NCBI GenBank assembly: GCA_024641945.1 | Contig: JAHECD010000008.1 | Span: 1-64,000 of the forward strand | Reading direction: 5' to 3' | Length of the DNA stretch: 64,000 nt | From: Rubrivivax sp. | GTDB lineage: Bacteria; Pseudomonadota; Gammaproteobacteria; Burkholderiales; Burkholderiaceae_C | Shown: piece after piece, positions 1 through 64,000 of the stretch | How positions within the stretch are numbered: the stretch's first letter is position 1 | Layout of the letters: the number at the start of each line of letters is the position of its first letter | The notes under the pieces: model-generated | The model's database searches: none | Told to the model about the DNA's origin: nothing | What the model saw: the letters and a program-made list of their open reading frames with translations, nothing else | Position numbers and translations under genes: made by a program

Positions 1-275
1 AGCCGCTGTGACGCACGCAAGCGCGCAGGCGGGCGGCGCGTCGAGGCTGCCGCGGTTGCGGAGGCGGCGGAATCGTGACGGGGGCGGGTCGGCATGGTGG
101 TCTTGCGTTCGATGCAGGTCCCGGTTCGGACCGTGCGTCGAGACTAAGGACCCGCCCGCCTCGTTGATCGAAGGAAAACCGCCGCGAACCCGGCCGATCG
201 TCACGATGCGTGACGCCGGCGGGCCGCTGGCGTGGGGCGGCCGCGGCCGGCTCGGTCACCGCCGATGCGCCGGCG
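1..275. other. No supported gene at left edge
   Basis: I see no convincing gene here. The open frames on the plus strand are Arg/Gly-rich and read like GC-biased noise, and they run on as antisense into the small gene that follows. The stretch may be the downstream region of a gene lying outside the window. Confidence 0.5.
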
Positions 276-602
276 TCAGCGCGTGCGTCGAATGTTCTCG
301 AGCGCGGCCACGGCGGCCATCTCGGCACGCAGCGAGGTGTCGAAATCCGACCGGCACAAGCCGGCGTGTTCGTACCGCAGGTTCTCGTACAACGCTGCCG
401 TCGCCGGGAACGCGTCGAGCACCGCATTGAGGTAGGCGTCGGGCTCGGTCTGCGCGAGCAGCCGGCCGAGCTGCTGCGCAACGGCGCGGTACTGCTCGGC
501 ACTCGCCGACAACGGCGTCTGTTCGAGTCTTTCCAGCAGATGTGCCAGCGCCGCGAGCGGGTGCAGGCGTGTCGGCAAGGCGTGGCGGGTCGAGGCTTGC
601 AT
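276..602 (-). CDS. Hypothetical protein, 108 aa
   Basis: A 108-residue, Leu/Ala-rich, probably helical soluble protein that I do not recognise. It has no signal peptide or membrane segment. The ATG is preceded on the coding strand by GGAG seven bases upstream, a plausible ribosome binding site. The residue mix (Tyr, Phe, Asp, Glu spread through the chain, with blocks such as EQYRAVAQQLGRLLAQ) looks like a real protein, unlike the Arg-rich frames on the opposite strand. It is divergent from the downstream dioxygenase gene with 139 bp between, enough for two promoters. No function is proposed. Confidence 0.6.
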   Translation of the reverse strand: MQASTRHALPTRLHPLAALAHLLERLEQTPLSASAEQYRAVAQQLGRLLAQTEPDAYLNAVLDAFPATAALYENLRYEHAGLCRSDFDTSLRAEMAAVAALENIRRTR

Positions 603-741
603 TCGGTTTCTCCGTCGGCATCGGGGCCGATGGTGACTATCTGGGCCCGCTCACGGCCATATCAAGGCGGCGTGTGGTGTCACCGCCGCCCTCCGGGACT
701 GCACGGTGCCCCCGGCAGGGCCGATCTGGCAATATCCACCC

Positions 742-1545
742 ATGGCCCATCTCGATTCCGACGAAATTGCCCGCTATCACGCCGAGGGCTACGTGGTCCC
801 GCGGTTCCGCCTGCCGGCGGCGCAGGTCCAGGCGATGACCGGCGCGCTGGAGGAACTGCTGCGCAACAACCCCGGCGTCCGGCCGGAAAAGCTGGTCTCG
901 GCCCATGTGGCCGGCGACAACGGCGAGGGCGTTCGCGGCGTCGCGGCCTTTCTCGACCTGGCGCGTGATCCCGAGATCGTCGACCTCGTCAGCGGCGTGA
1001 TCGGTGACGATGTCGTGCTGTGGGGCTGCCACGTCTTCTGCAAGCCGGCCGGCGAGGGCTTCGAGACGCCCTGGCACCAGGACGGCCACTACTGGCCGAT
1101 CCGCCCGCTCGCCAATTGCACCGCATGGGTGGCGCTCGAACCTTCGACCGCCGAGAACGGCTGCCTGCGCGTGATTCCCGGCTCGCACCGCGCGCAGCGC
1201 CTGCACGAGCACCTGCACGAGGACCGCACCGACCTCACGCTGAACCAGCGCATGGCCGACGGCACGTTCGACGAGGCCGCCGCCGTGGACGTCGAATTGC
1301 AACCGGGCCAGATGTCGCTGCACGACGTGTACATGATTCACGGCGCGCGTGCCAACACGTCGCCACGCCGGCGCACGGGCGTGGCGCTGCGCTACATGCC
1401 GGCCAGCTCGGTCTTCGAGCGCGACCTTCGGCCGTCCGATGGCCAGACGGGCGTGCCGGTGGACTTTGCGCGTCGCCCGCTGTGGCTGGTGAAGGGCATC
1501 GACCGCAGCGGGCGCAACGACTTCGAGGTCGGTCACAAGTTCTGA
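742..1545 (+). CDS. Phytanoyl-CoA dioxygenase (PhyH) family protein
   Basis: A 267-residue member of the PhyH family of Fe(II)/2-oxoglutarate-dependent oxygenases. These hydroxylate or otherwise oxidise small molecules while turning 2-oxoglutarate into succinate and CO2. The facial triad is visible: H112 and D114 in PWHQDGHYWP and the distal H200 in LHDVYMIHGA. Arg210/Arg211 shortly after are candidates for binding the 2-oxoglutarate carboxylate. The substrate cannot be read from the sequence. I chose the ATG at 742 (MAHLDSDEIARYH) over an in-frame ATG 12 codons earlier because typical PhyH proteins begin close to this helix. The 3' end overlaps the convergent EamA gene by 13 bp. Confidence 0.85.
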   Translation: MAHLDSDEIARYHAEGYVVPRFRLPAAQVQAMTGALEELLRNNPGVRPEKLVSAHVAGDNGEGVRGVAAFLDLARDPEIVDLVSGVIGDDVVLWGCHVFCKPAGEGFETPWHQDGHYWPIRPLANCTAWVALEPSTAENGCLRVIPGSHRAQRLHEHLHEDRTDLTLNQRMADGTFDEAAAVDVELQPGQMSLHDVYMIHGARANTSPRRRTGVALRYMPASSVFERDLRPSDGQTGVPVDFARRPLWLVKGIDRSGRNDFEVGHKF

Positions 1546-2432
1546 GCGGCCGGCAGGCGCGGCGCCACGAGGCCCGTGGCCAGTGCCGTGCCGAGCACGA
1601 TCACGACACACGCGCCGGCCATCACCGGCGTGACGCCTTCGCCAAGGAAGATCCATCCCCACAGCACGGCGAACAACGGGATCAGGAACGTGACCGAGAT
1701 CGCTTTCGCCGGCCCCACGTGGGCGATCAGGCGAAAGTACAGCAGGTACGCCAGCCCGGTGCACACGACACCCAGCACCGAGGCCCAGAGCCACGCTCCC
1801 GGCGTCGGCGCTTGAGCCGGCCATTGCCACAGCGTCAGCGGCAACAGCACGATCGCCGCGGCCGCCTGGCTGCCGGCGGCCACGGCCATCGGCGGCACGC
1901 CCGCGAGGAAGCGCTTGGTGTAGTTGACGCCCGTGCCGTAGCACACGGTCGCGGCGATGCAGGCGGCGATCGCCCAGACGTTGCCACTGCCCGGTGTGCC
2001 GGTCTTGAAACCCGCCTTGTCCCCCGCGAGCCAGAGCACGCCGGCGAAGCCGATGGCCAGGCCGAGCGTGCGGGTGGCCGTGGGCCGGTCGCTCAGCCAC
2101 AGCCACGCGATCAGGGCACCCCACAGCGGCGAGGTGGCGTTGAAGATCGACGACAGCCCGGCCGTGATCGACAGCGCCGCGAAGCTGTAGGCCACGAAGG
2201 GCAGTGCCGAGTTGACGATGCCCACCACCAGCAGCGGCCGCCAGTGCTTGCGCAAGGCCCACGTCTCTCCACGCCACGCCAGCAGCGGCAGCAGGGCGGC
2301 CGCCGCCAGCCCCACGCGCACGCCGGACAGTGCCACCGGGCCGAACTCGGCCGCGCCCAGCCGCATGAACAGGAACGATGCGCCCCACAGCGCGGCGAGC
2401 GACAGGAGTTCGATCAGGTCACGCGGCTTCAT
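1533..2432 (-). CDS. DMT superfamily (EamA) transporter
   Basis: A 299-residue integral membrane protein of the drug/metabolite transporter superfamily, made of two EamA repeats of about five helices each. The N-terminal repeat opens with LSLAALWGASFLFMRLGAAEFGP, a typical EamA first helix, and the second half carries YLLYFRLIAHVGPAKA and PLFAVLWGWIFLGE, the hallmark second-repeat motifs. Such proteins export amino acids or other metabolites, and the substrate is not predictable here. The start was placed at MKPRDLIELL, because the longer frame adds 26 charged residues unlike the family. It lies tail to tail with the PhyH gene. Confidence 0.85.
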   Translation of the reverse strand: MKPRDLIELLSLAALWGASFLFMRLGAAEFGPVALSGVRVGLAAAALLPLLAWRGETWALRKHWRPLLVVGIVNSALPFVAYSFAALSITAGLSSIFNATSPLWGALIAWLWLSDRPTATRTLGLAIGFAGVLWLAGDKAGFKTGTPGSGNVWAIAACIAATVCYGTGVNYTKRFLAGVPPMAVAAGSQAAAAIVLLPLTLWQWPAQAPTPGAWLWASVLGVVCTGLAYLLYFRLIAHVGPAKAISVTFLIPLFAVLWGWIFLGEGVTPVMAGACVVIVLGTALATGLVAPRLPAAQNL

Positions 2433-2576
2433 GTCGTCGGCCTCGCTGCGTTGGGCGCAATCCACGAGCCGCCGCGCGAGAGGCTGAACCTCGATGCGCC
2501 GGCCGGGCACCCGGCCTTGCCGGTCCGCCGGCGTGCCGCCACGGGGTGCACGGGCGCTCGGGACGTACAGCGCGTG

Positions 2577-3095
2577 TCATACCAGCAGCGCGCCTTCGTG
2601 TTGCAGCAGCCGCTCCTTGCGGTGCAGCCCGCCGGCATAACCCGTGAGCGACCCGCTCGCGCCGATCACGCGGTGGCAAGGCACGATCACGCCCACTGGG
2701 TTGCGCCCGATGGCGGTGCCCGTGGCGCGCGGCACGGCGCCATGGCCCACCTGCGCCGCGACTTCGCCGTAAGTGCACGTGTGTCCGGGCGCGATGTCGC
2801 ACAGCGCGCGCCAGACCGCGCGCTGGAACACGGTGCCGTGCAGGTCGAGCGGCACGTGGATCGGCGACGGGTCATCGCCGGCCCAGTAGGCGTCGAGCCA
2901 GGCGCGTGCCGCGGCAATGTGCGCGTCGTCGGGATCGACGGGCGCGTCGAGATCGCCCGGGTGGTGTGCCTGCGCGTCGAACCACAGGCCCGCGAGGCCC
3001 TGGGCTGTCGCCAGCGCGGTCATGGGGCCGATCGGGGTGTCGATGGCGGCCTGCGCCACGAGAGGCACGCCGTCGAATGCAGTCTTCATTCTCAT
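2577..3095 (-). CDS. ogt: Methylated-DNA--protein-cysteine methyltransferase
   Basis: A 172-residue O6-alkylguanine-DNA alkyltransferase. It repairs O6-methylguanine and O4-methylthymine by irreversible transfer of the alkyl group to its own cysteine. The active-site motif is intact (PCHRVIG, acceptor Cys140), preceded by the helix-turn-helix region TYGEVAAQVG and the RATGTAIGRNP segment that contains the base-flipping arginine region. The length fits Ogt/MGMT proteins. Its ATG overlaps the stop codon of the upstream Ada/AlkA gene in an ATGA arrangement, so the two are translationally coupled and form one alkylation-damage operon. An alternative ATG lies two codons downstream. Confidence 0.92.
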   Translation of the reverse strand: MRMKTAFDGVPLVAQAAIDTPIGPMTALATAQGLAGLWFDAQAHHPGDLDAPVDPDDAHIAAARAWLDAYWAGDDPSPIHVPLDLHGTVFQRAVWRALCDIAPGHTCTYGEVAAQVGHGAVPRATGTAIGRNPVGVIVPCHRVIGASGSLTGYAGGLHRKERLLQHEGALLV

Positions 3096-4582
3096 GTTCC
3101 GATCTCCAGGGTTTGCCACAGGCGCATCACGGCGTAGGCGCGCCAAGGCCGCCACGCCTGCGCCATCGACTCGACGGCCTTCACGTCGCGCGTGCCCAGC
3201 GCATTGAGCAACCCGATGTCGGTGGACGGAAAGGCATCGGGCCAGGCGAGCGCGCGCATCGCGATCAATTGCACCGTCCACTCGCCGATGCCGGGCAGTG
3301 CACGCAGGGTGTCCATCGTCGTCTGCAGCGGCGCGCCGCGATGCAGTTCGACATCGCCGGCCTGCACGGCCGCCGCCAAGGATTGCAGCGCGCGCACACG
3401 CTGGCGCACGATGCCGAGTTTGCCGATGTGCTCGGGGTCGGCGCTGGCCAGCGCGGACGCATGCGGGAACAGGCGCGTCAATTCGGGATACGGTGTCTCG
3501 ACGGGCTCTCCCAGCGCCTCGACGAGACGGCGCGTGAGCGTGCGGGCGGCGGCTACCGTGACCTGCTGCCCGAGGATCACGCGCACCGCGATCTCGAATC
3601 CGTCCACGCCGTTCGGCAGGCGCAGCCCCGTGCGTGGCGGCACGGGAAGGGCCGCCATGGCGGGATCGATGAGCGACGGGTCGGCGTCGAGATCGAGTGC
3701 CTGTCGCTGGCGCTGCAGCACCGCGCCGAGCACCGGCAGCAGCGCGGGCGCGACCTTCACATGCACCTCGTGCCGGTCCGGCACGAAGCGCGCCGCCAGC
3801 CAGCCTGCGACCCGGCGCCCCTCGTGTGGCCAGGCCAGCGTCCGCCGGATCTCGAGGCCGTCCACCGACTCCACCGTGCCCACCGCGCGATCGCGAAAGA
3901 ATCGCAGCACGCCGTCGACGTCGTAGGGTGGCCGGTAGCCCAGTTGCACGGTCAAGGCGGCATCGGGCGCCGGCGCGTCGCCCACACGTTGTTTGCGCAG
4001 CGCCGTGGGGCTCAGCCGGTACCGTTGCGCAAAGGCCGCGTTGAAGCGGCGCAGGCTCGCGAAACCGCTGGCATGTGCGACCTGCGTCACCGCCATGGGC
4101 GTGTCCGTCAGCAACTGCTTGGCGAGCAGCAGGCGGCGCGTCGTCAGGTAGTCGAGCGGCGAGACGCCGTGCACCTGCTGGAAGATCCGGCGCAGGTGGC
4201 GGTCGGTGACACCCAACCGCGCGGCTGCGTCCGGCAGGTACAGGTCGCGCCCGTCGACGGCGGCCTGGTCGATCAGGCGGGCCGCATGCTGCGCCAGCGC
4301 CTGCGACGAATCGACGAGCGACAGGCCTGGCGCGAGCTCCGGCCGGCAGCGCAGGCAGGGGCGAAACCCTGCGGCCTCGGCCAGCGCGGCGTTGCCGAAG
4401 AAGCGGCAATTGCGCTGCATCGGCGTGCGCACGCGGCAGACCGGTCGGCAGTAGATGCCCGTGGACGTGACACCGACGAAGACGCGGCCGTCGAAGCGTG
4501 CATCGCGTGCCACGAAGGCCGCATACAGGCCGGTGTCGTCCGCGGTCGTGCCGGGTGCAAGGGGCGTCGATTCGGTGGGCAT
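3092..4582 (-). CDS. Ada-type regulator fused to AlkA glycosylase
   Basis: A 496-residue fusion of three parts. Residues about 15-90 are an Ada N-terminal zinc domain with Cys45, Cys49, Cys76 and Cys79 in the expected spacing. Cys45 corresponds to the methylphosphotriester acceptor of E. coli Ada (Cys38). Residues about 95-205 are an AraC-type double helix-turn-helix. The rest is a 3-methyladenine DNA glycosylase of the AlkA type, with the helix-hairpin-helix LPGIGEWTVQ (about 429-438) and catalytic Asp455 in PSTDIGLL. The likely role is to sense methylated DNA phosphates, activate the operon, and excise alkylated purines. The O6-methylguanine function absent here is supplied by the downstream coupled ogt. 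Autoregulation is inferred from the family, and I found no clear Ada box. Confidence 0.9.
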   Translation of the reverse strand: MPTESTPLAPGTTADDTGLYAAFVARDARFDGRVFVGVTSTGIYCRPVCRVRTPMQRNCRFFGNAALAEAAGFRPCLRCRPELAPGLSLVDSSQALAQHAARLIDQAAVDGRDLYLPDAAARLGVTDRHLRRIFQQVHGVSPLDYLTTRRLLLAKQLLTDTPMAVTQVAHASGFASLRRFNAAFAQRYRLSPTALRKQRVGDAPAPDAALTVQLGYRPPYDVDGVLRFFRDRAVGTVESVDGLEIRRTLAWPHEGRRVAGWLAARFVPDRHEVHVKVAPALLPVLGAVLQRQRQALDLDADPSLIDPAMAALPVPPRTGLRLPNGVDGFEIAVRVILGQQVTVAAARTLTRRLVEALGEPVETPYPELTRLFPHASALASADPEHIGKLGIVRQRVRALQSLAAAVQAGDVELHRGAPLQTTMDTLRALPGIGEWTVQLIAMRALAWPDAFPSTDIGLLNALGTRDVKAVESMAQAWRPWRAYAVMRLWQTLEIGT

Positions 4583-4718
4583 GGTGTCGATGATAGGCAG
4601 TTGCCGGTGCCTGACTCGCCGTTTTCGGACCTATGCATCACCGGCCGCCGCCGGCTCGGTCGGGCGCATGGCCTGCCTGCCTACAATGCCGCGACCCCAT
4701 TTCACCCCAGCACCCGCC

Positions 4719-6107
4719 ATGCAAGTCCATGCTTCCATCTTCAAGGCTTACGACATCCGCGGCATCGTCGGCAAGACGATCGACGAGAGGTTTGCCGAGC
4801 ACCTGGGCCGTGCGTTCGGCAGCGAGGCGGTGAAGGCAGGCGAGACAGCGGTGGCGGTCGGCCGCGACGGGCGCTTGTCGGGCCCCGGCCTGGCGGCGGC
4901 GCTGATCCGCGGCCTGGTGTCCACCGGGCTCGATGTCGTCGACCTCGGGCCGGTGACGACGCCGATGCTCTATTACGTGGCCGCCACGCGCGCGCAGCAC
5001 GGCTGCCGCTCGGGCATCCAGGTCACGGGCAGCCACAACCCGAAGGACTACAACGGCTTCAAGATGGTGCTCGCCAGCCGCGCGATCTATGGCGACGAGA
5101 TCCAGGCCCTGCGCCGGCGCATCGAGACCGAGGACTACGTCAAGGGCAAGGGCCGCAGCGCGAAGATGGATATCGGGCCGGAATATTCGCACCGCATCGC
5201 GAGCGACGCGAAGCTGGCGCGGCCGATGAAGATCGTCGTCGACTCCGGCAACGGCATCCCCGGCGCGTCGTCGCCGGGTGTGCTGCGTGCGCTGGGCTGC
5301 GACGTGCGCGAGATGTATTCCGAAGTCGACGGCGACTTCCCCAACCACCACCCGGATCCGAGCAAGCCGGAGAATCTGGCCGACCTGATCCACGCCGTGA
5401 AGACGACCGATGCCGAACTCGGGCTGGCGTTCGACGGCGACGGCGACCGGCTGGGCATCGTCACGAAGCAGGGCGACATCATCTATCCGGACCGCCAGCT
5501 GATGCTGATCGCCACCGACGTGCTCAAGCGCAACAAGGGCGGCACGGTGATCTTCGATGTCAAGTGCAGCCAGCGCCTCGCGCCGGCGATCCGCAAGGCC
5601 GGTGGCAAGCCGCTGATGTACAAGACCGGCCATTCGCTGATCAAGGCGAAGATGAAGGAGATCGGCGCGCCGATCGCCGGCGAGATGAGCGGCCACATCT
5701 TCTTCGGCGAGCGCTGGTACGGCTTCGACGACGCGACCTACACGGCCGCGCGCGTGCTCGAGATCCTGTCGCGCAGCAAGGACCCGAGCAAGGTGTTGAA
5801 TGCCCTGCCGACGAGCTTCAGCACGCCCGAACTGAACGTGCAGTGCGCCGAGGGCGAGCCGGCGCGTGTGGTGGCCGATCTGCAGAAGATGGCGGATTTC
5901 CCTGGCGCCGAGATCACCACGATCGATGGCGTGCGGGCCGACTACGACGATGGGTTCGGCCTCGTGCGCGCGTCGAACACGACGCCCGTGCTCGTGCTGC
6001 GGTTCGAAGGTCACACGCCCGAGGCGCTGCACCGGATCGAGACCGATTTCATGGCCGCGCTGCGTGTCGTCAAGCCGGATGCCCAGGTTGCCGCGGCGGC
6101 CCATTGA
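4719..6107 (+). CDS. Phosphomannomutase/phosphoglucomutase
   Basis: A 462-residue alpha-D-phosphohexomutase of the AlgC/ManB type, interconverting hexose 6- and 1-phosphates to feed sugar nucleotides for LPS and exopolysaccharide. All four active-site loops are visible: phosphoserine loop TGSHNPKDYNG (Ser105), metal-binding FDGDGDR (Asp239, Asp241, Asp243), sugar-recognition GEMSGHIFF (321-329), and the C-terminal phosphate-binding region RASNTTPVLVLRFEG. The start at 4719 (MQVHASIFKAYDIRG) matches the family, and the frame extends 88 codons upstream without homology. It is divergent from the ada gene and followed by waaA, consistent with an envelope-sugar context. Confidence 0.92.
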   Translation: MQVHASIFKAYDIRGIVGKTIDERFAEHLGRAFGSEAVKAGETAVAVGRDGRLSGPGLAAALIRGLVSTGLDVVDLGPVTTPMLYYVAATRAQHGCRSGIQVTGSHNPKDYNGFKMVLASRAIYGDEIQALRRRIETEDYVKGKGRSAKMDIGPEYSHRIASDAKLARPMKIVVDSGNGIPGASSPGVLRALGCDVREMYSEVDGDFPNHHPDPSKPENLADLIHAVKTTDAELGLAFDGDGDRLGIVTKQGDIIYPDRQLMLIATDVLKRNKGGTVIFDVKCSQRLAPAIRKAGGKPLMYKTGHSLIKAKMKEIGAPIAGEMSGHIFFGERWYGFDDATYTAARVLEILSRSKDPSKVLNALPTSFSTPELNVQCAEGEPARVVADLQKMADFPGAEITTIDGVRADYDDGFGLVRASNTTPVLVLRFEGHTPEALHRIETDFMAALRVVKPDAQVAAAAH

Positions 6108-6212
6108 CGTCGATACGACCGGCCCGTCCGGCCCTGTCGGGCCGCACTGCGCCCACCATGCGGCCCGCGCCGATCGTGTGCGCGTGACCAAGATCCGGCG
6201 CCGCAACCGGCC

Positions 6213-7493
6213 GTGCGTGTGAAAGAGGCTGCTGCACGGTTCGCGTATTCGACACTGCTGCGCGTGGCCACGCCGCTGTACCTCGCGCGGCTTTGGTGGC
6301 GCGGACGGACCGAACCTGCGTATCGCGAACACTGGAAGGAACGCCTGGCCTGGGGCGGCGCACCGGTGCCCGACGGGGCGGTGTGGATCCATGCGGTCTC
6401 GCTCGGCGAGACGCGCGCCGCGGTCGCGTTGATCGAGGAACTGCGGGCGCAGATGCCCGGTATTCGCCTGCTCCTGACCCATGGCACGGCGACCGGACGC
6501 GACGCCGGCAAGCCGCTGCTGCGTGCCGGTGACCGGCAGGTGTGGCTGCCGTATGACACGCCCGGCGCGACGCGGCGCTTCATGCGCCGTCACCGGCCGT
6601 CGGTGGGCGTATTGATGGAGACCGAGATCTGGCCCAACCTGCTGCATGCGGCGCGTGCCGAGGGGGTGCCGATGGTGCTGGCGAACGCCCGACTGAGCGA
6701 AAAGAGCAGCCGGCGCGGCAGGCAGCTGGCGGCACTGATGCGCCCGGCCGTCGCCACGCTGGCGAACGTGCTGGCGCAAACGGCCGACGATGCCCGCCGC
6801 CTGCACGAAGCGGGCGCCAGGAAGATCACGATCGGCGGCAACCTCAAGTTCGACGTCACGCCGCTGCCGCGCCTGGTGGCGCGCGGTCTCGAATGGCGCC
6901 AGGCGCTGGCGCGCCCGGTCGTGCTGGCGGCCAGCACGCGCGAGGGCGAGGAGGTCGAACTGCTGCATGTCTGGTCCGGCCTGCCGGCGCCGCGCCCGCT
7001 GCTGCTGCTCGTGCCGCGCCACCCGCAGCGATTCGACGACGTGGCCGACATGGTCGAGACCGAAGGCCTTCGCCTGCGCCGGCGCAGCCAGTTCGGCGAC
7101 CTGCCGCCGGCCGACGCGGAGCAGGCCGACGTCTGGCTCGGCGATTCGATCGGCGAGATGCCGATGTACTACGGTGCGTCCGACGTCGCGCTGCTCGGCG
7201 GCAGTTTCGCGCCGCTCGGCGGGCAGAACCTGATCGAGGCCGCCGCGTGCGGCTGCCCCATCGTCATGGGACCGCACACCTTCAATTTCGACCAGGCGGC
7301 GCGCCTGTCGCTGGCGGCCGGTGCGTCGCAGCGTGTGGCCGACCTGCGTGAGGGCGTGGTGTGTGCCGTGGCGTTGTCGATCGACCCCAACCGCAACGAA
7401 TGGGTGCAGCGTGCGTTCAAGTTCGCGGCCGCGCACCGGGGCGCTGCAGCACGCATGGCGACCGATATCCTGGGCCTGCGGCGGGCAGGATAG
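6213..7493 (+). CDS. waaA: 3-deoxy-D-manno-octulosonic acid transferase
   Basis: A 426-residue Kdo transferase (GT30/GT-B fold) that adds Kdo from CMP-Kdo to the lipid A precursor at the inner face of the cytoplasmic membrane. The N-terminus (about residues 7-25) is the usual hydrophobic membrane-associating helix. WIHAVSLGETRAA contains the conserved catalytic Glu, MRRHRPSVGVLMETEIWPNL is a strong family block, and GGQNLIEAAACGCPIVMGPHTFNF is the C-terminal CMP-Kdo binding region. The start is a GTG at 6213, and a second in-frame GTG two codons later is equally possible. It is convergent with tolC, with only 35 bp between the two stops. Confidence 0.93.
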   Translation: MRVKEAAARFAYSTLLRVATPLYLARLWWRGRTEPAYREHWKERLAWGGAPVPDGAVWIHAVSLGETRAAVALIEELRAQMPGIRLLLTHGTATGRDAGKPLLRAGDRQVWLPYDTPGATRRFMRRHRPSVGVLMETEIWPNLLHAARAEGVPMVLANARLSEKSSRRGRQLAALMRPAVATLANVLAQTADDARRLHEAGARKITIGGNLKFDVTPLPRLVARGLEWRQALARPVVLAASTREGEEVELLHVWSGLPAPRPLLLLVPRHPQRFDDVADMVETEGLRLRRRSQFGDLPPADAEQADVWLGDSIGEMPMYYGASDVALLGGSFAPLGGQNLIEAAACGCPIVMGPHTFNFDQAARLSLAAGASQRVADLREGVVCAVALSIDPNRNEWVQRAFKFAAAHRGAAARMATDILGLRRAG

Positions 7494-7528
7494 GCGACGG
7501 CTGCGTCCGGCCCAGCGCCGCCGACGGC

Positions 7529-8839
7529 CTACTTGGCCAGCAGCGAATTCAACGTCTGGATGTCGGCCGGCAGCAGTTGCCCGGCCGCCTGGCGAAGCCG
7601 CAGCGCGCCGACGAGCACGTCGTAACGCGCCTTGGCCAGATCGCGCTGGGTCTGGAACAGCTGGGTCTGGGCGTTGAGCACGTCGAGGTTCACGCGCACG
7701 CCGACCTTGTAGCCGAGTTGCGTGGCCTCGAGAGCCAGCTTGGTCGAAGACTCCGCGGCCTCGAGTGCCTTGACTTGCGCCATGCCGGACTGCACGCCGA
7801 AGAAGGCCTGGCGGGTCGCCTGCGAGACGATGCGGCGCGCCGCTTCGAGGTCGTTGCGGGCCTTGTCCTCGAGCGCGACCGTCTCCTTGATGCGGTTGTC
7901 GGTCGCGCCACCGGTGTAGATGGGCCAATTGAGTTGCAGGCCCACCGAGGCAGACTTGGACATGCCCGGCGTCGTGGCCAACCGCCCGGATGCATCGTTG
8001 GCGCCGAACGAACCTACTGCGTCGAGCGTCGGCAGCACCGCGGCCCTGGCCTTTTCGGTCTCGAGCTGGGCCACTTCCAGCCCGAGCCGTGCCTTGCGCA
8101 CACCGGGGTGGGCGTTGTCCGCGCCGGTGACCCAGGCTTCGGCGTCGCCCGGCAGGATCGGCGGCAGCACCACCGGGGTCACCAGGCCGTTGGGCTTGAC
8201 GTCGGACCGGCCCACGAGCTGGTCGAGCGCGATGCGCTTGGTGCGAAGGTCGTTTTCCGCGGCGATTTCCTGTGCCGTGCCGAGGTCGAACTTGGCTTGT
8301 GCCTCACGGGTGTCGGTGATGGTTGCGGTGCCGACCTCGAAGTTGCGTTTCGCCGAGGCCAGTTGCTCCGACGTTGCCGCCTTGGCGGCGCGTGTGGTGG
8401 CGAGCGCGTCCTGCGCCGCGAGCACGTCGAAGTACGCTTGGCTGACCCGAAGGATCAAGTCCTGTTCGGCCGTCTCCAGGTCGGCCTGGGCCACGAGCAG
8501 CACCTTGCCGGCCTGGTTGACGGTGGCATCGTTCGCCCGGTTGTACAGCGGCATCCGCCCCTGCAGCGTGGCGTTCATCGTGTTGGAGCCGCCGCTGACG
8601 GCCGGCAATTCGAGCGCCGACGCCGTGACCGCGCTGCTCAGCGCCAGCGTCGGCCGCCGCAGCGCGTCGGCCTGCGCCGCGCGGTATTCGGCCGACTGGG
8701 CCAGCGAGCGTGCGGCGAGATAACTCGCGTCATAGGCGCGGGCAGCTTCGTACAGCTCCTGCAGGCTCTGTGCGTGGGCTTGGCCGGCAGCGGAGAGGGC
8801 CAGCACGAGGGCGGTCAGCAGGGGGCGGTTCAGGCGCAT
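7529..8839 (-). CDS. tolC: TolC family outer membrane channel protein
   Basis: A 436-residue outer membrane factor. Residues 1-23 are a Sec signal peptide (MRLNRPLLTALVLALSAAG then QAHAQ, cleavage probably after AHA). The mature chain starts SLQELYEAARAYDASYLAAR, the usual TolC opening, and has two similar halves of long coiled helices rich in Ala, Leu, Glu and Gln, as expected for the trimeric channel-tunnel. Length and the ending LLAK fit TolC proteins of type I secretion and RND efflux. It lies downstream of the PCMT-like gene (130 bp gap) and of the RND pump on the same strand, so it may provide the exit duct for that pump. Confidence 0.9.
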   Translation of the reverse strand: MRLNRPLLTALVLALSAAGQAHAQSLQELYEAARAYDASYLAARSLAQSAEYRAAQADALRRPTLALSSAVTASALELPAVSGGSNTMNATLQGRMPLYNRANDATVNQAGKVLLVAQADLETAEQDLILRVSQAYFDVLAAQDALATTRAAKAATSEQLASAKRNFEVGTATITDTREAQAKFDLGTAQEIAAENDLRTKRIALDQLVGRSDVKPNGLVTPVVLPPILPGDAEAWVTGADNAHPGVRKARLGLEVAQLETEKARAAVLPTLDAVGSFGANDASGRLATTPGMSKSASVGLQLNWPIYTGGATDNRIKETVALEDKARNDLEAARRIVSQATRQAFFGVQSGMAQVKALEAAESSTKLALEATQLGYKVGVRVNLDVLNAQTQLFQTQRDLAKARYDVLVGALRLRQAAGQLLPADIQTLNSLLAK

Positions 8840-8969
8840 GGAAGGGTCCTCAGGTGAATTGGGGCGCGCGCGGGGTTGTAACGCATCGAAGGCCGGTCGG
8901 CGCCATGATTGCGACGGACTGCGCCTGCGGTGGCGGGCAACGACGCTTCGATGTGACCGGCGGCATGGT

Positions 8970-9632
8970 TCAGAACTTGAACCGGCTGGGCTCGCCGAAG
9001 CCGGAAAGCCGCGGCGCCACCGTATCGAAGAGGTCCATGTCGGACCACGAGGTATCGGTGGCGCGCGTGAACAGGCGCGCGCACATGATCGGCTCCTCGC
9101 CGATGATGGCGGCCAGGCGGCCGCCCACCTTGAGTTGCTGCAGCAGTTTGCGTGGCACTTCGGCCACCGAGCCCGAAAGCAGGATCACGTCGAACGGGCC
9201 GCCTTCCGGCGCCCCCTTCGAGCCGTCGGCCTGCACCACGCGAACGCGCGACAGCCCAGCGCGGCGCAGGTTGGCGGTGGCCATCGCCACCAGTTCCGGC
9301 CGGATCTCGAGTGTCACGACATCCTGCGCCTTGTGGGCGAGCAAGGCCGCCATGAAACCGGAGCCGGCACCGATTTCGAGGACGCGGTCGGTGTGCGTCA
9401 CCCGCAGTTCCTGCAACAGCCGAGCCTCCACCTTGGGCTCGAGCATGCAGGGGCCGTGCGGCTCGTCGAGCAGCGGCACCTGCGTGTCGACGAAGGTCAT
9501 CGCCTTGTGCGCTGGAGGCACGAAATCCTCGCGCCGGATCGTCGCCAGCAGCGCCAGCACCGAGGGGTCGAGCACCTGCCAGGGGCGGATCTGCTGCTCG
9601 ATCATGTTGAAGCGGGCAAGTTCGATATTCAT
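8970..9632 (-). CDS. Protein-L-isoaspartate methyltransferase-like
   Basis: A 220-residue class I SAM-dependent methyltransferase of the PCMT family. The SAM loop RVLEIGAGSGFMAALLA is clear and is followed by the acidic strand VVTLEIRPELVAMA and GPFDVILLSGSV. True Pcm enzymes repair L-isoaspartyl residues and carry a T-I-S-Q-P-Y/F-M-type motif just before the SAM loop. Here that segment reads PCMLEPKVEARLL, so the substrate-binding Ser is missing and the enzyme may act on something else. It sits 43 bp after the RND pump gene and 130 bp before tolC, all on the same strand. Confidence 0.8.
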   Translation of the reverse strand: MNIELARFNMIEQQIRPWQVLDPSVLALLATIRREDFVPPAHKAMTFVDTQVPLLDEPHGPCMLEPKVEARLLQELRVTHTDRVLEIGAGSGFMAALLAHKAQDVVTLEIRPELVAMATANLRRAGLSRVRVVQADGSKGAPEGGPFDVILLSGSVAEVPRKLLQQLKVGGRLAAIIGEEPIMCARLFTRATDTSWSDMDLFDTVAPRLSGFGEPSRFKF

Positions 9633-9675
9633 CGTCGATACCTGTTTGGGTATTCAGCGGAGGCAACCCTGAATT

Positions 9676-12600
9676 CTAGGCCGCGCTCTGTCGTGCGCCT
9701 GACAGATGCAGGCGCCGTCGCACCCAGGCCGCCAGATCGTCGAGATAGACATAGATCACCGGCACCACGACCAGCGTGAGGAGCGACGAGGTGATGACAC
9801 CGCCGATCACGGCCTGGCCCATGGGCGCGCGCTGCTCGCTGCCCTCGGTGAGGGCGAAGGCGAGCGGCACCATGCCGAAGATCATGGCCAGCGTCGTCAT
9901 CAGGATCGGCCGCAGGCGCACGCGGGCGGCGTCGAGCAGCGCGGCCGATCGCTCGGCACCCGCTGCGCGCGCGCGGTTCGTGAAGTCGACGAGCAGGATC
10001 GCGTTCTTCGTCACCAGGCCCATCAGCATGATGACGCCGATGATCGAGAACATGTTGAGCGTGCTGCGCCAGAGCAGCAACGCGAGCACGACGCCGATCA
10101 ACGTGAGCGGCAGCGAGCTCATCAGCGCCAGCGGCTGCAGGAAGCTGCGGAACTGCGACGCGAGGATCATGTAGATGAAGACCACGCCCATCGCGAGCGC
10201 GGACAACGCGTAGACGAAGCTTTCCTGCATGTCCTTCGTCGATCCGCCGAAGCGCAGCGCGTAGCCCGGCGGCAGCGGCGTGGCGTCGAGGATCGCGCGG
10301 ATGTCGGCCGAGACCTCGCCGAGCGAGCGGCCGGAGGTGTTGGCGGTGATCTCCACTTCGCGGCTCAGGTCGCGCCGGTTGATCTGGTTCGCGCCCGTGC
10401 CGGGTTTCAGGTCGGCCACCTGCGTGAGACGCACGATGCGCATCGAGCCATCGGCGTTGGTGCCAGCCGCCAGGCCGAGACGGGCCAGGTCGGCCGTGCT
10501 GTCGCGCTGGTCGGGTGCGAGGCGCACCTTGATGTCGTGCGTCTGGTCGTTGCCCGAGCGCCACTGCCCGACCGTCTCGCCGGCAATCAGCCCGCGCAGC
10601 GCCGACGTGATGGCGCCCGCCGACAACCCGGCGTCGGACGCGGCGTCGCGCTTCACATCGACGCTCAGCACCGGCTTGTCGGGCTTCATGCTGGTGTCGA
10701 GGTCGATCAGGCCTGGCACGCGGCGCAGCTTGGCCGTCATCTCGTCGGTCAGGCGTTGCAGTTCCTTCAGGTCGGCGCCCTGGATCGAGAGCGACACCGG
10801 CTTGCTGCCGGACACGCCGTCGAGCAGGCCGACGTGCGTGACCGTGATGCCGGGCACCGCGGCCAGCCGCTCGCGCAGCGGGCCGGACATCTGGTCGACG
10901 CTGCGCTTGCGGTCCTTGCGGTCGGCCAGGCGCACGTAGACGCTGGCGTAGTTGCGGCCCTGCGACTGGCCGGTATTGATCGTCGCGACCGTGTACCGCA
11001 CCTCGGGCATCTCACGCAGGATGGCGTCGACCTGCCGCGCGCGTGCCTCGGTGGTTTCGATCGACGAGCCGACTGGCGTGTAGAAGTTCACCGACGTCTC
11101 CGAGAAATCCGCCTTCGGGACGAATTCGGTGCCCATCAGCGGCACGAGCGCGACGCTCCCGCCGAGCGTGGCGAGGGCGATGCCCAGCGTCGTCAGCTTG
11201 TGCTTCAGCGACCAGCCGAGCACGGCCACGTAACCTTCGCCCAGGTGGTGCTGCAGCCGATCGACCCAGTGCGTCACGCGGCCGAGCGTGTGGTCGTACA
11301 GCCCCTTGGGCACGAACGGCTGGCCCTCGCGGTCGATCGCCGGGTCGTGCCAGATCGAGCTGAGCATCGGGTCGAGCGTGAAGCTGACGAACATCGAGAT
11401 CAGCACGGCCGCCACGATGGTGATGCCGAACTCGTGGAAGAACTTGCCGATGATCCCGCCCATGAAGCCGATGGGCAGGAATACCGCCACGATCGACAGC
11501 GTGGTGGCGAGCACGGCCAGCCCGATCTCGTTCGTGCCATCGAGCGCCGCGGCATGCGGCGCCTTGCCCATCTGCACGTGGCGGACGATGTTCTCGCGCA
11601 CCACGATGGCGTCGTCGATGAGCAGCCCCACGCACAGGCTGAGCGCCATCAGTGTGACCATGTTGATCGTGAAGCCGAACATGTTCATGAAGAGGAAGGT
11701 GCCGATCAGCGCGATCGGCAACGTCATCCCGGTGATGACGGTGGAGCGCCAGGAATTCAGGAACAGGAAGACGATGCCCACGGTCAGCAGCGCGCCTTCG
11801 ATCAGGGTGCGCTTGACGTTGGCCACGGCCACGCGGATCGGCCTCGAGTTGTCGCGCACCACGTCCAGCGCCATGCCTGCGGGCAACTGCGGCTGCAGCG
11901 ATTGCGCCACCTTGTTCAGGCCGTCCACGACGTCGATCGTGTTCTCGCCCTGGCTCTTCTGCACGTCGAGCGCCAACGTGCGCCGGCCGTTGTACAGCGC
12001 CAGGGTCTCGACTTCCTCGGGCCCGTCCACGATGTCGGCCACCTGCCACAGCTTCACGGGCTGCTGGGCATTGCCGCGCCGGGCCACGACCAGATCGCGC
12101 AGGTCTTCGGGGCGCTTGACGGCGGCATCGATCTGCACCACCCGCTCGCTGTCGCGCGAACGCAGCGAGCCGGCGGGCAGGTCCCGGTTTTCGCTGCGCA
12201 GCATCGACATGACCTGGTCGACGCCGATGCCCAGCGCCTCCATCGCGCCGGGCTTCAGGTAGACGTTGATCTCGCGTCGGCGCGCCCCCACGAGCGTGAC
12301 GGAGCCCACGCCGCGCACGTTCTCGAGCCGCTTCTTCACCACCTGGTCGGCATACGTGCTCAGCTCGACCGGCGTGCGCGAGGCGTCGGGCGACGTCAGT
12401 GCGAGCGAATAGATCGGCCGCGAGGCGGGGTCGAAGCGCTGCACCCGCGACTCCTTCACCTCGGCGCGAAACGTCGGGCGCACCAGCGCGAGTTTTTCGC
12501 GCACGTCGTCGGCCGCCTTCCGGCCGTCCACGTCGAGGTTGAACTGCACGATCACGACCGACAGCCCCTCGTAGCTGCGCGAGAAAAGCTGGTTGATGCC

Positions 12601-12825
12601 GGCAATCGTATTGGCGGCTTCCTCGACCTTGCGGGTGACCTCGATCTCCACCACCTCCGGCGACGCGCCGGGGTAATCGGTCGACACGACGACAAAGGGG
12701 AATTCGATGTTGGGGAACTGGTCGACCTTCAGCCGCTGCACGGCAAACAGGCCCAGCACCACGAAGGCGAGCATCACCATCACCGCCATGACGGGGTTGG
12801 CGATCGAGACGCGTGTGAACCACAT
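9676..12825 (-). CDS. RND efflux pump inner-membrane protein (HAE1 type)
   Basis: A 1049-residue resistance-nodulation-division transporter, the proton-driven pump of a tripartite efflux system. The first helix is MWFTRVSIANPVMAVMVMLAFVVLG. The proton-relay pair in TM4 is D404-D405 (GLLIDDAIVVREN), the position of AcrB Asp407/408. Two large periplasmic loops follow TM1 and TM7, and the C-terminal helices (GVIMLMGLVTKNAILLVDF, FGMVPLA) carry the expected TM10-TM11 motifs. Length matches AcrB/MexB relatives (about 1030-1050). Only six bases separate it from the adaptor gene upstream. Hydrophobic compounds or solvents are likely substrates, but nothing in the sequence fixes this. Confidence 0.95.
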   Translation of the reverse strand: MWFTRVSIANPVMAVMVMLAFVVLGLFAVQRLKVDQFPNIEFPFVVVSTDYPGASPEVVEIEVTRKVEEAANTIAGINQLFSRSYEGLSVVIVQFNLDVDGRKAADDVREKLALVRPTFRAEVKESRVQRFDPASRPIYSLALTSPDASRTPVELSTYADQVVKKRLENVRGVGSVTLVGARRREINVYLKPGAMEALGIGVDQVMSMLRSENRDLPAGSLRSRDSERVVQIDAAVKRPEDLRDLVVARRGNAQQPVKLWQVADIVDGPEEVETLALYNGRRTLALDVQKSQGENTIDVVDGLNKVAQSLQPQLPAGMALDVVRDNSRPIRVAVANVKRTLIEGALLTVGIVFLFLNSWRSTVITGMTLPIALIGTFLFMNMFGFTINMVTLMALSLCVGLLIDDAIVVRENIVRHVQMGKAPHAAALDGTNEIGLAVLATTLSIVAVFLPIGFMGGIIGKFFHEFGITIVAAVLISMFVSFTLDPMLSSIWHDPAIDREGQPFVPKGLYDHTLGRVTHWVDRLQHHLGEGYVAVLGWSLKHKLTTLGIALATLGGSVALVPLMGTEFVPKADFSETSVNFYTPVGSSIETTEARARQVDAILREMPEVRYTVATINTGQSQGRNYASVYVRLADRKDRKRSVDQMSGPLRERLAAVPGITVTHVGLLDGVSGSKPVSLSIQGADLKELQRLTDEMTAKLRRVPGLIDLDTSMKPDKPVLSVDVKRDAASDAGLSAGAITSALRGLIAGETVGQWRSGNDQTHDIKVRLAPDQRDSTADLARLGLAAGTNADGSMRIVRLTQVADLKPGTGANQINRRDLSREVEITANTSGRSLGEVSADIRAILDATPLPPGYALRFGGSTKDMQESFVYALSALAMGVVFIYMILASQFRSFLQPLALMSSLPLTLIGVVLALLLWRSTLNMFSIIGVIMLMGLVTKNAILLVDFTNRARAAGAERSAALLDAARVRLRPILMTTLAMIFGMVPLAFALTEGSEQRAPMGQAVIGGVITSSLLTLVVVPVIYVYLDDLAAWVRRRLHLSGARQSAA

Positions 12826-12831
12826 GGCGCG

Positions 12832-14004
12832 TCAGCGTGCGGCGGAGGCCGACGATGCCTGGGTGGCCGTCTTCGGCATCGGCACGGGCGTGGCCGCCAT
12901 GCGCCAGGCCATGCCTTCGCCGACCTGGCCTGCAGTGCCCGCCAACACACGCATGCCGTCGCTCGCACCTTGCGTGATCTCCACCTGTTCCACGCCGCCG
13001 GCCTCCCCGCGCCGGCCGAGCGCAACCGGCCGCGCCGCGACGCGGTCGCCTTCGAGCGCCAGCACGTAGGGCTGCGCGCGGTCGGTGCGCACCGCCGACA
13101 CAGGCAGTGCCAGCACGCGCTGCTGGTCGACCTCGATGCGGCCGCGCGCGAACAGCCCCTGCCGCAGCGCCGCGTTCGGCTCGATCGCGAGGTAGACGGG
13201 TACCGATCGCGAGCCGGCCTGCGCACTCGGGCTGATGCGTGCCACCTTGGCGCCGATCTCCCCGGTGAGGCCCTCGACCGTGAGACGGGCCCCGCTGCCT
13301 ACCCGCAGTGCCGCCACGTCGTCGGGCGCGAGCGACGTTTCGAGCTCCAGACGCGAAAGGTCGACGATCTCCAGGATGCGGGCATCCACCGGCACCCGCT
13401 CACCCGGCTGGGCCAGGCGCTGCGCGATGAGACCGCCAATGGGTGCGACCAAGGTGGCATCGGCGCGCGACTTCTTGGCGAGTTCGACCGCGGTCAATGC
13501 CGCCTGAAGCGTGGCTTGTGCGCCGGCCTCGGTGTTGACGGCCGTATCGAGCGCCGTGGGCGAGATGAACCCCTGCGACACGAGCGCCCGGTTGTTGGCC
13601 AGCGCGCGTTGCGCGATCTCGAGCTGTGCACGCGCGGCCTGCGCCTGTTGCTCCGCCTGGCGCATGCGCAGCTCGTATTCCGTGGTGTCCTGTTGCACCA
13701 GCGCCTGCCCGGCCTTGACGGCGTCGCCCTCGCGCACCGCAATCGACCGGATCTCTGCCGCGACACGCGCCTTCACAAAGGCACTGTTGACGGCGCGCAC
13801 GCTGCCCGAGACCTCGATCACTCGGGCCAGCGGCACCCGCGAGGCCGTGACGATGTCGGCCTGGCCCAATTCGAGCACCGCGGCCGCCTTCGGAGCGGCC
13901 GCCGAAACCTGCTCTGCCCGGCGTGCCGTCAAGGCGCGGCCGATGGCGGCCACGAGCACCAGCACGACCAAAGCCGCGACGGCCCACCCGATCCAGCGTT
14001 TCAT
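12832..14004 (-). CDS. RND efflux periplasmic adaptor subunit
   Basis: A 390-residue membrane-fusion protein linking the RND pump to a TolC-type channel. It begins with a single N-terminal membrane anchor (about residues 4-23, WIGWAVAALVVLVLVAAIG) and no lipobox Cys. A barrel-sandwich (lipoyl-like) half-motif VREGDAVKAGQALVQQDTTEYELR precedes an Ala/Gln-rich alpha-hairpin (AEQQAQAARAQLEIAQRAL), and the second half-motif lies near VAPIGGLIAQRLAQPGERV. The true ATG at 14004 overlaps the stop of the TetR gene (ATGA), showing translational coupling. The longer upstream reading is just tetR sequence in another frame. Confidence 0.92.
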   Translation of the reverse strand: MKRWIGWAVAALVVLVLVAAIGRALTARRAEQVSAAAPKAAAVLELGQADIVTASRVPLARVIEVSGSVRAVNSAFVKARVAAEIRSIAVREGDAVKAGQALVQQDTTEYELRMRQAEQQAQAARAQLEIAQRALANNRALVSQGFISPTALDTAVNTEAGAQATLQAALTAVELAKKSRADATLVAPIGGLIAQRLAQPGERVPVDARILEIVDLSRLELETSLAPDDVAALRVGSGARLTVEGLTGEIGAKVARISPSAQAGSRSVPVYLAIEPNAALRQGLFARGRIEVDQQRVLALPVSAVRTDRAQPYVLALEGDRVAARPVALGRRGEAGGVEQVEITQGASDGMRVLAGTAGQVGEGMAWRMAATPVPMPKTATQASSASAAR

Positions 14005-14714
14005 GTACGGGCCTTTGCGCTGCGCGGTGCGGCCTTGCGCGCCGGCACGGCAGCATCGCCGCGGGCCTTCAGGCCTTCGAGCATCAGGTCGATCTGGGTG
14101 TCGATGACGGACGTGTCGTCGACCGCGAACGAGGTGCACACGGGGCACGCGCCGATGGAATGTTTCTGCATGGCGAGGAAGAGCGACGGCGCCACCAGCG
14201 CATGCGCAACGTCGTTGACGGGCACGGGGCGGAATTCACCGCGCTGGATGCCGCGCTGCAAGGTGCCGGTGAGCAGGCGGTAGGCGGGCTCGATCACCTC
14301 ATCGACATAGAACTGGGCGAGTTCGGGGAAGTTGCGCACTTCCGCGATGACCACCTTGCAGATGCCGCCCGCCGGCGTCAGACCCACACGGTTCCACCAG
14401 GTGAGCATCAGAAGGCGCAGCAATTCCGGGGTCGGCCCCTTGAAGTCGTCGGCGATCTGCTGGCCCTCGGCGATCAGGGCCGTCAAGTTGGTGCGTACGA
14501 CGGCCTTGAAGAGATCCGCCTTGCTCGGGAAATACAGGTACAGCGTGCCCTTCGACACGCCGGCCAGAGAGGCGACCTCCTCGCTGCGGGTGGCCGCAAA
14601 CCCCTTCTCGACGAAAAGCTGAAGCGCCGCGTCGAGCAGTTCCTGTGGACGGGCGTCCTTGCGTCGCTGGCGGGTCGGATGGGCCGGTTTGGCGGGGGCG
14701 CTTTTCGCAAACAT
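14001..14714 (-). CDS. TetR/AcrR family transcriptional regulator
   Basis: A 237-residue repressor with the TetR helix-turn-helix near the N-terminus (LLDAALQLFVEKGFAATRSEEVA, then AGVSKGTLYLYFPSKADLFKAVV). The C-terminal helical domain presumably binds the pump's effector. It is the first gene of the efflux cluster and overlaps the adaptor gene by four bases. A 22-bp palindrome lies directly at its start, so autorepression is very likely. Two starts are possible: ATG at 14714 (MFAKSAPAKP) or ATG at 14735, which lies inside the palindrome and adds seven residues. Neither has a good Shine-Dalgarno sequence. I annotate the first. Confidence 0.9.
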   Translation of the reverse strand: MFAKSAPAKPAHPTRQRRKDARPQELLDAALQLFVEKGFAATRSEEVASLAGVSKGTLYLYFPSKADLFKAVVRTNLTALIAEGQQIADDFKGPTPELLRLLMLTWWNRVGLTPAGGICKVVIAEVRNFPELAQFYVDEVIEPAYRLLTGTLQRGIQRGEFRPVPVNDVAHALVAPSLFLAMQKHSIGACPVCTSFAVDDTSVIDTQIDLMLEGLKARGDAAVPARKAAPRSAKART

Positions 14715-14716
14715 TT

Positions 14717-14738
14717 TTAATGACTGATCGGTCATTAA
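14717..14738. promoter_or_regulatory. Probable TetR operator palindrome
   Basis: Two perfect 8-bp arms, TTAATGAC and GTCATTAA, flank a central TGATCG whose inner GATC is also self-complementary. It is AT-rich in a GC-rich setting and sits two bases upstream of the annotated tetR start codon, in the gap between tetR and the divergent uppP. This is the form expected of a TetR-family self-operator. Which protein binds it is inference. Confidence 0.8.
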
Positions 14739-14820
14739 TGTAACCGCCAGACGCGGGGGGGTCAAACCGAACGAGGGCCCCCGTATCATCCGCCGCTTTG
14801 CTGGTCGGACGGAGTGTCGA

Positions 14821-15645
14821 GTGGAATGGGTGATGCTGGCCAAGGCGGCCGTAATGGGGATCGTGGAGGGGCTCACGGAATTCCTGCCGATTTCGTCCAC
14901 CGGGCACCTGATCCTGGCCGGGTCGCTGCTTGACTTCACGGGCGACAAGATCAAGGTCTTCGAGATCGCGATCCAGACCGGCGCGATCTTCGCCGTCATC
15001 CTGGTCTATTGGCAGCGGCTGCGAGAGACGGCGGCCGGGCTCGGGTCGGAACCGCGTGCACGCCGCTTCGTCACCAACGTGGCCATCGCATTCGTGCCGG
15101 CGGTGGTTCTCGGACTGCTCTTCGGCAAGGCCATCAAGGCCCATCTGTTCACGCCTACGGTCGTGGCCAGCACCTTCATCGTCGGCGGCTTCGTCATCCT
15201 GTGGGCCGAGCGCCGGACGGCCAGCGCCGTGCGCGTGCAGCACGTGGACGACATGACACCGCTGGACGCGCTGAAGGTCGGCCTCGTGCAATGCCTGGCC
15301 ATGGTGCCCGGCACCAGCCGCTCGGGCGCCACCATCATCGGCGGCATGTTGCTCGGCCTGTCGCGCAAGGCCGCCACGGACTTCAGCTTCTTTCTCGCGA
15401 TTCCCACCTTGATCGGCGCCGGCGCGTACAGCCTGTACAAGGAGCGTGCCCTGCTCAGCGCAGGCGACGTGCCGATGTTCGCCGTCGGGCTGTTGTTTTC
15501 GTTTCTCAGTGCCTGGCTTTGCGTGCGCTGGCTGCTGCGCTACATCGCCACGCACACCTTCGCGCCCTTCGCGTGGTACCGCATCGCCTTCGGCGTGATC
15601 GTGCTGGCGACGGCGTGGAGCGGGCTGGTCAACTGGGCCGATTGA
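14821..15645 (+). CDS. uppP: Undecaprenyl-diphosphatase
   Basis: A 274-residue polytopic membrane protein of the UppP/BacA family, which dephosphorylates undecaprenyl pyrophosphate so the lipid carrier can be reused for peptidoglycan and O-antigen synthesis. It also confers basal bacitracin resistance. Both signature regions are present: [17 protein letters not shown] (about residues 17-33) with the catalytic Glu residues, and [22 protein letters not shown] (about 161-182) with the essential Arg. Length is normal (about 270). The start is a GTG at 14821. It is divergent from tetR, with the operator in between, and its last 17 bp overlap the convergent trmB. Confidence 0.95.
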
Positions 15646-16348
15646 AGACCAGGTCCCAGACGCCGTGGCCGAGCTTGAGGCCGCGGTTCTCGAACTTGGT
15701 CAGCGGCCGATAGGCGGGCTTCGGGGCGAAGTCCGCTGCCGTGTTGACCAGTGCCGGCTCGGCCGACAGCACCTCGAGCATCTGTTGCGCGTAGGGTTCC
15801 CAGTCGGTGGCGCAGTGCAGGTAGCCGCCGGGTGCGAGACGCGACGCAAGGCGCGCCACGAAGGCCGGCTGGATGAGTCGGCGCTTGTGATGGCGCTTCT
15901 TGTGCCACGGATCGGGAAAGAAGACATGGATCCCGGCGAGGGACGCGGGCGCGGTCATGTGCTCGAGCACCTCGACGGCGTCGTGCTGGACGATGCGCAC
16001 GTTGTTCAGTCCCAGCTCGCCGATGCGCTTGAGCAGCGCACCGACGCCCGGTACGTGCACCTCGACGCCGATGAAGTCGGTGCCCGGCAAAGCGGCCGCG
16101 ATCTGCGCCGTGGCATCGCCCATGCCGAAGCCGATCTCGACGATCCGCGGGTGGCGGCGCCCGAAGGCGGTGTCGAAGTCGGCGACGGCCCGAGCGAAGG
16201 GCAATACGAATTGCGGGCCGAGTGCCGCCAGAGCACGTTGCTGCCCAGGGCCCATGCGGCCGGCGCGCGTCACGAAGCTGCGCACGCCGGCAACGGGCCG
16301 GGCTTCGGTGTCGTTCGGGCGGCGGGTGCTCGGGTCAGGGTCTTGCAT
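15629..16348 (-). CDS. trmB: tRNA (guanine-N7-)-methyltransferase
   Basis: A 239-residue TrmB enzyme that uses SAM to methylate G46 in the variable loop of tRNAs. Visible family motifs are [15 protein letters not shown] (SAM loop), [18 protein letters not shown], and [21 protein letters not shown], the diagnostic catalytic and tRNA-contact block. Near the end, [19 protein letters not shown] is the standard C-terminal signature. I placed the start at 16348 ([10 protein letters not shown]), but an ATG six codons upstream is possible. It is convergent with uppP, sharing 17 bp at the 3' ends. Confidence 0.94.
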
Positions 16349-16425
16349 CGCGCACGATTGTCGCAAGACCCTGACGGCGCGGCACCCGTCGCGTGTGCTG
16401 CCGGCGCCGCCCGGGACTCGTCAAT

Positions 16426-18048
16426 TCACGGGCAGCCCGGCATCTTGAACGAGGTGATCCAGGTGTTCCAGTTGAACGATCCGTTCGCCTTGATGTACTC
16501 GTTGGTTGCCCAGAAGGTGCAGTCGTCGACGGGATCGATGCTGATCTGCGAGTAGTCGCCCCAGCGGGTGAGCGAGCCGGTCTGCGAGCCGGTGCCGCCC
16601 TTGAGAATGGTCTCGTCCTTCAGCGCGCCGGCTGCATCGGTGGTGACACGCGAGGCCATGCGCATCGACGGGTAGACCGACGAGCCCGAGGCGCTGTACG
16701 CCACGGCGATATTGCCGAACTTGTCCTGGCCGATCGAACCCATCCAGCGGTGCACGCCGTCGCCGCCGCCGAAGGTGCCCTGTTGCGCCAAGGTGGGCGT
16801 GCCGGTGGGCGCCACGTTGCGCAGCTCGTACCAGCGCACGGCAGCAAGAGCGGTTCGCTTGCTGCCGGTGCTGACGGCGTGGTTCAAGACGACGGTGCCG
16901 CCATTCAGCGTGCGGTAGGCGGCGCGGTAGTTCAGCCGATCGGCCAGCGAGTCGAGCTTGTTCTGCGTGCCCGGTTGGGTGATGCAGTTGCCACCGCTGC
17001 AGGCGGCGCTGAAAGAAGCCACCGGCACGTTGACCGGGCCCGACAGCTTGGTGTTGGCGGTGTTGGCCCAGTCGACGCTGAAACGCCACAGGTTGACCGA
17101 ATTCGTGGCCCGCGCCACCACGTAGTTCGGCGTGCCCGCGGCGGGCGGGGGGCCGTCGAGATCCGACGGCAGCGTGGAGCCGTAGGTCGACGCCAGCTTG
17201 ATGCATTGCTGCGTCGCCGGCAGCCCGGCCAACATCTTGGCGCGGTCGATGGCGCATACCGTGGAGCCCTGGAACGTATTCGTGAACATGTTGTAGCTCA
17301 CGTAGTACGCGTCGGGCCAGACGGCGAGTTTCGGGAAGTCGTTGAACTGCGTGTACTGGAACGCGTAGCGGTTCCAGGTGCCGGTGGCGTCGCTGGTCGT
17401 GGAGACGGCAATGCATTGCCAGTAGCCTGCGCTGCCGCCAGGCACGGAAAACTGCGAGACGACCCAACGCCCAGCCAGCTTGTCGTATTGCGCGACGGGG
17501 TCGCCGTCGTTGCGTGACTCGCAGGGACCGCCGAAGCCGGCCCAGAGCGACTTGCCGTCGGCCGGGCCATACACGGCCGCCTTGGTGGTCTTGTCGAAGA
17601 CCGCGAACGCGGTGTTGACCCACTGCACGAACTGGGTGGCGCCCACCGCGCCGCTGGTATCCGGCGGTGCGGAGTTGACGGTCATCGTGCCGGCGGGCCC
17701 GGTGAAGCCGTTGCCGACCCCGTCGGCGCCGATGCCGACCGTGGGTACGTCAGGCGGCGTACCGCCTGGCTTGCCGCGGCCCTGCGACGTGGCCAGCAGC
17801 GGGTCGGCATCCAGCTCCGGCCCATCGTCGAAGGGGATGCGGTGTTCGCGAACCGGCCGTCCGTGGCGCACGGTCGACGGCGGAATCGCGGCCATGTCGC
17901 GCAGTGGCGGCGATACGTCGTTGTGCGCCGAAGGCACGATCAGGTCGACCTTGCGGTGCTCGAGACCCTGTGCGCTCTGCGCCTGAATCTGCATGGACGC
18001 GACCGCGAGCAGCGCCACAAGCAGTGGCGAAATTCTGGGGCTGGACAT
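16426..18048 (-). CDS. Secreted protein of unknown function, 540 aa
   Basis: A 540-residue exported protein. The start MSSPRISPLLVALLAVASMQIQAQ is a classical Sec signal peptide, preceded by a good ribosome binding site (GGAGG, four bases before ATG). The mature part is rich in Gly, Ser, Thr, Asn, Trp and Tyr, the mix of extracellular beta-rich proteins. It has blocks such as FPKLAVWPDAYYVSYNMF and RWMGSIGQDKFGNIAVAYS that suggest a six- or seven-bladed propeller-like fold. At least five cysteines could form disulfides. I know no named family for it. It lies just upstream of trmB and downstream of another exported protein on the same strand (112 bp gap), but co-transcription is uncertain. Confidence 0.8.
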   Translation of the reverse strand: MSSPRISPLLVALLAVASMQIQAQSAQGLEHRKVDLIVPSAHNDVSPPLRDMAAIPPSTVRHGRPVREHRIPFDDGPELDADPLLATSQGRGKPGGTPPDVPTVGIGADGVGNGFTGPAGTMTVNSAPPDTSGAVGATQFVQWVNTAFAVFDKTTKAAVYGPADGKSLWAGFGGPCESRNDGDPVAQYDKLAGRWVVSQFSVPGGSAGYWQCIAVSTTSDATGTWNRYAFQYTQFNDFPKLAVWPDAYYVSYNMFTNTFQGSTVCAIDRAKMLAGLPATQQCIKLASTYGSTLPSDLDGPPPAAGTPNYVVARATNSVNLWRFSVDWANTANTKLSGPVNVPVASFSAACSGGNCITQPGTQNKLDSLADRLNYRAAYRTLNGGTVVLNHAVSTGSKRTALAAVRWYELRNVAPTGTPTLAQQGTFGGGDGVHRWMGSIGQDKFGNIAVAYSASGSSVYPSMRMASRVTTDAAGALKDETILKGGTGSQTGSLTRWGDYSQISIDPVDDCTFWATNEYIKANGSFNWNTWITSFKMPGCP

Positions 18049-18160
18049 GGATCCTCCGGTTCGGAAGTGGGTGGGGCAGCCGCCCATATGCTGAGGTGCG
18101 GTTGCGCGCGGACGCTATCAGGATTGCCGTGTGTCGTGGGGCCGCCGCGGCTTCTCGCTT

Positions 18161-19243
18161 TCACCGACGGCGCTCACGTGTGCGGCTGCGTTGGCGCCAG
18201 CGCAGCCAGGCGGCGACGGCGGCCGCCGCCATCGCCGCACCCACGCTCCACCACCACCGCAACCGCCACCACGCCGAGGCATCGTTCGACGATACGGCCG
18301 CCGACGCGGGCGCTGCAGGCGCCGCCGATGCCGATCCGACAGCGGCAGTGTTGTCGATGGACAGCCGCGGCGCCTGCGCACCCGTTGCCGACGGCATCGC
18401 GGCGGCCCGCGTGACCATCGAGCCCGCCTGCGGCGCGGCGTCGGCACCCGCGGCGGCGACCAGCGGTGCGCCGTTGGCCCACCATTGCCACGCACCATCG
18501 CGCCAAACCAGGCGCGGCTTGTCTGCGTTCGGGGTTTGCAAGGTCAGCCGTGGTGCTGAATTGCCGGGCGACAGAACCCAGGCTTCCAGGCGCTGCCGGC
18601 CACCGGCGCCGCGCCGCAGTCCGAGGGCCACGCTGCCGTCGGCGCCGCCGACCAGTTCGACCACCTCCGTGCTGCCATCGCCCGTGTCCGTCCACAGGCC
18701 GCCCAGCCCCATGGCCGGGTCGACCTTGCCGCGGGCATCCAGCCGCCACCAGCCGGAGCGTTCCGTGCCCTGGCTGTCGAGCACGGTGCCGACGACGAAG
18801 GTGCTCCCGTCCGGCTGCGGCAGCAGGTCCAGCGCCCGCGCGGGACGGCCGGCCGGCGACGTGGCGGCGCGGCCGTTGTCCGCGTAGCTGGTGTCGGGCA
18901 GGCCGTGTGGCAGGAACCGCAGCACGACCGCCTGAAGCGGGTCGCCAGCGGCTTCGGACCCCCCGGCGATCCAGGCGCGCCCGAGCGCATCGACCCGCAG
19001 GGCCGCCGGCCCCTCGTTGTCGGGCCCGAGCGAGAAGACCGTGACGCCCTGCTGGCCGAAGCCGGTGTCTCGCGTGCCGTCCGGGTAGCTTTGCTCGAGC
19101 ACGTAGCCGTCGCGCGTGCGGTACGAGTCCTGTACGACGCGCAACGTCAGCCCCTGCGGCGTGCGTGCGGACCAAGGCCCTGCGATCGCGAGACAGGGCC
19201 AGGACACCAGCAATGCGGCCACCGCACGATGCCAGGGGCTCAT
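18161..19243 (-). CDS. Delta-60 repeat-like exported protein with C-terminal anchor
   Basis: A 360-residue protein. The N-terminus MSPWHRAVAALLVSWPCLAIAG looks like a Sec signal peptide. Two or three stretches resemble delta-60 (DUF5122) beta-propeller repeats, with the pattern D-T-x-[FY]-G/A-x-x-G-x... followed about 30 residues on by L-x-x-D/Q-x-x-G-x-x-x-V/I-A/V-G: PDGTRDTGFGQQGVTVF...GRAWIAGG and PHGLPDTSYADNG...DGSTFVVGTV. The C-terminus has an Ala/Ser/Pro-rich linker, one hydrophobic segment (about 333-346) and an Arg-rich tail (RWRQRSRTRERRR). That gives a periplasm-facing domain tethered to a membrane. Function is unknown. The start was chosen for the signal peptide. Confidence 0.7.
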   Translation of the reverse strand: MSPWHRAVAALLVSWPCLAIAGPWSARTPQGLTLRVVQDSYRTRDGYVLEQSYPDGTRDTGFGQQGVTVFSLGPDNEGPAALRVDALGRAWIAGGSEAAGDPLQAVVLRFLPHGLPDTSYADNGRAATSPAGRPARALDLLPQPDGSTFVVGTVLDSQGTERSGWWRLDARGKVDPAMGLGGLWTDTGDGSTEVVELVGGADGSVALGLRRGAGGRQRLEAWVLSPGNSAPRLTLQTPNADKPRLVWRDGAWQWWANGAPLVAAAGADAAPQAGSMVTRAAAMPSATGAQAPRLSIDNTAAVGSASAAPAAPASAAVSSNDASAWWRLRWWWSVGAAMAAAAVAAWLRWRQRSRTRERRR

Positions 19244-19605
19244 GGGGCCGGGCGGATGGGTGAGATGCTGGGCACGGCACCGAGTATCTCCGTCGTCCGC
19301 CACGCTCGATACAGCGCTTGCCGCCAGACCGTGGCGCACTGGCCGAACCAAGGGAAGCCGGGGGCGTGGACGGTCGGCGCCGCGGGCGGATCGACGGCCG
19401 GCGGCGTGCCGGGCGATCGCTGGGGCGCACGTCCGGACCTGCAGTTCGTGGGCAAATCGACGACTCTTTCGGGGCGTCATCGGTTCCGCATCGGCCCATG
19501 CGGCCTTCTGTTCGGCTTGGTCCGAGTCGCGATGGGCAATCGCCTCCGGCCAGAGGCGTCGGCGACGAAGTTGGCGTGGGCGGATCGCGTAAACTGCCAA
19601 CAATC
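19244..19605. other. Intergenic region upstream of tRNA-Gly
   Basis: There are 362 bases with no gene I can support. Short open frames on both strands are Arg/Pro-rich and lack ribosome binding sites. The right end must hold the tRNA promoter. TAAACT at 19590-19595 could be a -10 element, but it lies only about 10 bases from the tRNA 5' end and I see no matching -35. Confidence 0.5.
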
Positions 19606-19679
19606 GCGGGTGTAGTTCAATGGTAGAACGGCAGCTTCCCAAGCTTCATACGAGGGTTCGATTCCCTTCACCCGCTCCA
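19606..19679 (+). tRNA. tRNA-Gly (anticodon CCC)
   Basis: A 71-nt tRNA body plus genomically encoded CCA (19677-19679). The acceptor stem GCGGGTG pairs with CACCCGC. D-arm GTTC-AATGGTA-GAAC, anticodon loop TTCCCAA (anticodon CCC, reading GGG), variable loop ATAC, and T-arm GAGGG-TTCGATT-CCCTT are all recognisable and close to E. coli tRNA-Gly(CCC). The discriminator base is T. The anticodon stem GCAGC/GCTTC contains one C-T mismatch at the second pair (28-42), otherwise all stems close. It is followed at once by a terminator, so it is a single-gene unit. Confidence 0.97.
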
Positions 19680-19698
19680 AGAACACCAGACGAACAAG

Positions 19699-19719
19699 AG
19701 GGCCCCTCGGGGCCCTTTT
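19699..19719 (+). terminator. Rho-independent terminator of tRNA-Gly
   Basis: An inverted repeat AGGGCCCC/GGGGCCCT around a TC centre, followed by a short T run, starts 20 bases after the CCA end of the tRNA. It has the right orientation for the tRNA transcript. Confidence 0.85.
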
Positions 19720-20111
19720 CCCATTCTGCGGTGCGTTCCGCTGGAACCGGGACGGCCGTCATTTTCCGAAGCCCGTTGCCGTGATCCGGTCGTCGGTGGC
19801 CTTGGCTTGAGCGGGTCCGCAGCCGAACTTGCTGTCCCCGCCCGCGGTACCGAGGTGCGTGGCGTCGTTGTCGAGCGAGGCGCCCAGCCGTGACGCGGTG
19901 CTATGGCCGTTTCGGATCCACACCGGCGCAGATTCCGCCTGGACGTGCCGCGTCGCCATGGAGGTGCCCGGTACAAACCCGCGCCAGCGCCCAGGCGGCC
20001 CCGGCATGCGTGAAATTGTGCGCAAAGCGCGCGCCTTGCCTGCGCTCCGGTCGGCGGAATCCGATGCCGCCATCGGCATCGCGCCGGGCGCATTGCGGCA
20101 TGATGCGGGCC
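19720..20111. other. Intergenic region with weak small ORF
   Basis: There are 392 bases between the tRNA terminator and the receiver/GGDEF-like gene. The only open frame with a protein-like composition is on the minus strand. It ends at 19759 and could start at an ATG at 19961 (about 66 residues, starting MATRHVQAESAPVWIRNGHS and ending RITATGFGK). It lacks a ribosome binding site and I know no relative, so I do not call it a gene. Confidence 0.3.
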
Positions 20112-21005
20112 ATGGCGGATTCACCTTGCACCGTGCTGGTCGTCGGTAGTGCCGATACGGCCTGGCGCGACAGCGCCGTCGGGCCTTTCGAGGTGACCTC
20201 GGCCGTCGGGCTGGATACCGCCGTGCGTTATGACGCCGTCGTTTGCGGCGCCGCGACCGCGCAGGATCTGCGCAATCTCGTGCGCCGCGCCGACCTCCAA
20301 CAGGCTGCATTCGACGCCGCGCTGGTGGTGCTCACCACCGCCAGCGACCCCGCGGCTGAACTCACCCTGTTGCAGATGGGTGTGCAGGACATCGTCACCC
20401 AGCGCGAGCCCGATGCCGTGGCCCGCGCGATCCGGCATGCGATCGAGCGCAAGCGCCTGGAGCAGGCAGCGCGCACGGCCTATGCCACCGATCTGGCCAC
20501 TGGCCTGCCGCACCAGGCGCAATTGCTGGAGCACATGACCCAACTGCTTGCGCTGCGCGAGCGCGACCCCGCACCGATGGTGCTGATCGTGCTGCGTGTC
20601 GAAGGGCTGGCCTCGGCGGCAGCGCGCCTCGGTGGCGAGGCGGCGAATATCCTCAGGCGCAAGGTCGCCGTCCGGCTGCGGGGTTGCCTGCGCGCGAGCG
20701 ATGTGGTCGCCGCCATCGGGCCGGACACCTTTGGTGTGCTGCTCGGGCATATCGAAGCCTTGACGCACGGCGAGCGTGTGGCCGCCAAGCTGGTGGCTGC
20801 CTTGCAGCAGCCGTTCCAGGTCGCCGGCCAGTCTTGCGCGGTCGCTGCCGCGGTTGGCATGGCGCTGTACCCCGAGCACGGCAAGGACGCCAAATCGCTG
20901 CTGCAGCGTGCCGGTGCCCAGGCGGCCACCGTGGCCGCCATCGGCCGCGAGGGCTTCGCGACGCACACCGAGCGCGGGCCCTCGACGGCGGCCAACGACA
21001 ACTGA
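20112..21005 (+). CDS. Degenerate receiver/GGDEF-like protein
   Basis: A 297-residue protein with a response-regulator-like N-terminus (about 6-110) and a GGDEF-fold C-terminus (about 124-280). In the receiver half, the strand that should end in the phospho-acceptor Asp reads YDAVVCG, with Cys or Gly instead. In the second half, ATDLATGLPHQAQL matches the T-D-x-L-T-G-L-P-N-R entry motif. The catalytic GGDEF turn is GPDTF (203-207), and the metal-binding D-x-D-x-F-K motif is replaced by LRVEGLAS. It should therefore not make c-di-GMP and may be a binding or scaffold protein. The start was chosen at MADSPCTVLVVG. Confidence 0.8.
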   Translation: MADSPCTVLVVGSADTAWRDSAVGPFEVTSAVGLDTAVRYDAVVCGAATAQDLRNLVRRADLQQAAFDAALVVLTTASDPAAELTLLQMGVQDIVTQREPDAVARAIRHAIERKRLEQAARTAYATDLATGLPHQAQLLEHMTQLLALRERDPAPMVLIVLRVEGLASAAARLGGEAANILRRKVAVRLRGCLRASDVVAAIGPDTFGVLLGHIEALTHGERVAAKLVAALQQPFQVAGQSCAVAAAVGMALYPEHGKDAKSLLQRAGAQAATVAAIGREGFATHTERGPSTAANDN

Positions 21006-21030
21006 TGCGGCCATTGGCGATCGGCGGACC

Positions 21031-22503
21031 CTACTTCAGGATGTCGCCCAGGCAGAGGTATTTGACTTCGACATAGTCGTCGATGCCCTGGTGCGCGCCC
21101 TCGCGCCCGAGCCCCGACTGCTTGACGCCGCCGAAGGGCACCTCGGTGGTCGAGATAAGCCCCGTGTTGATGCCGACCATGCCGTACTCCAGTGCCTCGC
21201 CGACGCGAAACACCCGCCCGATGTCGCGGCTGTAGAAGTAGCTGGCGAGGCCGAATTCGGTGGCGTTGGCCAACTCGATGGCCTGCGCCTCGGTCTCGAA
21301 GCGGAAGACCGGTGCCACCGGCCCGAAGGTTTCCTCTCGCGAGCACAGCATGTCTGGCGTCACGTCGGCCAACACGGTCGGGGTGTAGAAGCGATCGCCG
21401 GCACGGGTGCCACCCACCACGACACGCGCGCCCTTGGCGAGCGCGTCCGCCACGTGAGATTCGACCTTCGCCATCGCCTGATCGTCGATCAGCGGGCCCT
21501 GCGTCACGCCGGCCTCGAAGCCGTTGCCGACCTTGATGGTCCTGGACTTCTCGGCCAGCTTGGCCACGAAGGTGTCGTACACGCCGGCCTGCACGTAGAA
21601 GCGGTTGGCGCACACACAGGTCTGGCCGGCGTTGCGGTACTTGCTGACCATGGCGCCTTCGACCGCGCTGTCGATGTCGGCGTCGTCGAAGACGATGAAC
21701 GGCGCATTGCCACCGAGTTCCAGGCTCAGCTTCTTGACCGTTGGCGCGCACTGCGCCGCCAGGATGCGGCCGACCTCGGTGGAACCGGTGAAAGACAAAT
21801 GCCGCACCACGTCGCTCGAGCACAGCACCTTGCCGATGTCGATGGAGCCGGCCGCGTCGGCGGTGATGATGTTCAGCACGCCGGCCGGCATGCCGGCCCG
21901 CTGCGCCAGTTCGGCCACGGCCAGCGCCGACAGCGGCGTGGCCTCGGCCGGCTTGATGACCACGGTACAACCGGCGGCCAGCGCCGGCGCGACCTTGCGC
22001 GTGATCATCGCGATCGGGAAGTTCCACGGCGTGATCGCCGCGCACACACCCATCGGCTGCTTGATGACGAGGTAGCGCTTGTTGTTGTCGGTGGTCGGGA
22101 TGGTTTCGCCATAGACGCGGCGGCCTTCCTCCGCGAACCATTCGATGAAGCTCGCGCCGTAGATGACTTCGCCGCGCGCCTCGGCCAGCGGTTTGCCTTG
22201 CTCGGCGGTCATGATGCGCGCCAGGTCGTCGGCATGCTGGTGCAGCAGGTGGAACCACTTCATCATGATCGCGCCGCGCTCCTTGGCGGTCTTGCCGCGC
22301 CAGGCGACAAAGGCCTTCTCGGCGGCGACGATGGCCTGGTGGCAATCCGTCGGCAGCAGGTTGGCGACGGCGGCGATCTTGGCGCCGGTGGCGGGATCGA
22401 CGATGTCGAAGCGCGAGCCGCCGGCGACCCATTCACCGTTCACGAGGGCATCGGTCTTCAGCAGCGTGGGGTCGTTCAGCGTGGCAAGGGGAGAGGCGGT
22501 CAT
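21031..22503 (-). CDS. gabD: NAD(P)-dependent succinate-semialdehyde dehydrogenase
   Basis: A 490-residue aldehyde dehydrogenase of the GabD group, oxidising succinate semialdehyde to succinate in 4-aminobutyrate catabolism. The catalytic Glu262 lies in LELGGNAPFIVFDDADID and the nucleophile Cys296 in NAGQTCVCANRFYVQ, a string typical of GabD. The cofactor motif FTGSTEVGRI is present, as is the substrate-related EGMVGINTG-like block (EYGMVGINTGLIS) near the C-terminus. Length matches E. coli GabD (482). The upstream start in the same frame adds 11 residues and is less likely. It is divergent from alaS. No gabT is present nearby, so the pathway must be completed elsewhere. Confidence 0.9.
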   Translation of the reverse strand: MTASPLATLNDPTLLKTDALVNGEWVAGGSRFDIVDPATGAKIAAVANLLPTDCHQAIVAAEKAFVAWRGKTAKERGAIMMKWFHLLHQHADDLARIMTAEQGKPLAEARGEVIYGASFIEWFAEEGRRVYGETIPTTDNNKRYLVIKQPMGVCAAITPWNFPIAMITRKVAPALAAGCTVVIKPAEATPLSALAVAELAQRAGMPAGVLNIITADAAGSIDIGKVLCSSDVVRHLSFTGSTEVGRILAAQCAPTVKKLSLELGGNAPFIVFDDADIDSAVEGAMVSKYRNAGQTCVCANRFYVQAGVYDTFVAKLAEKSRTIKVGNGFEAGVTQGPLIDDQAMAKVESHVADALAKGARVVVGGTRAGDRFYTPTVLADVTPDMLCSREETFGPVAPVFRFETEAQAIELANATEFGLASYFYSRDIGRVFRVGEALEYGMVGINTGLISTTEVPFGGVKQSGLGREGAHQGIDDYVEVKYLCLGDILK

Positions 22504-22562
22504 GGCAAGGGCCCGGTGGCGTGGTACGGGCACCATGATAGGTCGGCGACGGGCCCGGCTCC

Positions 22563-22568
22563 TATAAT
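22563..22568 (+). promoter_or_regulatory. Possible -10 element for alaS
   Basis: A perfect TATAAT lies 46 bases upstream of the alaS start in the gabD-alaS divergent gap. No good -35 hexamer is seen at 16-18 bases upstream, so this rests on the -10 match alone. Confidence 0.4.
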
Positions 22569-22613
22569 CAAAAGTTGTGCCGAATCAGGCACTTGGCACG
22601 CAAAAAGTCCTCG

Positions 22614-25247
22614 ATGAACGCCTCAGACATCCGCTCCACGTTCCTGAAGTACTTCGAATCGAAGGGCCACCAGATCGTCGCCTCTAGCCCGGTGGTGCCG
22701 GGCGACGACCCGACGCTGCTGTTCACGAACGCGGGCATGAACCAGTTCAAGGACGTGTTCCTCGGGTTCGACAAGCGGCCGTATTCGCGTGCCGCGACGA
22801 GCCAGAAATGCATCCGCGCCGGCGGCAAGCACAACGATCTCGAAAACGTCGGCTACACCGCGCGCCACCACACATTCTTCGAGATGCTGGGCAACTTCAG
22901 CTTCGGCGACTATTTCAAGCACGACGCCATCCAGTTCGCGTGGGAACTGCTGACCGTTCACTTCAAGCTGCCGAAGGACAAGCTCTGGGCCACGGTCTAC
23001 GCCGAAGACGACGAGGCGTACGACATCTGGCTCAAGGTCATCGGCCTGCCGGCCGAGCGCATCGTGCGCATCGGCGACAACAAGGGCGCGCGTTATGCGT
23101 CCGACAACTTCTGGATGATGGGCGACACGGGCCCCTGCGGCCCCTGCAGCGAGATCTTCTTCGACCATGGCCCCGACGTCGCCGGCGGCCCGCCCGGCAG
23201 CCCGGACCAGGACGGCGACCGCTACATCGAGATCTGGAACAACGTCTTCATGCAGTTCAATCGCACCGAAGACGGTGTGATGCACCCGTTGCCCAAGCCG
23301 AGCGTGGACACCGGCATGGGCCTCGAGCGCCTGGCGGCGGTGCTGCAGCACGTGCACAGCAACTACGAGATCGACATGTTCGTGCGCCTGCTGGCGGCGG
23401 CGAAGAATGCGGTCGATGCCGCCTCGGCGGCGGGTGCTGGATGCGACGAGGACAGCCCGAGCCTGAAGGTCATTGCCGACCACATCCGCGCGTGCACCTT
23501 CACGGTGACCGATGGCGTGATCCCCGGCAACGAGGGTCGTGGCTACGTGCTGCGCCGCATCACCCGGCGCGCCATCCGCCACGGCTACAAGCTCGGTGCG
23601 CGCAAGCCCTTCTTCCACACCCTCGTGATGCCGCTGGCCGTCGAGATGGGCGACGCGTACCCCGAACTGCGCCGCGACGCCGTGCGCGTGACCGAAGTGC
23701 TGAAGCAGGAAGAGGAGCGTTTCTTCCAGACGATCGCCAACGGCATGGAGATCCTCGAGGCCGCGCTGTCTGGCGGCACGAAAACCATCGATGGCGAGAC
23801 CGCGTTCAAGCTGCACGATACCTTCGGCTTCCCGCTCGACCTGACCGCCGACGTCTGCCGCGAGCGCGGCGTGGCGGTGGACGAAGCCGGCTTCAATGCC
23901 GCGATGGAGCGCCAGCGTGAGCAGGCCCGCAGCAAGGCCAAGTTCAAGATGGCACAGGGCCTCGGGTACGACGGTGCTGCCACGGCGTTCCACGGCTACG
24001 AGCACCTCGTGTGCGAGCACAGCAAGGTCAACGCGATCTACATCGACGGCACACCCGTGGCCAGCGCGAAGGCCGGCGACGATGTCGTCGTCGTGCTCGA
24101 CCACACGCCGTTCTACGCCGAAAGCGGCGGGCAGGTGGGCGATACCGGTGAACTGCGCAACGCGCGTTCTCGTGTGATCGTGGAGGACACCATCAAAGTC
24201 CAGGCCAACGTGCATGGCCACCAGGGACGCGTCGTCGAAGGCGCGTTGGAGCTTGGCGATACGTTCGTCGCCAAGGTCGACGGCGACCAGCGCGCGAGGA
24301 CCGTGCGCAACCACAGCGCGACGCACCTGATGCACAAGGCGCTGCGCGAGGTGCTGGGTGCGCACGTGCAGCAGAAGGGCTCGCTCGTGAACGTCGAGCG
24401 CACGCGCTTCGACTTCGCGCACAACGCACCGATGACGGACGAGCAGATCGCGCGTGTCGAGGCGCTCGTCAACGCCGAGATCCTGGCCAATGCGGCGACC
24501 CAGGCACGGGTGATGGGCATCGAGGATGCGCAGAAGTCCGGCGCAATGATGCTCTTCGGCGAAAAGTACGGCGACGAAGTGCGGGTGCTCGACATCGGCT
24601 CCAGCCGCGAGTTCTGCGGCGGCACGCACGTGCAGCGCACCGGTGACATCGGCCTCTTCAAGATCGTCGCCGAGGGCGGCGTGGCCGCGGGCGTGCGCCG
24701 CGTCGAAGCCGTGACGGGCAGCAATGCGCTGATCTACCTGCAGCAGGTCGAAAGTGCGCTCGGCGGCGTGGCCGGCGCGCTCAAGGTGACGCCGGCCGAA
24801 GTGCCGGCGCGCGTGGGCGCGGTGCTGGACCAGGTGCGCGCACTCGAAAAGGAGATCGCGGCGTTGAAGGGCAAGCTCGCCTCGGCGCAGGGCGACGAAT
24901 TGCTCGCGCAGGCCGTCGACGTGAAGGGGCTCAAGGTGCTCGCGGCGGTGCTCGAAGGCGCCGATGCCCGGACGCTGCGCGACACGATGGACAAGCTCAA
25001 GGACAAGCTCAAGAGCGCCGCCATCGTGTTGGCGGTCGTGGACGGCGGCAAGGTCCAGATCGCGGCCGGCGTCACCGCCGACCGGATGGGCCAGGTCAAG
25101 GCCGGCGATCTGGTGAACTTCGTCGCCAGCCAGGTCGGTGGCAAAGGGGGTGGCAAGCCCGACCTGGCGATGGCCGGCGGCACCGATGCCGCGGCCCTTC
25201 CGAAGGCGCTGGCGTCGGTCGCCGCCTGGGTGGGCGACCGCCTGTGA
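22614..25247 (+). CDS. alaS: Alanyl-tRNA synthetase
   Basis: An 877-residue class II synthetase that charges tRNA-Ala. The N-terminal catalytic core shows motif 1 ([17 protein letters not shown]...), motif 2 ([19 protein letters not shown]) and motif 3 ([12 protein letters not shown]). The editing domain carries the zinc-binding HSATHLMH and CGGTHV motifs that remove mischarged Ser and Gly. The C-Ala domain follows to the end. Length is as in E. coli (876). The ATG at 22614 ([12 protein letters not shown]) is the conserved start. It heads a rightward run in which each of the next two genes overlaps its predecessor by four bases. Confidence 0.98.
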
Positions 25248-25810
25248 CCGCTTGGGGCAGCGCGCTCGATGGTGTCTCGCTGCGCCGCGCCCGGCCTGAA
25301 GATGCCGACGATTACGCAGCGATGATGAACGACCCCCTGGTGTACCCGGGGGTGATGCAGCTGCCCTTCACCGACCCGGCGTTCTGGCGGGAGCGGCTCG
25401 CGGGCAACCCTGGCGGTCCGGCACAGGCCGATCTGCATCTGGTGGCCGTGCACGACGGGCATGTCATCGCCGGTGGCGGCATCCATGCGGCCGCGCCGCA
25501 TGTGCGTCGGCGCCACGCGATGGCCCTGGGCATGGTCGTGGCCGCCGATTGGCAGGGCCGGGGCGTCGGCGGCTTGTTGCTCGAGGCGCTCTGCCGGCAT
25601 GCCGACCAGTGGCTCGGGGCCGTTCGGCTGGAACTCACCGTCTATACGGACAACGCAGCTGCAATCGCGCTGTACCGCCGGCTCGGATTCCAGATCGAGG
25701 GCACACATCGGGCGTATGCGCTGCGCGAGGGTGTCTACGTGGATGCGCATGCGATGGCACGGCTGCACCCGAACCCACCGCGGTTGCCCGTGGCGATGGA
25801 CCCTGCATGA
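25244..25810 (+). CDS. GNAT family N-acetyltransferase
   Basis: A 188-residue Gcn5-related acetyltransferase. The acetyl-CoA pyrophosphate loop is visible as [19 protein letters not shown], and the last strand-helix region has [23 protein letters not shown], which is typical of the family. Start motifs [23 protein letters not shown] resemble small-molecule or protein acetyltransferases of the RimJ/YhhY type. The GTG start at 25244 overlaps the alaS stop (GTGA), and its own stop overlaps the next ATG. Acceptor unknown. Confidence 0.88.
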
Positions 25811-26592
25811 GCGAGGTCGAACCTGTGCCGGATACGCCGCCGCCCGCCCCGGAGATCGACGCCTTCGATGCGATCTGCCGGCGCTTGAATGGCTTCGACG
25901 ACCGCATCGACACCGAGTGGGCCGACGGTTTCCTCACGGCGCTGGCGGCCGGCCCGCGCGCCGTGGAGCCCGAGGAGTGGGTGCCGGCCCTGTGTGGCGA
26001 CGCTTTCGAGCGCGCTTTCGCCGATCCGGCGGACGTGGCCGCAGCCACCGCGGCGCTGGACGCGCGAATGGCGATGCTGCGCCGCGAGCTCGACCCCGAG
26101 CAGCTGCTTGATGACGAGGAACACGTGCACATTGCGCCGCTGATGCAGGTGTGGGACGACGACGCACGGCGCCAGATCGTGTCCGAGGGCTTTGCGAGCG
26201 ACGCGGAGGCGGCCTTGCTGCAGACCGGCGCCGTGTGGGCAGAGGGCTTCTTCGCTTGCCTCGAAGCCTTTGCTGCGGACTGGCCGCAACCGGCCGATGA
26301 CGACGAACTCGCCGAAGCTTACGAGGGTCTGCTGGAGACGGTGGCGGCACTGGCGTGGGACCCGGCCTCGGACGGGTTCAAGGCCTTTGCCCGCAAAGGC
26401 TGGAAGGACGCCGATCCGTCCCGCGACGAGCTCATCGACGAGGCCTGCTTCGCGGTGCAGGACCTGCGTGTGTACTGGCTGGACCACGCGCCCAAACCGC
26501 CGCCGCGCCGCGTCGAGGCCACGCCGGGACGCAACGACCCCTGCCCTTGCGGCAGCGGCAGGAAATACAAGAAGTGCCACGGTGCCGCCTGA
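25807..26592 (+). CDS. UPF0149/YecA family protein with SEC-C zinc motif
   Basis: A 261-residue cytosolic protein. The main part, including [21 protein letters not shown] and [17 protein letters not shown], matches the helical UPF0149 (YecA/YgfB) family. The last 20 residues are a SEC-C motif ([18 protein letters not shown]), the C-x-C-x8-C-H zinc knuckle found at the C-terminus of SecA and in SecA-interacting proteins. Role is unknown, though contact with SecA or ribosomes has been suggested for relatives. The ATG overlaps the upstream stop (ATGA). An acidic Glu/Asp-rich centre is noticeable. Confidence 0.85.
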
Positions 26593-26614
26593 CGTGGCGG
26601 CTACAGTCGGCCCC

Positions 26615-27835
26615 ATGACCGATCGACTCGACCTTGCCGGGCGCCACATCGTGCTCGGGCTGTCTGGTGGCGTCGCCTGCTACAAGGCGGCAGACTTTGC
26701 GCGCGAGCTCGTGAAGGCCGGCGCCACCGTGCAGGTGGTGATGACCGAGGGATCCCAGCAGTTCATCACGCCGGTGACGATGCAGGCGCTGTCGGGCCGC
26801 CCGGTCTACACCAGCCAGTGGGATACACGGCCGGCCGCGAACATGGCGCACATCGACCTCTCCCGCGAGGCCGACGCGATCGTCGTCGCCCCGGCGAGTG
26901 CCGATTTCATCGCCCAGCTCGCGCAGGGCCGCGCTGGCGAACTGCTGGCGCTGCTGTGCCTGGCGCGGCCGGTCGATCGCTGCCCTCTGCTGGTCGCACC
27001 CGCGATGAACCGCGAAATGTGGTCGCATCCGGCCACGCGGCGCAATGTCGCGCAGATCGTCGCCGACGGCGCCCATTTGCTCGGCCCCGGCCACGGCGAC
27101 CAGGCGTGCGGCGAGGTCGGCGACGGCCGCATGCTCGAGCCGGCCGAATTGCGCGACGACCTGATCGCGTTCTTCCAGCCCAAGGTGCTGTCCGGGCGGC
27201 ATGTGCTCGTCACCGCCGGGCCCACCTTCGAGGCCATCGATCCGGTGCGCGGCATCACGAACCTGTCGAGCGGCAAGATGGGCTTCGCGATTGCCCGTGC
27301 CGCCGCGGAGGCCGGTGCCCAGGTCACGCTGGTGGCCGGCCCGGTGAGCCTGCCCACCCCGCGTGGTGTGCGGCGCATCGACGTGCTGAGCGCGCTGCAG
27401 ATGCACGATGCCGTGATGCCGCTGGCGCCGCATCACGACGTCTTCGTCGCGACCGCGGCGGTGGCCGACTGGAGGCCGGCCGCGGCGAGCGAGCGCAAGA
27501 TCAAGAAAGACGGCTCGGGCCAGGCGCCGGCTTTCGAGATGACGGAGAACCCGGACATCCTGGCCGCCGTGGCCCGCTTGCCCGAGGCCGAGCGTCCGTA
27601 CTGCGTGGGCTTCGCCGCCGAAAGCCACGACGTGCTGGACAACGCGCGCGCCAAGCGCTTGCGCAAGGGTGTGCCGCTGCTGGTGGCCAACCACGGCCCG
27701 GCCACGTTCGGCCGCGACGACAACACGCTGCTTCTCGTCGATGCAGACGGCGTGGCGGAGATGCCTCGCGCCGACAAACTCACGCTCGCCCGTGCGCTGG
27801 CCGGCGCGATCGCCCAACGACTCCCGCGACCATGA
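26615..27835 (+). CDS. coaBC: Phosphopantothenoylcysteine decarboxylase/synthetase
   Basis: A 406-residue bifunctional enzyme of coenzyme A synthesis. The N-terminal CoaC half (FMN-dependent decarboxylase) has [31 protein letters not shown] and [10 protein letters not shown], with the active-site Cys. The CoaB half (CTP-dependent ligase) has [30 protein letters not shown] and the nucleotide region near VGFAAES. Length matches E. coli Dfp (406). The start at 26615 ([19 protein letters not shown]) fits the family. Its stop overlaps the ATG of dut, a common coaBC-dut pairing in proteobacteria. Confidence 0.96.
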
Positions 27836-28281
27836 CCACCATCGACCTGAAGGTTCTCGACGCACGCATTGCCGACCAGTTGCCGCAGTACGCCACGCCG
27901 GGCAGCGCCGGGCTCGACCTGCGCGCATGCATCGACGCGCCGATCGTGCTCGAGCCCGGCCAGAGCACGCTCATCCCCACCGGCATTGCCATTCACGTCG
28001 GCGATCCCGGGCTGGCGGCGATCATCCTGCCGAGGTCGGGGCTGGGCCATAAACATGGCATCGTGCTGGGCAACCTGGTCGGTCTCATCGACAGCGACTA
28101 TCAGGGGCCGCTGATGGTGAGTTGCTGGAACCGTGGGCAAGCGGTTTTTACCGTACAACCGTTCGAGCGCATCGCGCAACTCGTCATCGTGCCGGTCGTG
28201 CAGGCGACTTTCCGTCGGGTCGACGAGTTCGGCCGGTCCGAACGCGGCGAAGGCGGCTTCGGCTCGACCGGCAAACATTGA
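27832..28281 (+). CDS. dut: Deoxyuridine 5'-triphosphate nucleotidohydrolase
   Basis: A 149-residue trimeric dUTPase, hydrolysing dUTP to dUMP and pyrophosphate to keep uracil out of DNA and supply thymidylate synthesis. All five motifs are present in order: [44 protein letters not shown], and the C-terminal P-loop-like [10 protein letters not shown]. The ATG overlaps the coaBC stop by four bases. It is the last core gene of the alaS-to-dut run. A strong hairpin and a change in gene style follow. Confidence 0.97.
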
Positions 28282-28326
28282 GCCGCCGGCGCCCGCGCAC
28301 CGCGGACACCGTCGACGACCGTTTTG

Positions 28327-28356
28327 GCAGGCCGCGCGTTGCAGCGTGCGGCCTGC
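28327..28356. repeat. Long GC hairpin between dut and protease gene
   Basis: Arms GCAGGCCGC and GCGGCCTGC extend inward through a G-T wobble and two more pairs to a 12-bp stem with a six-base loop. No T run follows on either strand, so it is not a standard terminator. It ends 9 bases before the GGAGA ribosome binding site of the next gene. Confidence 0.7.
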
Positions 28357-28375
28357 GGCAAGAATGGAGACTGCG

Positions 28376-30106
28376 ATGCCCGCACCGCGAGCAAAGAACG
28401 CCAAGCCCGCGCGACGGCCACCGCTGGCCGCGTTGATCCGCCGCAGCAGCACGCCGTTGTCGGTGCCTGTTGCCGACGGCGCGTCGGAGGTCGCGGCGAA
28501 GGCATCTGCACCAAAGGCGGCGGCGGCGCCGGCGCGTTGGGTACGCCTGGATACCGACGTGCCGACACAGGAGCAGAGCAATTGGTGCTGGGCGGCCACG
28601 TCGCTCGGTGTGCACCGTTTCTACGACCGCACCGACACGACGCGCCAATGCGACGCGGCCAACCTGATCCTGCCCGCCGACGATGCCTGCGTGGCGCCGG
28701 CAGCAAGCACCGTCAACAAACCCTGGTACCTGGACGATGCCCTGTCGGACCTCGGCAACCTGCGGGAGCCCGTGGTCACCAGCGTACTCGGGTTCACCGA
28801 CCTGCGTGCCGAGATCGACCGCGGCACGCCACTGGCCACACGCATCGGATGGGCCGGCGGCGGCGGCCATTTCATGGTCGTGAACGGCTACCGCGGTGCG
28901 ACGACACGCATGGTCGCGATCGACGACCCCATCTACGGGCGCAGCGACATGACCTACGACGCGTTTCGCGCTGCGTACCAGGGAGCCGGCACGTGGACCC
29001 ATTCGTACAGAACCCGCTCGCACCGACTGCGCGTGCCCGGTGCGCGCACCGTGCCCGCGGGCCGTGTGACGGCCGTCTCGCGCAAGTCGCACTTGCTGGA
29101 TCTGTTCATGGTCGATGTGCACGGGCATGTGCTGACCGCGGCATCGGACGCCGAACGCGAGCAAGGGCAGTGGCGGGGATGGTCGCAGGTGCAAGGGGGC
29201 CAGGCACGGCCGGGCGCTCGCGTGGCTTGTGTCGCGCGGGCGGCCGGCCTGCTCGACATCTTCGTCGTGGGCACCGACGGTGGCATCTGGACGGCTGCGT
29301 GGGACGCCGCACAGTCGGCGGATGCATGGCGCGGCTGGTGGCGCATCGGAAGCCTGGAAGCCGACCCCGGGGCTCACATCGCCGCGGTGTCGCGCCACCC
29401 GGACAAGCTGGATGTCTTCGTCGTCGACGTGCAGGGGCGCGTGATGACGGCTGCGTGGCAGCGGGGCGATGCGCAATGGCGCGGATGGCGCACGCTGCAG
29501 AACGGGACGGCACCTTCCGGCGCGCCGATCGAAGCCGTCGCTCGAGGTCCGGAAAAACTCGACGTGTTTGTCACCGGCGCTGACGGCCGCATCTTCACCG
29601 CAGGCTGGGACGCGTTGCTGGCACGCGGTGCGTGGAGGGGCTGGTTCGAGGTGCGGGGTGGCCGTGCCGCGCCCGCCGCCCCCGTTTCGGCCGTGGTGCG
29701 CGACGCCGGCGTGATCGAAATCATCGCCGGCGGTGCCGATGGGCAACTCCATACGACGGCCTCGCAAGGGGCGGCCGGCGAATGGCGTGTCTGGTCGTCC
29801 ATAGCCGGTGTGAAGACCGCGCAGGGCAGTGCGGTGGCGTGCATCGCATTCACGCCGGAAAGGCAGGCCCTGGTGGTGATCAGCGTCGATGGGGCCCTCT
29901 GCACGGCGACGGGTGACACGACATCCGCCGGCACCCGCTGGCACGGCTGGCAGCGCATCGGTGGCGGCGCCTTCGCACCCGGCATCGCGCCTGCGGTCGT
30001 CAGCCGCACGCCGACGAGCCTGGATGTCTTTTGCGTGGGTGCCGACGGCGATGTCTATGCCCACGCCTGGGACGCCGCGCTGGCCGGTGGCCACTGGCGC
30101 GGTTGA
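28376..30106 (+). CDS. Papain-like cysteine protease with propeller repeats
   Basis: A 576-residue protein with two modules. Residues about 55-225 form a papain-like (C39/C70-type) protease. The oxyanion Gln (Q65 or Q67) and nucleophile Cys71 lie in QEQSNWCWAATSLG, the His165 in GGGGHFMVVNGY, and the acidic partner D183/D184 in AIDDPIYG. Residues about 231-576 contain seven repeats of about 50 residues with the pattern V-x-A-V-x-R...L-D-[VI]-F-V-x-G-x-D-G-x-[IV]-x-T-A-x-W-D...W-R-G-W, as in DUF346/PLL-type lectin propellers. There is no signal peptide, and the first 50 residues are basic and Ala/Pro-rich. The start is at 28376 with GGAGA six bases upstream. It may be an exported effector or a regulated protease. 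It pairs with the next gene. Confidence 0.8.
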   Translation: MPAPRAKNAKPARRPPLAALIRRSSTPLSVPVADGASEVAAKASAPKAAAAPARWVRLDTDVPTQEQSNWCWAATSLGVHRFYDRTDTTRQCDAANLILPADDACVAPAASTVNKPWYLDDALSDLGNLREPVVTSVLGFTDLRAEIDRGTPLATRIGWAGGGGHFMVVNGYRGATTRMVAIDDPIYGRSDMTYDAFRAAYQGAGTWTHSYRTRSHRLRVPGARTVPAGRVTAVSRKSHLLDLFMVDVHGHVLTAASDAEREQGQWRGWSQVQGGQARPGARVACVARAAGLLDIFVVGTDGGIWTAAWDAAQSADAWRGWWRIGSLEADPGAHIAAVSRHPDKLDVFVVDVQGRVMTAAWQRGDAQWRGWRTLQNGTAPSGAPIEAVARGPEKLDVFVTGADGRIFTAGWDALLARGAWRGWFEVRGGRAAPAAPVSAVVRDAGVIEIIAGGADGQLHTTASQGAAGEWRVWSSIAGVKTAQGSAVACIAFTPERQALVVISVDGALCTATGDTTSAGTRWHGWQRIGGGAFAPGIAPAVVSRTPTSLDVFCVGADGDVYAHAWDAALAGGHWRG

Positions 30107-30130
30107 TCGATCGAGACGGAAGGACCCGAC

Positions 30131-30727
30131 ATGCCGATCCGAGTGCTTCAACCCGCCGACGCCGTCGAACGTGTGATGCGCGACCAACTCGCCACGCTGG
30201 CCAGGGAGGACGGGCTTCGCCTGCCTGCAGCCGGTGCAGCCGCGAACGTGGCCCTCTCGCTCGCGCTGCCGCACCCGGTGTTCAACCTGTCGCTTGCGCA
30301 GGTCGCCGAGCCGGGCGCGACGCAGCGCGCCGTGATGTCCGGCTGGCGCTGGTTGTTGACCGACGGGCAGGGCGTTCTCGCCGCTGCCGAGGCGACCGCG
30401 AGCGGTCCGTCGAGCCGCGCCGTGTTTTCACACGTCAACTCGGGGTCCTTCGTGCAGTCGGCGGCGGCGTCGCTGCGGGAGGCCGAGGACTGGCCCGAGG
30501 TCAAGGCCGGCCAGTTCGCGCTGGGCTTGTTGCGTGTGCCGGTGCTGAACGTCATGGCACTCTGGCTGCGCAATGAAGCGCGCGTGGGCGAGGGCGATCT
30601 CTTCGTGCCGCTGGCGCCGGCGCCCCAGCCCCTGGTGGCGGGCGCACCAATCGGCGTTCAGGAATTCGAGTCAGGGCTTCGACAGCTGGCCGCCACACGC
30701 GGGCAAGGCGAAGGCGCGTCGAACTGA
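30131..30727 (+). CDS. Hypothetical protein, partner of cysteine protease
   Basis: A 198-residue soluble protein I cannot assign. It is Ala/Leu-rich, with no signal peptide, membrane helix or cysteine. A central region (RAVMSGWRWLLTDGQGVLAAAEA) and FSHVNSGSFVQSAAASLREAEDW look conserved-domain-like. It starts 24 bases after the protease gene with AGGA at a workable distance, so it is almost surely co-transcribed. Possible roles as an immunity protein, chaperone or regulator for the protease rest on position only. It is convergent with the FKBP gene. Confidence 0.7.
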   Translation: MPIRVLQPADAVERVMRDQLATLAREDGLRLPAAGAAANVALSLALPHPVFNLSLAQVAEPGATQRAVMSGWRWLLTDGQGVLAAAEATASGPSSRAVFSHVNSGSFVQSAAASLREAEDWPEVKAGQFALGLLRVPVLNVMALWLRNEARVGEGDLFVPLAPAPQPLVAGAPIGVQEFESGLRQLAATRGQGEGASN

Positions 30728-30795
30728 TCGCCGCGCGCCGGCCATACACGCGGCCAGTCGTTGGAGATGGCCGCGCAGGGGGCGCCGGCCGGCCG

Positions 30796-31317
30796 TCAGT
30801 GCAAAGGCTCGTCGGGACCCGGCCCGCCCAGCACGCGCACCGCGGTGCCGTCCACGCTGCCGGCGTCGACCTCCTCCTCGGTCGCCTCGCGCACGTCGAG
30901 CACCTTCAGATGGATGCGCAACGCCATGCCGGCGAGCGGGTGGTTGCCGTCCAGGACGACATGTGAGGGGTAGATCTCGGTGACGCTGTAGACCGTGTTG
31001 GCCGGCATGTCTGCGGTGGCGCTGCCGGCCGGCAGGCCCTCGATCTGCATGCCCTGCTCGAGGCCCGCGGGGAAAAGCTTGCGATCTTCGAAGCAGACGA
31101 GCTTGGAGTCGTAGTCGCCAAACGCATGTTCGGGTTCGAGGTGCAGATGCGCCTCATGCCCGGCCGTCTGGCCGTCGAGTGCTTCTTCCACCTTGGGCAG
31201 CAGATCATCTCCGCCGAAGAAGAATTCCGTGGGCTCGCGCAACTCGTCGATGGGGCGGTTCTGGGCGTCGGACAAGCTCCAAGTGAGCGTCACGACGCAG
31301 GGCTTGGCGATGATCAT
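30796..31317 (-). CDS. FKBP-type peptidyl-prolyl isomerase (SlyD/FkpB-like)
   Basis: A 173-residue FKBP with an inserted IF domain, catalysing cis-trans proline isomerisation and acting as a folding helper in the cytoplasm. The opening IIAKPCVVTLTWSLSDAQNRPID matches the SlyD/FkpB start, followed by FFFGGDDLLPKVEEALDGQTAG and HLHLEPEHAFGDYD, the FKBP-IF boundary. The His/Cys-rich metal-binding tail of SlyD is absent, which makes it closer to FkpB-like proteins. The start at 31317 lies only 31 bp from the divergent start of the next gene, so its promoter must overlap coding sequence. Confidence 0.88.
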   Translation of the reverse strand: MIIAKPCVVTLTWSLSDAQNRPIDELREPTEFFFGGDDLLPKVEEALDGQTAGHEAHLHLEPEHAFGDYDSKLVCFEDRKLFPAGLEQGMQIEGLPAGSATADMPANTVYSVTEIYPSHVVLDGNHPLAGMALRIHLKVLDVREATEEEVDAGSVDGTAVRVLGGPGPDEPLH

Positions 31318-31348
31318 GGAGGAATGATCGCACAGGCCACAATCGTGA

Positions 31349-32488
31349 ATGGACCCGACATTGCCACTGCCCCTGCTGGGCGGCCTTTCGCCGCAAACCT
31401 TCATGCGCCGGCACTGGCAGAAGACGCCGCTCCTGGTGCGCCAGGCGCTGCCCGGCGTGCGGCCGCCGGTCAGCCGTGGCGAGGCGTTCGAACTGGCTGC
31501 GCGTGACGGCATCGAGTCGCGCCTCGTCGTACGGGATGTGCAGAATCCGCAGCGCTGGACGCTGCGCCACGGTCCTCTGTCGCGGCGCGCGCTGCCCCCG
31601 CTGCGCCAGCCGCGGTGGACACTGCTGGTTCAAGGCGTGGACCTGGTCGTGCCTGCCGCGCACGAGTTGCTGGCCCGGTTCCGATTCGTGCCCGACGCGC
31701 GTCTCGATGATCTGATGGTCTCCTATGCCACCGATGGCGGCGGCGTCGGACCGCACCTGGACTCCTACGATGTCTTCCTGATCCAGGTGCAGGGCCGCCG
31801 CCGCTGGCGCATCGGCCGCGTGGCCGACGACACGCTGGTCGACAGCGTGCCGCTCAGGATCCTGCGTCATTTCGTCGCCGAGCAGGAATGGCTGCTCGAA
31901 CCCGGAGACATGCTCTACCTGCCGCCACGCTGGGGCCACGACGGCGTGGCCGCGGGCGAATGCATGACCTGTTCGGTTGGCTTTCGCGCGCCATCGGACC
32001 TGGAGCTGGCGTCGGGTGTGCTGGCGCGGCTGGCCGACGCCGTGCACGACGGCGAGGGCCGTCTTTATCGCGACGCTGCACAGGCCGCCACGGCGACGCC
32101 GGCGCGTATGCCGTCGGCGCTGCGCGACTTTGCAGCGAAGGCGGTGGCAAAGGCGTTGTCCGCGCGCGGCCGGCTCGATTGCGCGCTCGGTGAGTTGCTG
32201 ACCGAACCCAAACCCCATGTATGGTTCGATGCGGTAGGCGATCTGCGCCCTGGCGATGGCGTCACGCTGGACGTACGCACACGCATGATGTACGACGACG
32301 GGCATGTCTATATCAACGGCGACGCGTTGCGCGCCGGCGGGCGCGATGCGCGCCTGCTGGCCCGGCTGGCTGATCGCCGCCGCCTTGCTGCCAGCGATCT
32401 TCGGCGCCTGAGCGCCGAGGCCCGTGAAGTCGTCGGCGATTGGGTCCGCAGTGGGTGGCTGCATGGAGAGCGCGATGGCAACGAGTGA
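31349..32488 (+). CDS. Cupin/JmjC ribosomal oxygenase (YcfD/RoxA-like)
   Basis: A 379-residue Fe(II)/2-oxoglutarate oxygenase of the YcfD type. E. coli YcfD (RoxA) hydroxylates Arg81 of ribosomal protein uL16. The iron triad is visible: H136 and D138 in GGVGPHLDSYDVFLIQV and H197 in LPPRWGHDGVA. The start MDPTLPLPLLGGLSPQTFMRRHWQKTPLLVRQA matches the family N-terminus, and the C-terminal part has the winged-helix-like dimer and ribosome contact region. Length is close to E. coli (373). Its 3' end overlaps the following small gene by 14 bases. Confidence 0.9.
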   Translation: MDPTLPLPLLGGLSPQTFMRRHWQKTPLLVRQALPGVRPPVSRGEAFELAARDGIESRLVVRDVQNPQRWTLRHGPLSRRALPPLRQPRWTLLVQGVDLVVPAAHELLARFRFVPDARLDDLMVSYATDGGGVGPHLDSYDVFLIQVQGRRRWRIGRVADDTLVDSVPLRILRHFVAEQEWLLEPGDMLYLPPRWGHDGVAAGECMTCSVGFRAPSDLELASGVLARLADAVHDGEGRLYRDAAQAATATPARMPSALRDFAAKAVAKALSARGRLDCALGELLTEPKPHVWFDAVGDLRPGDGVTLDVRTRMMYDDGHVYINGDALRAGGRDARLLARLADRRRLAASDLRRLSAEAREVVGDWVRSGWLHGERDGNE

Positions 32489-32954
32489 AATCGATTCCGC
32501 GACCGGCTTTCGCGAGGCGGTCGGCGCTGCGGTCGAGCAGGCGCTCTCGAGCGAGGCCCGGCGGGTTGTCTTCGTCGATGCCGACTTCGACGGCTGGCCG
32601 CTCGAGGACAGCACCGTCATCGACACGCTGACGCAATTTGTCCGCCTGCCGGGAAGGCGCGTCGTGCTCTTTGCGCGGTCGTTCGACATGGTCCTGCGCC
32701 GCTGCCCGCGTTTTGTCGGCTGGCGCCGCACCTGGGGGCATGCCATCGACGCCAGCCGCCCGACCGATGAAGCCGACGAGGTCCCCACCCTGCTGTTGGT
32801 GGATCGTCAGCATGCCGTGCGCCTCATGGACAAGGATCGCTGGCGCGGCCAGATCCTGGATGCCGACCCGAGAATCCAGGTATTGGCACAGGAAATTGAT
32901 GCATTTGTGCAACGCAGCGAGCCCACTTTTGGGGCAACCACGCTCGGCCTATAG
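32475..32954 (+). CDS. Hypothetical protein, 159 aa
   Basis: A 159-residue cytosolic protein without a family I recognise. It has an alternating strand-helix look (ARRVVFVDADFDGWPL, GRRVVLFARSFDMVLRRCP, EVPTLLLVDRQHAVRLMDKDRW), which suggests a small alpha/beta fold of the phospholipase-D-like or Rossmann-like kind. The start was set at 32475 because GGAGA lies five bases before that ATG. This puts the first five codons inside the end of the RoxA-like gene, so they are translationally coupled. Confidence 0.7.
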   Translation: MATSEIDSATGFREAVGAAVEQALSSEARRVVFVDADFDGWPLEDSTVIDTLTQFVRLPGRRVVLFARSFDMVLRRCPRFVGWRRTWGHAIDASRPTDEADEVPTLLLVDRQHAVRLMDKDRWRGQILDADPRIQVLAQEIDAFVQRSEPTFGATTLGL

Positions 32955-32973
32955 GGCAATCACCTATTCAGCC

Positions 32974-32979
32974 TATAAT
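32974..32979 (+). promoter_or_regulatory. Possible -10 element for Ala-rich lipoprotein
   Basis: A TATAAT sits in an AT-richer patch 121 bases before the lipoprotein start. No consensus -35 is seen at normal spacing. It would give an unusually long leader of roughly 115 bases. Confidence 0.45.
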
Positions 32980-33100
32980 TTGAGGCTGGGCGTGACGTAA
33001 GCGAACTACATGCAAACGGCGCCTGGGTTGGGTCTCTGCGATCACTCGGAGAGTGCCCTCATCAAATGACCGTTTCCGACTACTCGATTCGAGGACACAA

Positions 33101-33424
33101 ATGAACAAGTCGCTCCTGCTTGCCCTGGTTGCCGCCGCTGCGCTGGCTGCTTGCGGCAAGAAGCCTGAAGAGGCTCCTGCCCCCGCGCCGGCCCCCGCCG
33201 CTGCTCCCGCAGCGCCCGCTCCCGTGGCCGAGGCTGCTTCCGCCGCTGCCGCTGCAGTCACCGAGGCTGCCGGCACCGCTGCTTCGGCTGCCGCTGGCGC
33301 CGTGGCCGATGCTGCGTCTGCTGCTGCCGACAAGGCCACCGATGCCGCCAAGGAAGCCGCCGGCAAGGCCGTCGACGCTGCCAAGGACGCTGCTGGCAAG
33401 GCGATGGACGCTGTCAAGAAGTAA
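33101..33424 (+). CDS. Ala-rich lipoprotein with 11-mer repeats
   Basis: A 107-residue lipoprotein: a signal peptide with lipobox LAAC (Cys18 lipidated), then a Pro/Ala linker (residues 22-42) and an almost purely Ala/Lys/Asp/Glu helix. Residues 78-99 are two exact-register 11-mers of the form K-A-x-D-A-A-K-x-A-A-G, and a partial third ends the protein. This period is that of amphipathic LEA-type or apolipoprotein-like helices. The start at 33101 has GAGGA eight bases upstream. With a strong terminator behind it, the gene is a small independent unit and may be highly expressed. Function unknown; envelope stress or membrane binding is a guess. Confidence 0.85.
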   Translation: MNKSLLLALVAAAALAACGKKPEEAPAPAPAPAAAPAAPAPVAEAASAAAAAVTEAAGTAASAAAGAVADAASAAADKATDAAKEAAGKAVDAAKDAAGKAMDAVKK

Positions 33425-33447
33425 TCCCTTACCGGATTTCTTGTCGC

Positions 33448-33475
33448 AAAAAAGCCGCCCGAGGGCGGCTTTTTT
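33448..33475. terminator. Bidirectional Rho-independent terminator
   Basis: The stem GCCGCC/GGCGGC with loop CGAG is flanked by six A on the left and six T on the right. It therefore serves both the lipoprotein gene (plus) and the converging bamC operon (minus). Confidence 0.92.
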
Positions 33476-33499
33476 CGTTTCTGGCGCCGACGTGCCCGA

Positions 33500-34639
33500 T
33501 CAGCGCAAATCGTTGGCAAGTCGTCCGATGATGCGTTGGGCGACATCGCCCGATTCGGGTGCGCCTTGGGCATTCTGTACGGAGACGGTGGTTTTGTTGC
33601 CGGCCGCTTTGACGGCCACCCGGTAACGCGCAGGCGCCTGTGCCGAACCCCCACCACCAAACAATTTGGAAAGGAAGCCGGGCTCGTCGCCGACAGACCC
33701 CGGCGCCACGTAGCGCACGAAGTACAAACCTGCGGCGCGATCGCGATCCTCGATCGTGTAGCCCGCACGGTCGAGCGACAGCCCGACGCGCCGCCAGGCA
33801 CGGTCGAAGTTGTCGTCGAGGTCGAGCGTCGTGGCCCCGGAAGCCAATGCCGGCAGGGTGGCGACGGGCTTTTCAGGGGTGCTGCTCACGGCGGCCTGTG
33901 CACTCTCTGGCTTCGCGCCGAGCTTGATCATCAGGCGGGACAGGAATTCGGCTTCGAGTTGCGGGTCCGGTTTGCGGGGCTGCCAGACTGTCGCGCTGCG
34001 CTGGGCGTCGCTGTAGACCTCCTCGAGCCCACGGTGCGTGATGTAGACCTCGGTGCCAGCGGGCGTGCGCTCGATGCGGGTTCGGAACTTGTCACGCTCA
34101 CCGGTCGAGTACAGGCTGTCGAAAACCCGGCCGATCGTGTTGCGGATCATGTCCTGCGGCAGCTTCGCTCGGTTCTCGGCCCAGCCGGTTTCCATCACGC
34201 CGGCCGCGGCGTCCTGCACCTCGATGGTGAATCCGCGTTCGGGCCAGAAAGCCTGCAACTGGGGCCAGAGCTGCTCCGGCGTCATCGGCGTGACGAGCCA
34301 CCGCTGGTTGCCCAGACGCTCGATACGCATATCGCCGGCCGAGGCCAGGGCGACCTGGGGCGCTGCGGCGCCCGCGGACGCCGAGGCGGCGCCAGCGACG
34401 CCGCTTGCGCTGACCACGCCGTTCTGAGGCCGGTAGCGGCCGTCGCGGGCCAGTTGTGTCAGGTCCGGCGGCACTTCGAGCGGCGCCGTCTTGGCGGACT
34501 TGCTGCGGTAATCGATCCGATCGCCGGACAGCATGCTTTCTGTCGACCCGCAGGCGCCCAACAACAAGGCGGAGCAGGCCGCCAACGCCAGGGCCGACCG
34601 GTGCGGCAACGGTTTCGAATGCAAGGGTTTCACGTTCAA
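33500..34639 (-). CDS. bamC: Outer membrane protein assembly factor BamC
   Basis: A 379-residue lipoprotein of the BAM complex that folds beta-barrel proteins into the outer membrane. The signal peptide ends in the lipobox LLGAC (Cys30). It is followed by the unstructured segment with the BamD-binding signature (DRIDYRSKSAKTAPLEVPPDLTQL) and two helix-grip domains, the first near QRWLVTPMTPEQLWPQLQAFW and the second near NFDRAWRRVGLSLDRAGYTIEDRDR. It lies directly downstream of dapA, the standard dapA-bamC order. It ends at the bidirectional terminator. Confidence 0.93.
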   Translation of the reverse strand: MNVKPLHSKPLPHRSALALAACSALLLGACGSTESMLSGDRIDYRSKSAKTAPLEVPPDLTQLARDGRYRPQNGVVSASGVAGAASASAGAAAPQVALASAGDMRIERLGNQRWLVTPMTPEQLWPQLQAFWPERGFTIEVQDAAAGVMETGWAENRAKLPQDMIRNTIGRVFDSLYSTGERDKFRTRIERTPAGTEVYITHRGLEEVYSDAQRSATVWQPRKPDPQLEAEFLSRLMIKLGAKPESAQAAVSSTPEKPVATLPALASGATTLDLDDNFDRAWRRVGLSLDRAGYTIEDRDRAAGLYFVRYVAPGSVGDEPGFLSKLFGGGGSAQAPARYRVAVKAAGNKTTVSVQNAQGAPESGDVAQRIIGRLANDLR

Positions 34640-34700
34640 GTTCTCCCGGGCGCCGTCGAGGCGACCCGATCTATGCGTGGCCGGCGGCCGCGTCGGGTGA

Positions 34701-35582
34701 TCAAAGCAGACCGCTGTCGCGCAGTGCCGCCCCGACCGTCGCCTGGCCGGCTTCGGTCAGTGCCACGATCGGCAGGCGCACGGTCTGGCCGCAGCGGCCC
34801 ATTTGCGACAGGGCCCATTTGGCGGGTGCCGGGCTGGGTTCGCAGAAGAGGTGGCGATGCAGCGGCAGCAGTTGCATGTGCAGCGCAGTCGCACGCTTCA
34901 CGTCGCCTTCGATGGCCGCCATGCACAGGTCGTGCATCAGGCGCGGTGCCACGTTGGCCGTCACGCTCACGTTGCCGTGTCCGCCGAGGAGCATCAGCGC
35001 AACGGCCGTGCCGTCGTCACCGGAGTAGATCGAAAAGCCCTTCGGCACATGCTTGATCAACCAGGCGGCACGCTCGATGCTGCCGGTCGCTTCCTTGATG
35101 CCGATCACACCAGGCACCTGGGTCAGACGCAGCACGGTGTCGTGTTGCAGGTCCGCCACCGTGCGGCTGGGCACGTTGTAGAGCACGACCGGCAGATCCA
35201 CCGCCTCGGCGACCGCCTTGAAGTGCCGGTAGAGGCCTTCCTGCGAAGGCTTGTTGTAGTAGGGCACGACCTGCAGCGTGCACTTGGCACCGACCTTCTG
35301 CGCGAAGCGCGTGAGCTCGATCGCTTCCGCCGTGGAGTTGCCACCGGCGCCGGCCATGATCGGCACGCGTCCGCGTGCATGCTCGACCGCCACGCGGATG
35401 ATGTCGCAGTGCTCGGCGACCGCGACGGTGGGCGATTCACCGGTGGTGCCGACGACACAGATGCAGTCGGTACCTTCGTCGATATGCCAGTCGATCAGGC
35501 GGCGCAGTGCGTCGAAATCGACGCTGCCGTCTTCGTGCATCGGCGTGACGAGCGCCACGATGCTGCCAACGATGGGTTCCAT
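34701..35582 (-). CDS. dapA: 4-hydroxy-tetrahydrodipicolinate synthase
   Basis: A 293-residue TIM-barrel aldolase that condenses pyruvate with aspartate semialdehyde, the first committed step to diaminopimelate and lysine. The Schiff-base Lys163 (GIKEATG), Tyr135 and Arg140 (LYNVPSRT), and Thr46/Thr47 (VGTTGES) are all in place. Length is normal (292 in E. coli). The start at 35582 ([15 protein letters not shown]) is standard. It is 26 bases after the methyltransferase gene and 61 bases before bamC, so it belongs to a leftward five-gene run. Confidence 0.96.
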
Positions 35583-35608
35583 GAGAATTCCTTGCGAGGG
35601 ACGCCAGT

Positions 35609-36193
35609 TTACCGGGGCGCCGAAGGGTCCAACGTAAAGCGGTTCGGCTGCGCCGACACGCTCGGCAGTCGCACGGCTGCCAGCCGCTGTACAAAGCGAT
35701 CGGGCTGGCCCAGGAAGCCGTCTTCGTAGGCGACGATGTGCAGTCCTTGGGCCGCCCTGATCAATTCGCCGGGCTGAAGCAGGAAATCCGGGCGGGAGGG
35801 CTTGCCGACGGTTCCGTTGCCGGCCGCGAAAGTTTCGTAGATCAGTGCACCGCCCGGCGCGACCGCCGCCACGATCGCCGGCAACAGCGGCCGCCAGAGG
35901 TAGTTGGTCACCACGACGCCATCGAAGGTGCGGCCGTCGAAGGGCCACGGTCCGGATTCGATATCGGCCGACAGCACCATGGCCACGTCTCGCAGGGCCT
36001 CCAGTGCCGCCGTGTCGCGGTCGACGCCGGTCATGTGCCAACCTAGCGCGGCCAGCCAGCGCAGGTGCCGGCCACTGCCGCAGGCCACGTCGAGCACCTG
36101 CCCACCGGGCGGCAACAGATGGGCCCAACGCACGACCCAGGGCGACGGCTCGAGCGGTTTCGTGTGCGTCGACGGGTTGATGACGTCGTGCAT
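35609..36193 (-). CDS. Class I SAM-dependent methyltransferase
   Basis: A 194-residue methyltransferase with a SAM loop [20 protein letters not shown], an acidic residue at the end of strand 2 (TGVDRD) and [33 protein letters not shown]. This block is typical of the TehB/UbiE-like small-molecule methyltransferases often annotated near dapA in betaproteobacteria. The substrate is unknown. Its ATG overlaps the stop of the 47-residue gene upstream in a TGATG arrangement. Confidence 0.82.
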
Positions 36194-36336
36194 CAGAAAC
36201 AGGCCCAGACCCGAGCCGCCAGATCGACCACCAGATGTGGATTCAGGTAGGCCATGAACACGGCAAACAGCGCCACGGCCGCCAGTGCAAAACCGAGCAG
36301 GCGGCGGACGTTGCCGGACATCGCTGGCACCCTCAT
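36193..36336 (-). CDS. Small single-pass membrane protein, 47 aa
   Basis: A 47-residue peptide with one membrane segment (about residues 13-30, [19 protein letters not shown]). Two Arg lie before the segment, and it ends [16 protein letters not shown]. It is fitted exactly between its neighbours: its ATG overlaps the MFS stop (ATGA) and its TGA overlaps the methyltransferase ATG (TGATG). That coupling is the best evidence it is expressed. A shorter start five codons later (MSGNVRRLL) is possible. Function unknown. Confidence 0.7.
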
Positions 36337-37562
36337 GCCGGCAGTGCGGCCGGGCGCACGATGGCGGTCTCGCGCACCGGCAGGTTGATCAGCGCGGCAA
36401 AGACACCCAAGGCCACCGCGATCCACCAGACCACGTCGTAACTGCCGTACACGTCATAAAGGCGACCGCCCAGCCACGCGCCGAGGAAGGATCCGAACTG
36501 GTGGCTCAGGAAGACGAACCCACCCAGCATCGACATGTACTGCACCCCGAAGATCTGCGCGATCACCGCATTCGTCGGCGGCACGGTGGACAACCACAGT
36601 ACGCCCATCGTGGCCGCGAACAGGTACACGCTCCAGGGCGTGACGGGCACGGAGAGAAACGTCACGATCACGACCGATCGAAGCAGGTAGATCGTGCTCA
36701 GGATATAGCGCTTGGGCAATCGCTGGCCCAGCGCGCCAGCGGTATACGTCCCGATCACGTTGAACAGCCCGATGAGCGCGAGCGCCGTCGTCGCGACCTC
36801 GGGTGGCAACCCCTTGTCCTTCAGGAAGCTCGGCATGTGCACGCCGATGAAGACGACCTGGAAGCCACAGACGAAATACCCCGCGGTCAGCAACTGGAAG
36901 CTGCGGTACCCGAAGGCCTCGCGCAACGCGCTGCCCACACTCTGGCGGTGAGCGTCGGCATGCGCCGGCGTCGCGCCTTCGCGCAGACCGAAAGCCAGCG
37001 GCAGGATGGCCAGCGACAGGCAACCCAGCACGAATAGGGCGTTCTGCCAGCCGAAGCTGCCGATGAGCCAGCTCTCCACCGGCACCATCAGGAACTGGCC
37101 GAAGGATCCTGCCGCGGCGGTCACGCCCATCGCCCACGAGCGCCGCGAAGGTTCCACGGTGCGTGCGATCACGCCGTACACCACGGCATAGGTCGTCCCG
37201 GATTGCGCCATGCCGAGCAGCACGCCGGCGCTGCCGGTGAAAGCCAGGCCCGACGTGGCCATCGCCATCGTCACGAGGCCGAGCGCATAGAGCAGCGCAC
37301 CGGCCAAGAGCACACGCAGCGCGCCGAAGCGGTCGGCGAGCATGCCCGCAAACGGGCCGGCAAAGCCCCATGCAAGGTTCTGGATCGCCAGTGCGAAGGC
37401 AAACGTCTCGCGCGTCCAGCCACGGTCCATGGTGATCGGCTGCAGCCACAGGCCGAAGCCGTGCCGGATGCCCATCGACAGCGTCACGATGGCCGCGCCG
37501 CAAGCCAGCACCTGGACCAACGACAACTGCGGGGCAGGGCTTTGCGCGCGGGGCATGTTCAT
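36333..37562 (-). CDS. Major facilitator superfamily transporter
   Basis: A 409-residue, 12-helix MFS protein of the oxalate/formate-antiporter-like or monocarboxylate-like kind. It opens with [63 protein letters not shown]. The loop 2-3 signature G-x-x-A-D-R-F-G is clear ([13 protein letters not shown]). The pattern of a helix 1-2 loop ending in R-x-x-F-x-x-x-x-A-x-x-x-L is usual in bacterial OFA relatives. The substrate is unknown, probably a small organic acid. It is the first gene of the leftward operon and divergent from dadA by 69 bp. Confidence 0.88.
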
Positions 37563-37631
37563 CGTTCGGATTGTCGACGAGACTGGGATTTCCGCGCAGG
37601 CGCGGGCAAACTGGCGGGCGAGGAGGGGCAC

Positions 37632-38900
37632 ATGAGGGTTCTGGTCCTGGGCAGCGGCGTCATCGGCACGGCCATCGCGTACGAACTCGCCCTCGACGGC
37701 AACGAGGTCGAAGTCGTCGATCGGCAGCCCGGCCCTGCGCTCGAGACGAGCTTTGCCAATGCGGGCGAGGTCTCTCCGGGCTACTCCTCGCCATGGGCCG
37801 GGCCGGGTGTGCCGTTGAAGGCCATCAAGTGGATGTTGATGCAGCACAGCCCGCTCGTGATCCGGCCGCTGCTCGACCCGGCGATGTGGCGCTGGGGCGC
37901 CGCGATGCTGGCCAACTGCACCGCGCGCTCTTACGCCCTCAACAAGAGCCGCATGGTGCCTTTGGCCGAATACAGCCGCGACCGGCTGAAGTTGTTGCGT
38001 GCGCGAACCGGTCTGCGTTACGACGATCGGGCGCTGGGGACATTGCAGCTCTTTCGCACGCAGCGGCAGCTCGACGGCATCGCCGGCGACGTTGCGGTAC
38101 TCGAGCACTACGGCGTGCCGTTCCAGGTGCTGGATCGCGCGGGCTTCGTTGGAGTCGAGCCGGCGCTGGCGCGCACGCAGCACAAATTCGTCGGTGCGCT
38201 CCGGTTGCCGGGCGATGAGACCGGCGATTGCCACCTGTTCACCTGCCGGCTTGCGGAGATGGCGCGCGAACGAGGGGTCAAATTTCGCTTCGGCACGGCG
38301 GTCCGGCGGCTCGAGTCCCGCGACCGGCACCTGACCGGCGTGCAAACCGACGCCGGCGTGCTGAGCGCCGATCGTTACGTGCTCGCGCTCGGTAGCTATT
38401 CGCCGTTGTTGCTGGCGCCGATCGGCATCCGTCTGCCGGTCTATCCGGTCAAGGGCTACTCGATCACCGTGCCGATCACCGACGCCGCCGGGGCCCCCGA
38501 GTCGACGGTCATGGACGAGACCCACAAGGTGGCGGTCACGCGGTTGGGCGATCGAATCCGCGTCGGTGGTACGGCCGAGTTGGCCGGGTACAGCATGGCG
38601 CTGCGCGAGCCCCGCCGCGCCACGCTGAACCACGTGGTCACCGATCTCTTCCCTGCCGGTGGCGACGTCACCCGGGCCACCTTCTGGTGCGGCCTGCGAC
38701 CGATGACACCCGACGGCACGCCGGTCGTCGGCCCGACGCCCTACGCCAATCTGCTGTTGGCCACCGGGCACGGCACGCTTGGCTGGACCATGGCCGCCGG
38801 CACCGGCCGTGTGATCGCCGACCAGATCGCCGGGCGACCCCCGGAAATCGACGTCGAAGGCCTGTCGATGGCGCGCTACCGCCGCGCCTGGCGACGCTGA
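37632..38900 (+). CDS. dadA: D-amino acid dehydrogenase
   Basis: A 422-residue FAD-dependent oxidoreductase of the DadA group, oxidatively deaminating D-amino acids (D-alanine in particular) with electrons going to the respiratory chain. The FAD motif is at the very start ([23 protein letters not shown]). The block [24 protein letters not shown] is diagnostic for DadA, and the C-terminal FAD contact [19 protein letters not shown] is present. The start at 37632 is fixed by AGGAGG five bases upstream. It is followed 51 bp on by parE. Confidence 0.93.
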
Positions 38901-41490
<2,590 letters not shown>

Positions 41491-41535
41491 CGCGCCGCCC
41501 TGCGTCTCGCCTGGGCCGGTAGGTATCCTTGCGCC

Positions 41536-42801
41536 ATGTACGCGCAGTTCTTCGGCCTCAAGCGGGAGCCCTTCTCGATCGCGCCCGACCCGCGCTATCT
41601 CTTCATGAGCGAGCGCCATCGGGAGGCGCTGGCGCATCTGCTGTACGGGGTCAAGGGCGGCGGCGGGTTCGTGCTGCTGACCGGGGAGATCGGCGCCGGC
41701 AAGACCACCGTCTGCCGCTGTTTCCTCGAGCAGGTGCCGCGCCGATGCAATGTGGCGTACATCCTCAACCCGAAGCAGACGGTCGAGGAACTGCTGCAAT
41801 CGGTGTGCGAGGACTTCCGCATCCCGGTGCAGCCGCTGGCCGACGGCCAGCACGGCACCAAGTCGCTCGTCGATGCGCTGAACGACTTTCTGCTGCGCAC
41901 CCATGCGGTCGGCCAGAACAACGTGCTCATCATCGACGAGGCGCAGAACCTGTCGGTCGAGGTGCTCGAGCAACTGCGCCTGCTCACCAACCTGGAGACG
42001 TCGGAACGCAAGCTGCTGCAGATCATCCTGATCGGCCAACCGGAATTGCGCGACATGCTCGAGCGGCCCGAGCTCGAGCAGCTGGCACAGCGGGTGATCG
42101 CGCGCTACCACCTGGAAGCCCTGTCGACCGACGAGACGTCGTCCTATGTGCGGCACCGGCTCGAGGTGGCCGGTTTGACGTCGGCGGTGCCATTCAGCGA
42201 TGCTGCGCTGCGGCGCATCCACGAGCTGTCGCGTGGCGTGCCGCGCCGCATCAACCTGCTGGCCGACCGGGCGCTGCTCGGCGCGTACGCCCGCGGCCGC
42301 TCGTCGGCGGACGAGCGTGTGGTCGAGAAAGCGGCGGCCGAGGTCTTCGGCACCGGGCAGCCGACGGGGCGGCGCGCGCGGGCACGGCGCCGTGCGCAGT
42401 GGCGCACCGCCGGGGTGCTGGCGCTCGGGCTGCTGATCGGGGCGCTGTTGACCGGGGGTTATGCCTGGATGCAATCGCAGCGCGAGGGCGACGCCGGCTC
42501 GAAACCGGCACTTGCGGCTGCGCCGGGCGTGGCCCCGAAAGTGTCGATGGACGCGGAGCCGGCCTCCGCACCGGCATCCACACCCACATCCGCGCCGGCT
42601 TCTGCAGCGGCGTCGACACCGCCCGCCACCAGGCCAGCGGCCAAACCCGCTGCTCCCGCCAAGGCCGCGGCGCCCGCACCGGCCAGGCCACCGGCGCCCG
42701 CGCCTGCCAAGCCGCCGGCACCCGCGCCGATCCGGGCCACCTCGCCGACCGCGACCAAGGGGCCGCCGCCCGCTGCCGCAGCGACGGCCAACGTCTACTA
42801 A
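41536..42801 (+). CDS. gspA: ExeA/GspA-type AAA ATPase
   Basis: A 421-residue inner-membrane ATPase of the GspA/ExeA family, which in Aeromonas helps place the type II secretin in the outer membrane together with GspB. Walker A is GEIGAGKTT (about 50-58) and Walker B VLIIDEAQNL (about 133-142). Sensor and arginine-finger-like blocks follow in LEQLAQRVIARYHLEAL and SRGVPRRINLLADRALLGAY. One membrane helix (about 290-312) comes after the ATPase, then an Ala/Pro-rich tail. The peptidoglycan-binding domain of full ExeA is missing. Four bases separate it from gspB. Confidence 0.88.
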   Translation: MYAQFFGLKREPFSIAPDPRYLFMSERHREALAHLLYGVKGGGGFVLLTGEIGAGKTTVCRCFLEQVPRRCNVAYILNPKQTVEELLQSVCEDFRIPVQPLADGQHGTKSLVDALNDFLLRTHAVGQNNVLIIDEAQNLSVEVLEQLRLLTNLETSERKLLQIILIGQPELRDMLERPELEQLAQRVIARYHLEALSTDETSSYVRHRLEVAGLTSAVPFSDAALRRIHELSRGVPRRINLLADRALLGAYARGRSSADERVVEKAAAEVFGTGQPTGRRARARRRAQWRTAGVLALGLLIGALLTGGYAWMQSQREGDAGSKPALAAAPGVAPKVSMDAEPASAPASTPTSAPASAAASTPPATRPAAKPAAPAKAAAPAPARPPAPAPAKPPAPAPIRATSPTATKGPPPAAAATANVY

Positions 42802-42805
42802 GGCC

Positions 42806-43510
42806 ATGTCCTACATCCTCGATGCCCTTCGACGTGCCGATGCCGAGCGCGAGCGTGAGCGCGGCGCGGTGCCCAACCTGCACGCGCAGTCGCGGCGCAT
42901 CGATGACGATGACGAGCCGCGAAAGGGGCTGCCGGCCTGGGCGTGGCTGGCACTCGGCGCGGTCATCGCCGCGCTGGTCATCGGCGTCTGGTCAATGCGT
43001 GCCGACGATCGCCAGCCGGCCGCGTCCGGCAGGGTCGCCCCCATGCCACCGGCGGCCGCATTGCCGGCGCCAGCGGAGCCGGTTGCAGCCAGCGTTCCAG
43101 CGGCCCCGGCCGTGCTGGATGCAACGGCGCCAGCGGACCCGGCACCAGCCGCCAGGCCGCCCGAAGCGAAACGCCCCGCGCCGCCCAAGCCGGTGGCAAA
43201 AGCGGTTGTCACGCCGAGGCCACCGGAACCCGTGAAGCCGGCGCCCGTGCGCCGAGCCGACCCGCCCGCCGCGAGCAGTGGGCCCGTGCTGCGCATGAAC
43301 GAACTGCCGGAATCGTTGCGGCGCCAGCTGCCCGCGTTGGGCGTGGGCGGGTCGGTGTACTCACCCGACCCGAGCGGCCGCATGGTCATCCTGAACGGTC
43401 AGGTGCTGCGCGAGGGTGACACGGTGGCGGCCGGCCTCGTGGTCGAGCAGATACGCCAGAAGTCGGCCGTGCTGTCGATCAAGGGCCAGCGATTCGAGCT
43501 GCCGCTGTAG
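42806..43510 (+). CDS. gspB: General secretion pathway protein B
   Basis: A 234-residue GspB-like protein. The start SYILDALRRADAERERERGAVPNLHAQ is the family's cytoplasmic signature. A membrane helix follows (about 45-63, WAWLALGAVIAALVIGVW), then a long Ala/Pro linker. The periplasmic C-terminal domain reads PVLRMNELPESLRRQLPAL...VYSPDPSGRMVILNGQVLREGDTV...IRQKSAVLSIKGQRFELPL, the conserved GspB/PulB fold. It partners GspA encoded just upstream. No other type II secretion gene is in the window. Confidence 0.88.
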   Translation: MSYILDALRRADAERERERGAVPNLHAQSRRIDDDDEPRKGLPAWAWLALGAVIAALVIGVWSMRADDRQPAASGRVAPMPPAAALPAPAEPVAASVPAAPAVLDATAPADPAPAARPPEAKRPAPPKPVAKAVVTPRPPEPVKPAPVRRADPPAASSGPVLRMNELPESLRRQLPALGVGGSVYSPDPSGRMVILNGQVLREGDTVAAGLVVEQIRQKSAVLSIKGQRFELPL

Positions 43511-43593
43511 CGCAGCCGCTGGGCTCTGGCGCGCATCGCCGATACTTTCCTGTTTTGCGGCAGCCTCGCGTCTGCCGTTGACCGCCTGACCCG

Positions 43594-45906
43594 ATGAACG
43601 ACCTTTTCGATCCCCCGCCGGCGCCGCCAGCCGAGCCCTCCGATGCCATTGCGCTGGCCGACTATGCCGAGCGTGCCTACCTCGAATATGCGCTGAGCGT
43701 CGTCAAGGGCCGTGCGCTGCCCGACGTGTGCGACGGTTGCAAGCCGGTGCAGCGGCGCATCCTGTATTCGATGCAGCGCATGGGCCTCGGCTTCTCGGGC
43801 AACACCGGCGCCAAACCGGTGAAAAGTGCGCGGGTGGTGGGCGATGTGCTCGGCAGATTCCACCCGCACGGCGACCAGGCCGCCTACGACGCGCTCGTGC
43901 GCATGGCGCAGAACTTCAGCCAGCGCTACCCGCTGATCGACGGGCAGGGCAACTTCGGCTCGCGCGACGGCGACGGCGCGGCGGCGATGCGCTACACCGA
44001 AGCGCGGCTGTCGTCGATCGCGCGCCTGCTGCTCGACGAGATCGACGAGGGCACGGTCGATTTCCAGCCCAATTACGACGGCTCGACGGAGGAGCCCCGG
44101 CAATTGCCGGCGCGCCTGCCGTTCGTGCTGCTGAACGGCGCGAGCGGTATCGCGGTCGGCCTGGCCACCGAGATCCCGAGTCACAACCTGCGCGAGGTGG
44201 CGGCCGCTGCGGTGGCGCTCATCCGCAACGACAAGCTTGCCGACGAAGACCTGTTTGCGCTGCTGCCGGCGCCCGACTTCCCCGGCGGCGGGCAGGTCAT
44301 CAGCAGTGCGGCCGAGATCCGCGCGGCGTACGCCGGCGGGCGCGGCAGCCTGAAGGTGCGCGCGCGCTGGAAGATCGAGGACCTGGCGCGCGGCCAGTGG
44401 CAACTCGTCGTCACCGAACTGCCGCCGGGCACGAGTTCGCAGAAGGTGCTCGAAGAGATCGAGGAGCTCACCAACCCGAAGATCAAGGCCGGCAAGAAGG
44501 CGCTGTCGTCGGACCAGGTCCAGCTCAAGGCCGCGATCCTGTCGGTGCTCGATGCGGTGCGAGACGAGTCGGGCAAGGAAGCCGCGGTGCGCCTGGTCTT
44601 CGAGCCCAAGAGCCGCACCATCGGCCAGCAGGAGCTGATCACCACGCTGCTCGCGCAGACCTCGCTCGAGACCACGGCCCCGGTGAACCTCACGATGGTC
44701 GGCCTGGACGGCCGCCCGGTGCAGAAGAGCCTGCGCCAGATGCTCGTCGAGTGGATCGCATTCCGCCAGACCACGGTGCAGCGCCGGTCGCAGCATCGCC
44801 TGGACAAGGTGCTGGACCGCATCCATGTGCTCGAGGGCCGGCAGCTCGTGCTGCTGAACATCGACGAGGTGATTCACATCATCCGCCACGCCGACGAGCC
44901 CAAGCCGGCCTTGATCGAGCGCTTCAAGTTGAGCGACCGGCAGGCCGAGGACATCCTGGACATCCGTCTGCGCCAGCTCGCACGGCTGGAGGCGATCAAG
45001 ATCGAACAGGAGCTCTCGAGCCTGCGCGACGAGCAGAAGAAGCTCGAAGAGATCCTCGGCAGCCCGGCGGCGCTGAAGCGGCTGCTGATCAGGGAGATCG
45101 AGTCCGATGCCAAGGCGCACGGCGACGAGCGCCGCACATTGATCCTGGAAGACCGCAAGGCGGTGGCCGAGGTGCGTGTCGTCGACGAGCCCGTGACGGT
45201 GGTGGTGAGCCTCAAAGGCTGGGTGCGTGCGCTCAAGGGCCACGAGGTCGACGCGGCGGCGCTGCAGTTCAAGCCGGGGGACGCGCTGTACGGCACGTTC
45301 CCTTGCCGCAGTGTCGATACGCTGGTGGTCTTCGGCAGCAACGGGCGGGTGTACAGCGTCGCGGCGTCGCTGCTGCCCGGCGGCCGTGGCGACGGCACGC
45401 CGATCACTACGCTGGTCGATCTCGAGGCCGGCACCCAGCCGGCGCATTATTTTGCGGGCGCCGCCGACACGACGCTGCTGCTGGCCAACACGGGCGGCTT
45501 CGGCCTGCAGGCCAAGGCGGGCGATCTGCACGGACGCAACAAGGGCGGCAAGAGCTTTCTCGCGGTCGACGCGGCCGACCGGGTGTTGCCGCCGGTCGCC
45601 GTGGCGGCAGGCCAAACGCAGGTGGCCTGCCTCGCGATGGACGGGCGCCTGCTCGTCTTTGCGCTCGACGAGCTGAAATTGCAGTCCAACGGCGGGCGCG
45701 GGCTCACGCTGATGGACGTCGACGCCAAGGCGCCGCTGGTATCGGTGGCGACGTTCGCCGACAGCCTGCAGGTGCTCGGCAGCGGGCGCGGCGGCAAGCC
45801 GAAGGACGAGGTGCTCAAGGGTGCCGGCCTGGCGCGGCATGTCGGGCGGCGCGCACGCAAGGGCCACAAGGTCGAAGGCATGGTGAAGGTGTTGCGCGTC
45901 GTCTGA
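43594..45906 (+). CDS. parC: DNA topoisomerase IV subunit A
   Basis: A 770-residue DNA-breaking subunit of topoisomerase IV. The catalytic Tyr134 lies in [10 protein letters not shown], and the DNA-gate helix and QRDR are [28 protein letters not shown]. The residue equal to E. coli ParC Ser80 is Gln95 and that equal to Glu84 is Asp99. The C-terminal half contains the coiled-coil ([26 protein letters not shown]) and a five- or six-bladed pinwheel with GyrA-box-like repeats. Its length (770) and DNA-gate style fit ParC rather than GyrA. It is separated from parE by the GNAT and gspAB genes. Confidence 0.95.
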
Positions 45907-45914
45907 AGGGCCGC

Positions 45915-46019
45915 GCACCGGAGGGTGCCGCGTGTGCACTTTCGGTGCATCTTGCGTTACCTCAAAGGGGTTGGGCACCGTCTCGGTACGCTGTGCACAG
46001 TCCAGCGCACCGGGTGTGC
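45915..46019 (+). promoter_or_regulatory. Cluster of GCAC/GTGC dyads upstream of oxidoreductase operon
   Basis: Within 105 bases of the parC-nfnA gap there are ten copies of GCAC or GTGC, several set as inverted pairs: GCACC-N4-GGTGC (45915-45928), TGCAC-N5-GTGCA (45935-45949), the perfect palindrome CTGTGCACAG (45991-46000) and GCAC-N5-GTGC (46007-46019). Arrays of dyads with a common half-site suggest a regulator. The spacing differs from the NtrC consensus (GCAC-N7-GTGC). The first dyad could alternatively be part of a weak parC terminator, though no T run follows. Confidence 0.5.
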
Positions 46020-46091
46020 CAAGGCGGCGGCTGCAGACGCGTCGTTCGAGGGTGAGCCTGATCGCCGTTCTGGACGGTGAGCGGGGTAAGC

Positions 46092-46958
46092 ATGCCTGGG
46101 TTCGAGATCGTTGCGCGCGAGGATTTTTCAGACGTCACCTATCTGCTGGAGGTGCGTCATCCGCTGATGGCCAAGGCCGCGAAGGCGGGCCAGTTCGTGA
46201 TCGTGATGGAGCACGAACACGGTGAGCGGATCCCGCTGACGATCGCCGATTTCGACCGCGACAAGGGCACGATCACGCTCGTGATCCAGGCCGTCGGAAA
46301 GACCACGCGGGAGATGCAGCAGAACTGCAAGGTCGGCACGCACCTGCATGCGCTGGTCGGGCCGATGGGCATCCCGAGTCACATCGGGCACGCGAAGAAG
46401 GTGTTGTGCATCGGCGGCGGCCTGGGCGTCGCGCCGATCTACCCGCAGGCGCGTGCCTACAAGGAGAGTGGCGCCTACGTCATCGCCGTGCTGGGTTTCA
46501 GGAACCGGGCGCTGATGTTCTGGGAGGACAAGTTCCGTGCTTGCTGCGACGAACTGATCGTCTGCACCGACGACGGTTCGGCCGGCCTCAAGGGTCTGGT
46601 CACCGAGGGCATCAAGCAGGCCGTCTCGGCGCATGCCGACATCGTCGAGGCGGTCGCCATCGGCCCGCCGATCATGATGAAGGGCTGTGCCGACGCGACC
46701 CGACCGCATGGCATCAAGACCATGGTCAGCCTGAACCCGGTGATGGTCGACGGCACCGGCATGTGCGGCGGCTGCCGCGTGAAGATCGGCGAGCAGATCA
46801 GGTTTGCCTGCGTCGATGGTCCCGACTTCGACGGCCATCAGGTCGACTTCGACGACCTGATGAAGCGCCTGGGCCGCTACAAGCCCACCGAGAAGGCCGC
46901 CTTGCAGAACTGGGAGGCCAGCTGTCGCCTGCGCGGCGGCCCTGGCCACGCCCACTGA
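46092..46958 (+). CDS. NfnA-like ferredoxin:NAD(P) oxidoreductase subunit
   Basis: A 288-residue flavoprotein of the FNR/dihydroorotate-dehydrogenase-electron-transfer type, like the small NfnA (SudB) subunit of electron-bifurcating transhydrogenases. The FAD domain is residues 1-100 (GERIPLTIADFD), and the NAD(P) domain starts at VLCIGGGLGVAPIYPQA. A [2Fe-2S] site is near the C-terminus. Cys225, Cys228 and Cys240 (CGGC...FAC), together with Asp220, reproduce the three-Cys/one-Asp ligand set known in Thermotoga NfnA. The start at 46092 was chosen for the MPGFEIVARE opening; a GTG five codons earlier is possible. It is the first gene of the operon. Confidence 0.88.
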   Translation: MPGFEIVAREDFSDVTYLLEVRHPLMAKAAKAGQFVIVMEHEHGERIPLTIADFDRDKGTITLVIQAVGKTTREMQQNCKVGTHLHALVGPMGIPSHIGHAKKVLCIGGGLGVAPIYPQARAYKESGAYVIAVLGFRNRALMFWEDKFRACCDELIVCTDDGSAGLKGLVTEGIKQAVSAHADIVEAVAIGPPIMMKGCADATRPHGIKTMVSLNPVMVDGTGMCGGCRVKIGEQIRFACVDGPDFDGHQVDFDDLMKRLGRYKPTEKAALQNWEASCRLRGGPGHAH

Positions 46959-47000
46959 GGACCGCACCGACCTCACGAGATCTCGTCGAAGGAGCCGTCC

Positions 47001-48509
47001 ATGGCCAAGAAGAAGACGATCCGCAGCATCCCGCAGGCGCGCACGCCGATGCCCGAGCAACGCCCCGAGGTGCGGGTGAAGAATTTCGACGAAGTGGCCT
47101 GCGGCTACCAGCTCGAAGACGCCCTGGTCGAGGCCTCGCGCTGCCTCGACTGTGCTGACCAGCCGTGTGTGCGCGGCTGTCCGGTCGGGATCGACATCCC
47201 GGGCTTCATCAAGAAGATCGAGGGCAAGAATTTCCACGGCGCCTACGACGTCATCACCAACACCAACCTGCTGCCGTCGGTCTGCGGCCGGGTGTGCCCG
47301 CAGGAGAACCAGTGCGAGGGTGTCTGCACGGTCGGGGAGTCGCTCGAACCGGTGGCCATCGGACGCCTGGAGCGCTTCGTCGGCGACATGGCGATCGCCG
47401 AGGGCTGGGCCAACGTGCCCTACATCGAGCACAACCACTACCGTGTGGGCATCGTCGGATCGGGCCCTGCCGGCATGGCCTGCGCCGCCGACATGGCCAA
47501 GGCCGGCTGCGAGGTCGTGGTCTATGAGGCCTTTCACGAGCCGGGTGGCGTGCTGAAGTACGGCATCCCCGATTTCCGCCTGCCCAACCCCACGGTCGAC
47601 GTCGAGATCGACAAGCTCCGGAAACTCGGCATCCAGTTCGAGTGCAACACGCTGGTCGGCCGGCTGTTCACGATCGAGCAGATGCTGACCGAGATGGGTT
47701 TCCAAGCGGTCTTCGTCGGCACTGGCGCGGGCTATCCGACTTTCATGGGCATTCCGGGTGAGTCGCTGAATGGCGTGCTGTCGGCCAACGAGTTGCTGAC
47801 ACGCTGCAACCTGATGCACGGGCGCGAGTTCCCGAATTACGACACCCCGCTGCAGCCCGGAAACCGGGTCGCCGTGATCGGCGCCGGCAATACCGCGATG
47901 GATGCGATGCGCGTGTCCTTGCGCCTGGGGGCCGAGAAGGTCTATTGCGTCTACCGCCGCAGCGCCGCGGAAGCACCGGCCCGCGCGGAGGAGATCCACC
48001 ACGCTGGCCAGGAGGGCGTGGATTTCCAGTGGCTGACCGCGCCTGTCGAGTTGCTCGGCGACGAAAAGAACAATGTGCGCGCGATGCGCTGCGAGCGCAT
48101 GGAACTCGGCGAGCCCGACGCGTCCGGCCGGCGTCGGCCGGTCCCGGTGCCCGGGAGCTTGTTCGAGATCGAGTGCGACAGCGTCGTCTTTGCGATCGGC
48201 ACCAACGCCAACCCGATCCTCGGCCAGACCTCGGGGCTGAAGCTGGACCGGCGCGGCTACATCGCCACCGACGAACACCTCGCGACGTCGATCGCGGGTG
48301 TCTATGCCGGGGGCGACATCGTCACCGGTGCGGCCACGGTGATCCAGGCCATGGGCGCCGGGCGCCGAGCCGCGCGCGCGATGAAGGCCTACCTGGGCCT
48401 GCGCGACACGGAGGTCGTGTACACGCCGGCAGGCTCCGATCCTGCCGGGCTGCTGTTCGGCATCGACCGTCGCGAACGCCGCTACGCACGGGTGCACCTC
48501 GAATCATGA
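47001..48509 (+). CDS. NfnB/GltA-like NAD(P) oxidoreductase
   Basis: A 502-residue flavoprotein related to the glutamate synthase small chain (GltD/GltA family) and to NfnB. An N-terminal double [4Fe-4S] domain has Cys48, Cys51, Cys56, Cys60 and Cys95, Cys99, Cys105, Cys109. The FAD motif is GIVGSGPAGMACAADMA (150-166) and the second dinucleotide motif VIGAGNTAMDAMR lies near 295. The last block VYAGGDIVTGAATVIQAMGAGRRAA is the usual FAD contact. No glutamate synthase large subunit is nearby, and the neighbour NfnA-like protein suggests an Nfn-type pair rather than glutamate synthase. A good AAGGAG precedes the ATG. Confidence 0.9.
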   Translation: MAKKKTIRSIPQARTPMPEQRPEVRVKNFDEVACGYQLEDALVEASRCLDCADQPCVRGCPVGIDIPGFIKKIEGKNFHGAYDVITNTNLLPSVCGRVCPQENQCEGVCTVGESLEPVAIGRLERFVGDMAIAEGWANVPYIEHNHYRVGIVGSGPAGMACAADMAKAGCEVVVYEAFHEPGGVLKYGIPDFRLPNPTVDVEIDKLRKLGIQFECNTLVGRLFTIEQMLTEMGFQAVFVGTGAGYPTFMGIPGESLNGVLSANELLTRCNLMHGREFPNYDTPLQPGNRVAVIGAGNTAMDAMRVSLRLGAEKVYCVYRRSAAEAPARAEEIHHAGQEGVDFQWLTAPVELLGDEKNNVRAMRCERMELGEPDASGRRRPVPVPGSLFEIECDSVVFAIGTNANPILGQTSGLKLDRRGYIATDEHLATSIAGVYAGGDIVTGAATVIQAMGAGRRAARAMKAYLGLRDTEVVYTPAGSDPAGLLFGIDRRERRYARVHLES

Positions 48510-48598
48510 CAACCGCCACGCTCATGTGGTTCGCTGCCCGCCGGGGGCACGCGCGACCGGCTTGGGAGCGGCCCTGCGCCGACTGGAGCTTGCTTTGA
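48506..48598 (+). CDS. Mini-ORF bridging two oxidoreductase genes, 30 codons
   Basis: Thirty codons (starting MTTATLMWFAARRG) fill the only gap between the GltA-like and alpha-subunit genes. The ATG overlaps the upstream stop as ATGA, and its TGA overlaps the TTG start of the next gene as TTGA. No ribosome binding site of its own is clear. It may be a coupling device that carries ribosomes to a weak TTG start, or a chance frame. I know no relative. Confidence 0.35.
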   Translation: MTTATLMWFAARRGHARPAWERPCADWSLL

Positions 48599-50499
48599 AC
48601 GCCATCCTCGCCCCCGCCCGCTCCGACGCCGCGAATGCCTCACGTGCGGCCGAGTCGATCGCCGAGCACATCGTCGAGGTCATCAGCGACTCCGGCGAAG
48701 GCGCCCAGCGCTGCGGCCAGTCGCTGGCGGCGATCGCCGCGCGCATGGGCAACGGCATCTGGACCACCGAGATCATCCCGGCCGAGATCCAGCCGCCGGC
48801 GCGCAGCGTGGCCGGTGCGAGCGGCATACGCATCCGCATCGGCTCGCAGCGTGTGACGAACGGCGGTGACCAGACCGACCTCGTCGTCGCCTTCAACGAG
48901 CAGGTGTTGATCGGGCGTGTGCAGGCGCGCGAACTCAAGCCGGGCGCGACCATCCTGCTCGAGAGCATGTGGCGCACGCACCGCGACCCCGCCGTGGCCG
49001 CCTCGTACCAGGAGACGGTCGACGCGCTGCGCAAGGACGGGTTCGACGTGCACGAGATTCCGATGGAAGAGCGCTGCAAGGAACTCGTGAGCGACCCGCG
49101 CAAGGGCAAGAACATGTTCGTGCTGGGCATGCTCTGCAACCTCTACGGGTTGGACGCACAACTCGCGCGCGAGCAGATCGCACGCATCTTCGGCAAGAAG
49201 GACGAGAAGATCATCAAGTCCAACCTCGCGCTCTACGAGGCCGGCGCGGTCTGGGGCGATGCCCACCTGCCGATCAAGTACAACATCCCGGCCACGCGCT
49301 CGAAGGAGGCGCAGATCGTCGTCAACGGCAATACCGCCATTGCGCTGGGTGTGATGGCCTCGGGCATGGACATCTGCGCGATGTACCCGATCACGCCCGC
49401 GACCTCGGCCTCGCATTACCTCAGCGAGGTGTTCGAGAAGGTCGGCGGCCTGGTCCACCAGGCCGAGGACGAGATCGCGGCGTGCGCGTTTGCGATCGGT
49501 GCGTCCTACGCCGGCAAGTGCGCGGTGACCATCACGTCGGGCCCGGGTTTTTCGCTCAAGCAAGAGGCGATCGGGCTGGCGGTGATGGCCGAGATCCCGC
49601 TCGTCGTCGTCAACGTGCAGCGCGGCGGGCCGAGCACCGGGCAGCCGACGAAGGTGGAGCAGGGCGACCTGTACGCGGCGGTCTTCGGCAGCCACGGCGA
49701 TGCGCCCAAGGTCGTGCTCGCACCGTGCAGCATCGAAGACTGCTTCTATTCGATGATCACCGCGCGCAAGATCGCCGAGACCTTCGGCATGGTCGTCGTC
49801 GTGCTGTCCGACGCGAGCCTGGCGACCGCGCAGCAGCCGTTCCCACGCCCGGTCTTCAGCGAGGAGTGGCTGGCACCGCCGGTCGACCAGACGCCGGTGC
49901 CGGCGCGCGCCAGGCCCTACGACTGGGATCCGGTCACCGGCCTGTCGCGGCGCTTCCAGCCCGGGCAGCCGGGCGGCATGCACACGCTCACCGGCCTCGC
50001 GCACGACCGCGCGAGCAAGGTCGCCTACGACCCGTCGATCAACGAGGAGGGGCTGCGTGCACGCAGCCTCAAGCTGGCGGCCTTGCAGAAGACGCTGAAG
50101 ACACCACCGGTGTTCGGGGATGACTCGGGCGACATGCTGCTCGTCGGCTGGGGCAGCACGATGGGTGTCATCGAGGAGGCCGTGGCCCGGCTGCGCAACG
50201 AGGGTCTGAAGGTCTCTTCGCTGCACCTGCGTTTCATCCAGCCGATGCCGTCGGGCATCCGCGAGATCCTTCAGCGCTTCACGCATGTCATGACCATCGA
50301 GGGCACCTGGTCGGACAAGCTCGAGGATGAACTGATCGACGAGGACAACCGCCGCTATGCGCCGCTGGCGATGATGCTGCGCTCGCGCTTCCTCGTCGAC
50401 GTCGACTGCTGGAGCGAGGCACGCGGCCAGCCGATCAAGCCCGGCGCCGTCGCCGCCGTCGTCCGCCAGGCATTGCAACGCAAGGGCAGCGCATCATGA
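48595..50499 (+). CDS. 2-oxoacid:ferredoxin oxidoreductase alpha subunit
   Basis: A 634-residue KorA-type chain with the gamma (about 1-200) and alpha (about 230-634) domains fused. With the beta subunit it oxidatively decarboxylates a 2-oxoacid to the acyl-CoA and CO2 using thiamine diphosphate and reducing ferredoxin. The gamma part has SDSGEGAQRCGQSLAAIAARMG and GDQTDLVVAFNEQ. The alpha part starts ICAMYPITPATSASHYLSEVFEKVGG and has VNVQRGGPSTGQPTKVEQGDLYAAVFG and SLHLRFIQPMPSGIREIL. The start is probably TTG at 48595 with GGAG six bases upstream; a GTG at 48526 would add 23 residues. The last four bases overlap the beta gene. Confidence 0.9.
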   Translation: MNAILAPARSDAANASRAAESIAEHIVEVISDSGEGAQRCGQSLAAIAARMGNGIWTTEIIPAEIQPPARSVAGASGIRIRIGSQRVTNGGDQTDLVVAFNEQVLIGRVQARELKPGATILLESMWRTHRDPAVAASYQETVDALRKDGFDVHEIPMEERCKELVSDPRKGKNMFVLGMLCNLYGLDAQLAREQIARIFGKKDEKIIKSNLALYEAGAVWGDAHLPIKYNIPATRSKEAQIVVNGNTAIALGVMASGMDICAMYPITPATSASHYLSEVFEKVGGLVHQAEDEIAACAFAIGASYAGKCAVTITSGPGFSLKQEAIGLAVMAEIPLVVVNVQRGGPSTGQPTKVEQGDLYAAVFGSHGDAPKVVLAPCSIEDCFYSMITARKIAETFGMVVVVLSDASLATAQQPFPRPVFSEEWLAPPVDQTPVPARARPYDWDPVTGLSRRFQPGQPGGMHTLTGLAHDRASKVAYDPSINEEGLRARSLKLAALQKTLKTPPVFGDDSGDMLLVGWGSTMGVIEEAVARLRNEGLKVSSLHLRFIQPMPSGIREILQRFTHVMTIEGTWSDKLEDELIDEDNRRYAPLAMMLRSRFLVDVDCWSEARGQPIKPGAVAAVVRQALQRKGSAS

Positions 50500-51485
50500 G
50501 CCTCTCACTGAGCCAATGTGTCATCAAGCTGCACGAGGAGCACCACGCCCTCGAGGATTACCAAGGGGGCGTGCCGCGCTGGTGCAGCGGCTGCGGTGAC
50601 AACGCCATCCTGGCGGCGATGCAGCGCCTTTGCAGCGAGGAGAACCTCGCGCCGGAGAACACCGTCTTTGTGTCCGGCATCGGCTGCTCGAGCCGGCTGC
50701 CGCACTACATGAAAACCTACGGATTCCACGGCATCCACGGCCGAGCGTTCCCGGTGGCCGAGGGCATCAAGATGGCGCGGCCGGACCTGCACGTCTTCGT
50801 CAGCACCGGCGACGGCGACTGCTGCAGCATCGGCGCCGCACACTGGATCCACGCCATCCGCTACAACATGAACATCACGGTCATCCTGCACGACAACCAC
50901 GTGTACGGACTGACGAAGAAGCAGGCTTCGCCGACCTCGCCGCGCGGCCTGAAGAGCAACACCACGCCGTACGGCGCGACGCTCGAACCGATGAATCCGC
51001 TGACGGTGACGCTGGGCGTGAAGGGTGCGTCGTTCGTCGCGCAGGCGGTCGACTGGGTGCCCGAGGTGCTGTACGACATCGTGAAGGCCGCCTTCAAGCA
51101 CCGTGGTTTCTCGTTCGTCCGTGTGCTTCAGCGCTGCCCCGAATTCATGCCCAAGGCCTTCGACCCCTGGCTGCACGACCCCGCGCGCACGATGCTGCTG
51201 ACGCACGACAACGGGCTGCAGTTGAGCCCGTCGCTTTCGGTGGCCTACCGCAACCAGCGGGTGCACGATCCGCTCGATATCGACCGGGCGCGCGAGATCG
51301 CGTCGCTGGACGAACCCATCCCCGTGGGCATCCTCTACCGCAATCCCGACGCGGCGTGCTACGAAGACCTGCGCCACGCTGGCCAGTTGCGCTCGCCCGA
51401 GTACATCCGCGCCGGCCTGAACCGGGAGTTCGACAAATACACCGTCTGGCCTGATGAGGAGGCCCCGGCACAGCGGGCCGCCTGA
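50496..51485 (+). CDS. 2-oxoacid:ferredoxin oxidoreductase beta subunit
   Basis: A 329-residue thiamine diphosphate-binding subunit of a KorAB-type enzyme. The [4Fe-4S] cysteines match the KorB pattern: Cys30 and Cys33 (RWCSGCGD), Cys64 (GIGCSSR) and Cys214 (LQRCPEF). The ThDP/Mg motif is GDGDCCSIGAAHWIHAIRYNMNITVILHDNHVYGLTKKQASPTS. The ATG overlaps the alpha stop (ATGA), so the subunits should be made together. The sizes of alpha and beta fit the 2-oxoglutarate:ferredoxin oxidoreductase of Thauera and relatives, but 2-oxoglutarate versus another acid cannot be settled here. Confidence 0.92.
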   Translation: MSLSLSQCVIKLHEEHHALEDYQGGVPRWCSGCGDNAILAAMQRLCSEENLAPENTVFVSGIGCSSRLPHYMKTYGFHGIHGRAFPVAEGIKMARPDLHVFVSTGDGDCCSIGAAHWIHAIRYNMNITVILHDNHVYGLTKKQASPTSPRGLKSNTTPYGATLEPMNPLTVTLGVKGASFVAQAVDWVPEVLYDIVKAAFKHRGFSFVRVLQRCPEFMPKAFDPWLHDPARTMLLTHDNGLQLSPSLSVAYRNQRVHDPLDIDRAREIASLDEPIPVGILYRNPDAACYEDLRHAGQLRSPEYIRAGLNREFDKYTVWPDEEAPAQRAA

Positions 51486-51513
51486 CCGGCCTCCGTCGCC
51501 GCTGAAAGCCCCT

Positions 51514-51591
51514 ATGGCCTCCACACACGCACCCCGTTGTCCGCCCGCCGAGGAGCCGCCCAGCCCCTTTGCGTGGCTGGGCGGGCATTGA
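51514..51591 (+). CDS. Mini-ORF upstream of ferredoxin fusion gene, 25 codons
   Basis: Twenty-five codons (MASTHAPRCPPAEEP...) end in TGA one base before the ATG of the next gene (TGA-T-ATG). The second half of the mini-ORF contains both arms of a 10-bp hairpin, so a ribosome translating it would open the stem and stop beside the next start. This gap, like the one before the alpha subunit, is occupied by a small frame. Chance cannot be excluded. Confidence 0.35.
   Translation: MASTHAPRCPPAEEPPSPFAWLGGH
51556..51584 (+). repeat. Hairpin before ferredoxin fusion gene
   Basis: Perfect 10-bp arms CCGCCCAGCC and GGCTGGGCGG enclose a nine-base loop and end nine bases before ATG 51593. AGGAG lies just in front of the stem (51551-51555), too far from the ATG unless the stem brings it closer. 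No T run follows. Confidence 0.8.
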
Positions 51592-51592
51592 T

Positions 51593-53770
51593 ATGGACAT
51601 GCAAGCCAAGCCCCACGACCCCTTGATCTTCCACCTCACCGGCCGGCGGTCTGGGGACGGTCTGGCGCCCATCGACGGCCTCGCGCTGCGCCCCGCGCTG
51701 CTCGCGCCGTACCGCGAAATAGCCGCGCTGCGCCACGACTTCCCCGTCGTGTTGACCGAGAGTCCGGTGGACCCGGAATTTGTACGGTCGCTGAACTCGA
51801 TGGTGGACCAGGTGCTGCAGGACGTGGCGCCACGCGGCATCGCCGGCGAGCGCCTGCGTCGCCATGCCTTGCAGCTCGAGCAGGGCATCCGCAGTGCGAT
51901 CGATGCCGGCACCGAAGAGACGCTGGCCGAGGCGTGGAATCGCGTGGCAGCCGAGCTCGGTGCGCGCGAGGGCGAGACGCTCGAGCAAGTGCTGGCGCAT
52001 GCTGGCGGCGCCTTGCCCGCCGAGGGACCGTTGATCGGCTGCACCCCGGCGATGCCGGCACGCCTGCTGACCCACGCGTGGCGCGCCGCCCATCGGGCCA
52101 AGGCCCGGCGCTTCCAGGCCGACCTGAGCCGGCTGGTGCAGAAGCTGTCGGACATCCTGCGCGCCGCGTACAGCCATTCGCAGGCCGGGCGCCAGCCGCA
52201 GAGCCTGCGTGAGTCGCTCGGCGGCCCGCACCAGGACGCGTTCGACTTCGAGCGGCTGTCGCAGATCGTCGGCAAGGGCGTGCCGCGCGATGAACTGCCG
52301 CCGGCGCGGCGCGAGCGGCTCGAGCGCACGCTGTCGGCGCTCGAGTGGCAGACGGTGTTCGACCTGGACGGCAGCGATGCCGCGGACGACTACGTCTTCG
52401 ACAACTGCGCGGCCGTGGCCGCCGCCTGCCGCGAGCGCATGCCCCACGTCGTGGCGCTGTCGAAGGCCCTGGCCATCGCGGAACTCGAGGTCGCCGGACG
52501 GTATGTCGAGGCGGAGCACGACCTCTTCTTCGAGGCCTTCGACGCCGACATGCTGGACGCCGAGGAGCGGGCGCGTTTTCCCGATTACCTGGTGTGCGTC
52601 CCGCCGGATCGCAACGAGGCGCCGGAGAACGCCCACCTGATGGACCTGCTGTCCTCGGGCCTGCCAGTGAAGGTGCTGGTGCAGACGTCGGACTTGCTCG
52701 AGGACCAGGCGGCCGGCGCTGCGCACTTTGCCTTCGGCGTGCGCAGCGCGCGGCTGGCGACCGCAGCGATGGGGCTGGGCGGCATGTTCGTGCTGCAGTG
52801 CGCGGCGTCCAATCTGGTGGCCCTGCGCGGCCGGATCGCGCAGGGCATGGCTTGCCGCGAGCCGGCGCTGTTCAGCGTCTACGCCGCTTCGGATGCATCG
52901 GCGGGTCCGCTACCGCCCTACCTGGCCGCGGCGGCGGCGATGCAATCGCGTGCCTTCCCGGCGTTCAGTTACGACGCCGCGGCCGGCGCCAATTGGGCCG
53001 AGCGCTTCTCGCTCGAAAACAACCCGATGCAGGAGGCGGACTGGTCGGTCGAGTCGGTGGACTTCAGCGACGCCGCGTTGCAGCGCGCCAGCGAGCGCTG
53101 CGCCTTCACCTTTGCCGACTTCGTGCTCTGCGATCCGCGCCATGCCGCGCACTTTGCGGTCGTGCCGCGTGCGCGTTGGCACGCGCAGATGATGCCGGCC
53201 GCCGACTGGCTGCAGCTCAGCGAAGCCGATGCGGCGCAGCACGTGCCGTACCTGCTGGCGGTCGACCCGCACGACGTGATGCACCGGGTGATCGTCGACG
53301 CACGCGTGATGCAGGCCACCCGGCGATGCCTGTTGCTGTGGCATCGCCTGCAGGAGCATGGCGGCGTGCACGACTCGTATGCCGAGCGGCTGTTGGCACG
53401 CGAGAAGGCCGCATGGGCCGCGTCGCAGCAGGCCCAACCCGCAACGCTCGCGCCGGAGAAGGAGGCTGCCCCGGCGGCGGCCGACGTCGCAGCGAGCGGA
53501 CCCGCGGCGCCCGCGCACTCGCGCGACGAGGCGTGGATCGACACCGCGCGCTGCCCGAGCTGCAACGAGTGCCAGCTGATCAACGATCGTCTGTTCGGTT
53601 ACGACGAGCGCAAGCAGGCGTTCATCAAGGACCTCGCGGCCGGCACCTACCGCCAGCTCGTCGAGGCCGCCGAGAGCTGCCAGGTCGCCATCATTCACCC
53701 AGGCAAGCCGCGCGACCCGAAGGAACCCGGGCTGGACGAGCTGCTGGCGCGCGCCGAGCCGTTTCGTTGA
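51593..53770 (+). CDS. Large protein with C-terminal ferredoxin domain
   Basis: A 725-residue protein. The last 80 residues are a single-cluster ferredoxin: Cys654, Cys657, Cys660 (CPSCNEC) and Cys696 (AESCQVAIIHPG), a C-x2-C-x2-C-x35-C set that should bind one [4Fe-4S] or [3Fe-4S] centre. A Pro/Ala linker (about 605-640) joins it to roughly 600 residues that I cannot name. That part is helical in its first third and has blocks such as ALFSVYAASDASAGPLPPYLAAAAAMQSRAFPAFSYD. As last gene of the Nfn/Kor unit it is the likely electron carrier or scaffold. An in-frame TTG lies at 51569 and ATG again at 51599. Confidence 0.75.
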   Translation: MDMQAKPHDPLIFHLTGRRSGDGLAPIDGLALRPALLAPYREIAALRHDFPVVLTESPVDPEFVRSLNSMVDQVLQDVAPRGIAGERLRRHALQLEQGIRSAIDAGTEETLAEAWNRVAAELGAREGETLEQVLAHAGGALPAEGPLIGCTPAMPARLLTHAWRAAHRAKARRFQADLSRLVQKLSDILRAAYSHSQAGRQPQSLRESLGGPHQDAFDFERLSQIVGKGVPRDELPPARRERLERTLSALEWQTVFDLDGSDAADDYVFDNCAAVAAACRERMPHVVALSKALAIAELEVAGRYVEAEHDLFFEAFDADMLDAEERARFPDYLVCVPPDRNEAPENAHLMDLLSSGLPVKVLVQTSDLLEDQAAGAAHFAFGVRSARLATAAMGLGGMFVLQCAASNLVALRGRIAQGMACREPALFSVYAASDASAGPLPPYLAAAAAMQSRAFPAFSYDAAAGANWAERFSLENNPMQEADWSVESVDFSDAALQRASERCAFTFADFVLCDPRHAAHFAVVPRARWHAQMMPAADWLQLSEADAAQHVPYLLAVDPHDVMHRVIVDARVMQATRRCLLLWHRLQEHGGVHDSYAERLLAREKAAWAASQQAQPATLAPEKEAAPAAADVAASGPAAPAHSRDEAWIDTARCPSCNECQLINDRLFGYDERKQAFIKDLAAGTYRQLVEAAESCQVAIIHPGKPRDPKEPGLDELLARAEPFR

Positions 53771-53810
53771 TCGACCCGGTCGGCGTCACCGCCGCGCGCA
53801 CACCTGCGCC

Positions 53811-54419
53811 TCAGCGCACGCGGGCCGATTTGGCGATGGCCTCCGCGCTCGACAGATGGCGATCGAAGAAGGCGAGCCGCGGCGCGGTGTAGGTGATCGC
53901 GAACAGCTCGCCGTTGCGTACCGTGCCCCAGCCGATGCCACGCAGGCGCACGTCGTCTTCCTTGCGGATGCCGCTGAACTCGAAGCGGAAGCCCGGCCCG
54001 CCGGCAAACGACACCGGGGCAACCTTGTCAAGCTGGAAGGTGGAGCCGCCGCGCGCATACAGACCCTCGAACAGCCCGACCACGTCGCTCGCCTGCATCG
54101 TCGACTTGAAGGCCAGCGGCTTCTGGCCCTTGGGCTCCGAAGGCGTGGGCGCGATCAGCGCACCGTCCTTGAGCCCCACGTAGAAGCGCAGCGTGTCGAC
54201 CGTGATGCCGTCCTGAGTCCAGGTGGGCGTGTTGTCGCCCATGCCGCGCTCGAACTGGTTCCATGGCTTGTCGACGGTGACGACGAGCCGCTCCTTCAGC
54301 GTGATGTCACCGCTGGCCACGTGGGACACCTGTGCGCAGCCGGCGAGCCAGAGCAGGGCGATGATGCCGAAGGCCCGGGCGATGGGGCGGGTCGGCGAAA
54401 TGCCTGGTCCTTTGGTCAT
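53811..54419 (-). CDS. Predicted lipoprotein, unknown function
   Basis: A 202-residue protein with a signal peptide and lipobox LAGC (Cys28). The following residues AQV give no inner-membrane retention Asp, so outer-membrane sorting is likely. The mature part is beta-strand-rich (ITLKERLVVTVDKPWNQFERGM, GGPGFRFEFSG, GELFAITYTAPRLAFFDRHL). I recognise no family. Its ATG overlaps the stop of the M48 protease gene (ATGA), so it is the last of three coupled envelope genes. Confidence 0.75.
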   Translation of the reverse strand: MTKGPGISPTRPIARAFGIIALLWLAGCAQVSHVASGDITLKERLVVTVDKPWNQFERGMGDNTPTWTQDGITVDTLRFYVGLKDGALIAPTPSEPKGQKPLAFKSTMQASDVVGLFEGLYARGGSTFQLDKVAPVSFAGGPGFRFEFSGIRKEDDVRLRGIGWGTVRNGELFAITYTAPRLAFFDRHLSSAEAIAKSARVR

Positions 54420-55561
54420 GTCAGTTCCTCGAGCGATTGTTGAATGAGCGCGGCGTCCGGCGCGCCGGGTGCCAGTTCGAGATAGCGGCGCCAGGCATCG
54501 CGCGCGGGCTGCGTCTGCTTCAGCGTCCGGTAGAGATAGCCGAGCGCCCGGTGCGTCGCCGCCGGTTCGCGGCCCGTCTTGAGGGCCGCCTGAAAGTCGG
54601 CCAGTGCCGCGTCCAGATCGCCGTCGGCGGCGCGTTGGCGGCGCGCTTCGCCGCGAAAGTGAAGCAGCTCGGCAGCGTCCGGTTCGCGTCCAATCAGCCG
54701 GTCGAGCAACGCCACGCTTTCAAAGGGCCGGCCGCGTTTGATCTCGTCGTCCAGCAGGCCGAACCGATGCGGCGCCAGGCGCGCCCGCCACTCGGCTTCG
54801 AACGTTCCGCCCTGCAGGCCAGCAGCCATCGTCTCGAGCGCCGCGCGGCGCTCGTCCGACGGCGGATGGGTGGCGAACAGCGCACTGTCCTTGGTCGGGT
54901 CGGCGCCCGGTGTGGCCTTCAGCTCGTCCAGCAGGTTGGCCCAGATCTTCGAGGCCTCGCGCGGGTCGTAGCCTGTCTTTTGCAGCAGCGCGATACTGAT
55001 GCGGTCGGCCTCGCGCTCGTGTTCGCGCGAGAAGGCCAGCGCGCCGGCGAGCGTGGCGATCTGCCCCACCATGCCGACGAGTCCGAACAAGCCGATGAAC
55101 TGGGCGAAGGCCGCACGTCCCTTCAGGTCACGCAGCTGTTCCAGCGTATGGCGTTGCAGGTAGTGGCCGATCTCGTGCGCCAGCACGGCGGCGAGCTGCG
55201 CCTCGTTCTCCACCCGCAGCAGCAACCCGCTCCAGACCTGCATCATCCCGTTCGGCGCCATATTGGCGTTGAAGTAGGGCGTGCGGATCGCGTACACCCG
55301 CACATCGGCGCAATGCTCGCCGCCGAGCTTGCACACGATGCCGGCAAGGTAGGCCTCGAGCGCCGGATCGCGCATGCGGAACGGGCTGCGGCGCAGGCGG
55401 GTCTCCTCGCGGTCCATCATGGCCCACAGGCCGCCTTCGTCCGTGGCGACGTCGGGCCGGGTGAATCGCGGCGGCGCGGTCCAGTCGGCCTGCGCCCCGG
55501 CCAGGCCGGCGAATGCGCCACATTGAGTGCAGCCCCAGCGCAGCGCTTGGCGTCGGTTCAT
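54416..55561 (-). CDS. M48 family metalloprotease with TPR tail (BepA-like)
   Basis: A 381-residue exported zinc protease. The active site is H129-E-I-G-H133 in AVLAHEIGHYLQRH, with the third ligand Glu in SREHEREADRIS. A hydrophobic patch after the motif and a C-terminal TPR-like region (about 290-380, DLDAALADFQAALKTGREPAATHRALGYLYRTLKQTQPARDAW) give the BepA/YfgC architecture, involved in outer-membrane protein quality control. The N-terminus has twin Arg (NRRQALRWG) and a short hydrophobic stretch, suggesting Tat or Sec export. The gene is coupled by ATGA overlaps at both ends. Confidence 0.9.
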   Translation of the reverse strand: MNRRQALRWGCTQCGAFAGLAGAQADWTAPPRFTRPDVATDEGGLWAMMDREETRLRRSPFRMRDPALEAYLAGIVCKLGGEHCADVRVYAIRTPYFNANMAPNGMMQVWSGLLLRVENEAQLAAVLAHEIGHYLQRHTLEQLRDLKGRAAFAQFIGLFGLVGMVGQIATLAGALAFSREHEREADRISIALLQKTGYDPREASKIWANLLDELKATPGADPTKDSALFATHPPSDERRAALETMAAGLQGGTFEAEWRARLAPHRFGLLDDEIKRGRPFESVALLDRLIGREPDAAELLHFRGEARRQRAADGDLDAALADFQAALKTGREPAATHRALGYLYRTLKQTQPARDAWRRYLELAPGAPDAALIQQSLEELT

Positions 55562-56307
55562 TTCGGCGCCGGGAAGCCGGTCAGCAACACATTCACCGTC
55601 TCCGCCGCGGGGGCCGCTTCGCGCAGGTCTCCGCTGGCCCGCGCAAGTTGGTTGAACCAGATCACCTGGCCCGTCTGCAGATCCACGAGCGACGCATAAC
55701 CGACCTGAACACCGCCGGCGATGCCCACGCCGAGCAGGGCGAGCGCGACCATGGTCGCCTTGCGTTCGGCGCTGGCGTAGCTGTCGCGCACCCAGACGAA
55801 CAGGCCGTAACGCGCGCCGGTCTTGTCGCGCAGCGGCGCCATCGCATTTCCGAAGCTCCAGTTGAGCTGCCCCGCCTTGGTCGGCAGTGCCCAGATGCCG
55901 CCTTGTGAATGGTGCAGCGCGATCGATCGCGCGACAGCGGCATGCAGGCCCACCTGCTCGGCAAATTCATCGGCGTCCGTCTCGCTGAGCTCGACCGTCT
56001 GCAGGCGGAACTTGACCCGCTTGGTTTCGATCGCGCGCTTCATGTGTTCCTGCGCCGATGCCGTCCAGTCGGCCTTCGGCTCGGCCACGCCGCCGGCGCT
56101 GAGAGAGAACAATTCCACGTCCACCGGCATCAGCACGATTCGGTCCTCCGCTGCGAGGCCGGCAAAACCCGGTGCCAGTTGCTTGGAAGTCGGCGCGGGC
56201 GGCGCGGGCGGCGCCGCAGTTGTCTGGGCGTGCGCCGCGAAAGCCAGCGAGCAGAACAACGCGGCGCACAGCGCAGCACGGCGCAAGCCGTTGGGATCGG
56301 TCTTCAT
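55558..56307 (-). CDS. Periplasmic protein of unknown function
   Basis: A 249-residue secreted protein. Residues 1-29 are a Sec signal peptide ending in AAHAQ. A Pro/Ala-rich stretch follows, then an alpha/beta domain with LMPVDVELFSLSAGGVAEPKADWT, ARYGLFVWVRDSYASAERK and VQVGYASLVDLQTGQVIWFNQLARASGDLR. These blocks recall the N-terminal fold of CsgG/LpoB/TolB-type periplasmic proteins, but I cannot name a family. AGGAGG lies seven bases before the ATG. Its stop overlaps the M48 start (ATGA), so it heads a three-gene envelope operon. Confidence 0.75.
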   Translation of the reverse strand: MKTDPNGLRRAALCAALFCSLAFAAHAQTTAAPPAPPAPTSKQLAPGFAGLAAEDRIVLMPVDVELFSLSAGGVAEPKADWTASAQEHMKRAIETKRVKFRLQTVELSETDADEFAEQVGLHAAVARSIALHHSQGGIWALPTKAGQLNWSFGNAMAPLRDKTGARYGLFVWVRDSYASAERKATMVALALLGVGIAGGVQVGYASLVDLQTGQVIWFNQLARASGDLREAAPAAETVNVLLTGFPAPK

Positions 56308-56407
56308 GGGGTCTCCTCCTGTCCAGCCGCAGTCATCGTGGCCTGCGAGTGTGGCGTTCGACGGGCGCGTTCGGCACGCCGCTGCCCGCGCGGATGTCGG
56401 CAGGACG

Positions 56408-56902
56408 TTAAATCTGCCGCGGGCGGCCGAGCATGACCAGCACGGCCAGGCCGCCGAGCGTGGCAAAGACCGCCAGGCTCCAGAATTCGTACGGCACGCC
56501 CAGCACGGTGCCGACCGCATCGGCGCATGAAGCGCGCGGGGCAAAGATCTCCGGCAGCGCGCTGTCCAGGCCGGTCCCGCTGATGACCTTGTCGGCGAAC
56601 GTGAGGTTGCACGATGCCGACGCCGCGGCCACGAAGTGCTGCCACAGCGCTGCGGCGATGCCGCAGGTGGCCAGCAGGTCCAGCGTGGCTGCACACACGA
56701 TGCGTCCTGCCCGCGAGCGCCAGGCCAGGCCGGCCAGCGACACGAAGGCGATCAGCACGAAGATCAGCCGCTGCAGGATGCACCAGGGGCACGGCTGCAT
56801 GTCGTAGACGTGCTGCGACACGAGCGCCGAGGCCACGGCCCCCGCGCTGATGGCCAGGGCCAGACCGAAGACGCGCGTGGGGTTGGTGAAGAAATTGCTC
56901 AC
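56408..56902 (-). CDS. dsbB: Disulfide bond formation protein B
   Basis: A 164-residue, four-helix inner-membrane protein that reoxidises DsbA and passes electrons to quinone. The first redox pair is Cys38/Cys41 in QPCPWCILQR and the second pair Cys98/Cys126 on the second periplasmic loop. Length and the order of helices fit DsbB. The start is a GTG at 56902, which overlaps the stop of the RidA gene (GTGA). The longer in-frame start would add 11 Arg-rich residues unlike the family. Confidence 0.93.
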   Translation of the reverse strand: MSNFFTNPTRVFGLALAISAGAVASALVSQHVYDMQPCPWCILQRLIFVLIAFVSLAGLAWRSRAGRIVCAATLDLLATCGIAAALWQHFVAAASASCNLTFADKVISGTGLDSALPEIFAPRASCADAVGTVLGVPYEFWSLAVFATLGGLAVLVMLGRPRQI

Positions 56903-57357
56903 TCGACTTCGGCGACGAGCTCGATCTCGACACACGCGCCGGTGGGAATCTGAGCGACGCCGAAGGCACTTCGCGCATGGGCACCGACGGCCGGCCCGAA
57001 CACCTCACCCAACAACTCCGAACAGCCATTTGTCACCAAATGGTGCTCGGTGAAGGTGGATGTGCTGTTGACCAGGCTCAGGACCTTGACGATGCGGCGC
57101 ACCTTTTCGAGGTCGCCCACGGCCGCCTGCAGCGTGCCCATCAAGTCGATCGCGATGGCGCGTGCCGCCGCCTTGCCTTCATCGGTGGTCATCGTCAGGC
57201 CGAGCTGGCCGACCCAAGGTTTGCCATCACGCTTGGCCACGTGGCCCGACAGATAGACGAGGTGGCCGGTGCGCACGAAGGGCACATAGGCGGCGGCCGG
57301 CACGGCCACCGGCGGCAGCGTGATCCCCAGGGCGGCCAGGCGGGAAGAAATGGTCAT
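56899..57357 (-). CDS. RidA/YjgF family protein
   Basis: A 152-residue member of the RidA superfamily. Archetypes deaminate reactive enamine/imine intermediates released by PLP enzymes. Family blocks are FVRTGHLVYLSGHVAKRDGKP, KAAARAIAIDLMGTLQAAVGDLEKVRRIVKVLSLVNS and the C-terminal ARSAFGVAQIPTGACVEIELVAEVE. The chain is somewhat longer than RidA itself (about 128), like the RidA subgroup with an N-terminal extension. It overlaps dsbB by four bases and is divergent from comEC by 59 bp. Confidence 0.9.
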   Translation of the reverse strand: MTISSRLAALGITLPPVAVPAAAYVPFVRTGHLVYLSGHVAKRDGKPWVGQLGLTMTTDEGKAAARAIAIDLMGTLQAAVGDLEKVRRIVKVLSLVNSTSTFTEHHLVTNGCSELLGEVFGPAVGAHARSAFGVAQIPTGACVEIELVAEVE

Positions 57358-57416
57358 GTCGCGGGTCCTGTACGGGGCCCCTGAATGGGGCGGGAGGCAT
57401 CCTACACTGCGGCCCG

Positions 57417-59861
57417 ATGACAGCCAGCGCAGCGCCAGGCCGGGGCGACAGGCGTGCAGTCCCGGCCGATCCCGGGCGGCGCATGGCGCTGGCGGCGGCG
57501 GCCTGGGTGGCCGGCGTCGCGTGGCAGTTGCAGCGCGAGTCGCTGTCGGACACCCGGTCGATGGCGGCCATGGCCCTTGCGGCCTCGCTGGTGGCCGCAT
57601 TGGCACTCGTGCGCCGGCCCGCGGGGGTGTTCGCGCTGGGGCTGATGTCCCTGTGCATCGCGGGTTTTGCGTCGACCGACTGGCGTGCGTCGCAGCGCCT
57701 TGCGGACCGTCTGCCGCCGGCGCTCGAGGGCGTCGACCTCGTCGTCGTCGGCGTCATCGCGGAGATGCCTCACGACAGCCCGATCGGCACGCGCTTCGTG
57801 CTCGACGTGGCGACGGCGTCGCGAGACGGCCTTCCGGTGCGTGTGCCGCGCCGTGTGTCGCTGGGCTGGTACCGGGGGTGGGACGACACGGCTCCCGTCG
57901 CGGGCCCGGCGCCGGTGCTGACGGCGGGCGACCGCTGGCGCCTGCCCGTGCGGCTGAAGCGTCCGCACGGCACGATGAACCCGCACGGCTTCGACCTCGA
58001 GCTGTGGTTGTTCGAACAAGGCATCGGCGCCAGCGGCACCGTGCGCCCGGGTGCCGAGCCGCTGGCCCGTGCGGTGGCGCACCCGCTGGAACGCACGCGC
58101 CAGGCGGTGCGGGATGCGATCCTGCTGCGTGTGCCCGATGCGTCCGCCGCCGGGGTGCTGGCCGCATTGGCGGTGGGCGATCAGGCGGCGATCGACCGCG
58201 ACGGGTGGGACATCTTTCGCGTCACGGGCGTGGCGCACCTGATGAGCATCAGCGGGCTGCACGTGACGATGTTCGCGTGGCTGGCAGGTGCCGCCATCGG
58301 CTGGGCCTGGCGCCGTTGGCCACGGGGCATGCGCGTCGTGCCGGCGCCCGTCGCGGCGCGCCTGGGCGGCCTCGGGTGCGCTGCGGGATATGCCTTGCTG
58401 GCCGGGTGGGGTGTGCCGGCGCAACGCACCGTGCTGATGATCGGAGTCGTGGTCGTGTTGCGCACACGCGGAGTGCGCTGGCCGCAGCCGCTGGTGCTGC
58501 TGGCGGCTGCGCTCGCGGTGACGGTGCTCGACCCCTGGGCATTGCTGCAGGCCGGCTTCTGGTTGTCGTTCACGGCGGTGGCGCTGCTGATCGCGTCCGA
58601 GCCGGCTGCCGGCGTGGGGGCACCGCGCACCGGATGGCGCGCCACGCTGCGTGCAGCGCTGCACACCCAGGCGGTCGCCACGGTCGGCCTGGCGCCCCTG
58701 TCGATGGTGTTTTTCCAGCAGGTGTCGATCGTCGGGCTCGTGGCCAACCTGCTGGCGATTCCGCTCGTCACGCTCGTGATCACGCCGCTCGCGCTGCTCG
58801 GCGCCGTGCTGCCGCCGCTGTGGGGTCTGGCGGGCGGGGTCGTGCAGGGGCTTCAGGCGGCACTCGGGCTGCTCGCGGGATGGCCCGGTGCCGTCTGGAC
58901 CAGTGCCGCGGCGCCGCTCTGGGCGGTCGGGTGTGGGTTGGTGGGCGGCACATTGCTGGTCCTGCCGCTGCCCTGGCGCCTTCGCCTGCTCGGCCTGCCA
59001 CTGCTCGTGCCTCTGGCGGCGCCACCGGTTGCGCGCCCTGCCGAAGGGCAATTCGAGGCCGTGATCGCGGATATCGGCCAGGGGACGGCGGTCCTGGTGC
59101 GCACCCGCGCCCACCTGCTGGTCTACGACGCCGGCCCGCAATATTCGCCGGACGCCGACGCGGGGTCCCGCGTGCTGCTTCCGCTGCTGCGGGTACGCGG
59201 CGAGCGCAAGGTCGACCTGCTCCTGCTGAGCCATCGTGATGCCGACCACGTCGGCGGCGCCGCAAGCCTGCTGGGCGGCCTGCCGGTGCTCGCCTCGACG
59301 TCGTCGCTCGCGCCGGGCCATCCGTTGCTCGCGCGCCTGCCGGCGCATCGGCGCTGTGACGCGGGCCAGCAATGGACCTGGGATGGCGTGCGGTTCGAGA
59401 TCCTGCATCCCCAGGCCGCGGACCACGCCATGATGCTCAAGTCGAATGCGCTGAGCTGCGTGCTGAAGGTGACGGACGCCGCCGGCCAGAGCCTGCTGTT
59501 GACGGGGGACATCGAGGCCGCCCAGGAGTCGGCGCTCGTCGCGCAACTCGGTGCCGCGGGCCTGGCCAGCGAGACGCTGCTCGTGCCACACCACGGCAGC
59601 CGGACATCGTCGACCGAGGCCTTCTTGCAGGCCGTGTCGCCACGCACGGGGGTCGTGCAGGCGGCCTACCGCAGCCGATTCGGTCATCCGGCGCCCGACG
59701 TGATGGCGCGCTACGCGCGCCTGGGCATCGATGTGCGCCGGAGCGACCGCTGCGGAGCCTATACCGTCCCGCCGGACGGCACAGCCGGGGTCTGCCAGAG
59801 GGCCACCGACCGCCGCTACTGGCATCATGGGGCTGTTGCATCGGCCCCTGACGCCGACTGA
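57417..59861 (+). CDS. comEC: DNA internalization competence protein ComEC/Rec2
   Basis: An 814-residue polytopic membrane protein forming the inner-membrane channel for single-stranded DNA during natural transformation. The order is DUF4131-like N-terminal helices and soluble domain (about 20-225), the competence domain with repeated hydrophobic helices (about 230-530, with VAHLMSISGLHVTMFAWLAG), and a C-terminal metallo-beta-lactamase-like nuclease domain with SHRDADHVGG (about 606-615) and VPHHGS. Length is normal for ComEC (about 750-850). Other competence genes are not in the window, so actual competence is uncertain. Confidence 0.93.
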   Translation: MTASAAPGRGDRRAVPADPGRRMALAAAAWVAGVAWQLQRESLSDTRSMAAMALAASLVAALALVRRPAGVFALGLMSLCIAGFASTDWRASQRLADRLPPALEGVDLVVVGVIAEMPHDSPIGTRFVLDVATASRDGLPVRVPRRVSLGWYRGWDDTAPVAGPAPVLTAGDRWRLPVRLKRPHGTMNPHGFDLELWLFEQGIGASGTVRPGAEPLARAVAHPLERTRQAVRDAILLRVPDASAAGVLAALAVGDQAAIDRDGWDIFRVTGVAHLMSISGLHVTMFAWLAGAAIGWAWRRWPRGMRVVPAPVAARLGGLGCAAGYALLAGWGVPAQRTVLMIGVVVVLRTRGVRWPQPLVLLAAALAVTVLDPWALLQAGFWLSFTAVALLIASEPAAGVGAPRTGWRATLRAALHTQAVATVGLAPLSMVFFQQVSIVGLVANLLAIPLVTLVITPLALLGAVLPPLWGLAGGVVQGLQAALGLLAGWPGAVWTSAAAPLWAVGCGLVGGTLLVLPLPWRLRLLGLPLLVPLAAPPVARPAEGQFEAVIADIGQGTAVLVRTRAHLLVYDAGPQYSPDADAGSRVLLPLLRVRGERKVDLLLLSHRDADHVGGAASLLGGLPVLASTSSLAPGHPLLARLPAHRRCDAGQQWTWDGVRFEILHPQAADHAMMLKSNALSCVLKVTDAAGQSLLLTGDIEAAQESALVAQLGAAGLASETLLVPHHGSRTSSTEAFLQAVSPRTGVVQAAYRSRFGHPAPDVMARYARLGIDVRRSDRCGAYTVPPDGTAGVCQRATDRRYWHHGAVASAPDAD

Positions 59862-59915
59862 TGGCCCGGAGCTTGCATTTGAGATCTGCCAGCCCGAGCA
59901 CCCGAGGAGCCCCAC

Positions 59916-62900
59916 TTGTCGATCCATGTCGCACTGAACCACGTCACACACTACCGCTATGACCGTCGCGTGGGGTTGACCCCGCAGGTCGTGCGCCTGC
60001 GCCCGGCGCCCCATTGCCGCACGCCGATCCTGAGCTATTCGCTGCGCATCGAGCCGGGCGACCACTTCATCAACTGGCAGCAGGACCCGTTTGCCAACCA
60101 CCTGGCACGGCTGGTCTTCCCCGAAAAGACCACCGAGTTCAAGGTGACGGTCGACCTCGTCGCCGAGATGGCGGTCTACAACCCGTTCGACTTCTTCCTC
60201 GAGCCCGACGCCGAGGAATTTCCGTTTTCCTATGCCAAGGAACTCGAGCACGACCTCCTGCCGTACCTTGTCAAGGGCCCGCTGACGCCGCGCTTCGAGG
60301 CCTTCGTGGCTAGCGTACCGCGCGACAAGGTGCGCACGATCGACTTCCTGGTCTCGTTGAACCAACGCCTGCAACGCGACATCAGCTACCTGATCCGCAT
60401 GGAGCCGGGCGTGCAGACGCCCGAGGTCACGCTGACCAACGGCTCGGGCTCTTGCCGCGACACTGGCTGGCTGCTCGTGCAGACGCTGCGCCATATGGGC
60501 CTGGCGGCACGTTTCGTCTCGGGGTACCTGATCCAGCTCAAGCCGGACGTCAAGTCGCTTGACGGCCCGACGGGGGCCGAGGTCGACTTCACCGACCTGC
60601 ACGCCTGGTGCGAGGTCTACCTGCCCGGCGCAGGCTGGGTCGGCCTCGACCCGACGTCCGGCCTGATGGCGGGCGAGGGGCATATCCCCGTGGCCTGCAC
60701 GCCCGAGCCGTCCACCGCGGCCCCGGTGAGCGGCGGCGTCGAGGACAGCGAGGTCGAGTTCTCGCACCACATGCAGATCACGCGGATCTACGAATCGCCG
60801 CGCGTCACCCTGCCGTATACCGACAAGCAGTGGCAGGACATCGTCGATCTCGGTCACGTGGTCGACGGCCAACTGGCGCAGCAGGACGTGCGCCTGACGA
60901 TGGGCGGCGAGCCGACGTTCGTCTCGGTCGACGACCGCGACGGCGCCGAGTGGAATACCGATGCGCTCGGCCCCACCAAGCGGGGCTTCGCCACCGAACT
61001 CGTGCACCGGCTGCTCGCCAAATACGGTCAGGGTGGCTTCCTGCACTTCGGCCAGGGCAAGTGGTACCCCGGCGAGCAGCTGCCACGCTGGGCACTGTCG
61101 ATCTGCTGGCGCGCCGACGGCGAGCCGTGCTGGGCCGATCCGTCGCTGTTCGCCGACGAGCGCGACGCGCACCGCTACACCCGCGCCGACGCGCACGCCT
61201 TCATCACGGCGTTGACACGTCGCCTGAAACTGGACCCCAAGTACGTTCACCCGGGCTACGAGGACACGTTCTACTACCTCTGGCGCGAGCGCCGGCTGCC
61301 GGTCAACGTGGACCCGTTCGACTCGCGCCTGGACGACGAACTCGAGCGCACGCGCCTGCGGCGTGTCTTCGAACAGGGGCTCGACAACGTCGTCGGCTAT
61401 CTCCTGCCGCTGCGCAAGGAATGGCAAACCGGCACGGCCGGCCCGGCCTGGATCACGGGCCCGTGGTTCACGCGCGATGACCGCTTGTATCTCTTCCCTG
61501 GCGATTCGCCGATGGGCTACCGCCTGCCGCTTGACTCGCTGCCCTGGGCCAAGGCCGGCGACATGCCGGTGATGCTGACGCAAGACCCGTATGCACCACA
61601 GCGCCCACTGCCCAGCGCGGCGCACTTGCGTGCGCAGATCCGCCCGTACGACGTCCATCGTGTGGGTGCCGGCTTTGCCGAGGGTGGCGCGGTGGCGGTG
61701 CAGGGGCAGGGCGCGGTGGGCGCCGACGGGACACCCATGGCTTATGCGGCCGGCTTCAGTGGCGAGGCCGCGCCGCCGCATCAACCGGTGACGCCGCACG
61801 CCGTGGCGCCCGACACGGTGCCGCAAAGGCACCAGTCGGCCGGCTGGATCACGCGCACGGCGCTGTGTGTCGAAGTGCGCGACCCGCAGCGCGCCAATGG
61901 CCCCAAGGCCGAGGCCGAGCATGGCGGCGTGAGCGGCGTGATGTACGTCTTCATGCCGCCGCTGGAGCACCTGGAGGACTACCTCGAACTCGTCGCCGCG
62001 GTGGAAGCGACGGCCGAAGAGCAGGGCGTGAAGGTCGTGATGGAGGGTTACCCGCCACCGCGCGACCCGCGCCTGAAGCTGCTGCAGGTGACACCCGACC
62101 CCGGGGTCATCGAGGTCAACATCCACCCGGCGCACAACTGGACGGAGTTGGTCGATCACACCGAGTTCCTGTACGACGCGGCGCACCGCACGCGCCTGTC
62201 GACGGAGAAGTTCATGCTGGACGGCCGCCACACCGGCACGGGTGGCGGCAACCACTTCGTGCTCGGCGGCGCCCGCCCGGCGGACAGCCCGTTCCTGCGC
62301 CGGCCCGACCTGCTGGCCAGCCTGCTGACCTACTGGCACAACCACCCCAGCCTGAGCTACTTGTTCAGCGGCATGTTCATCGGGCCGACGAGCCAGGCGC
62401 CGCGCATCGACGAGGCGCGCAACGACCAGGTCTACGAGGTCGAGATCGCGCTGCAGGAATTGCAGCGGCAGATCGAGCAACGTGGCGGCGAGGTGCCTCC
62501 GTGGGTGGTGGACCGCTCGCTGCGCAACCTGCTGATCGACGTCACCGGCAACACGCACCGCAGCGAGTTCTGCATCGACAAGCTGTACTCGCCGGACGGG
62601 CCGACCGGCCGTCTCGGGCTGCTGGAACTGCGTGCGTTCGAGATGCCGCCGCATGCCCGCATGAGCCTGGCGCAGCAGCTGCTGCTGCGTGCGCTGGTGG
62701 CCTGGTTCTGGCGCGAGCCATATACCGGGCGCGGGACCACGCGGCTGACCCGCTGGGACACCGGCCTGCACGACCGCTTCCTGCTGCCGACCTTCGTGCA
62801 GATGGACTTCGACGACGTGATGGCCGAGCTCAACCAGGCCGGCTTCGGTTTCGACTCGCAGTGGTTCGCGCCGCATTTCGAGTTCCGCTTCCCGCTCGTC

Positions 62901-63434
62901 GGCGAGGTCGCGACGATGGGGATCGGCCTGTCGCTGCGCACGGCGCTGGAACCCTGGCACGTGATGGGCGAGGAGGGTGCGCCCGGCGGCACGGTGCGCT
63001 ACGTCGACTCGTCGCTCGAGCGCCTCGAACTCAAGGTCACCGGACTCAACGACAACCGCCACCTCATCACCGTCAACGGGCAGGCGGCGCCCTTGCAGCC
63101 CACCGGGCGGGTGGGCGAATTCGTCTGCGGCGTGCGTTACCGCGCCTGGGCGCCGCCGTCGGCGCTGCATCCGACGATTCCGTCGCATGCGCCGCTCACG
63201 TTCGACATCGTCGACCGCTGGCTGCAGCGCTCGCTGGGGGGTTGCCGCTACCACGTGGCGCACCCCGGCGGCCTGAGCCACGAGGACTTTCCTGTCAACG
63301 CCTATACGGCCGAGAGCCGGCGCCTGGCGCGCTTCTTCCGCTTCGGCCACACGCCGGGGCAGATGGACGTGAAGCCGGCGCAGCCAAGCCGCGAATTCCC
63401 GTTCACGCTGGATTTGCGCGTCCAGCGCGCCTGA
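59916..63434 (+). CDS. Transglutaminase-like/DUF2126 fusion protein
   Basis: A 1172-residue protein. Residues about 1-300 are a bacterial transglutaminase-like domain: N-terminal beta region (LNHVTHYRYDRRVGLTPQVVRLRPAP), then the papain-type triad Cys180 (GSGSCRDTGW), His229 (DLHAWCEVYLPG) and Asp245 (GLDPTSG). The rest (about 330-1172) is DUF2126, with LTMGGEPTFVSVDDRDGAEWNTDALGP and EVNIHPAHNWTELVDHTEFLYDAA, related to amidoligase/glutamine-synthetase-like folds by published comparison. The start is TTG at 59916 with GAGGAG six bases upstream. Together with the next gene it forms a locus proposed to make or modify a peptide-like product; no substrate is known. Confidence 0.88.
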   Translation: MSIHVALNHVTHYRYDRRVGLTPQVVRLRPAPHCRTPILSYSLRIEPGDHFINWQQDPFANHLARLVFPEKTTEFKVTVDLVAEMAVYNPFDFFLEPDAEEFPFSYAKELEHDLLPYLVKGPLTPRFEAFVASVPRDKVRTIDFLVSLNQRLQRDISYLIRMEPGVQTPEVTLTNGSGSCRDTGWLLVQTLRHMGLAARFVSGYLIQLKPDVKSLDGPTGAEVDFTDLHAWCEVYLPGAGWVGLDPTSGLMAGEGHIPVACTPEPSTAAPVSGGVEDSEVEFSHHMQITRIYESPRVTLPYTDKQWQDIVDLGHVVDGQLAQQDVRLTMGGEPTFVSVDDRDGAEWNTDALGPTKRGFATELVHRLLAKYGQGGFLHFGQGKWYPGEQLPRWALSICWRADGEPCWADPSLFADERDAHRYTRADAHAFITALTRRLKLDPKYVHPGYEDTFYYLWRERRLPVNVDPFDSRLDDELERTRLRRVFEQGLDNVVGYLLPLRKEWQTGTAGPAWITGPWFTRDDRLYLFPGDSPMGYRLPLDSLPWAKAGDMPVMLTQDPYAPQRPLPSAAHLRAQIRPYDVHRVGAGFAEGGAVAVQGQGAVGADGTPMAYAAGFSGEAAPPHQPVTPHAVAPDTVPQRHQSAGWITRTALCVEVRDPQRANGPKAEAEHGGVSGVMYVFMPPLEHLEDYLELVAAVEATAEEQGVKVVMEGYPPPRDPRLKLLQVTPDPGVIEVNIHPAHNWTELVDHTEFLYDAAHRTRLSTEKFMLDGRHTGTGGGNHFVLGGARPADSPFLRRPDLLASLLTYWHNHPSLSYLFSGMFIGPTSQAPRIDEARNDQVYEVEIALQELQRQIEQRGGEVPPWVVDRSLRNLLIDVTGNTHRSEFCIDKLYSPDGPTGRLGLLELRAFEMPPHARMSLAQQLLLRALVAWFWREPYTGRGTTRLTRWDTGLHDRFLLPTFVQMDFDDVMAELNQAGFGFDSQWFAPHFEFRFPLVGEVATMGIGLSLRTALEPWHVMGEEGAPGGTVRYVDSSLERLELKVTGLNDNRHLITVNGQAAPLQPTGRVGEFVCGVRYRAWAPPSALHPTIPSHAPLTFDIVDRWLQRSLGGCRYHVAHPGGLSHEDFPVNAYTAESRRLARFFRFGHTPGQMDVKPAQPSREFPFTLDLRVQRA

Positions 63435-63456
63435 TCCGGCGACACCAGGACGCCCC

Positions 63457-64000
63457 TTGCCGCAGCAGCAGTCGCAAAGCACGCTCCCCTTCGGCACCGG
63501 GGCGCCGCACGGGGTTGCCGGATCGACGTTGCTGCGCCGGGCGACGCCGGCCGACCTGGGCGTGCGCGACGAACTGCGTGACGACACCGGCGCATTGCGG
63601 CCGGCCTGGGCACGCTTCGCGGCGCTGATCCCCGACCCGCCGGCCGGGCTGGACCCCACCAGCGACCTGGACCGGCGCACCGCGCAGGTGGCCGAGCGCA
63701 TCCGGCTCGACGGCGTCACGCACAACGTGTTCAGCGAGACGGGCGTGGCGGCGCGGCCGTGGTCGCTGGAATTGCTGCCGCTGCTCGTCGAGCCCGCCGA
63801 TTGGGCCCATATCGAGCGCGGTGTGGTCCAGCGGGCGGCGCTGCTGGAGACGATGCTGGCCGATCTGTACGGGCCACAGCGGCTGTTGCACGACGGGCTC
63901 CTTCCGCCGGCGCTGCTTTTGCGCCATCCCGGTTACCTGCGGCCGATGCGCGGGGTCGAGCCGGCAGGTGGCATGCGCCTGCACATCGTGGCGTTCGACC
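63457..64000 (+). CDS. Circularly permuted ATP-grasp protein (5' part)
   Basis: The frame starts at a TTG (63457) with AGGA seven bases upstream and stays open to the window edge (181 codons seen, incomplete). The sequence VTHNVFSETGVAARPWSLELLPLLVEPADWAHIERGVVQRAALLETMLADLYGPQRLL is the characteristic opening of circularly permuted type 2 ATP-grasp proteins (DUF404/DUF407), often fused to or followed by an alpha-E domain. It sits 23 bp after the DUF2126 gene, in the usual operon order. The rest of the protein cannot be judged. Confidence 0.85.
   Translation, partial: MPQQQSQSTLPFGTGAPHGVAGSTLLRRATPADLGVRDELRDDTGALRPAWARFAALIPDPPAGLDPTSDLDRRTAQVAERIRLDGVTHNVFSETGVAARPWSLELLPLLVEPADWAHIERGVVQRAALLETMLADLYGPQRLLHDGLLPPALLLRHPGYLRPMRGVEPAGGMRLHIVAFD

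Follow-up and report, generated by a model that had tools for sequence, protein, structure and literature searches.

The bifurcating Nfn enzymes of T. maritima (4ylf) and P. furiosus (NfnI, 5jca) have subunits encoded by separate genes, and their flavin, cluster, NAD and NADP motifs are also found at the locus described here. They differ from it in that here the genes stand with those of a 2-oxoacid oxidoreductase and of a fifth protein, for which the name FdxX was coined in the present analysis, and in that the activity here is predicted. An Nfn homologue may be bifurcating or not, and sequence alone is not decisive (PMC6405883). In a survey of bifurcating enzymes, all but one of the organisms reported to have Nfn are anaerobes, the exception being an aerobe (PMC6085437). 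AadN of Rhodopseudomonas palustris is, like the present system, an Nfn homologue in a facultative proteobacterium, and has been proposed as a source of reduced ferredoxin; however, it is one fused protein of strains without KorAB, whereas here separate NfnA and NfnB accompany KorAB (PMC9973337). That paper also cites the KorAB of Thauera.

Thauera aromatica and Azoarcus evansii have a 2-oxoglutarate:ferredoxin/NADP+ oxidoreductase in which KorAB is likewise present. The 2-oxoglutarate:NADP+ oxidoreductase of A. evansii reportedly consists of three subunits, KorCAB, pairing Kor with a GltD/NfnB-type flavoprotein and lacking NfnA. By their description these enzymes are set apart from the present locus, which has a full NfnAB pair and FdxX. 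In phenylglyoxylate dehydrogenase and PorGABD-type systems (L054) a 2-oxoacid oxidoreductase likewise stands beside an NfnB/GltD-type flavoprotein, but there is no NfnA and no FdxX, and the POR families are different. The C-terminal half of the PFOR of Rnf operons (about 1640 aa; L051, L052, L095-L103) aligns with FdxX, terminal Fer4_13 domain included, but unlike FdxX this PFOR has an N-terminal catalytic half, a 2[4Fe-4S] domain and a GDG...N motif. A literature search at title and abstract level, with most subscription papers outside it, found no description of the five-gene set or of FdxX.

In the window (the whole stretch of 64,000 nucleotides analysed, from a Rubrivivax genome), five intact rightward frames fill positions 46092-53770 (Table 1), and Pfam and NCBIfam place their families as the preliminary description had proposed. 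That description also had the genes joined by stop/start overlaps, which holds for korA/korB only (ATGA, 50496-50499); elsewhere 42 nt separate nfnA from nfnB, about 85 nt nfnB from korA and 107 nt korB from fdxX. For korA, TTG 48595 is the most likely start, since relatives (L003, G017) have in-frame stops upstream of it, and FdxX most likely starts at ATG 51593, because MD is found at the matching place in 18 of 19 relatives.

Table 1. Features of the Nfn/Kor/FdxX locus in the window.
Feature	Position	Strand	Length or extent	Description
Weak FNR-type palindrome candidate	45952..45965	+		TTGCGTTACCTCAA; upstream of nfnA; 3 mismatches
nfnA-like (NfnS)	46092..46958	+	288 aa	FAD/NAD(H) flavoprotein with [2Fe-2S]
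nfnB-like (NfnL)	47001..48509	+	502 aa	FAD/NADP(H) flavoprotein with two [4Fe-4S]
korA	48595..50499	+	634 aa	fused gamma-alpha subunit, 2-oxoacid:ferredoxin oxidoreductase; TTG start likely
korB	50496..51485	+	329 aa	thiamine-diphosphate/[4Fe-4S] subunit
fdxX	51593..53770	+	725 aa	catalytically decayed PFOR C-terminal half, terminal ferredoxin intact
FdxX C-terminal single [4Fe-4S] ferredoxin domain	53519..53767	+	residues 643-725	Cys654, 657, 660, 696

The same five-gene order and strand recur in 18 of 23 loci of a first set; of the other five, four are truncated within the module by the end of their contig, and the fifth (L001) has a korA fragment next to the reverse-transcriptase ORF of a group II intron, also at a contig end. 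The order was found again in nine of 11 further carriers, the other two being cut at contig ends, with some overlap between the sets (L084 and L085 are apparently the same contigs as L011 and L009). NfnA is present in the window and wherever a contig extends far enough upstream (18/23 and 9/11 loci, the rest cut short), so the KorCAB arrangement without NfnA that is reported for Azoarcus is not what is seen here. Homologous clusters that always lack the Nfn genes would have spoken against a module, and the outcome favours one. Relatives belonging to many genera share this order, which makes the module more than chance, and the five genes appear to form one co-inherited redox module in scattered bacteria. 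The conserved co-directional Nfn and Kor unit recognised earlier is borne out, with the same order in relatives and intact ligands in the clusters compared; judged by its relatives, the host appears to belong to Burkholderiales. Among 150 sampled genomes of the family, KorA of at least 70% identity is found in four, every one with fdxX (broken by a run of N in one of them, G017); the next best KorA has 38% identity and the others 38% or below. Absences in carriers are soft, because many of the assemblies are incomplete.

NfnA is matched by Pfam and NCBIfam as DHODB-FeS/sulfide-DH-like, and its closest structures are those of bifurcating enzymes (E 3.2e-95 with 5jca_S of P. furiosus NfnI, 1e-72 with 4ylf_A of T. 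maritima). Its [2Fe-2S] ligands are presumably Asp220 and Cys225, 228 and 240, and the set of Asp220 plus three Cys noted earlier is correct if numbered from ATG 46092. The stretch MVDGTGMCGGCRV, the third Cys and the NAD motif GGGLGVAP are each found in 20/20 aligned NfnA. NfnB belongs to GltA/Fer4_20 (TIGR01316 581 bits, cut-off 472; E 8.3e-170 with 4ylf_B and 3e-146 with 5jca_L). Seven Cys (C48, C51, C56, C60, C99, C105 and C109) and the Glu of GRLER, which we take to be the ligands of its two [4Fe-4S] clusters, are conserved in all 20 sequences, as are the FAD/NADPH motifs G[SA]GPAG and GAGNTAMDA. A doubtful alternative is that NfnAB does not bifurcate and is a plain ferredoxin:NADP oxidoreductase, so that the module would resemble the A. 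evansii 2-oxoglutarate:NADP+ oxidoreductase. Kor with a GltD-type flavoprotein has a known precedent, and in the source genome itself a second POR (L054) adjoins a GltD-PorD fusion with no NfnA-type subunit; at the present loci, however, every contig that extends far enough upstream encodes the small subunit, [2Fe-2S] and NAD motif included, and NfnA scores 322 bits with 5jca (NfnI) against 168 bits with 5vj7, which we take to be NfnII.

KorA exceeds the cut-off of TIGR03710 (508 bits, cut-off 483) and matches 6n2n_A (E 4.5e-84), and KorB is a PorB/KorB protein (TIGR02177 257 bits, slightly below the cut-off of 262; TPP_enzyme_C E 3.6e-28; 6n2n_B E 4.9e-53). POR, POR_N and thiamine-diphosphate domains, the GDG motif and the proximal [4Fe-4S] Cys are all present in KorAB; GDGD and C30, C33, C64 and C214 of KorB are found in 23/23 sequences. 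The substrate predicted for KorAB is most likely 2-oxoglutarate.

The fifth gene had been described as encoding a ferredoxin-fusion protein. The terminal ferredoxin is matched by Fer4_13 in 20/20 members at E up to 1, with its four Cys in all 24 members covering them and in 8/8 further members, but the description missed the identity of the protein as a decayed PFOR C-terminal half, and the nature of the module therefore differs from the earlier reading. Residues 1-640 match no model above cut-off (Pfam, 20 members; NCBIfam, window protein), and a comparison with the PDB gave nothing useful besides ferredoxin I. An end-to-end profile alignment (hhalign) with three PFOR C-terminal halves covers 711 columns (E 1.8e-61, 27% identity), beginning at about residue 755 of PFOR L051. 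In a one-sequence search with the ferredoxin removed from PFOR, E is 4e-61 and none of 400 shuffled controls was reported. On this evidence we accept a common ancestry of FdxX and PFOR. A derivation from KorB was rejected, KorB having 0.4% probability by the same method as a negative control. In a FastTree phylogeny, which resolves the FdxX/PFOR split only and not the deeper order, a long branch with full support separates all FdxX from the two PFOR groups.

The N-terminal POR_N/POR domains and the 2[4Fe-4S] domain of PFOR are absent from FdxX, and the inner ferredoxin Cys positions are gapped or substituted. At the thiamine-diphosphate motif GDG...N (domain VI) no GDG occurs in the 24 FdxX covering the region, nor in eight further ones; the window protein reads PPDRNEAPEN, and a replacement stretch like IPPDRNDAPEN is common to 23/24 close FdxX but not kept in L056 and L090-L093. 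Three of the four PFOR Cys that presumably bind the proximal cluster are missing, and nearly all inner iron-sulfur ligands are gone. Our reading of FdxX is that this half of a former enzyme has given up catalysis and would now carry electrons between Kor and Nfn.

FdxX is under purifying selection (median pN 0.22, pS 0.50), and its rate of change is nearly double that of its partner proteins. Its pairwise distances correlate with those of KorA (0.91), NfnB (0.90), KorB (0.88) and NfnA (0.73), a pattern that simple co-inheritance would also give, with no outside control gene in the comparison. A further, tentative suggestion is that FdxX is a pseudoenzyme docking subunit holding KorAB and NfnAB in one complex, its tethered ferredoxin passing the electrons, and that it descends from a PFOR half like those now acting alongside Rnf; it is weakened because the thiamine-replacing stretch is not kept in L056 and L090-L093. 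An unlikely rival is that Kor and Nfn, though regulated together, act independently as soluble enzymes that share ordinary ferredoxins, with FdxX as an operon ferredoxin whose PFOR part is inert ballast or a regulatory or assembly scaffold. Separate subunits, the 85-107 nt that set korA and fdxX off from their neighbours, variation of the thiamine-replacing stretch in distant members and the far better conservation of residues 643-725 (72-94% identity to the window protein, the highest) than of residues 1-330 (44-71%) are consistent with independence, but none of the 20 aligned members has a shortened PFOR-derived part, and identity at residues 331-600 is 62-78%.

The sequence itself shows gene content and order, the ligands, the homology and motif loss of FdxX and the co-occurrence of the genes; the route of the electrons, the complex, its substrate and direction, bifurcation and a response to oxygen are inferred. 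The five genes rather probably form one 2-oxoacid/NAD(P) redox module with FdxX as carrier and con- or bifurcation by Nfn. KorAB would interconvert 2-oxoacid plus CoA and acyl-CoA plus CO2, exchanging low-potential electrons, and the terminal [4Fe-4S] ferredoxin of FdxX would be presented to KorB. NfnB would be the point at which the electrons enter NfnAB, and flavin-based con- or bifurcation would couple them to both NADP(H) and NAD(H). The predicted net forward reaction, which would be reversible, is 2-oxoacid + CoA + NADH + 2 NADP+ -> acyl-CoA + CO2 + NAD+ + 2 NADPH. That the module instead runs reductively, with NADPH driving succinyl-CoA + CO2 to 2-oxoglutarate, seems improbable. The nearest solved Kor structure, 6n2n, is presumably the reverse-TCA enzyme of Magnetococcus, and in 5/23 loci flavoprotein and FeS genes of the fumarate-reductase/succinate-dehydrogenase type are found at 0.7-7.4 kb from fdxX (with a check of the domains for L002 and L014), but these distances vary, no such genes are seen in the remaining 18 loci, several of which have short flanks, and the oxidative E1 is found in nearly all carriers.

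The module was rejected as a substitute for 2-oxoglutarate dehydrogenase, the E1 of which is matched at over 200 bits in 25/26 carriers; the source genome has this E1 as well. Matches at the level of nifH occur in 4/26 carriers, of bchL/bchX in 4/26 (including the source genome, which has bchL/bchX but no bcrB match) and of bcrB in 7/26. None of these is found in 13/26, so there is no single common low-potential sink, and a sole role in feeding nitrogenase, chlorophyll synthesis or benzoyl-CoA reductase was likewise rejected. narG is above cut-off in only 10/26 carriers, the source genome not among them.

None of the 26 module carriers has an rnfC match above cut-off. The intact long PFOR relatives stand in rnfB-PFOR-rnfC-D-E-A clusters in 11/11 loci examined (of 16 in the order sample), the RnfB assignment being a match below the RnfB cut-offs, and in another lineage (L053) a 1677-aa PFOR adjoins a fused Nfn. 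Bacteria that lack Rnf would probably use the module at low oxygen, next to the ordinary dehydrogenase. Scored against what we take to be the FNR consensus, sites with up to 2 mismatches lie upstream of 15/18 modules as against 85/1084 tiles of the same loci, the relatives compared not being independent. The candidate in the window is not significant alone, as up to 3 mismatches are found in 474/1084 tiles; an FNR box for the window by itself was rejected, with nothing convincing upstream, and the idea stands for the relatives as a group.

Our verdict is that the module would be a variant of the known 2-oxoacid:NAD(P) oxidoreductases, the pseudoenzyme-ferredoxin subunit being its new part. If the docking reading were true, it would be a channelled con- or bifurcating 2-oxoacid:NAD(P) oxidoreductase in respiring or bacteriochlorophyll-making bacteria. 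As a compact transferable unit, Kor-Nfn would show NADPH, NADH and low-potential electrons tied together without Rnf, in carriers that also have an ordinary 2-oxoglutarate dehydrogenase and, in some cases, bacteriochlorophyll genes. FdxX would be a traceable case of half of a large redox enzyme turned electron carrier.

Domain searches bore out the preliminary description's account of a single rightward unit of five genes. They encode an NfnA-like protein, an NfnB/GltA-like protein, KorA (with fused gamma and alpha parts), KorB and a ferredoxin-bearing protein of 725 aa, here called FdxX, in which a single Pfam domain, a C-terminal Fer4_13, reaches its cut-off. All five genes are intact. The stop/start overlaps ascribed to the unit hold for korA and korB, and are lacking between the other gene pairs. 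The start of KorA is most likely the TTG at 48595.

Coordinates of the module, its neighbours and the features compared with it
Feature	Sequence	Positions	Strand
DNA topoisomerase IV/gyrase A-type gene, upstream neighbour	window	43594-45906	same as module
nfnA-nfnB-korA-korB-fdxX module	window	46092-53770	+
next long frame downstream	window	53811-54419	opposite to module
ORF with RVT_1 and GIIM in place of the korA N-terminal part, at contig end	L001	86-1804	
Rnf operon enclosing a long PFOR	L051	5559-15874	
PFOR-type frame, then fused NfnB-NfnA frame	L053	7404-15342	
second 2-oxoacid oxidoreductase (gamma, alpha, beta) of the same genome, contig C154	L054	3059-7786	
two-gene PFOR and following genes	L058	5479-15192	

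The solved structures nearest to NfnA and NfnB are those of Nfn. The aspartate and three cysteines of the NfnA [2Fe-2S] cluster, reported intact in the preliminary description, are indeed present in all 20 aligned copies, as are the seven cysteines and glutamate of the two [4Fe-4S] clusters in 20 of 20 NfnB copies (ligand roles that we assign by analogy with Nfn and dihydropyrimidine dehydrogenase). All 20 Nfn copies also keep the FAD, NAD and NADP motifs. With P. furiosus NfnI (5jca) the small subunit reaches 322 bits, vs 168 with 5vj7, which we take to be NfnII, making NAD(H) the favoured partner. KorB retains GDGD and four cysteines in 23/23 copies, and the KorA motifs compared are kept in the copies that cover them, except for one M in place of Q. 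The nearest solved chains to the two are 6n2n A/B, presumably the 2-oxoglutarate enzyme of Magnetococcus.

The origin of FdxX can be traced to pyruvate:ferredoxin oxidoreductase (PFOR). A profile built from 20 FdxX sequences matches proteins with frames of some 1650 aa at E 3e-74 and 1e-68; its matches to other POR-type proteins range from E 6e-28 to 2e-10. Matches in Pfam and the PDB (6cin, E 3.4e-91) identify the long protein of locus L051 as a PFOR, to which a C-terminal Fer4_13 is added. Three long PFORs align with FdxX through their C-terminal halves (711 columns, 27% identity, E 1.8e-61); with the terminal ferredoxin removed from PFOR the match still reaches E 4e-61 in a one-sequence search, and 400 shuffled sequences gave no reported match. 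A KorB profile, treated likewise, gave no sign of relationship. The alignment shows gaps or other residues opposite the inner ferredoxin cysteines; of the four residues that we take to be proximal-cluster cysteines one (Cys150) is left, and the PFOR thiamine motif GGDG...YSNTGG is absent. An IPPDRNDAPEN-like stretch replaces the motif in 23 of 24 close members (exactly in 4), and is not kept in L056 and the distant L090-L093; GDG was regained in no FdxX looked at. The terminal CxxCxxC...C is intact in 24/24 FdxX and in 8/8 further members. Selection is purifying, and weaker on FdxX (median pN/pS 0.22/0.50) than on its module partners (0.12-0.13/0.40-0.43). With its thiamine motif gone, its terminal ferredoxin motif kept and selection on it purifying, FdxX is, as judged from its sequence, a pseudoenzyme that has been maintained for long and whose ferredoxin end is intact, and not a recent pseudogene.

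Long PFORs were found in 16 genomes of a sample of the order, and all 11 loci examined have the gene order rnfB-PFOR-rnfC-rnfD-rnfE-rnfA, the Rnf names resting on L051 proteins as queries (model cut-offs are exceeded by RnfC, D, E and A and missed by RnfB). This recurrent operon (L051, L052, L095-L103) encloses a PFOR of about 1640 aa with its own terminal ferredoxin, which suggests direct delivery of electrons from pyruvate to Rnf. No genome with both FdxX and a long PFOR was listed in the order sample, where at most two candidates were scored per genome, and rnfC was above cut-off in 0/26 carriers (genomes with FdxX), completeness being stated for only three. In L053, from another lineage, a 1677-aa PFOR-type frame precedes a 982-aa frame in which NfnB and NfnA domains are fused, and at its longest runs into it; a PFOR-type enzyme is thus paired with Nfn outside this module as well. 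At L054 the oxidoreductase adjoins a GltD-like flavoprotein with a PorD-type ferredoxin as its C-terminus, a tethered-ferredoxin arrangement within the module's own genome. At L058 a PFOR of two genes (677 + 558 aa) precedes what look by eye like genes for a 2Fe-2S protein, an NfnB-like flavoprotein and sucC/sucD, which hints that a PFOR-type enzyme may act on 2-oxoglutarate there.

A scan with FdxX gave 23 loci, mostly from metagenome bins: by record title, 18 are from Burkholderiales (or genera belonging to it) or betaproteobacteria, three from Lysobacterales/Lysobacter, one from Pseudomonadota and one from Acidobacteria. The five-gene order, Nfn-like genes included, recurs on one strand in 18 of these; in four (L004, L015, L016, L023) a contig end falls inside the module. 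In the last, L001, a korA fragment lies beside an ORF for a reverse transcriptase/maturase of group II intron type, and korA may be interrupted by such an intron. FdxX-type matches occurred in 12 of the 399 genomes sampled from the order, the window's own genome among them. Nine of the 11 further carriers have the full order (in one, L094, fdxX runs off its contig; L084 and L085 are probably L011 and L009 of the first set), and the other two are cut by contig ends. As flanking genes vary from locus to locus, the module either moves or is preserved as a block. Second KorA proteins (27-28% identical) lie no more than a few kb from the module in L003, L005, L020 and L089, together with a KorB-like match in the first three, a 31%-identical NfnB-like match in L003 and L089, and a following CBS-domain protein in L003 and L005.

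Among 150 genomes of the family FdxX was matched in five, to which NfnA of at least 76% identity is also limited. KorA of at least 70% identity occurs in four of these and in none of the others, the fifth (G101) having only pieces spread over separate contigs; remaining KorA-like proteins are at most 38% identical, so the module KorA forms a separate subgroup. No FdxX match was found in the sole same-genus genome sampled (G094). Long frames (786-845 aa), presumably fused Nfn, match NfnA at 51-58% identity in four family genomes, of which one is a carrier.

In the proposed path, KorAB would hand electrons to the FdxX ferredoxin, which would pass them to NfnB, and NfnAB would split or join them between NADP(H) and NAD(H). 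The cofactor sites on each protein and the staying together of the genes are what sequence comparison shows; contacts, transfer order, substrate, direction and bifurcation are what we infer. Each enzyme family is already known, as are 2-oxoacid oxidoreductases coupled to GltD-type flavoproteins. No description of the five-gene set or of its PFOR-derived carrier was found among the titles and abstract openings of the open-licence literature searched. Precedents are KorAB of Thauera and AadN of Rhodopseudomonas, described as serving benzoyl-CoA reductase as alternative donors (PMC9973337). In the present operon the two kinds occur together.

Among the 26 carriers, 2-oxoglutarate dehydrogenase E1 exceeds 200 bits in 25 and its cut-off in 21. 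Nitrogenase-level NifH was found in four (one confirmed by name), BchL/BchX-level matches in four (in two of which, the window's genome included, the name was confirmed), and BcrB and NarG over cut-off in seven and ten. The window's genome has no nifH, bcrB or narG matches at these levels; with BchL and BchX present, it can probably make bacteriochlorophyll, the synthesis of which requires reduced ferredoxin. FNR-like palindromes with at most two mismatches lie within 330 nt upstream of 15/18 modules, compared with 85/1084 tiles of the same loci and 128/1615 GC-matched tiles; the best one upstream in the window has three mismatches and is not significant. Window positions 1-64000 hold 14 FNR-type palindromes with at most two mismatches, which exceeds the counts in 100 shuffles (mean 4.84, largest 12); none of them lies upstream of the module. 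Fumarate-reductase/succinate-dehydrogenase-type genes with a cyclic-nucleotide-binding protein lie near the module in 5/23 loci, as does a CBS protein in 4/23; domains were checked in L002 and L014 for the former and in L003 and L005 for the latter. Short of proof, the gene content, FNR-like sites and neighbours lean towards use of the module at low oxygen.
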